From: a virus
IMG/VR virus record: IMGVR_UViG_3300017580_000001
Location: 1 to 34,859 of that record
DNA: 34,859 nt
Reading direction: 5' to 3' (one strand)
Shown: piece by piece, positions 1 to 34,859 of the stretch
Numbering within the stretch: position 1 is the stretch's first letter
Layout of the letters: each line of letters opens with the position of its first letter
Made by a program: the position numbers and the translations under genes
The notes under the pieces: generated by a model
The model's database searches: none
What the model was told of the DNA's origin: nothing
What the model saw: the letters and a program-made list of their open reading frames with translations, nothing else

Positions 1-216
1 AAGTTTGATAACTCCAATGAAGACGGCGAATTTCCAACTACAGAGTGTAGTTGCGGTTCTGAAGTTGTACTACAAAGTACAATGGAAAACAGGTGTGTTA
101 ATTGTGGTGCTAAATACAACGGATCTGGTCAAATGTTAAGGGATGATTGGCATAGGGAGTCCAGGCGTAGGGGAAACCTACGATCTGATCCTGGTGTCGG
201 TCGTCCTGGTTTCTAG
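1..216 (+). CDS. Zinc-ribbon protein, 5'-truncated by window edge
   Basis: Frame 1 is open from the first base to TAG at 214-216, giving 71 residues with no start in the window. It has a CxC pair (residues 16 and 18) and a CxxC pair (residues 36 and 39), the spacing of a small zinc ribbon. The last third is rich in Arg and Gly (RESRRRGNLRSDPGVGRPGF), which suggests nucleic-acid binding. It precedes a plus-strand series of small genes. The function is unknown; a small phage zinc-ribbon regulator or nucleic-acid-binding protein is an inference. An internal ATG at 82 would lose the first Cys pair and is unlikely to be the true start. Confidence 0.6.
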   Translation, partial: KFDNSNEDGEFPTTECSCGSEVVLQSTMENRCVNCGAKYNGSGQMLRDDWHRESRRRGNLRSDPGVGRPGF

Positions 217-237
217 TTACTAACTGAGGACGATAAT

Positions 238-277
238 GGTAGGGAAGATTACCTACCATCTACACCTATAAAGGTGT
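238..277 (+). promoter_or_regulatory. Two tandem hairpins before the next gene
   Basis: GGTAGG (238-243) pairs with CCTACC (252-257), and ACACCT (262-267) pairs with AGGTGT (272-277) across a 4-nt loop. The second hairpin ends 4 nt before the ATG at 282, and neither is followed by a T-run. They may be RNA hairpins that control initiation, or DNA inverted repeats. If the second forms in mRNA, it would favour the alternative downstream start at 327. Confidence 0.4.
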
Positions 278-281
278 ACTG

Positions 282-524
282 ATGAGTCCTTGTCAGTTTC
301 TTTCTAATAAGCAGGTATTTCTTGTTATGATTGTTAGTGATGCTGTACACGGTAAAGCATACAATCTTGAAGACCTTGACGATATAGACAAAGTACGGAT
401 ATGTTATACTGGTCCTTATGGCACACGTAGCATGTTAGAATGTTACGTTACTGAAGTTACAACGTGGAGGTCTAAACTAGAAGATAGGGGATGTGCTATT
501 GATGCCCTGCAACTTGTACACTAA
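282..524 (+). CDS. Hypothetical small acidic protein
   Basis: An 80-residue product not recognised as a member of any family. The ATG at 282 lies 4 nt after a hairpin and has no Shine-Dalgarno sequence. A second in-frame ATG at 327 follows CTTGTT and would give a 65-residue product starting MIVSDAVHG, and it may be the true start. The body has acidic stretches (LEDLDDID) and several Cys residues without a clear metal-binding spacing. It belongs to a run of four small co-directional genes ending at the terminator at 1375-1415. Confidence 0.5.
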   Translation: MSPCQFLSNKQVFLVMIVSDAVHGKAYNLEDLDDIDKVRICYTGPYGTRSMLECYVTEVTTWRSKLEDRGCAIDALQLVH

Positions 525-538
525 CTTAAACCTTGTTT

Positions 539-811
539 ATGCCTGAATCTGATCCTGTAGAGCAACTACAAGATACGGAAAATGTTGATGTAGTTGTTCA
601 ACGACAAAAGAAGAAAGTCCACATACTTCCTGAATCTAGGAAGTGGAAAATCATTTGTTGGGTCGATGAGTATGATTTTCCTCATTCTGAATCTCAGACT
701 GTTGATATCGTTAATGCCAATGTTGACCCCAACAATTTAAGTAGGAAACTCACGAAATTCGACGATTGGTTTCGTGACAACTATCACACTATTTTTAACT
801 ACAACCTTTAG
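539..811 (+). CDS. Hypothetical protein
   Basis: A 90-residue product. I chose the ATG at 539 (preceded by TTGTTT) over the in-frame TTG at 533 because ATG after TTT is the common start context here. There is a short basic patch (QRQKKKVH, residues 21-28) followed by an alternating hydrophobic/aromatic stretch (WKIICWVDEYDF) and an aromatic C-terminus. It is separated from the previous gene by 14 nt and from the next by 5 nt, so it is likely cotranscribed. No family recognised. Confidence 0.6.
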   Translation: MPESDPVEQLQDTENVDVVVQRQKKKVHILPESRKWKIICWVDEYDFPHSESQTVDIVNANVDPNNLSRKLTKFDDWFRDNYHTIFNYNL

Positions 812-816
812 CTGTT

Positions 817-1107
817 ATGTTGTTCTTAGTTGATTCCTACGTTACTGAGCAAGACCATAATGGTAATCCTAGAAAACTTATTAGGGTTATGTGCATACGT
901 CAAGGTAAGATGGTCAACATACTATGGTTCGATGCATCTTACCGTGGTATTCCTTCTAGCTGTAAGCAACTATCTGAAAGCTATGATGTTGCTACAGTTA
1001 ATGAGGATGCACTTGAACATGTGCAAAATCACAAAGTAAAGCCCGAAACGTGGAACTCACTTTCGGCTAACTGTGACAGCTACGATTTCGATACTGTTGA
1101 ATCATAA
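817..1107 (+). CDS. Hypothetical protein
   Basis: A 96-residue product with ATG at 817, 5 nt after the upstream stop. The first half has alternating hydrophobic residues (LIRVMCIRQGKMVNILWF), suggesting a small beta-rich fold. The C-terminus is acidic. Not recognised. It is part of the small-gene run upstream of the terminator at 1375-1415. A competing out-of-frame ORF at 830-1039 lies wholly inside it and looks like a shadow. Confidence 0.6.
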   Translation: MLFLVDSYVTEQDHNGNPRKLIRVMCIRQGKMVNILWFDASYRGIPSSCKQLSESYDVATVNEDALEHVQNHKVKPETWNSLSANCDSYDFDTVES

Positions 1108-1120
1108 ATCTTTTGTTGAT

Positions 1121-1369
1121 ATGCAGGCACACAAAGTGCATAACAAGTCTGTTCTTAGGGTTATCACCTATTACCCTAATACTGTTAAGGAAATGTGCAA
1201 TTCCTTTCCTGGTATTAGTGTTAAAACAGAGTTTGAAAGTGCAAACTCTGGTGATAAACCTAATGAACACTTTATTTGGGTACGTTGTCCTAATCCTGAG
1301 TCTACTTCTGCACTTGGGAATTTACTTAGGAAGATAAAGCTGGAAGAAATACAGCCAAACGAAAACTAG
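1121..1369 (+). CDS. Hypothetical protein, last gene before terminator
   Basis: An 82-residue product. The frame stays open upstream to a GTG at 1073, but that would overlap the preceding gene by 35 nt, and the ATG at 1121 (13 nt after the preceding stop) fits the local style better. The predicted fold is mixed, with a beta hairpin around IWVRCPNP and an amphipathic C-terminal helix (LGNLLRKIKLEEI). No family recognised. Its stop lies 5 nt before the terminator stem. Confidence 0.55.
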   Translation: MQAHKVHNKSVLRVITYYPNTVKEMCNSFPGISVKTEFESANSGDKPNEHFIWVRCPNPESTSALGNLLRKIKLEEIQPNEN

Positions 1370-1374
1370 TTTTT

Positions 1375-1415
1375 ATACCCCATATCACGAAAGTTGTGGT
1401 ATGGGGTATTTTTTT
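1375..1415 (+). terminator. Intrinsic terminator
   Basis: ATACCCCATA (1375-1384) pairs perfectly with TATGGGGTAT (1400-1409), and inner CAC/GTG pairing extends the stem. It is followed by a T-run through 1415. This closes the first plus-strand gene group. Confidence 0.9.
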
Positions 1416-1439
1416 ATTTCTACCTGAATTACTAGCTAG

Positions 1440-1496
1440 ATAGTATGCTACTATTTAGATATGCACGGAACACTCTGTCTAATTTGCTGTCTAATT
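1440..1496. promoter_or_regulatory. Operator-like palindrome and tandem repeat
   Basis: In the 118-nt gap after the terminator, ATAGTATGCTACTAT (1440-1454) is a perfect 6+3+6 palindrome. CTGTCTAATT is then repeated at 1475-1484 and 1487-1496 with a 12-nt period, a little over one helical turn. Both lie 40-95 nt upstream of a small gene that may encode a DNA-binding protein, so an autoregulatory operator is possible. The rest of the gap shows no gene. Confidence 0.4.
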
Positions 1497-1533
1497 CTAG
1501 GCACTTTACGTACATAAAAATACAAAACTAGAT

Positions 1534-1812
1534 ATGAGTACAAGTCAAGAAGTAACTTACGAAAAGGCAAGAGATCATGTAGATAGAATCATACGAGAAC
1601 ATCCTGATCTTACCCTAAAGAAAGTATGTGATTGGATTGGTAAAACTAAAGATACACAGTACCACTATGTTTGGCAAGTCTTAGATGGAAGTTATGGTAA
1701 GTCTAAGCGTAGTCCTAACATAGTAAAAATGATCGGAAAAGCACTACAAAGAAAAGGATACTGGTATGAGATTGGTAACATACCAGATAGTTGGGATCAT
1801 GTAATGGAATAA
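1534..1812 (+). CDS. Small helical protein, possible DNA-binding regulator
   Basis: A 92-residue product with ATG at 1534 after an A-rich leader. Residues 8-36 (YEKARDHVDRIIREH... LTLKKVCDWIGKT) resemble a helix-turn-helix arrangement, and a basic stretch (GSYGKSKRSPNIVKMIGKALQRKG) follows. It is monocistronic, with a terminator upstream, an operator-like palindrome and repeat in its leader, and a long A-tract just after the stop. A Cro/CI-like or other transcriptional regulator is plausible from size and context, but no family match is certain. Confidence 0.45.
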   Translation: MSTSQEVTYEKARDHVDRIIREHPDLTLKKVCDWIGKTKDTQYHYVWQVLDGSYGKSKRSPNIVKMIGKALQRKGYWYEIGNIPDSWDHVME

Positions 1813-2110
1813 AAAAAAAAAAAAGATTATACCTATTTCTTTTATTACTATTTTTTGTTATCGTCTTTTCTTATTGATATTATTTACCATTCGTAGTCGA
1901 TCTTAACCTTTGTGAAGAATAGGTTTAGGGCATATCTATCGAAACTCCGGTTGAAAGTCTACGTACAACAAACTGCAATCCCGTTGCCCACACGCATGGG
2001 CGATGTTTTATTGTTCTTTCTCTTTACTAAGAGTAGTACCTGTTACCATAGTCTATAACTGTGGTAACTATATCACTAAACTCAACTATAAAAAAATACT
2101 GTTATAGTTT
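1813..2110 (+). promoter_or_regulatory. Intergenic leader with two hairpins, no gene seen
   Basis: This 298-nt gap starts with a 14-A tract. It holds a small hairpin GCCCA/TGGGC (1986-2001) followed by a T-rich stretch that could act as a weak terminator. At 2042-2068, GTTACCATAG and CTGTGGTAAC form a 10-bp stem (one G-T pair) with a 7-nt loop and no T-run. The second hairpin sits 43 nt before the RecT-like gene and is a candidate leader structure. No credible ORF is present. Confidence 0.45.
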
Positions 2111-3895
2111 ATGAGTCAAGACAGTAACTCAGAAGATACTGACCTTGTTGTTGATCCTAAAAGTAACTCAATACAACTCCGAAACTTTCAGCAAGTCTGG
2201 AAACTATCTAGTCTACTTGTTAAGAGTGATCTCTTTGGTACAAAGAATACCAATGAGGTTGCTACCAAAGTAATTACAGGACTTGAAATGGGGATTAGTC
2301 CTGTACGTGCAGTTAGACATATAGATACAATCGACGGGAAGCCTTCCGTTAGTGCTCAATTGTCTGCTGCTATGCTACAAATGTCAGAAAACTTTGACTA
2401 TGATGTAGATGAGGTAGATGTAGACTTTGATAGTGATGGTAACGTACTTGATGGTCTTGCAAGAGTATGCATATCTAAAAATGGGGAAAGGCAGGGATGT
2501 GCAGAGTTTACTTGGAATGAGGCTAAAGCTGCAAACCTGACCTGGAAAGACAACTGGGAATCTTACCCTAGAGATATGTTATTTGCACGGGCGATGAAAC
2601 GTGCAAAGAAATGGTACGCTCCAAGTGTAGGAATCGGTAGGGAATATATGCCTGATGAACTAGGCAAGGAAGATAACCCTACTGTTCAAGTGCCATCTGA
2701 GGTTGCAAATGAGGCACAAAGTCAAGGCACATCTACAACTACAAATGGGGGTGCAGATTCTTCTGAACCATCTGATATTGTAGATGCTGATTTTGAGGTT
2801 GAAGATGAACCTGAATCTTCGGGAAAAGAAAAGAGGGGATCTCAAAATACGACAAAATCGGACCAGTCCCACCAAAAGTCACCGGAAACGAACCGTGGTA
2901 ACTCAAGTGGGGAAGATAATCCTGGTTCTGATGATGGTTTTCAGATGGAAGTAACATCTGATGTTGATACTAAAGACAAACCTGAAAGTAATCCTAAGTC
3001 TGAAGGTAACTCTGAAGATACAGGGCCGGATGAAGAAGATGATGCAACAAAGTGGGCTGAATTTAGCAAGTACGTTGACAAGATAGATGATTCCCTTTCT
3101 GAACTTGAAGGTTTAGCATTAAGAAATAAGGTAGGGGAATACCACTATCGTATCAACGATCTTGATGAAGAAGCCAAGTACAATCTTGGCATGGAAATGA
3201 TTAAAAAGCATATCAGTAGACTCGATATGCCATACAATCGTGAACGTGCCCAAGTATCTCCACCTACGCAACAGATCATAAATGGTGAAGACGCAGACCT
3301 ACAATCCCTGAAGTTGGATGATCTTGAAAGTAAGATAGGTGAAGTTGAGCAAGAACTTGAGGAATGGTCTGAACCTGCAAAGTCTGTCTTTCAGTCTATA
3401 GTAGACAGGCACAAAAATCGTCTTAAAGCCCAACGTGAGTCTGAACCTGAAAGTAATTCTAAGGGCAATACTAATACTTCAGGTGAGGTTAATCATAAGG
3501 CTCAAGTTGCAGAGTTTAATGAAAGCCTGTCAACTGCACTTACAAAGTTGGGGATGAAGCTAAATGATTCCCATAAACCACAACCACTTGATAACCTACT
3601 AGATGCCTTGAATAAAAAGGTGGAATCTTTTGGGCCTGAAGGATACCCAACTGAGGAAATGTTGCAGGAATACAGACAGGCAATTGCACCCTACAAAAGA
3701 ATTGTACGGATGAGATATGCCGTTGTCGAGGGTGAAGTTGATCCTGAACACTTCTCTGATGTGGTGCAATCTTTCGGTAAGAAGTTGCGTGATTGGGACG
3801 ATAGAGAAAAGGCCCAACGAGCGCATGATCTTATCGAAAATGAAGCTAAGAGACTAGAGGAAAATGTAGATGACTTTTATCTACAATGGGAATAA
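2111..3895 (+). CDS. RecT-like single-strand annealing protein with long acidic C-terminal extension
   Basis: A 594-residue product. Residues about 25-195 follow a phage pattern usually annotated RecT-like: 'DLFGTKNTNEVATKVITGLE' then GISPVRAVRHI, DGKPSVSAQLSAAML, an FTWNEAKAANLTWKDNW segment, and YPRDMLFARAMKRAKKWY before GREYMPDELG. Such proteins anneal single-stranded DNA in phage recombination. Residues about 200-320 are a low-complexity acidic/Ser/Thr linker. Residues 325-594 are mostly helical and charged, with probable coiled coils. RecT proteins are usually near 270 residues, so the C-terminal half is extra and unassigned. It is monocistronic between a structured leader and its own terminator. 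The family call is from motif memory and moderate. Confidence 0.55.
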   Translation: MSQDSNSEDTDLVVDPKSNSIQLRNFQQVWKLSSLLVKSDLFGTKNTNEVATKVITGLEMGISPVRAVRHIDTIDGKPSVSAQLSAAMLQMSENFDYDVDEVDVDFDSDGNVLDGLARVCISKNGERQGCAEFTWNEAKAANLTWKDNWESYPRDMLFARAMKRAKKWYAPSVGIGREYMPDELGKEDNPTVQVPSEVANEAQSQGTSTTTNGGADSSEPSDIVDADFEVEDEPESSGKEKRGSQNTTKSDQSHQKSPETNRGNSSGEDNPGSDDGFQMEVTSDVDTKDKPESNPKSEGNSEDTGPDEEDDATKWAEFSKYVDKIDDSLSELEGLALRNKVGEYHYRINDLDEEAKYNLGMEMIKKHISRLDMPYNRERAQVSPPTQQIINGEDADLQSLKLDDLESKIGEVEQELEEWSEPAKSVFQSIVDRHKNRLKAQRESEPESNSKGNTNTSGEVNHKAQVAEFNESLSTALTKLGMKLNDSHKPQPLDNLLDALNKKVESFGPEGYPTEEMLQEYRQAIAPYKRIVRMRYAVVEGEVDPEHFSDVVQSFGKKLRDWDDREKAQRAHDLIENEAKRLEENVDDFYLQWE

Positions 3896-3927
3896 CAATC
3901 TAGTCTCTGATTAAACCTAATCTTTTA

Positions 3928-3981
3928 GGGCATAGTCTACATAGGTTCTTGGTCCAGCTTATGTAGGCTATGCCCTTTTTT
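3928..3981 (+). terminator. Strong intrinsic terminator
   Basis: GGGCATAGTCTACATA (3928-3943) pairs with TATGTAGGCTATGCCC (3960-3975) over 16 bp with a single G-T pair. A run of six T follows. It isolates the RecT-like gene from the next unit. Confidence 0.92.
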
Positions 3982-4019
3982 ATAACTTCAGTATTAACCT
4001 AATCTAGCAGGTAAATTTT

Positions 4020-4577
4020 ATGAGTAACATGGATTATACTAATCACCAGTTTTCGGATATAAAGTATAAGGATGGTCCAGACCGTGATCCTAAAGTAACT
4101 TTGAAGTATGAAGCACTATCTACAGAAACGGATGAGATTAAAGAAACCAAAGATAAATTCCATAGAACACCCTCATTTGACTTTAGGGAAGTATGGAGGG
4201 GTTTGATTGAGTTTTGGAAGATGAATATGGAAGAGATACTTGGTGATATAGATTGGAACCTTGAAGAAGTGCGAATGTCCCGCATTAAGATAAAGTACCA
4301 AAACGATAAGCCTGTTGCGGTACAGTATTATGCTACCGTTACAGCACCCTTCGATGAGCAGGAAACTATTCCTACACCTTTTGTGCAACCTTCTATGGCA
4401 GAAGGTGAGATAGAGCAAGTACGATCTCTATGCAAGGAAGCTGTTGCATACTTGAAGGGAAAACAAGACCAACAAAAGATGGAGTTTTCAGATGAATCTG
4501 AACCTATGGAAGACGATTCATCTGATGAAGACTTTGGGGACAATACTGAACGTGCAGACTTGAGTGATGTCTTTTAA
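4020..4577 (+). CDS. Acidic-tailed protein, candidate ssDNA-binding/recombination partner
   Basis: A 185-residue product with ATG at 4020 after GGTAAATTTT. Residues 50-80 hold an aromatic helix (FREVWRGLIEFWKMNMEEIL). Residues 88-120 look like beta strands (SRIKIKYQNDKPVAVQYYAT). The last 30 residues are a disordered acidic tail ending DLSDVF. Its position after the RecT-like gene and its SSB-like acidic tip suggest a single-strand-binding or recombination partner, but I recognise no OB-fold signature. The same kind of tip (DLDDVF) ends the plus-strand protein at 23868-24263. It overlaps the next gene by 11 nt. Confidence 0.6.
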   Translation: MSNMDYTNHQFSDIKYKDGPDRDPKVTLKYEALSTETDEIKETKDKFHRTPSFDFREVWRGLIEFWKMNMEEILGDIDWNLEEVRMSRIKIKYQNDKPVAVQYYATVTAPFDEQETIPTPFVQPSMAEGEIEQVRSLCKEAVAYLKGKQDQQKMEFSDESEPMEDDSSDEDFGDNTERADLSDVF

Positions 4578-4986
4578 CAAAAGTAGGTTTGCATTAGAAC
4601 TACTATCATTCCATACAGCTATTGATATGCAAGACTCCGATCTTTCTGAAGAGTTTGAAGGTAACTTTTCACGTATTGTTGAGTTTTACTCTGAATATAT
4701 AAATGATTGGGCACATGAAAAGGGATTTCACGACGATGAACGTGAAATGGGAACTGCAATTGCACTTATGCACTCAGAGTTGAGTGAGGCTTTAGAGGCA
4801 CATCGTGAAGGTATTCCTGAATCTACAAAGATAGAAGGGTTTTCTGAACTTGAGGAAGAACTAGCAGATACCATGATACGTATTATGGATACTGCTGGTG
4901 AACATAACCTTGATGTTGGAGGTGCAATTGTGGCTAAGATGCGTGTAAATGAAGATAGACCACAAAAGCATGGTAAGAAGTATTAG
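4567..4986 (+). CDS. MazG-like nucleotide pyrophosphohydrolase
   Basis: A 139-residue product. I use the ATG at 4567 rather than the in-frame GTG at 4564. The C-terminal 90 residues carry the all-alpha MazG signature: GTAIALMHSELSEALEAHRE supplies an ExxE pair, and ELEEELADTMIRIMDTAGEH supplies the second metal-binding acidic helix. The closing motif (AKMRVNEDRPQKHGKKY) is typical of phage MazG-like proteins. These enzymes hydrolyse (d)NTPs to NMPs, or in some cases (p)ppGpp, and may adjust nucleotide pools or starvation signalling. The start lies inside the end of the upstream gene, implying translational coupling. Confidence 0.85.
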   Translation: MSFNKSRFALELLSFHTAIDMQDSDLSEEFEGNFSRIVEFYSEYINDWAHEKGFHDDEREMGTAIALMHSELSEALEAHREGIPESTKIEGFSELEEELADTMIRIMDTAGEHNLDVGGAIVAKMRVNEDRPQKHGKKY

Positions 4987-4997
4987 GGTTTTTATGT

Positions 4998-5204
4998 ATG
5001 TCTAATTTCAACAGTAAACCTAGAGAGTGCTTCTATGATAAAAGGCTGTTTAGGCAGTCTTGTGGGTGTGACTCTACACATACAACTTTCCAGTACACTA
5101 CGCAACACTACTACTACAAAGGCATAATGAAGACATTTACTCACTTTTATACTATGCCTTCATGTGACTTGTGTGGTACACCCTGGAAAGAAGTGCATGA
5201 CTAG
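4998..5204 (+). CDS. Small Cys-rich zinc-ribbon-like protein
   Basis: A 68-residue product, 11 nt after the MazG-like gene. A CxC pair (SCGCD, residues 22 and 24) and a C-terminal CxxC (CDLCG, residues 56 and 59) suggest a zinc ribbon. The middle is rich in Tyr, Thr and His (TTQHYYYKG). Function unknown. It is one of several small zinc-binding candidates in this genome. Confidence 0.6.
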   Translation: MSNFNSKPRECFYDKRLFRQSCGCDSTHTTFQYTTQHYYYKGIMKTFTHFYTMPSCDLCGTPWKEVHD

Positions 5205-5252
5205 AAAGTAAATCTGAACCTATTTTCAAATGTAAATGTTATTCAAGCCACC

Positions 5253-5465
5253 ATGATAGCGAACAACAAAAATATAAAGATAAGATATGCAACAACTAAA
5301 GAACAGGCAGATGTTTGTCTTGAAGCTGTTTTCTACTATCTAGGAAGCGATAAAGAAGAAGAATGTTTTTATGATGTACCACATCCAGAATTAGGCAGAT
5401 GTGGTGTGTATGTCTATGAGACTAAAACTTTAATTGTAGCTAGGTATCAGGGCCAATATGAATAA
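5253..5465 (+). CDS. Hypothetical protein
   Basis: A 70-residue product starting at ATG 5253. An alpha/beta arrangement is likely: a strand (IKIRYATTK), a helix (EQADVCLEAVFYYLG), an acidic turn, then two strands (GVYVYETKTLIVARYQ). No family recognised. The motif GTAAATGTTATTC lies at 5232-5244 in its leader and recurs elsewhere in the window. Confidence 0.6.
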   Translation: MIANNKNIKIRYATTKEQADVCLEAVFYYLGSDKEEECFYDVPHPELGRCGVYVYETKTLIVARYQGQYE

Positions 5466-5479
5466 TATAAAGTAAACTT

Positions 5480-6028
5480 ATGAACAATGCCGAAAAGATA
5501 AGAAAGTCTCACTCTAGGTTTAAGGTACGCAAAAGAACATATAAATATACTGATGATGTAAAGTGGGTTTTGTCATACCCTGAACGCCTAACTATAGGTG
5601 ACACTTGGACTACTATGCACCATGAAAGAAAGGTGCAAAGTAGCAAAGACCCATCTGATATATCTGATGAGATACTTCGGCTAAATAAGGTTGCAATTAA
5701 GACCTACCAGAAAAACAAGCAACAAGCCGCCGAAAGAAAAGCTAAGTTAGAGAAGGATATCCAAAGACGAAAAGATAAACTAGGTAAACTTTACAACTTC
5801 ATAGATAAGAAGTTTGAATACCTTTTTGACGTGTACCATGACCTAAAACCAAAAGATACGCACGTTACCAGACGTGGAAGAGACTTTTGTTATAGGTCTA
5901 AACCTAAGTCTTTTGCCTCATTTGTACTGTCACACTTACGCAAGAAAGACAGGCAAGAAAAGCTACAAACTATATATACAAAAGCTGAAAATTTGGGGCT
6001 GTCTCAGGGCGATTTAGCGGCGCTCTAA
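5480..6028 (+). CDS. Hypothetical basic coiled-coil protein
   Basis: A 182-residue product, ATG at 5480 after AGTAAACTT. It is strongly basic, unlike most neighbours. Residues 70-110 form a charged helix (KNKQQAAERKAKLEKDIQRR) that may be a coiled coil. Unrecognised. It is the last gene of the left plus-strand unit. Its final nine codons overlap the GC-rich structured element at 6001-6109, so the C-terminal residues (LGLSQGDLAAL) are encoded by one strand of that element. Confidence 0.6.
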   Translation: MNNAEKIRKSHSRFKVRKRTYKYTDDVKWVLSYPERLTIGDTWTTMHHERKVQSSKDPSDISDEILRLNKVAIKTYQKNKQQAAERKAKLEKDIQRRKDKLGKLYNFIDKKFEYLFDVYHDLKPKDTHVTRRGRDFCYRSKPKSFASFVLSHLRKKDRQEKLQTIYTKAENLGLSQGDLAAL

Positions 6029-6109
6029 GCGGCTCGAAGTCCGATCAATACCAGACCATAGCCCCACCCACCGAAGCCTCTTGAGCGGCGAATATAGCCG
6101 CCCTCAGAC
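6001..6109 (-). other. GC-rich structured element, copy 1
   Basis: GC is 65 of 109 by hand count, against an AT-rich background. On the minus strand the ends GTCTGAGGGCG and CGCCCTGAGAC pair at 10 of 11 positions. Inside is a hairpin GCGGC/GCCGC with a 7-nt loop (6085-6101) that partly competes with the closing stem. It shares AAGAGGCTT (6074-6082) and TAGAGCGCC (6019-6027), in the same order and strand and at nearly the same spacing, with copy 2 at 19078-19178. The 3' part also aligns (CTAAATCGCCC here, CTATAGCCCC there). The minus strand is assumed from copy 2's operon; the reverse is possible. No known RNA family recognised. Confidence 0.6.
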
Positions 6110-6120
6110 CTGTGGGCTTC

Positions 6121-6176
6121 AAATTGCCCCACGCTTCCACGAAGTAAAAGCTAATCGGAGGCGTGGGGCAATTTTT
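6121..6176 (+). terminator. Terminator between converging units
   Basis: AAATTGCCCCACGC (6121-6134) pairs perfectly with GCGTGGGGCAATTT (6161-6174), 14 bp, with T through 6176. It can stop the plus-strand unit. Read on the minus strand it ends in TTT only, so it may also serve the tail-fibre transcript, but less strongly. No gene lies in 6029-6224. Confidence 0.9.
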
Positions 6177-6224
6177 ATGTATAAACCAGTCTACCATCCT
6201 GAACCTATAAAAGTGTCCCAAATC

Positions 6225-7070
6225 TTACACAGACGACAACCCGAAACGCCGATTTACAAGTTCCAAAAAGCTATCGCGTTCATCATCAGTTGGCAAGTTT
6301 TCCCACAATGCTGCACCTAAAATGTGAGAATCATCTGCGCTGTCTGGAGGGCTTGCGTTTTCGTTTGCCCCAAGTATCATACGATCTGCGGTAATATCTG
6401 GTAAAAATTTTGTTCCTTTTTGGTCGCCATTCACATATATGGCACTTGTACCATCAACAAACTCTGCATACACCGAATAAAGCTGATTTTTTGATGTTAC
6501 TCCACTGGAAATTGAATTACTAATGCTGTCATTTCTCATTGTGAGTTCCCCATTCCCATCAGATGATAGAAGAATCTGACAATGGAACTGTCCTGCCATT
6601 GTCAGACACTCATGAAAGTTATCAATCGTTGAAGGTGGTTTAACCAACACCCACGCAGCGAAAGGCGTAGATGTGGAAAATATACCACTCGAAATTGCCA
6701 TAAAACGATTATTTACAAATTTTAGTGCTGCATCTGTACCAACACGTATAGGATCGGTCCCGTCATGCAAAATGGGGTTACTACCTGCACCATCATCTGC
6801 ATCAACACCGAACCCTGTAAAGTCTAAAAATTCAGCCGTTGTTTTCGAGTTGCCCGCAAAATCATCTAGTGTACCATCTACTAAGTCAGGGCCAGTTAAT
6901 TTTTTTGTAGATGTTCCGTTATCTGCCTCAACTACATTTTCACCGTTTGTTAGGTTAAACGCAAACAGTGGTTTTACTGTTGAGATTGATGCAAAAATTC
7001 CACTTATCACTTTTGCGTTGCCAAGCGTAGGTCCGGTAGCGGGAGTGTTACTTTGAATTACGAAGCTCAT
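6225..7070 (-). CDS. Lectin-like (LamG/jelly-roll) tail protein
   Basis: A 281-residue product. The frame is open to 7175 but would then overlap the fibre gene by 79 nt. The ATG at 7070 (MSFVIQSNTPATGP), after an A-rich leader, is the likely start. The C-terminal 150 residues look like a concanavalin/LamG sandwich: TPFAAWVLVKPPS, an internal strand pair, YAEFVDGTSAIYVNGDQKG, and MILGANEN. The end (DERDSFLELVNRRFG) is typical of phage tail lectin-like proteins. It probably binds host surface glycan. It is the last gene of the late unit, just after the GH43-like fibre. Confidence 0.65.
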   Translation of the reverse strand: MSFVIQSNTPATGPTLGNAKVISGIFASISTVKPLFAFNLTNGENVVEADNGTSTKKLTGPDLVDGTLDDFAGNSKTTAEFLDFTGFGVDADDGAGSNPILHDGTDPIRVGTDAALKFVNNRFMAISSGIFSTSTPFAAWVLVKPPSTIDNFHECLTMAGQFHCQILLSSDGNGELTMRNDSISNSISSGVTSKNQLYSVYAEFVDGTSAIYVNGDQKGTKFLPDITADRMILGANENASPPDSADDSHILGAALWENLPTDDERDSFLELVNRRFGLSSV

Positions 7071-7096
7071 ATCTAATTTTAGTTTTTTTTGAGGAA

Positions 7097-8560
7097 TTAC
7101 GCAGGTTGATAGGGAAGTATACACCCATGACGAGGTGATCCCGTAGCTATTGTAACGTCTGTCGGTCCACTCCAATTTCGCCAGTCGGTTGTTTCGTAGT
7201 AAAGAAGGTGGTCAATGCTTGTCGCATTTATATCATCCAAATACAGCCGCCATTTTCCAGGCTCGACTTCAAGTAGCTGTTGTCCCTCATAATGTCCAGG
7301 TGTGATTCCCTCAATGGGATTTTCCCCAATTTCGTAGGGACCAAGCAAACCATCAAAACTAGTTCCAAATGCAACCCTGGTATTAGCTTGATCCTTGAAT
7401 ACAGCAAACCATCTCCCATCCCGTTTTACAACTTGAGTGTCTATGCATTCATTTGGGACTGCTGCCCCAAACATTGATCCTAAATCATTCCACGATGTAA
7501 ACGATGACGAATCGGGAGTAAATATTCGTTGGTCACTTCTTGCAATTGCAGCGATCACATGAAGTTTCCCGGTTGGGCTTACGTACCATTCAGGTGCCCA
7601 AACCCTTGTTGATGAGGATATTCCAGAAAACCCGGTAAGGTCTACGTACTCAACAAGGGACCAAGTTAGACCGCCATCCGTGCTTTCCGCAACCGCAAAA
7701 TGACCATCACCTTTTCCACTTGTAGTGTGGAGCATCAGGTGTTTATCACTTCCTGCACGGTATATTACAGAAGGATCTCTGACAATTCCGTTGTTTGTAT
7801 TCGTAGAGGGTGGACTATAAGATACGGTTTTTTGTGTTGGGAAATCAGTACCATCTCCGTCAAAAACGCGAAATTCTCCGGTATCAAGGCTTCCAGGTTC
7901 GTAAAATGTCCAGAAACGCCAGTTATCACTTGTGTGGGGTTGTGCAGGGTGTGATCCTGACCAATATATATCACCGTGCCCTTGACCTACAAGGGTCTGA
8001 ACGGTACTTGACAACCCTGCTAATTCTAATTCTCCATCTTCACGGATACGAAGAAGTGCGTCCCCATTTTTGTCTACTACTGTATAGTGGCCTTTTCCAA
8101 CAGATGATTTTAGCGTACTTCCTAAACCATTAACAGAACCATCAAGCAGCAAATTTATAAAGGAAAGATTACCCTGGACTGAACCTGCAAGACCAGCAAG
8201 TTGTAAAAGTCCTTTTTTATTTATGCGTCCTACTACGTTATCATTTGCATCTACGAGAGCAAAAATATCATCATCTAAAGTTGAACCTAAACGATCAACA
8301 GAACTTTGACTTTCTATTGATCTGTTTATTGCATCTTTTGAGTTTTTTACAGATGTTTCCGCATTTTGTGCTAAAGTAGCAGAACTAGAAGCATCAGAGG
8401 CCCATGCTTTTGCACCCTGCTTAACAGTATTACCATTTCTATCTGTGAAACTAGATGTGGCAAGTGCATAGTTTTCTGCATCCGATACACTTGCCTGAAC
8501 GTCAGACAATAGACTTTGCCAATCCGGTGTATCTTTTGGTATAAGTATTGTATCAGCCAT
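7097..8560 (-). CDS. Tail fibre/spike with GH43-like polysaccharide hydrolase domain
   Basis: A 487-residue product. The N-terminal third is a helical stalk, followed by two similar modules (about residues 91-126 and 146-184; VDANDNVVGRI/GLLQLAGL versus VDKNGDALLRI/GELELAGL). Residues 195-485 match a five-bladed beta-propeller glycosidase of clan GH43/62 style: RDPSV (Asp262), WAPEW (321-325), IDTQ (Asp374) and YEGQQ (Glu425), the order expected for the catalytic Asp-Asp-Glu. It would cut a host polysaccharide, perhaps arabinan- or xylan-like, but the substrate is not readable. It shares its first base with the next upstream gene's end. Confidence 0.75.
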   Translation of the reverse strand: MADTILIPKDTPDWQSLLSDVQASVSDAENYALATSSFTDRNGNTVKQGAKAWASDASSSATLAQNAETSVKNSKDAINRSIESQSSVDRLGSTLDDDIFALVDANDNVVGRINKKGLLQLAGLAGSVQGNLSFINLLLDGSVNGLGSTLKSSVGKGHYTVVDKNGDALLRIREDGELELAGLSSTVQTLVGQGHGDIYWSGSHPAQPHTSDNWRFWTFYEPGSLDTGEFRVFDGDGTDFPTQKTVSYSPPSTNTNNGIVRDPSVIYRAGSDKHLMLHTTSGKGDGHFAVAESTDGGLTWSLVEYVDLTGFSGISSSTRVWAPEWYVSPTGKLHVIAAIARSDQRIFTPDSSSFTSWNDLGSMFGAAVPNECIDTQVVKRDGRWFAVFKDQANTRVAFGTSFDGLLGPYEIGENPIEGITPGHYEGQQLLEVEPGKWRLYLDDINATSIDHLLYYETTDWRNWSGPTDVTIATGSPRHGCILPYQPA

Positions 8561-8757
8561 TATACTAACCCGTTAGGGTCTTTTACCGTTAATTCTACCG
8601 TATGATCATTTATTTCTTTTACTAAGTCATCTTCGTATATTTCTGGATTAAGCTCTACAAATGTAGGGTTGTATGTAGTTCCCTCAAAGTCTACACTTCT
8701 TGATATTTCTTTCCAAAACATAAGCCCCCTTGCTTCAACTTGCCAATTTGAGGCCAT
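8560..8757 (-). CDS. Small tail-region protein
   Basis: A 65-residue product using the ATG at 8757 (MASNWQVEARG), which lies just after the upstream stop. The longer frame start at 8787 would intrude on the upstream gene. It is acidic, with a beta-like C-terminus (HTVELTVKDPNGLV). Unrecognised. It sits between two tail genes and its stop touches the fibre start, so it may be a connector or assembly factor of the tail tip. Confidence 0.6.
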   Translation of the reverse strand: MASNWQVEARGLMFWKEISRSVDFEGTTYNPTFVELNPEIYEDDLVKEINDHTVELTVKDPNGLV

Positions 8758-8761
8758 AAGA

Positions 8762-9661
8762 TTATACGTTTTCTTCTGTAAGAACAAGGGAAGTTTCAGA
8801 CCATAAAGGGTTTGAAACCCTAGAGCAATTTGAGCTTACATCTCCTTCTAAAACCCCAAATGATCTACCCAACAATTTTTGATTAAGATGAGGCTGTCTG
8901 TCTGCTGATTCAACAATAAGATTCAAGTACCATGTTTTGTTAGGAAGTCTTAGAGGATTTCCAGATGAGATCACATTTCCATCCCAATCTTGAGCCTCTA
9001 TTGTAGCAGTAATGTTTTCTTCGCTTTCTATTTCTAACTTACAATTCCATGCCGGAAACTCTATCTTAACTGTTGCAGGATTATTTTCTCCAATTGTGTC
9101 TGCATTACCTGTAAGATCAACTGATGTTCCTGAAGGCACAGACCAAAGCGGACCTTCGTATCCTGGTCTTGTGCTATTTTTATTTCTTAAAACACTGTTA
9201 CCATCTCTAGTCTGTTGTGATGTACCACGCCAGGGTACACCTTCAACTAAACTCATACCCTCCCATATTGCAGGGTAAAATACGTTAGTATTCAGCTCTA
9301 ATACTTTTTCTGAAAGTTGACCTGCACTAACTTCTGGATCTGTCAACTGCAATTTTGTTGGTTCAAGCCACATCCATGAATCAGTACCATTTATACCTAA
9401 AAATGCGGCCTTAAAAGGACACCCAACTTTTTGTAATACTTCTGATACTTCTGAGGCTTCTCTTCTTGTTATGGGTATTTGTGCTGTATGACTTCTACTA
9501 ATTACTTCTCTGTCCCCACTTGCAAGTCTAACATACTCTTCAGATTCAGACGGTCCACCAAAACTAAGTACATTTCTTGATGGTAGGTCTATTATAGTAC
9601 CACCTTTTGTGTCCCAAAGTACAATTCTACCGAAAAGTCTTCTTCTTATGTTTTGGGGCAT
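8762..9661 (-). CDS. Tail tip/baseplate-like structural protein
   Basis: A 299-residue product starting 3 nt after the upstream stop. It is beta-rich throughout, with no membrane or enzyme motif. Residues 1-60 (RRRLFGRIVLWDTKGGTIID) look like a tail-associated beta domain. The C-terminal region repeats Trp- and Asn-rich strands that could be carbohydrate-binding. Assignment rests on position, after the large tail protein and before the fibres. Confidence 0.55.
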   Translation of the reverse strand: MPQNIRRRLFGRIVLWDTKGGTIIDLPSRNVLSFGGPSESEEYVRLASGDREVISRSHTAQIPITRREASEVSEVLQKVGCPFKAAFLGINGTDSWMWLEPTKLQLTDPEVSAGQLSEKVLELNTNVFYPAIWEGMSLVEGVPWRGTSQQTRDGNSVLRNKNSTRPGYEGPLWSVPSGTSVDLTGNADTIGENNPATVKIEFPAWNCKLEIESEENITATIEAQDWDGNVISSGNPLRLPNKTWYLNLIVESADRQPHLNQKLLGRSFGVLEGDVSSNCSRVSNPLWSETSLVLTEENV

Positions 9662-9664
9662 ACC

Positions 9665-11482
9665 TTAAGACAATTCGTGTGGTGGAATTTCGACCAATGA
9701 GAGGTCACTAGTACCTTCTCTTAGACTTATATTGATCCCCGTAGCAACGTAGTACCCAATATTTCCATTTTCATCCTCTATCTTATGTACATATTCAGGT
9801 CCATATATACCTACTGTTTTGAATCTTGCTGTCGTAGTACCAGGTGGGCGATACAAACTTTCAATGCTTTCTTGGTAAAAATGTGAGTTTCTTTCATTTA
9901 TACCCAAACTTGTATTTCTTAGCTTTAATGGTTCTCTTATCTGCTTTATATCGAATACTGTACTGCTATCGCTATCATTAAAGTACCTTGTTAAAGTACC
10001 ATCTATAGGATATTCTATTTCTACAGGTTCTACACCTTTATCTTCTGATGTTGCTACTAATGTTTCTACAATGTCTTGTTGGGCAGTCATTATTCTTGCC
10101 CTAAGCCTTATCTCTGATGCTTCTACAGGATTGCCCTGTGCTTTCTGTAGGTCAACCTTTATTTGAGGATTTACTTTTTCAGTTGTTGTTGGTCCTACTA
10201 GGTCACTATTGTTTACTAGATCACTTTCTGATGCGACATCATTAGATGAATTTATATATTCAATTTCTATGTTATTTATGTTTCTAACTCCTTCCCAATC
10301 TACATATATCTTTATGGGCTGAACAGGGTTAAACTCCCCCATAAAAAATGTTATTATGTGATTGTCACTTTCATCTGTATTACTTGCTGATATTAGAGTT
10401 TCTTTTTCTCTTTCTACAAACCTACTATTACCCTGTACCCCTTCATTTACATACTCTAAACTTGCTTCGCTTCTATCAGTTGACCCACTTTGACCTAAGT
10501 GTAAAAGATTCTCACTCTTATCAAATATAATGTTTATATCACCTATTGCTCTTATATCTCTCAAGCCATCTTCATCTCTTTCTACTATAAGATCCTCTGT
10601 TTTTAGTGTGTTTATGTATGATGATCTTGGCGAAGTAGTGTAATCGTCTTTATTGGGCCAATTTTGTGTTGATTTTACTGACTGTTCCCCAACTCCAACT
10701 TTGAACCTTTCTTGCCATACAATCTTACCTTCAGATAAAGACCTATAAAGCGTATGCTTAAATGTTTTGTTGAACTCTTTTACTAGCTCATAAATTGTAC
10801 TTGCATCTAGGTAAAATGTATTAAGTGGAGTAGGGAAAAACCTATCCTCTCCTGGTGGTATGTCAAAGTCATAAAGACTACCAACACTTAAAAATGAAGT
10901 GTTAGAACCAAAAGGCTCTTTTAATTCCAATTCTGAATCTATTATCTCTCCACCACCAAACTGCCCATTACTACCTATACTTCTTATTGGAAGTTGTTTT
11001 GTTACTCTTGAAAGTTGATATGCACCTCTTATTGGCAAATCTATATTATTAGGTGATTGACCATGTTTTTCTACTGCCTTTTCATCACTTATTCTGCCTT
11101 CCACTATACCACCGTAACAGTTTAGAGTTGTGGTTTCTTTTGATGTTCTTGTGCTAAATGGTACAATTCTAGTCTTCTCTTTTACCAAACCCCTCCAATT
11201 AACATCATCTGTTGATGTGCTTACAATTTCAACTACGTATCTTTCTCTTGAAAATCCTCCCCTAAACTCATCGAACAATTCTAGCCCCTCATCTACAAAT
11301 GTAAGTTGGCAGTAACTTGGGAGTATGCTTTTTGACGGTGATCTTTCTAGCTTTCCATACCTTATGTTAATGTCACCTGCCAAACTAACATCTATTTTTG
11401 ATCTTGAAAAATCATTACTGTCATACAGATATACCTTATATTTATCAAGTCTTCCTGACAAAGTATCTTCTACTATCGGCAT
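9665..11482 (-). CDS. Large tail/baseplate hub-like protein
   Basis: A 605-residue product. Its ATG overlaps the tape-measure stop as TAATG, implying coupled translation. It lies where siphophages encode distal tail or tail-associated hub proteins. The N-terminal residues (LSGRLDKYKVYLYDSNDFSR, then SLAGDINIRYGKLERSPS) and many beta segments fit a gp27-like hub. No peptidase motif was seen. Confidence in structural role is good, exact role uncertain. Confidence 0.65.
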   Translation of the reverse strand: MPIVEDTLSGRLDKYKVYLYDSNDFSRSKIDVSLAGDINIRYGKLERSPSKSILPSYCQLTFVDEGLELFDEFRGGFSRERYVVEIVSTSTDDVNWRGLVKEKTRIVPFSTRTSKETTTLNCYGGIVEGRISDEKAVEKHGQSPNNIDLPIRGAYQLSRVTKQLPIRSIGSNGQFGGGEIIDSELELKEPFGSNTSFLSVGSLYDFDIPPGEDRFFPTPLNTFYLDASTIYELVKEFNKTFKHTLYRSLSEGKIVWQERFKVGVGEQSVKSTQNWPNKDDYTTSPRSSYINTLKTEDLIVERDEDGLRDIRAIGDINIIFDKSENLLHLGQSGSTDRSEASLEYVNEGVQGNSRFVEREKETLISASNTDESDNHIITFFMGEFNPVQPIKIYVDWEGVRNINNIEIEYINSSNDVASESDLVNNSDLVGPTTTEKVNPQIKVDLQKAQGNPVEASEIRLRARIMTAQQDIVETLVATSEDKGVEPVEIEYPIDGTLTRYFNDSDSSTVFDIKQIREPLKLRNTSLGINERNSHFYQESIESLYRPPGTTTARFKTVGIYGPEYVHKIEDENGNIGYYVATGINISLREGTSDLSLVEIPPHELS

Positions 11483-14400
11483 TATCCTTCACCAAACTCT
11501 GTCTTAAAGTTTGCTACTTCTGACAGCCTAGTTTCTAGCTCAAACAAGTCTGGACCATTTATGTTACCTTGAAGTCTATTTTCAGTTACAACTTCTACTG
11601 TTCTTTTTGGCCTTGAAGATGAACTTCTCAGTTGGCCCTCAGTCATTATACTACCATCTACTCCTGGTACGAAAAACTCCCTATTGCCAAGACCATGTGT
11701 TTCATACAATCCACCAGCACCAACTTTTCCACCTCTTCTCCTACCTTCTATGTCTACACTTCCACCACCTTCTACATCTCTTCTTTTGTTACGACGGCCA
11801 CCTGAACCTCTAGTTGAACTTTGGCCTGATCCTATTATACCACCTAATGCTGAACTTGCAGCTACCAATGCACCACCAGCCGCAACCAATTTTGCCCCTG
11901 CTGCTGCGTTACCTTGTTGTCCTGGTATTAGCGAACTAGCAATTAAGGCACTACCTTGAGCTATGAGTTGTTTACCCATAGCAGTACCAACTTGCTGCAA
12001 TACTCCAAGTGCAGCTTTACCGAATGACTTCATTACATTTTCTCCCTGCCCTATTGCCTTACCTAATGCTACAAAGTTATCTGTAAGTGCTTGTGTTATT
12101 GCCTGTTGTGCTTTTAGGTTTTCAAGTCCATCTGAGAAAGAGTCTATTTCATTACCTGACTTTTTACCTTCGTTTCTAAGTGCCTTTAGCTGTTCTATTA
12201 GTTTCTTTATTCTTTCTCTTGCATCTTCAGATTCAAACTTAGTGCTACTTAGCTTATCCTCTAGGAATGATATTGCATTACCAACCTTTTTAGGTGTGTC
12301 TATCTCATCATTGTTTATTGCATTTTGTACCTCTTTTATAGACTCAAATGCAGATTTACTATCTTCTTCTGTACCTTTTAATTCTTTCTGATACTCTTCT
12401 ATTTTAGATATTAGTTTGTTATACTCTTCTACACGTTCCTCATTTGCAAAGCTACGTAGGGTTTGAAGCCTACTAATTGCAGAACTAGCTTGATCTAGGT
12501 TTGAGATTATACCATCTTGAAAAGCTGCATTTATCTCATTTAAGTTAGAATCCTCAAATGTTGGGTAAAGGTCAAGGTCCTCATCAAAACTAGCTTGTTG
12601 CTCTATTACTTCATTCTGTACCTTTCTTATTTCTTTTATTATATCAAACTCTTTTGATGCTTGATCTACTCTATCTCTACCTATATTTTTAAGGTCCTCT
12701 TCTACTTGCTTTCTTGCATTAAGGTCTTGCTTTGCATTTCTTATCTTTTCTATAGCTTTTTCTCTTTGTTCATTTATATTCTGCAATTCTGTTCTTCTAT
12801 TTCTAAGCTGTCTAAGTCTTTCTCTTTCTTGTTCTGTTAACTCTCTTGTGTTACTAAGTCCAACTAGGTTTCTTATTTCATCTTTTGTATTACGCAATTC
12901 TCTTTGTGATGCATTAAGTCTTGCAAGCAATCTATTTATACTATCATTGGCCTCATCTATTGATGATATGCCAAAAGGTTCATCTTCAAATTCACCTGTA
13001 AACTCTATAAGTGTATCTATAGCCTCATCTATAGACTTGCTGAAGTCTTTAGCCTCACTTTCAGCATCACTAAAAAATTCTACTATCTGAGGACCCAATG
13101 CAAGAAGTGTTTGTAGACCTACTATAATTCCTATAGGTCCCATTAGACCTTTTCCTAAACTTGCAAGCACGGATGTAAAACTCTCACCCCTAGATGCAGC
13201 TTGCACGAAGTTTTCAGCCATGAAAGCTATATTATTACCTGCACCCCTAATCCCAAACTGCAAGTCTTGTATTGCATCTCCGGTACTAAATAGTATTTCA
13301 TTTACATTTGCACCTGCACCACGAAGATTTCTAAATTTCCCTTGTGATCCTGTTATTACTCTATTTAGTTGCTGCTGTTCTACTCTTGTTTGTGCAATTT
13401 GCTCCTCACTTCTTCCTAGAGTTTGTAGTCTTTCTCTTATTGCCTCATTCGCAGCTTCATTTCTTCTTGTAACAGAAGATAGTGTTTCAGAGTACCTTTC
13501 TTCTGCACCTTCTGCCTCTAATGTTGCTTGTGCAAGTTTTTCCTTGTTACCCTCTGCTTTTGCTGCTTGTGCTTGTAGGTCTTGAAGTGACTTTTCTGCT
13601 AAGTCACTACTTTGAACTAACTCTTGTAGTCTATCACCTAAGTTATCTGAACTTTCATCTACTACTATTAGTGCCTTTTCTAAGTTATTAAGTTGAGTGT
13701 TAAATTCTTTTACACTTTCTACTGTAAAGTCTAATGACTGAGATATATCCTGAAAACTTACCGTAGTCTCACCTGCTACTTCATCTAGCTTATTTAGTCT
13801 ATCACTCGCACTTGCTACTGAATTATCAAGTTGACCTGTTTCCTCTAGTGTATCTTGTATTTCATCTGCTGTAGCACTAAAACCTCTTCTTAGCTTATCA
13901 AGTGATACTGTTGTTTTATTACTTTCTTGACTTACATTCTGAAGCTCACTTACAGTTTTACTTAGGTCATTTATAAACTCTTCTTTTGGTGCTCCTAAGT
14001 CTAGTTTTGAGGCTAATTCTTTGAATGATATACCTAGCTTTTCAGCACCAGACTCAATACCACCAATTCTTTTGCCTATATCATCAAGATCACCTGATGT
14101 TTGTCTAAGTGCAGTCTGTAATGGTACTTGGGTTTCTTCAGCTTCTTTTACTGCTTCTTCAAACCTACTAAGTGACTCAGATGTAGAATTTGAACTTGAA
14201 GATGTACTTTCAAGCTCATCAACTACATTGTTAAGGTCGGTTATAAACTCGTCCTTAGAAGCACCTAAGTCTACCCTAGAAGCTAACTCTTCAAAAGATA
14301 TACCAAGTTTATCTGCACCAGCTTGTAACCCTCCTACCCTTTTTTCTATGTCATCTAAGTCACTAGACGTTTCTTTAAGTGCTGTCTGAAGTGGGATCTG

Positions 14401-14559
14401 TTTTTCTTCTGCACGCTGTAGTGCCTCTTCGTATCTACTAAGTGACTTAGATGCTGAGTCAGTCTTTTCGGCTAAGTTTTCAAATTTTTCTCCAGCTACA
14501 GTTATAGTCTCAACTGCACCTTCATCATTAACCTCAAGTCTAGCTGACGCAGTTGCCAT
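11482..14559 (-). CDS. Tail tape measure protein
   Basis: A 1025-residue product, by far the longest. It has long coiled-coil stretches, a hydrophobic block near residues 445-500 (GLMGPIGIIVGLQTLLALG) and an Ala/Gly-rich region near 890-930. These, with its position just after the chaperone frameshift cassette, identify a tape measure, which sets tail length and passes into the host during DNA entry. Residues 39-128 and 129-218 are a tandem duplication of 90 residues. The C-terminus holds GSGGRRNKRR and EGRRRGGK basic patches. Confidence 0.92.
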   Translation of the reverse strand: MATASARLEVNDEGAVETITVAGEKFENLAEKTDSASKSLSRYEEALQRAEEKQIPLQTALKETSSDLDDIEKRVGGLQAGADKLGISFEELASRVDLGASKDEFITDLNNVVDELESTSSSSNSTSESLSRFEEAVKEAEETQVPLQTALRQTSGDLDDIGKRIGGIESGAEKLGISFKELASKLDLGAPKEEFINDLSKTVSELQNVSQESNKTTVSLDKLRRGFSATADEIQDTLEETGQLDNSVASASDRLNKLDEVAGETTVSFQDISQSLDFTVESVKEFNTQLNNLEKALIVVDESSDNLGDRLQELVQSSDLAEKSLQDLQAQAAKAEGNKEKLAQATLEAEGAEERYSETLSSVTRRNEAANEAIRERLQTLGRSEEQIAQTRVEQQQLNRVITGSQGKFRNLRGAGANVNEILFSTGDAIQDLQFGIRGAGNNIAFMAENFVQAASRGESFTSVLASLGKGLMGPIGIIVGLQTLLALGPQIVEFFSDAESEAKDFSKSIDEAIDTLIEFTGEFEDEPFGISSIDEANDSINRLLARLNASQRELRNTKDEIRNLVGLSNTRELTEQERERLRQLRNRRTELQNINEQREKAIEKIRNAKQDLNARKQVEEDLKNIGRDRVDQASKEFDIIKEIRKVQNEVIEQQASFDEDLDLYPTFEDSNLNEINAAFQDGIISNLDQASSAISRLQTLRSFANEERVEEYNKLISKIEEYQKELKGTEEDSKSAFESIKEVQNAINNDEIDTPKKVGNAISFLEDKLSSTKFESEDARERIKKLIEQLKALRNEGKKSGNEIDSFSDGLENLKAQQAITQALTDNFVALGKAIGQGENVMKSFGKAALGVLQQVGTAMGKQLIAQGSALIASSLIPGQQGNAAAGAKLVAAGGALVAASSALGGIIGSGQSSTRGSGGRRNKRRDVEGGGSVDIEGRRRGGKVGAGGLYETHGLGNREFFVPGVDGSIMTEGQLRSSSSRPKRTVEVVTENRLQGNINGPDLFELETRLSEVANFKTEFGEG
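13906..14445 (-). repeat. 270-bp tandem duplication inside the tape measure gene
   Basis: Codons 39-128 and 129-218 encode aligned 90-residue units with matching landmarks: SLSRYEEAL/SLSRFEEAV, IPLQTALKET/VPLQTALRQT, DLDDIEKRVGG/DLDDIGKRIGG, KLGISFEELAS/KLGISFKELAS, DLGASKDEFI/DLGAPKEEFI. The units have no insertion or deletion relative to each other, but the DNA has diverged, so the duplication is not recent. Confidence 0.85.
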
Positions 14560-14562
14560 ACT

Positions 14563-15134
14563 TTACGTAGTATCTTCAGTCATGTCGTCGAATACGTCTC
14601 TAACTCTACTCTCTTCCGACCATATAATAAAATCACGAATCGGCCATTCGTGTACAATTTCCCTGTATTCTGTAGGGTCAAGTTTTGTAAGTGTTGCTCT
14701 TACACTTATTATATCACCTTTTTCAGCTTCGGGATACCATGTAAATGTATTCTCCCAATGATCTAAATACCTCTTCGCCTTACCTATTTCTGCGAAGAGG
14801 CTTTTATAAAATATGCGGCCAATCCCCCAATTAGCATCTTAACTTGGGAAGCGGGCATTTCCTCAATATCATATTGATCGTAGTTTTTCACTAGTATACT
14901 GAAAAACTCATCAACATGAGATAAAGGGGGATGTTCAGGTAATTCTACCTGTTCATCCGAAAACAAGACTTTATCTGCATCTATTTGCAGACAAGCACAT
15001 AGTCTTGTAACTACATCCAGAGTTAATTCTTCTGGATCAAGTAGCTCTAATTCAGGCTCCAATTCCAATGTATGAAGCCCGTCTTCATTTTTCCCTTTAC
15101 TTTCCCAATACTTTAGAGGATCGTCTGGTTTCAT
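14563..15134 (-). CDS. Tail assembly chaperone, frameshifted (GT-like) product
   Basis: Downstream of the 116-residue chaperone ORF, the -1 frame is open from just after a TAA (upstream of the Ile-Gly-Gly codons) to TAA at 14563-14565. It encodes an extension containing SLFAEIGKAKRYLDHWE, WYPEAEKGDI and FIIWSEESRVRDVFDD. The extension has no start codon except one ATG five codons from its end, so it can be made only by frameshifting. A -1 shift gives a 190-residue fusion ending 3 nt before the tape measure ATG. This matches the lambda G/GT arrangement conserved in long-tailed phages. The coordinates span the whole fusion; the shift is near 14802-14811. Confidence 0.8.
14770..14811 (-). promoter_or_regulatory. 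Programmed frameshift signal: slippery run plus 9-bp hairpin
   Basis: Minus strand: TTTTATAAAAG is followed immediately by CCTCTTCGC (14792-14800), a 13-nt loop and GCGAAGAGG (14770-14778), a perfect 9-bp stem. The zero-frame codons are TAT TTT ATA AAA. The T-TTT quadruplet allows a Phe tRNA to slip back one base with a 7-nt spacer to the stem; the A-AAA quadruplet is an alternative. No canonical XXXYYYZ heptamer was found. Confidence 0.65.
14784..15134 (-). CDS. Tail assembly chaperone, short (G-like) product
   Basis: A 116-residue acidic product, ATG at 15134, 12 nt after the upstream stop. Helical segments (LDVVTRLCACLQI, LSHVDEFFSILVKNYDQYDI, SQVKMLIGGLAAYFIKA) are usual for small tail chaperones that coat the tape measure protein before tail assembly. 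Identity comes mainly from position, directly upstream of the tape measure, and from the -1 frame extension. Confidence 0.75.
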   Translation of the reverse strand: MKPDDPLKYWESKGKNEDGLHTLELEPELELLDPEELTLDVVTRLCACLQIDADKVLFSDEQVELPEHPPLSHVDEFFSILVKNYDQYDIEEMPASQVKMLIGGLAAYFIKASSQK

Positions 15135-15146
15135 CTTTATGTGCTA

Positions 15147-15623
15147 TTAGGAACCAGAGTTTTCAGGTACAATAGTGTCACCACCAAATGCACCTACCGC
15201 GCTAAAGTTTACAACAAACATCCGGTGTCCATCTCGACCTGGGCGCTGCTTTGCAATTGTGCAAGTAAGGCCCAACTCTCCACCTATAATTTCAGCGTCG
15301 GCTTCAGTCTGCAATCCATCCCTACGAAGCCAAACTACCTCGTTACCATCGGCAGCCGTCTTGAATGTTTGGAATACGGTGTCTGAACTACTCTCCTCAA
15401 ATATCATTTGAGAAAAGACGTTTTCCACCGATGCCTGAACACTACGTCCGTCTAGGACATCTTGTGATACTGCCTCTTCATTTGGCCTATCACTATCGGA
15501 TGAAAGTCTTTCTGGTACTGACGTACCTTTGTATTCTTCATATGTGGGACCAGTAGAACCACCAAATACCGGGGGCTTATCAGATGTAACTCCAAATGAC
15601 TTAACAACGTCTTTTACAACCAT
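15147..15623 (-). CDS. Probable major tail (tube) protein
   Basis: A 158-residue product in the usual place for the tail tube, between the tail-terminator-like gene and the chaperones. The C-terminal half is beta-rich (EVVWLRRDGLQTEADAEIIG, then GLTCTIAKQRPGRDGHRMFVV), as in tube subunits. The sequence is GC-richer at third positions than its neighbours, and so is the capsid gene, which fits highly expressed structural genes. It is short for a tube protein, so this call is positional. Confidence 0.55.
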   Translation of the reverse strand: MVVKDVVKSFGVTSDKPPVFGGSTGPTYEEYKGTSVPERLSSDSDRPNEEAVSQDVLDGRSVQASVENVFSQMIFEESSSDTVFQTFKTAADGNEVVWLRRDGLQTEADAEIIGGELGLTCTIAKQRPGRDGHRMFVVNFSAVGAFGGDTIVPENSGS

Positions 15624-15632
15624 TTTGATATA

Positions 15633-16205
15633 TCACATATCAGTTATAAGTAAACGAAATTCTGCATAGTGGGCATATTCATTACTACCACTATGCAAAG
15701 GTCTTGGTGTAGGCGGAAAAAGGGGATTTATTGGTAGTGAAAGTAATGCCGTTCTTTTTGTTCCGTCTACATCAACTTCAATCGTATTCTTTTGTCTAGC
15801 CGCTACTAGAAGTCCTTTCGGATCATAAGATGTAAAGATAGACTCAAATTCTTTTCTGTTATCTATTTGTCCATCTTCGTCATACTCTACTCCATAGTTT
15901 ACTACTATCTTATATCCATCAACTGATCCTATTTGTTTATTGCCCTGTCTAAACAGTCCATCTAATGTTCCAACTTCTGAACTAGGATCTTCAGGCCCAT
16001 CCCAAAATACCTCACAATGCCTTATTTCTCCGTTAGTATTTTGTGCAACGTCTAACAGTTGCACTCTACTATTCATGTTTAGCATTTGGGTTTTGGCTAT
16101 CTGGTGATATACAAACTCTTCCCCAAAATTGCTAAACAATATATTTTCAGCCCAATTTTTTAATGCCTGTCTTTTATCTTCTACTGGTATGCTTTCAAAT
16201 GCCAT
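15633..16205 (-). CDS. Tail terminator/completion-like protein
   Basis: A 190-residue product starting in a TAATG overlap with the upstream gene. An N-terminal helix (KRQALKNWAENILFSNFG) is followed by beta strands, the general layout of tail terminator (lambda gpU-like) proteins, and it precedes the putative tube gene. No definite motif. The role is inferred from gene order. Confidence 0.5.
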   Translation of the reverse strand: MAFESIPVEDKRQALKNWAENILFSNFGEEFVYHQIAKTQMLNMNSRVQLLDVAQNTNGEIRHCEVFWDGPEDPSSEVGTLDGLFRQGNKQIGSVDGYKIVVNYGVEYDEDGQIDNRKEFESIFTSYDPKGLLVAARQKNTIEVDVDGTKRTALLSLPINPLFPPTPRPLHSGSNEYAHYAEFRLLITDM

Positions 16206-16861
16206 TATCCAAGTACCTTTTGTAGAAACTTGAATGTAAGGTCTGCACCCTTATTTGCTACCTCATCTTGTATATCTCTTAGTGCAGGCTCTATGTAAGG
16301 ACGTGCAGGTATGTTTACTGCTGGTACGTTAAAGTAGTCTTTTTTCTTTGCAGCTAGTGCCAATCTTCTCCACTTATTTCCTCTTGCAACGTCTATCTTA
16401 GTTTGTGGGCTTACATTACCTGTTTCATAATACTTGGCCCAAAAGTACGATTCCATTTGTTGTGTAACTGGAATCCTATGTGCAGGTATTGTACCACCCT
16501 TTTCATGTATTAAAGCATATGGTACAAATATCTCTCTTACCCATATGAATCCAGTCTCAGTTGTATTTGCAAATGTATCCTGCTCAAATGTCTTACCATC
16601 ACCGAATACATCTTTACCACCACCTGAAACTGCCTTTGCTAACCTACCACTTAGTTTACGAAGTGGGCCTGAGTTTCTTCTAGGTGGGTAGTTATCATCT
16701 TCAAATCTTGTTGGCCCATCCTGCATGTACTCATTTATTGATACAGCCCCAAATCTTTTACCTATAAACTCTTTCAATGGATCTTGTACCATTTCTTTAT
16801 AGGTTTCCTCATCCCTTGCTAATGCTTCAGCAAAGTTTTGGAAGTTATGTTCTATAGGCAT
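16205..16861 (-). CDS. HK97 gp10-like/virion morphogenesis neck protein
   Basis: A 218-residue product. Landmarks include SGRLAKAV, the central 'VPYALIHEKGGTIPAHRIPV', and the closing PARPYIEPALRDIQDEV. The combination 'A.IHEKGG...PARPYIEPAL' is characteristic of gp10-like neck proteins that join head to tail. It is coupled to both neighbours by TAATG overlaps. Confidence 0.75.
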   Translation of the reverse strand: MPIEHNFQNFAEALARDEETYKEMVQDPLKEFIGKRFGAVSINEYMQDGPTRFEDDNYPPRRNSGPLRKLSGRLAKAVSGGGKDVFGDGKTFEQDTFANTTETGFIWVREIFVPYALIHEKGGTIPAHRIPVTQQMESYFWAKYYETGNVSPQTKIDVARGNKWRRLALAAKKKDYFNVPAVNIPARPYIEPALRDIQDEVANKGADLTFKFLQKVLG

Positions 16862-17526
16862 TATGTAAACAGTCTATGTGACTGTATCCTTTTTAGCTGT
16901 TGTTTGGGGTACTCACTTCTAGCCTGTTCTCTTCTTACCGTTGTGTTGAAGTCTCCAACTTGCTGCTCTGATATACTTTTACCTATTAGTCCACTAATCT
17001 TCAGAACAGCATTGTGGACTGCTATATTATTTACAACATCTGTTATAGTTGCAGGCAATACAGGTATATCACTTTCACTATCAAACTCGTCTTGAACATA
17101 TTGCGGGAAGTCAGATAGGGTTTGGTCTTCTCTTCTATACCCTGCAATATACTCAATCTGATCTAGGTTTCTGGTAGGTGAAAACACCTTTCTTTCACCT
17201 ATAATAACAGTATCCTCTTTGGTGGAATGTACAGGCCAATCTCTAATTCTAGGATAGGCCAACCTGTATGTATAATCCTGGTTAGGTATTCTATCTGGTT
17301 CTTTCCAGTCTCTACGTGCAAGAAAGATTAGTTGTTTATCTACAATCAATTCCCTTGTAAGATAATCCTTAACTCTTCTTGACGCAGATGATATACCTAA
17401 CTTACCCTCTTTGCTAAAGTCTCCGTTTGTATCAAATACCTCTCTCGTCAATGCATCCTCAGCATCAGACTTTAGTATGGATGTTGATACACTTTCAAAT
17501 GTGGTAAGATCGGAAGTGTCTACCAT
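16861..17526 (-). CDS. Head-tail connector (adaptor) protein
   Basis: A 221-residue product. An early helix (SSASRRVKDYLTRELIV), then LAYPRIRDWPV and an EYIAGYRREDQT segment, with a later helix (TDVVNNIAVHNAVLKISGLI), follow the pattern of gp6/gp15-type connectors that sit under the portal. The gene order (HhH protein, adaptor, neck, terminator) supports the call. Confidence 0.65.
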   Translation of the reverse strand: MVDTSDLTTFESVSTSILKSDAEDALTREVFDTNGDFSKEGKLGISSASRRVKDYLTRELIVDKQLIFLARRDWKEPDRIPNQDYTYRLAYPRIRDWPVHSTKEDTVIIGERKVFSPTRNLDQIEYIAGYRREDQTLSDFPQYVQDEFDSESDIPVLPATITDVVNNIAVHNAVLKISGLIGKSISEQQVGDFNTTVRREQARSEYPKQQLKRIQSHRLFT

Positions 17527-17527
17527 A

Positions 17528-17917
17528 TTACTGATTTACTTTTTCATTCCACTCATCATATGCAACCTCAACACCATTTTCTATTTCTTCTGCATAGGCA
17601 GGACCTATGCCATTTATATCCTCAAAGTCTTCGTATGAAAGCAAAGCTGCAAAGTTATACACATTATCAGATGCAAGTATAGAGTATACTTCTTCACTTG
17701 GGAAGTCTTCAGGCAACTCCGTACTTACAAAGTCTTCGTGATACTCTCCTCTGTTCGTTTCTACAAGGTTTCTGTTACCCTCTACAAATTCAGCGTAATT
17801 CTTTTCTACCAACTCTTCTGCATAATCCCTACTTACTTGTTTTTCTGATCCTTCAGTTGCAAGACCACCCAACTCTTTCTGGTTTCTAAGTGTAGTCTTG
17901 AGCTTAACTGTTGGCAT
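17528..17917 (-). CDS. Helix-hairpin-helix protein in the connector region
   Basis: A 129-residue acidic product. Near the C-terminus, LSYEDFEDINGIGPAYAEEI has the hGIGPxxAxxI core of a helix-hairpin-helix DNA-binding motif. It may be a head-completion or DNA-gatekeeping factor contacting packaged DNA at the portal vertex. Its ATG lies 14 nt inside the end of the glycosyltransferase gene, so the two are translationally linked. Confidence 0.6.
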   Translation of the reverse strand: MPTVKLKTTLRNQKELGGLATEGSEKQVSRDYAEELVEKNYAEFVEGNRNLVETNRGEYHEDFVSTELPEDFPSEEVYSILASDNVYNFAALLSYEDFEDINGIGPAYAEEIENGVEVAYDEWNEKVNQ

Positions 17918-19040
17918 AACTTGTGTAGTTGTTTGGCGTGGAAAAGTCTACGTCTTTAGGTTTCAGGTATTCTATTTCTTTATATGGGTAGCTGTTCCAT
18001 TGAACCAAGTCTATATCTGTAGTACCAAGTTTTTGATGCTGTATAGGCCAAAAGTCATTTCTGAACCTATTTTTATTGTATGATTCTGTTTTGCTGTTTT
18101 CACCCCACCTAATATGATAGCAAGTTGTGTCTGGTGTTATTGCCACACCTAAAGGTATATCTTTATCTACGCTTTGTATAGGAAACGGTCTTGCCGTATC
18201 CATAGACTTCCTAGTATATGCAAGACCTTTCTTTTCTAAGTCCTTTGCGTATTCCAATTCTACTCTTACCCATTCATTACTACTTACCATTCCACCCACA
18301 TGTGATAGCTTGTCTCTATTCCTAAAAGTAGATAGAGTATAAATCTCAACTCTTCCGTTACTGTCTACTTTTAGGCTATCATCCCCGTCTTGCCTATTTC
18401 TATATCTTTCAAGCCATATATCATCTTTTTCTTGCCCTTTACCTACAAGTGACCTTGTTGCTGCTAATCTAGCAAAAAACTCACTATGTTCTTGTAGCTT
18501 CAATTCCTCATCCCAATATATACTTTCTACTGTTCTTCTGTCTGCAATAAACCAGTTAGGACAAAACATTACATTATGATACCTAACTTTACCTATACTA
18601 GTATCTACTGACTTTATATCTTCAGGTGGCCTATGATATTCAATGGGGCCTTCTACCCACATATCACCTGTAAACCAAACGTCTCTTCTTCCGTTAGACC
18701 TTACCCACTCTCCACCTACTATTCCAACATCATCTAACTTATGAAGCAACTCCCAAAATACTTCTAGGTCTGTATCTTCAGTTACAAGGTAATCATCATC
18801 CCACAAAAATATGTAAGGTTCGTCTGACTTTTGGACTAGTAGGTTTCTTTTTGCTGAAAGTCCAATGTCGTATGCAGGTGCAATTACGTTTTTGGCATGT
18901 TCGTATTTGTGTGGCTTTTTGCTATCATCACACACATAAATACTATGACTTGGATAGTGTTTATGTATGGAGTTAATTAGACGCTGGCATACGTCTGGAC
19001 GTTCATGTGTAGGTATAATGTGGCATAATTCTTCTCTCAT
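17904..19040 (-). CDS. GT2-type glycosyltransferase (GT-A fold)
   Basis: A 378-residue product. It begins ELCHIIPTHERPD, the usual nucleotide-sugar strand of GT-A enzymes. LSAKRNLLV (61-69) and YIFLWDDDYLV (76-86) supply the metal-binding DxD. WFIADRRTVESIYWDEELKL with QEHSEFFARL (around 163-192) resembles the acceptor/base region of beta-1,4-GalNAc transferases, and the EH acidic motif is intact. No membrane segment is seen, so it should act in the cytoplasm on a nucleotide-sugar donor, probably UDP-linked. It lies in the head-gene cluster downstream of the sulfotransferase. Acceptor unknown. Confidence 0.8.
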   Translation of the reverse strand: MREELCHIIPTHERPDVCQRLINSIHKHYPSHSIYVCDDSKKPHKYEHAKNVIAPAYDIGLSAKRNLLVQKSDEPYIFLWDDDYLVTEDTDLEVFWELLHKLDDVGIVGGEWVRSNGRRDVWFTGDMWVEGPIEYHRPPEDIKSVDTSIGKVRYHNVMFCPNWFIADRRTVESIYWDEELKLQEHSEFFARLAATRSLVGKGQEKDDIWLERYRNRQDGDDSLKVDSNGRVEIYTLSTFRNRDKLSHVGGMVSSNEWVRVELEYAKDLEKKGLAYTRKSMDTARPFPIQSVDKDIPLGVAITPDTTCYHIRWGENSKTESYNKNRFRNDFWPIQHQKLGTTDIDLVQWNSYPYKEIEYLKPKDVDFSTPNNYTSYANS

Positions 19041-19077
19041 CCGTGCCGTGGTCTAATCTTGAAGGTTTTGCGGCCTA

Positions 19078-19178
19078 TGTGGGGCTATAGTCGGGCGCTC
19101 TAGGTCTTTAGCGCATCCCCTGGTATGGTAGGATTCCCGCACCTGAAAGCCTCTTAGGGCGGCCATCTAAGCCTCACA
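19078..19178 (-). other. GC-rich structured element, copy 2
   Basis: GC is 58 of 101 by hand count. On the minus strand TGTGAGGC and GCCCCACA at the ends pair at 7 of 8 positions. Just inside is GGC/GCC with a 7-nt loop (19161-19173). A further stem GCGCT/AGCGC lies near 19096-19115. It shares AAGAGGCTT (19147-19155) and TAGAGCGCC (19094-19102) with copy 1 at 6001-6109. All frames contain stops, so it is not coding. It fills most of the 157-nt gap between sulfotransferase and glycosyltransferase genes and should be transcribed with them. Confidence 0.6.
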
Positions 19179-19197
19179 AAAGCTACTACTTATCATG

Positions 19198-19821
19198 CTA
19201 TCTCGAACCAGGATATCTAGGTGATTTTACCTTAACTCCTACCTCTACTTTTGGATCTTCGTATCCTACAAACTCAAGTATATTTCTTACACCTTTCTCT
19301 TTATTTAAGTCTTCTGTTCTAAACAAACTTACTCTTTTATCACTTCTGTACTGATCTATAATGTTGTAAACTCTATGCCAAAAACTTCTTATGCCTTCTC
19401 TTTTGTTTTCAGTATCAAATGTTGGATAACATTTATCCCATTGGTCTGGTTTAGTATCCCTATATCCATGAAATGACCAATGATCTGAATTAGGTTTCCA
19501 TTTGTCGTATGAGTCTACAACTTCATCTACATCTCTTTTTAGGGCTACAACTCTTACCTTTCTATTATCGTTGTTAGCCCAATGCAAAAACGTACCTATG
19601 TGTGATGTCCAAACAAAATGTATATCTGCAACTACATCCCTTTCATTTCTTTCAGTATCTAACCACAAACGATAGGGCCACAAGTTAGGTGGGCAATCCC
19701 ACCTAACTTGTGGCCCAAATCGTTCGTGAGTCGAAAATGTACTCTTCTGGACTGACAAAAGCCTTGTTAGACTTTTAGTACCACACCTTCCCGTTCCTAC
19801 TCCTATAACGAGCGTATTCAT
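19198..19821 (-). CDS. PAPS-dependent sulfotransferase
   Basis: A 207-residue product. The N-terminal IGVGTGRCGTKSLTRLL (residues 6-22) is the 5'-phosphosulfate-binding loop. VVALKRDVDEVVDSYDKW (91-108) is the 3'-phosphate-binding segment, with Arg96 and Ser104 in the expected places. This fold moves sulfate from PAPS to a hydroxyl, often on a sugar. It is soluble and somewhat short for the family. It directly follows the major capsid gene and precedes the glycosyltransferase. A perfect 19-bp inverted repeat lies within codons 36-49. Confidence 0.8.
   Translation of the reverse strand: MNTLVIGVGTGRCGTKSLTRLLSVQKSTFSTHERFGPQVRWDCPPNLWPYRLWLDTERNERDVVADIHFVWTSHIGTFLHWANNDNRKVRVVALKRDVDEVVDSYDKWKPNSDHWSFHGYRDTKPDQWDKCYPTFDTENKREGIRSFWHRVYNIIDQYRSDKRVSLFRTEDLNKEKGVRNILEFVGYEDPKVEVGVKVKSPRYPGSR
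19675..19716. repeat. Perfect 19-bp inverted repeat inside the sulfotransferase CDS
   Basis: GGGCCACAAGTTAGGTGGG (19675-19693) is the exact reverse complement of 19698-19716, with a 4-nt loop (CAAT). Flanking ACGAT and ATCGT add five more pairs after a one- or two-base bulge. It encodes residues 36-49 (GPQVRWDCPPNLWP). No T-run follows on either strand. Confidence 0.95.
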
Positions 19822-19832
19822 AAGTGTGGAAT

Positions 19833-19849
19833 TTAGTCCAGAAGACTAA
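19833..19849 (-). promoter_or_regulatory. Hairpin between capsid and sulfotransferase genes, with alternative pairing
   Basis: TTAGTC and GACTAA form a 6-bp stem with a 5-nt loop in the 37-nt gap after the capsid stop. The same strand (TCTTCTGGACT at 19846-19836) is also perfectly complementary over 11 nt to 19753-19743 inside the sulfotransferase gene, a pairing that would enclose its start codon. The two structures are mutually exclusive, which suggests control of capsid versus modifier output. Confidence 0.5.
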
Positions 19850-19858
19850 CATGAATCT

Positions 19859-21130
19859 TTAGCTACCAGACGGGGCAGAAGTATCCATGTTAGAGTTATG
19901 TACCAAAGCAAGTGGTCTTTGGACTGCAAGAAGACCACGAACAAATGCCCGAATTGTCACCATCAACTTCTCAAAATCGTCTGCATTTTCCGTTGCAATC
20001 TCCAACGTAGTTTGCCGACGATCAAAGAATGATGCAGCCATTTCAAAGTTACCAACCAATGCCTCACCTTCCGGCATGGCATTTGAACTTACAATCGGGA
20101 AGCCCCACAGTCTAGGACTTGCCATATTTTGAGCACCACTAATCTGGTACTGATCGTCTGCATCTTTAGTTAGGAGAATACCCCACCAATTAACAGGGGA
20201 AAGTACAATACCAGTCGGCGGGAAGTTTTGCCGTTGGAGTTGTGCAAGCATAACCCCAATCTTGTCGATATCTGTTACAGGGGCATCTGCAATTGCACTT
20301 TCCAGGTTACTGTAATAACTTGTGGCGTTAGGTACAAGCCCATCCAGGTTATTACCAGTACCATCCCCAAGTAGAACTTGATCTTCAAGCTCCAACTCAA
20401 GAAGTGCCCTCATTCTCGTATTAACCCACGTTCTAAGACGTGGAGCATCATTTAGAATTTGGACACTTGCCTTACCAATGTGACCGAATGTTTCCACCGG
20501 ATCAGTTTCTAGGGTAAACTCAAAGTCGGACTGATCCAATGCAGTACCTTGACCTCCTTGTGGACCTGCATTGTCATTCTCAAGACTTTGTACAATGTAT
20601 TCCACCGCATCCTTACTGGTTTCTAGCATGGTAACTAGATCCATGATCTGCGGTGTACGAAGGGTAGGCTTACTGATGATATCTTCCCGTTCATCTGGAA
20701 ACACAACATCACCAGCACCACCAATGTTGGTGATATCCTTCAATGTGTAACCATCAAGGTTAGCCTTAAAGGTATCACCCTTACTTGGCCTACCATTTTG
20801 AAGGTTCTTTGCCTCAACATCTTGTGCAATCTCAGAGGCAACTTCCTTCCCAATGTTGGCAGAACTTCCACCTACCTTACCTTCTTGAATCTTCATGTCC
20901 AATTCGTCGAACTGATCTTGCAGATCAGACTTTTTGGACTGAAGTTTCTTAACTTCATCCACCAATTCGGCATTGGTTTCACTAATCTTTTCAACCTTAG
21001 TCTTAGCCTCAGACGCGCTATTCTTTGCGGTCTTAATGTCGGACTCAAGACTGAGGATACTATCAATGTTATCACCCAACTCATTAACTTTTTCCTTGAG
21101 TTGGCGCATTTCTTTTGCAGATTGGGACAT
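19859..21130 (-). CDS. HK97-fold major capsid protein with N-terminal delta domain
   Basis: A 423-residue product. Residues 1-85 are coiled coil, the delta (scaffold) region usually removed by the prohead protease. The body has HK97 landmarks: LLGDGTGNNLDGL, GIVLSPVNWWGILL, SPRLWGFPIVSSNAMPEG, VGNFEMAASFFDRRQ and AFVRGLLAVQRPLA. It self-assembles into the capsid shell. Cleavage is expected near residues 85-130, but no site can be fixed by eye. AGAGG, one of the few SD-like sequences here, precedes the ATG. The protease gene lies immediately upstream. Confidence 0.95.
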   Translation of the reverse strand: MSQSAKEMRQLKEKVNELGDNIDSILSLESDIKTAKNSASEAKTKVEKISETNAELVDEVKKLQSKKSDLQDQFDELDMKIQEGKVGGSSANIGKEVASEIAQDVEAKNLQNGRPSKGDTFKANLDGYTLKDITNIGGAGDVVFPDEREDIISKPTLRTPQIMDLVTMLETSKDAVEYIVQSLENDNAGPQGGQGTALDQSDFEFTLETDPVETFGHIGKASVQILNDAPRLRTWVNTRMRALLELELEDQVLLGDGTGNNLDGLVPNATSYYSNLESAIADAPVTDIDKIGVMLAQLQRQNFPPTGIVLSPVNWWGILLTKDADDQYQISGAQNMASPRLWGFPIVSSNAMPEGEALVGNFEMAASFFDRRQTTLEIATENADDFEKLMVTIRAFVRGLLAVQRPLALVHNSNMDTSAPSGS

Positions 21131-21138
21131 ACCTCTAT

Positions 21139-21181
21139 ATTATACCAATTTGAAGTTAATTAAAAGCTACTTATATACGTT
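21139..21181 (-). promoter_or_regulatory. Candidate promoter for the capsid gene
   Basis: Minus strand: ACGTATATAAG (around 21170-21181) overlaps the protease stop, and TATAAT (21144-21139) lies 9 nt before the capsid ATG. The first motif recurs twice in the divergent control region near 30448 and 30614. A capsid-specific promoter would explain high capsid output; no convincing -35 box is seen. Confidence 0.35.
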
Positions 21182-22673
21182 GAAGTTTTCTGCTAATGTC
21201 TTCAATGCCGCGCTCAATATCTTCTAGGATGTTATCCTCAGTCTGTTCCGTGTAATTCTTTACATCTGACTCACTAATCGAGGACAAGGTTCCAGCTAGG
21301 TGGAATACAGTTTCGTTCCTACCTACAACCTCATCTTCTTCCTCATCATAGTCTACCAACTCAATGAGATAACCTTCCTCATCTTCGTTACCACTAAATT
21401 CTCGTGGTGTTGTTGATGGACTTACCGTATCATCTGGACCTACAGTTTCAACTACTCTTCCTTGTGCGTCTCCACCCTCCCATGCTACTAAGTCGCCTAC
21501 ACTATAATCATGTTGTTCTTTTGAAGACAAGCCTTCAAACTTAGACTTAATCTCATCAAGGTCGGCCATAAGGCTTTTTGTAGGATTAAACCCCCAATTC
21601 ATTAGAGATATATTTCTTTTTGTAGGACAATCTTCAGATGGCTTATCACCACCATCTACACCCCTCATCCTACTTATGAAACTAATTACTTGTCCAGCAT
21701 CATCATATTCTTCGTCTCCCCAATCCTCTTTATTTGTACGAAGTAGAGATACTACTCTGCTACGTACTTTATTAGGGTTTTGTGATGCCTTATCAGAACA
21801 TTCTTTTTCACCCCACTCTTCTATTTCAGAAGCGGACATATTAACCATGTCCTGAAACTCCTGGTATCTTTCTTCTATCTCTTCTTCTGTTGCTTTTGTC
21901 TCAAAATGATTCTTAAACTCTGCACCAAGTACAGATACATTGTTAGGTTTTCCTTTACTTGCAAACCCAAGTACGTCTTCTGCAACCTTTTTGATAGACT
22001 TGTGATCCTCTTCTGATACTGGTCTTACCTTACCAACTCTAGGTTCTGCTGGTGTAGGTGTCAGCGTAGCATCAAACCCCAACGGCCATTGTTTAATCTC
22101 GTGTATTGTCTTACCAGACTTTTCTGATATCTTATCTCTTTCTACAAGGTGTGATGCTGTTCCACTTGATAGACCCAACTTACCACGTTTGGCAAGTTGA
22201 TGTACCATTTCTTCGTACTCATTTCGACGCTGAAGTTGGGTTTCCATCCAAACCCCTTCATCGTCTTGTTTTAGAATTGCCCCGCCTTTATCCAATCTTT
22301 TTGTACCAAATACATCATCCATTCCATGACCATACAATACTGCTGACTTGTTGTTGGCAATATCCAACCAGAAAGCAGTATCTTTTGTAAAGAAGTCTCC
22401 TTCTAGGTCATGTTCTTCTTTACTACCAAAATGTATAAGGTACTCTCCATATGTACCTTTATCATCTAGGTCTTTGATCTGCCCAAATGTAGGTGTAACG
22501 AGTAGGTCTTTAGGACTCATACTTTTACCTGCCTCTATAGCTGCAATTTGATCTTGGGCATTTGATCTTGATGTGTGACACGCAATCAATTCCTCACTTC
22601 CGTCTTCCTCTTCTTTGAACAATCCCATTTCATTTTCTCCACACCTTGATGTTTCTCTTATATCGTATGGCAT
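21171..22673 (-). CDS. HK97-type prohead protease fused to DUF3140-like and TUDOR-like domains
   Basis: A 500-residue product. Residues 1-50 are a small Cys/His module (LIACHTSRSNAQDQIAAIEA) common before phage proteases. Residues 60-215 are the serine protease: EEHDLEGDFFTKDTAF, AVLYGHGMD (His116), GKLGLSSGTASHLV (Ser169/170) and WPLGFDATLTPTPAEPR. Residues 277-366 (MVNMSASEIEEWGEKECSDK ... ISLMNWGFNPTKS) resemble DUF3140. Residues 388-462 (YSVGDLVAWEGGDAQGRVVE ... ETVFHLAGTL) resemble the hypervirulence-associated TUDOR domain (DUF2945). The protease matures the capsid; the extra domains may act as scaffold or bind nucleic acid. Confidence 0.85.
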   Translation of the reverse strand: MPYDIRETSRCGENEMGLFKEEEDGSEELIACHTSRSNAQDQIAAIEAGKSMSPKDLLVTPTFGQIKDLDDKGTYGEYLIHFGSKEEHDLEGDFFTKDTAFWLDIANNKSAVLYGHGMDDVFGTKRLDKGGAILKQDDEGVWMETQLQRRNEYEEMVHQLAKRGKLGLSSGTASHLVERDKISEKSGKTIHEIKQWPLGFDATLTPTPAEPRVGKVRPVSEEDHKSIKKVAEDVLGFASKGKPNNVSVLGAEFKNHFETKATEEEIEERYQEFQDMVNMSASEIEEWGEKECSDKASQNPNKVRSRVVSLLRTNKEDWGDEEYDDAGQVISFISRMRGVDGGDKPSEDCPTKRNISLMNWGFNPTKSLMADLDEIKSKFEGLSSKEQHDYSVGDLVAWEGGDAQGRVVETVGPDDTVSPSTTPREFSGNEDEEGYLIELVDYDEEEDEVVGRNETVFHLAGTLSSISESDVKNYTEQTEDNILEDIERGIEDISRKLQRI

Positions 22674-22758
22674 GATGTGGTTTATATAACTATTTTATCG
22701 TGGGATCATTTTGCCCATTCTACAGGGTACTCTTACCGTGGTTTCAAGGGCTATATTT

Positions 22759-23754
22759 TCATACTGACGGGTTTACTCCACACCTGCAATATATCGTATT
22801 GCCTGGACTACCAAGTGGATCTGAGGGAAATCTGAGCGTTTCTTGACGCGAACCTTTTCCCGATATAACCCAACCTACGTTTAAGTCTGATTCTTGACCA
22901 TCTGCTGACCTATGATTCCAAAGATCACCATTTGCAGGCGTTCTTACTCTAGGATCTCTTTGTGATACCCAAGTACCACGCTCTATACCTGCATCTTTCA
23001 TGCCTTCTATTTCCCCAACCTCAAACCCACCATTCCCCGCAGTTTGTACAATACGATCTAGCTTGTACCCTACCTGTTCTTCTGTCTTATTTGCTACCCT
23101 ACCAACTATTTCTGAAAGTGATCTTCCTTCTTGTAAACCTTGCTGTATTTCTCTTGCTGCTGTTCTTCTGAATGTCTGTTGTGTTCTTGCTGTCTTTTCA
23201 AGTATTTCTTCTATTACATTAAATACTGCCCCTCTTCCTTGTGATACTCTTTCTGTTGTTGGGTCTATGTTTTCTACAGTTTCAGAGGGAAGAGTTAAGT
23301 TACTAGGATTTGCACCACTTCTTAATGCACCTGTTTCGTAACCACGATCAACTATGACAATAAGCCCTGGTCTTGCAGTCTGTTTTGTTAGATCAAACCA
23401 TCTGGACCAATCCAACAATGTTTGCATTACCAGGTTAAAGTCTTCAGGCTTAGTTGCCTTTTTGTTAAACTTACGCAACTTTTTTATGCCAAACTTTTCT
23501 TTTAGTCTTTTTAGTACAAGCTGTATTTCATTCTCGAAGAAAGACTTTAGTGACTCTCTGAGTTGTGTTTGTGCATCCTGCTTTTCTGCTTCAACTGCTT
23601 TCCATTCTTGACGTACTAACTTTTCAGGCAAGTCATGTTCTTTTGATTCATGCCTATAATGGTTTCTTACTTTACCAAACTCACCTAGCTTTCTTTTCGG
23701 GTTCTTAACCTGAATCTTTTCGTATGACCTTTTTGCGGCGTATTCTTCACACAT
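22759..23754 (-). CDS. Mu gpF-like minor head protein
   Basis: A 331-residue product. The N-terminal half is helical and charged. The C-terminal 80 residues carry the gpF signature: GTWVSQRDPRVRTPANGDLW, HRSADGQ, then FPSDPLGSPGNTIYCRCGV, with the terminal Cys-x-Cys intact. These proteins are injected or portal-associated in head morphogenesis, and the gene sits between portal and protease as usual. Gaps of 85 nt and about 110 nt flank it; I see only a weak GGTA/TACC hairpin in 22674-22758. Confidence 0.88.
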   Translation of the reverse strand: MCEEYAAKRSYEKIQVKNPKRKLGEFGKVRNHYRHESKEHDLPEKLVRQEWKAVEAEKQDAQTQLRESLKSFFENEIQLVLKRLKEKFGIKKLRKFNKKATKPEDFNLVMQTLLDWSRWFDLTKQTARPGLIVIVDRGYETGALRSGANPSNLTLPSETVENIDPTTERVSQGRGAVFNVIEEILEKTARTQQTFRRTAAREIQQGLQEGRSLSEIVGRVANKTEEQVGYKLDRIVQTAGNGGFEVGEIEGMKDAGIERGTWVSQRDPRVRTPANGDLWNHRSADGQESDLNVGWVISGKGSRQETLRFPSDPLGSPGNTIYCRCGVNPSV

Positions 23755-23867
23755 GATGTAGATTAAGTTAAGACTATGATGTTGCGGATCATTGTTCTGC
23801 CACGTACAGTAACAGAGGGTGCATTATTCTCGATACTACTCTCTAAAGCAAGACAGGCAAACCTACT

Positions 23868-24263
23868 ATGTCGGACCTTGACTTTAACATGGAAGTTAGT
23901 GACCGAAAAGAAGCCGAACAGGAAATCTCAACTTCGTCTGGTGGTGGGGGACGATCTTCGCAGTATGATCCAATTGCAGAAAAATATGCAAACTTGGATG
24001 ATGGTGAGGCTATTCTTTTGGAGGGAATGTCCCAAAATGATATCCAAAATCTCCGTAACCTTTTGTACCGACGTTTTGGTAAGGAAACGGTGATTGTCCG
24101 ATCTAAGTCTCAGGGTGATGATACCTACAAGGCTGTCGTAAGAGATCGGGAGGGTAACGAGTACCTTCGTGATAATGATACTTCCAACGGGGAAGCTGAA
24201 ACTACCACGGAAGAGGATGAAGTTGAAGACGCATCTGATGAAGACCTTGACGATGTATTTTAA
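23868..24263 (+). CDS. Plus-strand acidic protein inserted in the late cluster (moron-like)
   Basis: A 131-residue product, the only plus-strand gene in about 21 kb of minus-strand late genes. A disordered Ser/Gly segment (STSSGGGGRSS) is followed by a small folded core (ILLEGMSQNDIQNLRNLLYR, then KETVIVRSKSQG, YKAVVRDREGNEYL). A long acidic tail ends in DEDLDDVF, matching the end of the protein at 4020-4577 (DLSDVF). It has its own terminator and therefore must have its own promoter in 23755-23867. Function unknown; an SSB-like or partner-binding role is an inference. Confidence 0.75.
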   Translation: MSDLDFNMEVSDRKEAEQEISTSSGGGGRSSQYDPIAEKYANLDDGEAILLEGMSQNDIQNLRNLLYRRFGKETVIVRSKSQGDDTYKAVVRDREGNEYLRDNDTSNGEAETTTEEDEVEDASDEDLDDVF

Positions 24264-24311
24264 GGTGTAAAGTGAAAGTGGTGTAGTAACCACGTTAAGC
24301 CAAACACCTTA

Positions 24312-24353
24312 ATACCCTACGGTCCTGAAATATGGATCGTAGGGTATTTTTTT
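24312..24353 (+). terminator. One-way terminator of the inserted plus-strand gene
   Basis: ATACCCTACGGTCC pairs with GGATCGTAGGGTAT (14 bp, one G-T) and is followed by a run of seven T. On the minus strand the stem is not followed by a T-run, so leftward late transcription should pass. It abuts the portal stop codon. Confidence 0.92.
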
Positions 24354-25773
24354 ATACGTGTGCCCCATTTCTACGATGCTTGTCTGTTTTCACTTTTCCA
24401 TTTGCAATTCTTTCTATTTCTTCCATTATGTCTTCGTCGGACTTTGTATCCAACTCTGACATGTTGATGTTAATGTCACTATCTGGACCACCAAACAACT
24501 GTTCGTGTGGCTGTACATTCATAGGTACAACTAGACTATCAGCACCTATAGGTTCATAACCTAGTATCTTACGTGCATCGTCAGGTGTAAGAATAGGGGA
24601 ATCTGTGGCATTGGTTAATGCCTCAATCTTTTCTAGCATAGCTTCCCTAAGTGCATCTATCCTCATAGGATCAAATGTCAACCTAAGTGTTTGTTTATCA
24701 TCTTCAAACTTAGGTATAAGCCATCTGTTAAGGTCACTTAGGAAAAACTCCAACATAGGAATAATCCTAGTTGTGTATGCAATTATTAGGGCTGTACTAT
24801 AGTTATCATACGTTTGTGCAGAGTTATCACCCAAAAGACTTGGATCTACACCTAGTCCAGTAACTACGAGTCTACCGTAGTATTTCATGGACTTCAGAAA
24901 ACTTGCTTCTTTAGGTGTAATGTTGTTATTAACAGGCTCAAATGCTCCACCTAGTACAGTCCACTTATGACCTTTTCTTCCCTGGTTTATCTGTTCGTCA
25001 ACTTGTTCTTGAGCTTGATCTCTGTCTTGTGGTCCAATCTGATCTCCAGGGTCCAATCCTCTTGGCATAAGAAAACCAGGAACTTGACCTCTATTTTCAG
25101 AGATGTTTTTGTTCCAGTTGTCGTTATCTTCCATTATACTTAATGCACGAAGTACACTAAGCAGAATAGGCAAACCTCTTTCCTTTCTTTTAGGGTGATA
25201 GTTAAAGCTATGAAGTATTTCTTCAGTATCACCCTGAATGTTCTTTGATCCGTATGGCTGTTCTAGGTTAAGATCATAACCACTAACAAATCCTTGTCCG
25301 TCAGTTATAAAGTGGTTAAAGTCTGACCTATCAAAAAGCTGCAATTTACGTGGCATACCTTCATTACTTCCACTATCAGGTGATACACCACGTAACCAGT
25401 ATTCTCCACCACCCATCATGGACCATACTTTTCCTGTAAACAACCACTCTTTTGTGTACCTATCATTATTAGGCCCACCTGGACGTGAAAGTAGGTCTAG
25501 GATTGGATGTGAACCTATTTGTTCCTCTTCACCATCATCTGAAACCTCCACAAGTTTAAGTGGAATGTTAGCTAGATTGTCAGCTATAAAGTCGATGGCA
25601 CGTCTTGACAGGGGATTTTTAACTGCCAAGTCTGTTAGGTTTGAGAAGTTTTTGTTTCCATACGATACATTAAACCCAAAACTTGCAGGGTTAATGCTAC
25701 CACCACTAGCATCAACCTCAATGTCTTTACTAGACGTGTAACCTTGACGAAATGCTTTAAGTGGGTTAATCAT
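24352..25773 (-). CDS. HK97-like portal protein
   Basis: A 473-residue product. The N-terminal core (VKNPLSRRAIDFIADNLANI, PLKLVEVSDDGEEEQIGSHP, ILDLLSRPGGPN) and the later AQTYDNYSTALIIAYTTRII, FEDDKQTLRLTFD and LTNATDSPILTPDDARKILG are standard for the HK97 portal family. It forms the dodecameric DNA channel and docking site for the terminase. It lies 2 nt after the terminase stop, as expected. Confidence 0.93.
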   Translation of the reverse strand: MINPLKAFRQGYTSSKDIEVDASGGSINPASFGFNVSYGNKNFSNLTDLAVKNPLSRRAIDFIADNLANIPLKLVEVSDDGEEEQIGSHPILDLLSRPGGPNNDRYTKEWLFTGKVWSMMGGGEYWLRGVSPDSGSNEGMPRKLQLFDRSDFNHFITDGQGFVSGYDLNLEQPYGSKNIQGDTEEILHSFNYHPKRKERGLPILLSVLRALSIMEDNDNWNKNISENRGQVPGFLMPRGLDPGDQIGPQDRDQAQEQVDEQINQGRKGHKWTVLGGAFEPVNNNITPKEASFLKSMKYYGRLVVTGLGVDPSLLGDNSAQTYDNYSTALIIAYTTRIIPMLEFFLSDLNRWLIPKFEDDKQTLRLTFDPMRIDALREAMLEKIEALTNATDSPILTPDDARKILGYEPIGADSLVVPMNVQPHEQLFGGPDSDININMSELDTKSDEDIMEEIERIANGKVKTDKHRRNGAHV

Positions 25774-25775
25774 AC

Positions 25776-27134
25776 CTAAAAGACTCTACTATAATCAGTA
25801 TCATTTTGAAGCCTAGACTCAAAGTAACCTTGAACTACTGCATCACCTTCATCTGTACTACGTCCCAACCTATCTTTTATTCCCCATTTGTCACCACTTT
25901 CTGACTTACCACTACCTGATATCTTTGGTTCAACCTCTACCTGTTTGTCACCTACAATTCTATACTTAGGGGCTGTAAGATCCTCTTTTATTCTACGTCC
26001 TATTTCACTATCTTTGTCTACATTAAATGCTACCTTCTCTGCCTTCAGCAAGTTATGCAAATGCCACCATGCTTGTGATCTTTGGTTCTTGAAGTCAAAG
26101 AAGCTATCTTTGTATGTACTATCTTCAACTGGACTAGAACCAGCCTTAAACTCTATAACGTCAAACCCCTTTTTGACTAGATCATCGGCTATACCTGCAC
26201 CTAAGCCTACAGTATCAACTACGATACCATCATGTGATACATTTTTGTCGTTCGTTAAAACGGTCACTCTGGTAGCTGTTTCATTTGTCCTGCTATTTTC
26301 TAGGCTTTCTATATGTTCGAGTACATTTCCATCTAATATCGCAATACTAGACCTATCATCCCCAAACCTTGCAGCATCAACACCCATTCTTTTCTTACCG
26401 TGTAGGTCTTGGGGATCTTTTTCAAATGCCCTATCAACTAATTCTCCACCTATTAGCTGGTCTGGATCTTTGAAGTCATAAAAGTCACCATACTTATATA
26501 TCCTACGTTCTTTTTCTGGTAGTCTTTCTAGTGTCTTTTTGTACTCATCATCAATGAATATGTTATGTCTGTAAGTTGTCTTATGTAGAAATGAATCGTC
26601 TACATACTTTCCATCTGTACTAAAGAACTCTCTTCTTATCCAATGACTTTTAGGCATGTTCGGGTTAAAAGTCATGTACATCTGGAACGTAGGCTTATGG
26701 CTACCTCTCAGCCTACGATCTAACTCTGTAAAGTCTTCCTCTTCTATTTGATTGGACTCTTCTATATGAACCTTTGTTGGGCCTTCTATAGACTTCAGGC
26801 GCGTCTTATCCTGCAATCCTACACCTATCATTCTAGCACCATTCTTGAACCTTATCTTCATTTGTTGTTCGAGGATGTCAACCTCTGAAGACAGACCTAT
26901 TTTCTTCAATACTTTTACTACAGTACGGAAGTTACTTTCCCGAACGTCACTCTGTACGTTACGAACTAGAAGGACCTTTTCTCTACCATCACGAATACAT
27001 CTTTCTATGATAAGTTGTGCTATAAATACACTTTTCCCACTACCACTTCCACCATACGGAAGAACATACCTTTTATCTGTTTTCTTTATTGGTGAAAACA
27101 GAGGGTTTTGATCTACGTAAGGCGTAAGTGGCAT
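25776..27134 (-). CDS. terL: Terminase large subunit
   Basis: A 452-residue product. Walker A GGSGSGKS lies at residues 28-35, Walker B VHIEE at 122-126 and the coupling motif TFNP at 155-158. The C-terminal RNase H-like nuclease starts at MGVDAARFGDD (Asp253), continues with VVDTVGLGAGIAD and ends with TDEGDAVVQG, giving the three acidic sites. It packages DNA into proheads and cuts the concatemer. It resembles the PBSX/XtmB type. It is the first large gene of the late unit. Confidence 0.95.
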   Translation of the reverse strand: MPLTPYVDQNPLFSPIKKTDKRYVLPYGGSGSGKSVFIAQLIIERCIRDGREKVLLVRNVQSDVRESNFRTVVKVLKKIGLSSEVDILEQQMKIRFKNGARMIGVGLQDKTRLKSIEGPTKVHIEESNQIEEEDFTELDRRLRGSHKPTFQMYMTFNPNMPKSHWIRREFFSTDGKYVDDSFLHKTTYRHNIFIDDEYKKTLERLPEKERRIYKYGDFYDFKDPDQLIGGELVDRAFEKDPQDLHGKKRMGVDAARFGDDRSSIAILDGNVLEHIESLENSRTNETATRVTVLTNDKNVSHDGIVVDTVGLGAGIADDLVKKGFDVIEFKAGSSPVEDSTYKDSFFDFKNQRSQAWWHLHNLLKAEKVAFNVDKDSEIGRRIKEDLTAPKYRIVGDKQVEVEPKISGSGKSESGDKWGIKDRLGRSTDEGDAVVQGYFESRLQNDTDYSRVF

Positions 27135-27145
27135 AAAGGTAAATG

Positions 27146-27442
27146 TTATTCTTGGCTATTCCAACTACGATCTTTGGCATTTCTTCCATCCATTTCATGA
27201 AATGAATACTGCCAAAGTTTACTTATTCTTCTAGCCTCTTCTACAACTACATCTTTAACGTCTGTCTCATTCTTAATGATTGAGAAGAGTATTTGTTTTA
27301 GGTTTCTCTCTACTCTTATCAACCTATTCAACTCTACTGTTACGTCTTCAAGTTTTTGTTCTGAATCTGACTTTGATTCCACTCTTGCTTTTTCGTCTGC
27401 ATCTTCCAATTCCTGAAGTTGCTTTTGGTGTATGTAATCCAT
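27146..27442 (-). CDS. Hypothetical coiled-coil protein upstream of terL
   Basis: A 98-residue charged helical product (LQELEDADEKARVESKSDSE, LNRLIRVERNLKQILFSIIK). It lies between the terminator at 27471-27506 and terL. It may be a DNA-packaging accessory, but unlike the 214-residue protein at 29752-30396 it has no clear HTH. The terminase motif GTAAATGTTATTC lies on the plus strand across its stop codon. Confidence 0.6.
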   Translation of the reverse strand: MDYIHQKQLQELEDADEKARVESKSDSEQKLEDVTVELNRLIRVERNLKQILFSIIKNETDVKDVVVEEARRISKLWQYSFHEMDGRNAKDRSWNSQE

Positions 27443-27470
27443 CTTATGTTGTACTTGGTTAGTGCATAAA

Positions 27471-27506
27471 TAAAAATGGGGTTTCTCGTTCCAAGAGATA
27501 ACCCCA
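27471..27506 (-). terminator. Intrinsic terminator (minus strand)
   Basis: TGGGGTT (27477-27483) pairs with AACCCCA (27500-27506), and TCTC pairs with GAGA inside after a single bulge. On the minus strand it is followed by TTTTTA. It separates the tRNA/small-gene unit from the late packaging genes, so the late unit needs either antitermination or its own promoter. A TATAAT on the minus strand near 27530 lies just upstream. Confidence 0.8.
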
Positions 27507-27556
27507 AACTCTAGTCGTGCTTCTGGTTAATTATAGCACCAAAAGTGGAACTGCGA

Positions 27557-27607
27557 AGTCCTACCAACCGCACATGTACAATTATTGTACACTTCAAACG
27601 TAGGACT
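27557..27607. promoter_or_regulatory. Nested palindrome beside tRNA-Arg
   Basis: TGTACAATTATTGTACA (27575-27591) is a perfect 8+1+8 palindrome. It is enclosed by AGTCCTAC (27557-27564) and GTAGGACT (27600-27607), another perfect inverted pair. This could be a repressor operator, a cruciform or a processed 3' trailer of the tRNA transcript. The region holds no gene. Confidence 0.55.
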
Positions 27608-27610
27608 CGT

Positions 27611-27683
27611 GCCCACAAGAGGACTTGAACCTCTAACCTACAGATTAGAAGTCTGTTGCTCTTTCCATTTGAGCTATGTGGGC
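27611..27683 (-). tRNA. tRNA-Arg (TCT anticodon)
   Basis: Full cloverleaf on the minus strand: acceptor GCCCACA/TGTGGGC, D-stem GCTC/GAGC, anticodon stem ACAGA/TCTGT with loop CTTCTAA (anticodon TCT), T-stem AGAGG/CCTCT with TTCAAGT. The discriminator is A, and CCA is not encoded. It reads AGA/AGG, common codons in this phage. Its first 10 nt overlap the end of the upstream gene. Confidence 0.95.
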
Positions 27684-27949
27684 ATATCTGTTTTTCTACT
27701 ATAACCCTTTCTTAGTAACTCTATATCAGTAGGCCCAATACGTTCTTCTGTAGTATAAGTTTTGTATGGTGTCCAGTACAACTTTTCACCTTGCCACCAC
27801 ACCATATCACCTTTACTTATTGTCTTTGACTTCTCGCTTATTAAAACATCTACTCTTGTACCATCCTTACCAGGACCAGTATGTACAAATAAACTTACCT
27901 TGTCTAAATCTGGTTCTTGTCTTGCCTTTATTACTCTTCCACCAGTCAT
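27674..27949 (-). CDS. Hypothetical small phage protein
   Basis: A 91-residue product. A beta-rich body (KVSLFVHTGPGKDGTRVDVL, then SKGDMVWWQGEKLYWTPY) resembles small phage proteins of unknown role found near packaging genes. Its last codons (CCC ACA TAG) are supplied by the start of the tRNA-Arg gene. Hence tRNA processing would cut the mRNA at its stop codon. Confidence 0.7.
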   Translation of the reverse strand: MTGGRVIKARQEPDLDKVSLFVHTGPGKDGTRVDVLISEKSKTISKGDMVWWQGEKLYWTPYKTYTTEERIGPTDIELLRKGYSRKTDMPT

Positions 27950-27956
27950 AGTTTAC

Positions 27957-28028
27957 CTACAAGTCTCTGTTAATTAGATACATTATAAACATCCAAATAA
28001 AAGCTACAACTACTACCTTAAATATCAT
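27957..28028 (-). CDS. 23-residue membrane microprotein
   Basis: ATG at 28028 overlaps the upstream stop as ATGA, and the TAG is 7 nt before the next gene. The product, a single hydrophobic helix (FKVVVVAFIWMFIMYLIN) with a charged end (RDL), would span the inner membrane. The tight coupling on both sides and the purely hydrophobic content argue for a real gene. Function unknown; a regulator of a membrane protein or an excluder is possible. Confidence 0.55.
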   Translation of the reverse strand: MIFKVVVVAFIWMFIMYLINRDL

Positions 28029-28246
28029 CCCGTATATGGTTTTAGTCTTTTATCCTCACCTTTTTCGTGACCATAGTGAACTCTGAATGTTTTATCATCC
28101 ATGTGTACCCTGTCTGACTCCTTTCTATCTTTGAGTCTTTCATCCAATGATTTCTTCTCATCTGGATGATTGACCGGATGTGATGGATTGCTAAACTTTT
28201 TCGGTATAATCTCTTTGGACATAATATCCACTTTCTTTGTTACCAT
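28025..28246 (-). CDS. Hypothetical charged protein
   Basis: A 73-residue product, very hydrophilic (DEKKSLDERLKDRKESDRVH), probably disordered. The ATG at 28246 lies 10 nt after the tRNA-Ile/Met 3' end; a second ATG at residue 9 is possible. Unrecognised. Part of the minus-strand small-gene unit. Confidence 0.55.
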   Translation of the reverse strand: MVTKKVDIMSKEIIPKKFSNPSHPVNHPDEKKSLDERLKDRKESDRVHMDDKTFRVHYGHEKGEDKRLKPYTG

Positions 28247-28255
28247 GCAGTTAGT

Positions 28256-28328
28256 GGGCCATGTAGGACTTGAACCTACAACCTGACGATTATGAGTCGT
28301 CTGCTCTAACCGATTGAGCTAATGGCCC
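28256..28328 (-). tRNA. tRNA with CAT anticodon, probably tRNA-Ile2 (reads AUA)
   Basis: Cloverleaf on the minus strand: acceptor GGGCCAT/ATGGCCC, D-stem GCTC/GAGC with loop AATCGGTTA, anticodon stem GACGA/TCGTC with loop CTCATAA, T-stem GTAGG/CCTAC with TTCAAGT. The discriminator is A, and CCA is not encoded. The GGGCC acceptor and the CGA-CTCATAA-TCG anticodon arm resemble the lysidine-modified tRNA-Ile2 more than elongator tRNA-Met, and the phage uses many ATA codons. Confidence 0.9.
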
Positions 28329-28338
28329 AATGTTCTTA

Positions 28339-28566
28339 CTACAGTTTGTTCTGATACTTTTTGTAGTGTCTTGGGCAAAGCATAGACTTTATTTCTTTAC
28401 TACCATCTGGATACTCCAAATATATTGTACCCCAATCTGGTACAGCTTTTAGGCCCTCTTCTGTTGGTGGATTAAATGTAACAAACTTTCTGTTCATGCA
28501 GTCCTCTTTGTCACAGTAGAATATGTTTACCTCTAAACCATCTTCTCTTTTGTAATATCTATGCAT
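28339..28566 (-). CDS. Small zinc-binding protein (paralogue A)
   Basis: A 75-residue product with C18, C23, C64 and H67 (YCDKEDCMNRK, then LCPRHYKK), a plausible zinc site. The protein at 28786-28977 has the same first Cys pair and the same LCPxH ending, so the two are likely paralogues. Probably a small nucleic-acid- or protein-binding zinc finger. Function unknown. Confidence 0.7.
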   Translation of the reverse strand: MHRYYKREDGLEVNIFYCDKEDCMNRKFVTFNPPTEEGLKAVPDWGTIYLEYPDGSKEIKSMLCPRHYKKYQNKL

Positions 28567-28568
28567 AC

Positions 28569-28784
28569 CTAATCATACTCTTCTATATTACCAGCTTCAA
28601 TTTGTGACTGCATTACCTTCCATCCTGCTACCCAATTCTCATATAAGTCTGGTTCGTGATCTAGGTCTGATCTTACATATGGGTTTGCCTTCAAATCTTT
28701 GCCTTTCCTTCTATCATGTTTACCACGACGATAAGCCTCTTTTTCTCTTTTATGTTTGTCTTTCTCTGGATTGGGAAGTGGCAT
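28569..28784 (-). CDS. Ribosome modulation factor-like protein
   Basis: A 71-residue product, basic in its first half. AYRRGKHDRRKG (17-28), NPY (34-36) and WVAGWKVMQ (51-59) follow the RMF pattern (AYQRGYQAG ... PY ... HWLGGWREA). RMF causes ribosome dimerisation and hibernation in stationary phase in gammaproteobacteria; RMF-like proteins also occur in phages with untested roles. It sits between the two zinc-binding paralogues. Confidence 0.6.
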   Translation of the reverse strand: MPLPNPEKDKHKREKEAYRRGKHDRRKGKDLKANPYVRSDLDHEPDLYENWVAGWKVMQSQIEAGNIEEYD

Positions 28785-28785
28785 A

Positions 28786-28977
28786 CTAAGTTATGTGGTG
28801 CTTTGGGCAAAGGTATTTAGTTACTGTATGATCTCCGTCTGTATATACAACTAACTTTTGCCAACCGTTCCAATGATCTTGTGTTACCCTGAACTCATAC
28901 GAACTATTACACCCATCAGCATCACATACAAACTCATATATCTCTTGGTCATGTCTACCTAAATGTCGTATTGGCAT
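28786..28977 (-). CDS. Small zinc-binding protein (paralogue B)
   Basis: A 63-residue product with C18, C23, C57 and H60 (VCDADGCNSS, YLCPKHH), aligned with the paralogue at 28339-28566. The spacer between the pairs is shorter. It shares its first base with the stop of the upstream gene. Function unknown. Confidence 0.7.
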   Translation of the reverse strand: MPIRHLGRHDQEIYEFVCDADGCNSSYEFRVTQDHWNGWQKLVVYTDGDHTVTKYLCPKHHIT

Positions 28978-29216
28978 TATATGTCTGGATCTACTTCTTT
29001 AACCTCAAATCCCTTCTTGTCTAAATCATTATCTCTCATAAACTTCTTTGCTTCACTTTTACTACTAAATGACTTTGCATCTGATACCTCAAGTGTAACT
29101 CTGATTGGTTCTTTGGGATCTGCTACAAACTTCCAGAACGCAGTTGGTTGACCAATCTTTGTTATTATGTATTTGTGGGCCTCAGTCTTATCTGCTACGT
29201 TGAAGTCAAACATCAT
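28977..29216 (-). CDS. Hypothetical protein
   Basis: A 79-residue product, alpha/beta and acidic. KSFSSKSEAKKFMRDNDLDK resembles the central part of the 29378-29569 protein (GFKNYKGAQKYMEVHNLV), a short motif where a [FY] is followed by an amphipathic helix, so these may be distant relatives. The start is ATG 29216, inside the end of the membrane-protein gene; a second ATG follows directly. Confidence 0.65.
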   Translation of the reverse strand: MMFDFNVADKTEAHKYIITKIGQPTAFWKFVADPKEPIRVTLEVSDAKSFSSKSEAKKFMRDNDLDKKGFEVKEVDPDI

Positions 29217-29385
29217 TCTCTATCTTAAACGAAAGGACAAGAATTGCACCTGCAACTGTCACCATAAGATATCTTGCACTCCCACTTATGACAAATGCAA
29301 AGATACCTGCAAGTGATATGATAGTTGCTAAGTTACTGAACAATACACCAAGACTGTACGACAATGCAAACAGTATTTTATTCAT
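29206..29385 (-). CDS. Small two-helix membrane protein
   Basis: A 59-residue product, ATG at 29385 inside the upstream gene's end (ATGAATAA) and TGA at 29206. Two hydrophobic spans are predicted at about residues 11-33 (LGVLFSNLATIISLAGIFAF) and 38-53 (RYLMVTVAGAILVLSF). It could be an inner-membrane protein of the early unit; a holin cannot be excluded, but the lysis cassette lies elsewhere. It fills what would otherwise be a 160-nt gap. Confidence 0.65.
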   Translation of the reverse strand: MNKILFALSYSLGVLFSNLATIISLAGIFAFVISGSARYLMVTVAGAILVLSFKIENDV

Positions 29386-29569
29386 TATTTGCTATTAGCT
29401 TTGCACCATACTTGCCTACGAGATTATGCACTTCCATGTACTTCTGAGCACCCTTATAATTCTTAAATCCTTTTGCACCTTTTGGGCTATATGTTGTTGT
29501 TGGTTTACTACCAAGACAGTTATGAATGTATTTATCCTCTTCTACGTGTTTAAGAACTATTTTCTTCAT
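29378..29569 (-). CDS. Hypothetical basic protein
   Basis: A 63-residue product rich in Lys and Tyr (GFKNYKGAQKYMEVHNLVGKYG). The start at 29569 overlaps the upstream stop by 20 nt, and the next gene overlaps its end by 8 nt, typical of this compact unit. Unrecognised. Confidence 0.6.
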   Translation of the reverse strand: MKKIVLKHVEEDKYIHNCLGSKPTTTYSPKGAKGFKNYKGAQKYMEVHNLVGKYGAKLIANNE

Positions 29570-29759
29570 ACTTAACTATGCTGTAGTTGTCTAGTTTATG
29601 AAGGTCTTTGTAGTGTGATGCCATAAGTACAGACTCAAAAGAAAGTGCCATATCTTTCTTTAAGCATCTTCTTCTAGTACCATCACCATGTAGGTCATGA
29701 AGGTAAACACTATGCCCTTCTTTATCTTCTTCTCTTTGTAGCAGATATATGTTACCCAT
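29550..29759 (-). CDS. Hypothetical protein
   Basis: A 69-residue product using ATG 29759 (MGNIYLLQREED), which overlaps the upstream stop as ATGGGTAA. An alternative ATG four codons earlier (29771) overlaps more. Alpha/beta with a HDLHGDGTRRRC turn. Unrecognised, member of the small-gene unit. Confidence 0.6.
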   Translation of the reverse strand: MGNIYLLQREEDKEGHSVYLHDLHGDGTRRRCLKKDMALSFESVLMASHYKDLHKLDNYSIVKYEENSS

Positions 29760-30396
29760 TATCTTCACCATCAGTTATCTTTTTGACACGATTATTTATC
29801 TCCTCTTCTGTTATTTCTATTTCTTCAGGTATTTCATTAGGATCTGCCCAACTAAATCCAGAGTATGCATCTTTCTCTTGACTCTTCTTTAGTATGTCTA
29901 CCTTTTCAGGTGCATCCAATCCTAAGAGACTAGCCTTTCTTTTCTGTAGGCTAATGATACGATCTATAGCTGTAAGCTCTGCATCTTTTCCATCTAGTTT
30001 CGTTGCACGTTCCCACAACGAATTTATCATCTTCTCTATCCTACGAATCTCAATAACGATATACTTCTCTACGTTCTCTATTTTGTTTTCTACATACTTA
30101 CCTACTTCTCTTCTTACATCGTTTCCTACCTGATTGTCATTATAGTTTTTCGGTAGGTTCTGATAGTTTAGACTTGGATCTTCTTTGTACTTCTTAGTTA
30201 TGATCTCTGCTATCTCTTTATACTCATAACCCTGGACTTTAAGATCAAATACTAAGTTTCTACGCTTTGCAGTTGCTTCTTGTTGTACTGAACTATTGTT
30301 ACCAAAGTTAGATACATCTGGAAGTGCAGCTTTCTCATTTATCGGAAAACCGAAATCTAATTCATCAATATCAACTACCTTCCAATCTATAGGCAT
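29752..30396 (-). CDS. Probable terminase small subunit
   Basis: A 214-residue product. A helix-turn-helix is visible at about residues 45-70 (RRNLVFDLKVQGYEYKEIAE). The later segment (ELTAIDRIISLQKRKASLLG followed by LDAPEKVDI) is a pattern common in phage small-terminase-like proteins. An acidic C-terminus follows. These bind the packaging site and feed DNA to TerL. It is the first gene of the leftward unit, about 2.6 kb and one terminator upstream of terL, an unusual separation. Confidence 0.6.
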   Translation of the reverse strand: MPIDWKVVDIDELDFGFPINEKAALPDVSNFGNNSSVQQEATAKRRNLVFDLKVQGYEYKEIAEIITKKYKEDPSLNYQNLPKNYNDNQVGNDVRREVGKYVENKIENVEKYIVIEIRRIEKMINSLWERATKLDGKDAELTAIDRIISLQKRKASLLGLDAPEKVDILKKSQEKDAYSGFSWADPNEIPEEIEITEEEINNRVKKITDGEDNG

Positions 30397-30674
30397 AACT
30401 CCACTCTAATTCTCCTGTCTTATACAACGAACAATAACAACGGACCTATTATATACGTATGCACACAATCTGTTCCAGGCTACACACGCACACACACATA
30501 CACAAAACACCCACATCATACATACAAACAAACTACAAACTAAGTAAGCAAGTTACACTAACTAATAAAGTAAGTTAATAACTACGGGCGCGAAACACGC
30601 GCATGGGCATTTCTATATACGTACACGAAGATAACAGACGACATACCAAGTTATAAACTTACATATTTTTTTTA
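30397..30674. promoter_or_regulatory. Divergent control region
   Basis: This 278-nt gap separates leftward and rightward units and holds no ORF of note. TATATACGTA occurs at 30450-30459 and 30614-30623. On the minus strand the first reads TACGTATATAAT, a good -10 box about 50 nt before the small-terminase-like gene. Between them is a C/A-rich strand with many CACA repeats (30479-30540), then short AAGTAAG/AAGTTA repeats and a GCGCG/CGCGC hairpin (30590-30604). The plus-strand genes likely start from near 30650, where TTATAAA precedes a T-rich leader. Confidence 0.55.
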
Positions 30675-30869
30675 ATGAAGTCAGACTACAAAGTTTTTAA
30701 CCGAAGACACAAACTAGTAACTATAATGCAGAACTACAGAAATAAGATAGATGCTAAAAATGCATTTGCTAGACAAAAAGGCTACAAAGATTGGGGACAA
30801 ATGACAGTTAAGTTTAGAAATGCAAACAACGGACTAAAACAGCCTCCATTTGTTATCAAACGTGCATAG
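30675..30869 (+). CDS. Hypothetical basic protein
   Basis: A 64-residue, strongly basic product, first of the rightward unit, with ATG 30675 after a run of T. A helix (MQNYRNKIDAKNAFARQKGY) is followed by a basic strand region. It may bind nucleic acid. Of its six Arg codons four are AGA, and of three Ile codons two are ATA, matching the phage tRNAs. Confidence 0.6.
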   Translation: MKSDYKVFNRRHKLVTIMQNYRNKIDAKNAFARQKGYKDWGQMTVKFRNANNGLKQPPFVIKRA

Positions 30870-30897
30870 TATTTTTTTAACAAAGACTGACTACAAT

Positions 30898-31119
30898 ATG
30901 CTTATAGAAGAGGGCGATAAAGTTAAAATAAAAGAAGCTGATAGATTCGATAAGGAAGTCCATGAAGGTGATGTGTTCAAAGTAGTTAGCACATCTAATG
31001 ATGGAGAGTATTCGTTAGACTTTGATAGCCTAATCTTAAGACCTGTAAACTATGATCTAAATGATTCTAAGAATAACGTACAGTACGCATTTCCGTCTTG
31101 GATTGAAAAGTTAGACTAA
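30898..31119 (+). CDS. Hypothetical small SH3-like protein
   Basis: A 73-residue product using ATG 30898; the open frame starts at a TTG inside the previous gene. LIEEGDKVKIKEADRFDKEV followed by GDVFKVVSTSN resembles a KOW/SH3 barrel start. Acidic. Function unknown. Confidence 0.6.
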   Translation: MLIEEGDKVKIKEADRFDKEVHEGDVFKVVSTSNDGEYSLDFDSLILRPVNYDLNDSKNNVQYAFPSWIEKLD

Positions 31120-31123
31120 ACCT

Positions 31124-31366
31124 ATGACTAAGAGTGCATCTATGAGGATACTAAACACAAAACAAGATGTAAGAATAAGTTATGATGGTCGTCTTTTTAA
31201 GAGAGAAGAGTTTAATGACCTAAGTACAAACAATAAAGAAGTACAATGGTCTATGGTATCACATACTGGTGATGATATTATTTATACACCAGTAAATGTT
31301 ATGGAATCATACTCTGAAGATATACTCGAAACTAAATACCAAAAGCTAACCGATGAAACTAACTAA
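31124..31366 (+). CDS. Hypothetical protein
   Basis: An 80-residue product, ATG 31124, 4 nt after the preceding stop. Beta-rich first half (QDVRISYDGRLFKREEF), acidic C-terminus. Its C-terminal end overlaps the next start by 14 nt. The phrase 'RISYDGRLFKREEF' is similar to 'VKISYDEFNWLKW' of the next gene, so they may be distant copies. Confidence 0.6.
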   Translation: MTKSASMRILNTKQDVRISYDGRLFKREEFNDLSTNNKEVQWSMVSHTGDDIIYTPVNVMESYSEDILETKYQKLTDETN

Positions 31367-31550
31367 GATAGAACACTACTATAAGGATTCTAATGGAGAA
31401 ACTTACAAAAGAGTTAAGATAAGCTATGATGAATTTAATTGGCTAAAGTGGTACTGGAATGAAGAGTATGATGGAAGATGGAAACTGATAATAGATGAAG
31501 ACGAAAAATCAAGACTAGAATCTAAGCACCAAAAAGAGAAACTAAAGTGA
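31353..31550 (+). CDS. Hypothetical protein
   Basis: A 65-residue product rich in Trp, Tyr and charged residues (FNWLKWYWNEEYDGRWKLII). ATG at 31353 inside the previous gene's end. The C-terminus is a charged helix. Not recognised. Confidence 0.6.
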   Translation: MKLTKIEHYYKDSNGETYKRVKISYDEFNWLKWYWNEEYDGRWKLIIDEDEKSRLESKHQKEKLK

Positions 31551-31915
31551 GAAACGCATCTTACCCCAACTTCAACAACAAAGTTAATCCTAGTATTATG
31601 GCATACGTCGAAAAGGTAACAAAGAAGAATGAGGACTATGCATATGTTATCAAAGGTGCAATCTATAGGTGCAAAATCTCTATTATTGATTGGGGTAAAC
31701 ATGAAAACCTAGAAGGTAGAGACAGGTTTAGAATTACTGTCTACGTGATGGAACAGTCATACCACAAAACCACCGCATATGCTATTGCAGGTGAATGTGT
31801 ATATCTAGGCGTATCTCTCAAAGGTGCATGGGACGAAATTCAGTCCTACGTTGGCAAAGTACAAATGCCAGATGAACTTAAAGAACTACAACCTTTTATT
31901 GCTGAACAAACCTAA
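31547..31915 (+). CDS. Hypothetical protein with GTG start
   Basis: A 122-residue product. GTG at 31547 overlaps the upstream TGA as GTGA; an ATG 17 codons later (MAYVEKVTKK) is an alternative. A beta-rich body (YVIKGAIYRCKISIIDWGKH, RFRITVYVMEQSY) is followed by a helix. Unrecognised. Confidence 0.6.
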   Translation: MRNASYPNFNNKVNPSIMAYVEKVTKKNEDYAYVIKGAIYRCKISIIDWGKHENLEGRDRFRITVYVMEQSYHKTTAYAIAGECVYLGVSLKGAWDEIQSYVGKVQMPDELKELQPFIAEQT

Positions 31916-31938
31916 AACATTCAAAAATTAAAAGTACC

Positions 31939-32142
31939 ATGATTGCTGAACTTCAAATACCAACCGATGATGGTGAGAACTCTAAGTTTCTTTCAATGAA
32001 AGTATGGGAGATTGACTATATCTCATCTGTATCTACAACTGGACATACAGGTGCAAGTATTAACCATCCTGTTCACGTAAGAACAAATGATGGTGAAGAC
32101 TACTACCCTGTTCAGGTAAACTTTCGAGAAGAAAGCACCTAA
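31939..32142 (+). CDS. Hypothetical protein
   Basis: A 67-residue acidic, beta-rich product (MIAELQIPTDDGENSKFLSM, VHVRTNDGEDYYPVQV), ATG 31939 after an A-rich leader. Unrecognised. Confidence 0.55.
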   Translation: MIAELQIPTDDGENSKFLSMKVWEIDYISSVSTTGHTGASINHPVHVRTNDGEDYYPVQVNFREEST

Positions 32143-32172
32143 CAAACTAATACCTAACAAAGTATTACTATT

Positions 32173-32358
32173 ATGCAAGAGTTTGATATTGTAGATATCG
32201 GTAGTATCTCTGATCCTTATGTAATGATAGGGATTGATGATGAGTCTTACATTAAGATCGAAGTACCACCTGAAAGGATAACACGCCTGAAAGGTGCAGA
32301 CAAAATTAAACTAACTGTTCATCCTGTTTACAAGCGTAAAAGTAGAAATAATTCTTAG
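32173..32358 (+). CDS. Hypothetical protein
   Basis: A 61-residue product. The N-terminal part is acidic, beta-like (FDIVDIGSISDPYVMIGIDD), the C-terminal part basic (VYKRKSRNNS). Two bases separate it from the next gene. Unrecognised. Confidence 0.55.
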   Translation: MQEFDIVDIGSISDPYVMIGIDDESYIKIEVPPERITRLKGADKIKLTVHPVYKRKSRNNS

Positions 32359-32360
32359 AT

Positions 32361-32777
32361 ATGAGAGATAAACCCCTATTTGACGAAAGATATAGAGTTT
32401 CTACTGGACCATTTAAGTCTAATTCTAATGATGGTGTAGTTGGGTCTTTTCTTGTACCTACAAAGTCTATATCAGTCTTAGATAAAAGCAAGACACTAAA
32501 CCAGGACGGGCATATCATACAAACTATATCCCATGACGGCCATGAAACCGGATGGGAACATGTTTCTGTAACTGTAAACGATAAGTTTGCAGGTGATACT
32601 TTTGCCCCAAATTGGGAACAGATGTCAGTTGTAAAGCAAGCCTTTTGGAAGCCCAATGAGGTTGTTATGCAACTTCATCCAAAAGAAGAGAACTATGTTG
32701 ATATGCATAAAGACGTTCTCCACCTATGGAGTCCGGTAGATAAAAAGATACCAACTCCACCTAAAGAGTTGGTATAG
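32361..32777 (+). CDS. Hypothetical protein, last of the rightward unit
   Basis: A 138-residue product without a recognised family. It is mixed alpha/beta, with a His/Trp-rich centre (DGHIIQTISHDGHETGWEHV) that might bind metal. It ends 32 nt before a perfect terminator. Confidence 0.65.
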   Translation: MRDKPLFDERYRVSTGPFKSNSNDGVVGSFLVPTKSISVLDKSKTLNQDGHIIQTISHDGHETGWEHVSVTVNDKFAGDTFAPNWEQMSVVKQAFWKPNEVVMQLHPKEENYVDMHKDVLHLWSPVDKKIPTPPKELV

Positions 32778-32805
32778 GTAAATGTTACTCAAGTAAACAC
32801 ATAGA

Positions 32806-32843
32806 TAAAGGGCAGTCCTGAGATATGGACTGCCCTTTTTTTT
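32806..32843 (+). terminator. Perfect intrinsic terminator
   Basis: GGGCAGTCC (32810-32818) pairs exactly with GGACTGCCC (32827-32835), followed by eight T. A short AAA precedes the stem, so minus-strand termination of the lysis unit is weaker but possible. Confidence 0.95.
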
Positions 32844-32863
32844 ATACCTGAATGTTTTTCTCT

Positions 32864-33601
32864 CTAGTCTGTTAGGTTTCCTTGTATTCTTATACCTACT
32901 GTTGGGGATATTACTTGCCTATCTACATCAAAAGTAGCACCTAGGTCTACTTTCAGGTTATTTCTAAATGTAGCGTATGTACCTATCTCTATTCTGTTTG
33001 TTGTTCTATAGTTGTATGTACCATCCAAATAAGGACCAAAATCGAAATAATCAATGTTATGTGCATACTCCAATGTTGCTGTTCTAGCATTGGTCGGATT
33101 TATAACATCTATTAGGGTTCTGTTGTTACCAACTTGTACTGTAGGGTTTCCGTTCTTTAGTGGTAAAAGAAGAAACCCCTTTCTCAAGTTGGGAAAAGTT
33201 GCACTTACATTTAACTCTGGTTCATCAAAGTCTAGTATGCCCCTTGCCGTATCTAAAAACCTATAAACCGTATCCTTTTCTGTAATATACTTGGGTACTT
33301 TTACACGTACCGTCTCAACTCTAGTTTTAGGTGGTTTTTCCCGTAAATATGCCTCATCCGGCGTAGTCTCTCTAAGAAGCTGTGAGAGGCTCTTAGGGGC
33401 TTCCTTTGTAGGCAAGGGTCTACTACTGCCCCCATCCCCATTCGTCCATTGAGCGGACCACCTACCACCTAAGAAGACAGCTAAACCTATGAGCAACGCC
33501 GCAACGGAGAGAACGGCCCGTTTGGGGTACGATAATATCGTCTCATATAAGGATACAAAAGCAGATACAATTCTTCCGAATAATTCTCCAATTCCGAACA
33601 T
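32864..33601 (-). CDS. Membrane-anchored beta-rich periplasmic protein, candidate spanin-like
   Basis: A 245-residue product. One N-terminal membrane segment (residues 28-47, RAVLSVAALLIGLAVFLGGR) is followed by a Pro/Thr-rich linker and a beta-rich domain (TATLEYAHNIDYFDFGPYLD; RIEIGTYATFRNNLKVDLGA) with the alternating pattern of membrane or outer-envelope strands. Its start overlaps the lysin gene by 115 nt. Spanning the periplasm from an inner-membrane anchor would fit disruption of the outer membrane, but no lipobox or classic Rz coiled coil is present. Confidence 0.55.
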   Translation of the reverse strand: MFGIGELFGRIVSAFVSLYETILSYPKRAVLSVAALLIGLAVFLGGRWSAQWTNGDGGSSRPLPTKEAPKSLSQLLRETTPDEAYLREKPPKTRVETVRVKVPKYITEKDTVYRFLDTARGILDFDEPELNVSATFPNLRKGFLLLPLKNGNPTVQVGNNRTLIDVINPTNARTATLEYAHNIDYFDFGPYLDGTYNYRTTNRIEIGTYATFRNNLKVDLGATFDVDRQVISPTVGIRIQGNLTD

Positions 33602-34236
33602 GATTTAGTTGTTTCTTTCTCTTTTACAAATCTGCCTTCCGGTTTTGTAGGTATGAAGGCAACTATAGAAAAGTATGCACTTGGGTCTATGCATCTTTTC
33701 TTACGAAATATGCCCTGTCTACCGTTCTTTGTTGTGTTAGCCTCTACAGCCCATCCACACCTACCAGTCCATGTTGAGTCTACAAACCCAAAGTGACCGT
33801 GGTATCCATTCCCACGTCTCCACACAATTCCCCACCCAACTTTTGCAGTATCTCTTTTTCTAAGAACTTTTCTTGCCAATACAACTCTTTCTGACTCTAG
33901 GAAGTCTGTTGCAAGTGCTGACCTAATTTTAGGATACTTTGCACCTGTAATTTTAAGACACCAACTTCCTGTAGCAGCGCAGTAAGGTGTACCTTTATCA
34001 AAACCTAAGAATCTAAGTGACTTTAGTACGGGAACTTTTGGACCTGCATTATCACCTATTTCTTCAGTTGGTACAAAACTACTAAGTGTATCTAGGTGTT
34101 CAGGTTTTTCCTGACTAAAAGATACACTTTCAGGTACGCTACAAAATTGAACTAGGAAAAGCAATACAAGCACCAATGATCCAACCCGAATAAGCGACTG
34201 CCAAGGGGAGGTTTTCTTTTTCGATGATTTGGACAT
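33487..34236 (-). CDS. Endolysin with N-terminal membrane anchor (CHAP/NlpC-like)
   Basis: A 249-residue product using the ATG at 34236 (MSKSSKKKTSPWQ) rather than 34266. A basic start and a hydrophobic span (residues 15-31, LIRVGSLVLVLLFLVQF) look like a signal-anchor. The catalytic domain has TPYCAATGSWCLK (Cys86), GYHGHFGFV (His148) and AVEANT (Glu165/Asn167), the Cys-His-polar order of CHAP/NlpC peptidoglycan hydrolases. The C-terminal 38 residues overlap the next gene and may not be structured. Confidence 0.78.
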   Translation of the reverse strand: MSKSSKKKTSPWQSLIRVGSLVLVLLFLVQFCSVPESVSFSQEKPEHLDTLSSFVPTEEIGDNAGPKVPVLKSLRFLGFDKGTPYCAATGSWCLKITGAKYPKIRSALATDFLESERVVLARKVLRKRDTAKVGWGIVWRRGNGYHGHFGFVDSTWTGRCGWAVEANTTKNGRQGIFRKKRCIDPSAYFSIVAFIPTKPEGRFVKEKETTKSCSELENYSEELYLLLYPYMRRYYRTPNGPFSPLRRCS

Positions 34237-34435
34237 ACAAACTCCACCTATCGTCACAAAGATCAATTAGGTGTACAAATCCTACAGCCAAACCCAAGTT
34301 TACAACTCCACCTAGATGTTTTGTCCCAGGTAGACCTGAATAAAGCATTACCAGATTTACCGACAAAACAAACAAGAAAAGTGCCAAGATTCCCAGACTA
34401 AGCCTCTTCCACCTAATTTCACTCATTGTCTTCAT
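34139..34435 (-). CDS. Holin-like membrane protein
   Basis: A 98-residue product with three hydrophobic segments: about 12-32 (LGILALFLFVLSVNLVMLYS), 41-59 (GGVVNLGLAVGFVHLIDL) and 77-96 (LAVAYSGWIIGACIAF). Size, topology and position before an endolysin suggest a holin. The start may be ATG 34435 or 34426. It overlaps the lysin by 98 nt. Confidence 0.65.
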   Translation of the reverse strand: MKTMSEIRWKRLSLGILALFLFVLSVNLVMLYSGLPGTKHLGGVVNLGLAVGFVHLIDLCDDRWSLYVQIIEKENLPLAVAYSGWIIGACIAFPSSIL

Positions 34436-34730
34436 TTAGTTGTGATGTGTCTACGCCTTGACGTTCAAGTAGTATGTTAATCTTTTGGTCTATTTTCTCA
34501 ATCTGTATTCTAAGACTTTCTCTCTGATTATCAATCTCGTCTTGCCTCTCTTCTAGCTGTGTTATTCTTTCTTTTGCATTTGCTAAGTTTGTATTTACTG
34601 TTGTTACATTAAGTTTTACCTGCATGTAAGAAGTACCAACTGCAAGTACAACTGCAAATATAAACCACAATACTTGCTCTCTAAGTGCATTACCCCATTT
34701 GCTTTTGTTGTTGTCTGAATGATCTTTCAT
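34419..34730 (-). CDS. Single-pass membrane protein with coiled coil
   Basis: A 103-residue product. One membrane span at about residues 18-36 (QVLWFIFAVVLAVGTSYM), then a coiled coil (LANAKERITQLEERQDEIDN, IEKIDQKINILLERQ), the layout of Rz-like inner-membrane spanins, or of a holin/antiholin partner. First complete gene of the leftward lysis cassette. Confidence 0.6.
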   Translation of the reverse strand: MKDHSDNNKSKWGNALREQVLWFIFAVVLAVGTSYMQVKLNVTTVNTNLANAKERITQLEERQDEIDNQRESLRIQIEKIDQKINILLERQGVDTSQLNEDNE

Positions 34731-34776
34731 AAAATAATGCGATGATGGTTATACAATGGCTATATCTTACCCACCA

Positions 34777-34859
34777 TTAAACGTATTGTGCCAAAACTAC
34801 AAAATAATGCCCTATTTTTGCGTCTTCGTTCATCGTAGATTCATCAAACCCGCCTTTAG
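34777..34859 (-). CDS. Possible 3' end of a gene cut by the window edge
   Basis: On the minus strand one frame is open from the edge to TAA at 34777-34779, encoding 26 residues ending HYFVVLAQYV. It precedes the lysis cassette in the same direction. An internal ATG gives only 18 residues. The short length makes this uncertain. The gap 34731-34776 shows only a 10-nt direct repeat (AAAATAATGC at 34731 and 34801). Confidence 0.35.
   Translation of the reverse strand, partial: KGGFDESTMNEDAKIGHYFVVLAQYV

Follow-up and report, generated by a model that had tools for sequence, protein, structure and literature searches.

Two GC-rich stretches and their surroundings

The window, as we call the whole stretch of DNA analyzed, comprises the 34,859 bases of an IMG/VR virus record and has a GC content of 38.7%; its leftward late genes include those for terminase, portal protein and an HK97-type capsid protein. 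By capsid and portal proteins together, the closest annotated phages are those of Salinibacter ruber, at about 34-36% amino-acid identity, and the host of the window phage may be a Salinibacter-like bacterium. The portal protein, used as a query against the genome collection, returned no relative. Two virus records used for comparison are L011, which is syntenic with the window and has a capsid protein 56% identical to the window's, and L148 (IMGVR_UViG_3300020058_000008), with a capsid protein 98% identical and a contig that ends inside the gene before copy 2.

Also found in the window were genes for tRNA-Arg(TCT) (27609-27683, minus strand) and tRNA-Met(CAT) (28254-28328, minus strand), which lie upstream of the large terminase gene in a stretch far longer than its counterpart in L011. 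A strong hairpin at 140-208 (plus strand) overlaps the 3' end of an open frame that the window's left edge truncates.

The subject of this analysis is a pair of GC-rich imperfect palindromes, copy 1 and copy 2 (Table 1), which hold the top two 80-nt GC values in the window genome. An earlier note on this DNA described them as GC-rich, non-coding, closed by end pairing and sharing two 9-mers, and these observations were borne out. GC content is 59.6% in copy 1 and 57.4% in copy 2, end pairing is present in both, copy 1 covers only the last 28 nt of the reading frame that it overlaps, and copy 2 is intergenic. The 9-mers AAGAGGCTT and TAGAGCGCC, read on the minus strand, occur in both copies on the same strand and in the same order, their starts 55 and 53 nt apart. 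The copies have no common or recognizable reading frame, and their self-palindrome scores are only moderately high for such GC, being reached by 284/3000 windows for copy 1 and 47/3000 for copy 2. An intragenic GC-rich patch at 33361-33451 carries short motifs like the arms of the copies, and matches of this sort occur in the window at chance level.

Convergent genes flank copy 1, with the rightward gene that it overlaps on one side and the late-gene end at 6225 on the other. A search for relatives of this rightward gene found none, and the idea that it ends as a broken helix-turn-helix received no support from Pfam. The stem-loop beyond copy 1, with the T run that follows it, looks terminator-like by eye and may terminate the rightward genes; a terminator pattern scan, which admits loops of 3-8 nt only, did not report it.

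Table 1. Positions in the window of the two copies and of the features around them
Feature	Position	Strand	Remarks
Gene overlapping copy 1 by its last 28 nt	5480..6028	+	
Copy 1, 109-nt GC-rich imperfect palindrome	6001..6109	-	Ends GTCTGAGGGCG/CGCCCTGAGAC; this orientation matches copy 2 (+)
Stem-loop GCCCCACGC/GCGTGGGGC, then AATTTTT	6126..6180	+	Outside the element; by eye
Family 2 glycosyltransferase gene, on the downstream side of copy 2	17904..19040	-	
Space separating two late genes and containing copy 2	19041..19197		157 nt
Copy 2, 101-nt GC-rich imperfect palindrome	19078..19178	+	Ends TGTGGGGC/GCCTCACA; this orientation matches copy 1 (-)
Candidate end of a degenerate target repeat	19189..19197	-	CATGATAAG; by eye, weak
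Sulfotransferase-like gene, upstream of copy 2	19198..19821	-	P-loop-type GVGTGRCG motif; putative name

Likeness, folding and the search for further copies

The copies are about 60% alike and are probably homologous and mutually inverted. The earlier note had related them on the same strand; a relationship is indeed probable, but the best local alignment pairs copy 1 (minus) with copy 2 (plus) at a score of 134, against 97 for the same-strand comparison. When copy 2 was shuffled with its fold preserved, 134 was reached by 0/3000 shuffles and 97, in the matching orientation, by 15/3000, and a second, stricter scoring scheme separated less, with 17/3000 shuffles reaching the observed best score. 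Among GC-matched natural windows from other loci, 0/3684 reached 134, the best of them scoring 128 with copy 1 and 116 with copy 2. Because this is a single comparison of two regions chosen for their resemblance, homology is likely and carries some uncertainty. An alignment of all four arms suggests that the 9-mers found on the same strand may be explained by the similarity of each palindrome's two arms to one another.

The better-folding strands, copy 1 minus (-46.7 kcal/mol) and copy 2 plus (-44.0 kcal/mol), are the same strands that give the best alignment. Folding beats shuffled sequence only moderately in both copies, with z-scores of -2.2 (copy 1, minus), -2.7 (copy 1, plus), -3.0 (copy 2, plus) and -1.5 (copy 2, minus). 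Stable folds of this kind would also suit hairpins of independent origin that tune late or early mRNAs by attenuation, RNase III cleavage or 3' protection, their likeness being convergent or a matter of chance. The settings are compatible with such roles, copy 1 lying in a convergent intergenic region by the terminator-like stem-loop and copy 2 between co-oriented late genes, and chance scores in GC-rich natural DNA do climb to 128. Nevertheless, the observed 134 is above both nulls, shuffles and natural windows alike, and copy 2 folds better on the strand opposite to that of the neighboring late genes; we regard independent origin as somewhat unlikely.

The earlier note had also read changed end pairings as covariation, and had proposed a conserved structured RNA. 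The pairings are present in both copies, but with two sequences only the covariation claim was overstated. That this phage group has a functional, structured non-coding RNA, present here twice, would accord with the folding of both copies and with the two-row alignment, in which 10/22 consensus pairs have both partners changed from one copy to the other. The RNAalifold consensus of that alignment is weak, however, at -17.45 kcal/mol against the far lower energies of the single sequences, the fold z-scores are modest, and the opposite orientation of the copies leaves copy 2 antisense to its surrounding genes. Neither a further homologue in any of the relatives' records searched nor an Rfam family came to light, and we consider a structured RNA improbable.

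Searches of viral, phage, plasmid and bacterial collections, and of the relatives' records in full, yielded no copies beyond these two. Scanning viral contigs with the two shared 9-mers gave nine matches, none element-like once read and folded, and a pattern drawn from the opposite-strand alignment gave 7 viral and 22 genome matches, none of them backed by the covariance model (best 13.4 bits). This model, R1, was built from the two sequences, and the search for homologues with it, as the earlier note had proposed, yielded none in 245 genomes or in eleven related virus records. All 245 genomes belong to one bacterial class, that of G344, which encodes a related portal protein; to take this class as the host group is a guess. 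Their one 21-bit match, single in its genome and overlapping the 5' end of a putative ruvC gene, was rejected as chance. With blastn, each copy against phages, plasmids and the 245 genomes returned nothing convincing (one 29-nt match, E 0.006). Diverged copies could escape these searches, since the pattern scans demand exact matches and the model has two sequences behind it.

The earlier note recognized no known family in the copies, and Rfam agrees: neither copy has a covariance-model match to ribozymes, tRNA or other Rfam families, and a loose threshold yields nothing credible. A tRNA-like reading of TAGAGCGCC was unsupported by ARAGORN and Rfam. In L011, a structured GC-rich stretch lies at a divergent gene boundary (1105-1290); it resembles the copies by eye and was rejected as a further copy, scoring no better than shuffles.

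The copy 2 junction in related phages

Copy 2 separates a glycosyltransferase gene from a gene that we call sulfotransferase-like, for which Pfam and PHROG give no match. In relatives these two genes overlap, by 8 nt in L011, 4 nt in L095/L096 and 7 nt in L146/L147, or almost abut, as in L142 with its GTG start, while L097 and L144 each have a short reading frame in the gap. From the capsid gene onward to the tape-measure gene, the remaining gaps are within 13 nt of those in L011. Given a junction that overlaps or nearly abuts in relatives and spans 157 nt in the window, copy 2 looks like an insertion, and the comparison reads most simply as a gain of about 150 nt by the lineage of the window. 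Flanking the gap is a degenerate repeat, GCATGATAAG versus GGATGAGAGAAG, which was seen by eye only and is too degenerate to count as a target-site duplication.

The insert at this junction in L097 is a short zinc-ribbon-like frame with two CPxC-type motifs, and L144 holds another short frame. Because different short frames occur there, the junction evidently tolerates ordinary small insertions, which lends something to the idea that the copies are decayed GC-rich foreign DNA, such as small genes or intergenic segments from relatives of 55-67% GC or from the host, with no mobile family involved. The GC content of the copies agrees with that of the GC-rich relatives. Copy 2 has no sequence likeness to the L097 insert, however, and was rejected as its coding relic; the lack of an open frame common to the copies also speaks against decayed genes, and two separate decays would not be expected to leave similar sequences. 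We consider this origin unlikely.

Separate from the copies, and a stronger structure than either, is a 29-bp hairpin inside the sulfotransferase-like gene (19663-19728, minus strand; codons 32-53), in which 29/29 pairs form at -54.2 kcal/mol. Among 1000 synonymous recodings of the same peptide, 0/1000 were as stable (z = -7.4). L148 retains 28/29 of the pairs (z -6.0), and hairpins of different sequence occupy the same codons in L011 (z -3.7), L146/L147 (z -3.4) and, more weakly, L095 (z -2.1), with compensating changes in L148, L011 and L146/L147; L142, L144, L097, L099 and L153 have no outstanding hairpin at these codons. In a six-sequence alignment that includes two relatives without the hairpin, 8/29 pairs are changed on both sides. 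The covariation score exceeded 500/500 shuffles and all slid controls, with few sequences and with a structure taken from the window's own sequence, which favors it. This coding hairpin merits separate study.

Nature of the elements

Bacterial chromosomes are well known to harbor small non-autonomous palindromic elements, and those of the MITE and REP kind are usually mobilized in trans by a transposase encoded elsewhere. Another class of palindromic site, integron attC, carries the core-site motifs GTTRRRY/RYYYAAC at the palindrome ends; reading the ends of copies 1 and 2 revealed no such motifs.

Tentatively, we read the two stretches as old, diverged copies, in opposite orientation, of a GC-rich palindromic insertion element of about 100 nt and of the MITE/REP kind, without a protein of its own. 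The earlier note had named a small mobile element among its suggestions, and that suggestion gains from two results: copy 2 fills a junction that is touching, near-touching or occupied by a short frame in relatives, and the copies are inverted with respect to each other. Membership of a known class was not established. In form, both copies agree with the description of a MITE, as non-coding imperfect palindromes (or sequences with terminal inverted repeats) below 600 nt. The empty site expected of such an element is seen at copy 2, where the flanking genes overlap in three lineages, nearly abut in L142 and are parted by short frames in two others; for copy 1 none was found, the gene that it overlaps having yielded no relatives. 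Several things count against an insertion element: palindromicity is only moderate for the GC content, target duplication is not clear, the copy 2 junction takes ordinary small inserts in L097 and L144, and there are two copies, about 60% alike, in one genome, where a MITE would be expected in several copies.

Like bacterial MITEs, including the imperfect palindromes of ERIC type, the copies are about 100 nt long, non-coding and imperfectly palindromic, lie in intergenic or gene-end positions in either orientation, and encode no protein of their own (PMC10969869). They differ from these MITEs in being just two, in residing in a phage with no parent transposon found, and in having no proven terminal inverted repeats or direct repeats. 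With REP/REPIN sequences they share a palindromic form downstream of genes and paired inverted arms, but their arms are about 40 nt long, their copy number is low, and no RAYT gene was identified (PMC3733652, PMC3116915). Of the REP tag GTAG/CGTC at the hairpin foot, inspection by eye found GTAGTAG close to a single end of copy 2 and nothing at the ends of copy 1. Rickettsia palindromic elements, compared here by description, are likewise palindromic inserts (about 100-150 nt) that can reach into a gene end, as copy 1 does, whereas the window has two copies only and no conserved in-frame peptide was seen (PMC10969869). The titles and abstracts returned by literature searches offered no clear report of a small non-autonomous palindromic element in a phage genome.

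If the copies are insertion elements, copy 2 would have inserted at the stop/start junction between two late genes; copy 1 sits where the rightward gene block ends, overlapping the last codons. The transposase that moved them would presumably be host-encoded; we noticed no gene for one in the window, where family-library searches covered a minority of the proteins. Once transcribed, the elements would form long hairpins and might act as passive RNA barriers. The comparisons show how the copies relate in sequence, how they are oriented and that a gap at the copy 2 site is missing from most relatives; mobility, a helper enzyme, a GC-rich foreign origin and any effect on expression are inferred. 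A broader proposal, that they represent a family of mobile, GC-rich palindromes carried by phages, spread in AT-rich phages of Salinibacter-like hosts and inserting at gene stop/start junctions, strikes us as hardly probable.

With two copies in one genome, the case is of modest interest. If the elements are mobile, compact late operons too would take such inserts.
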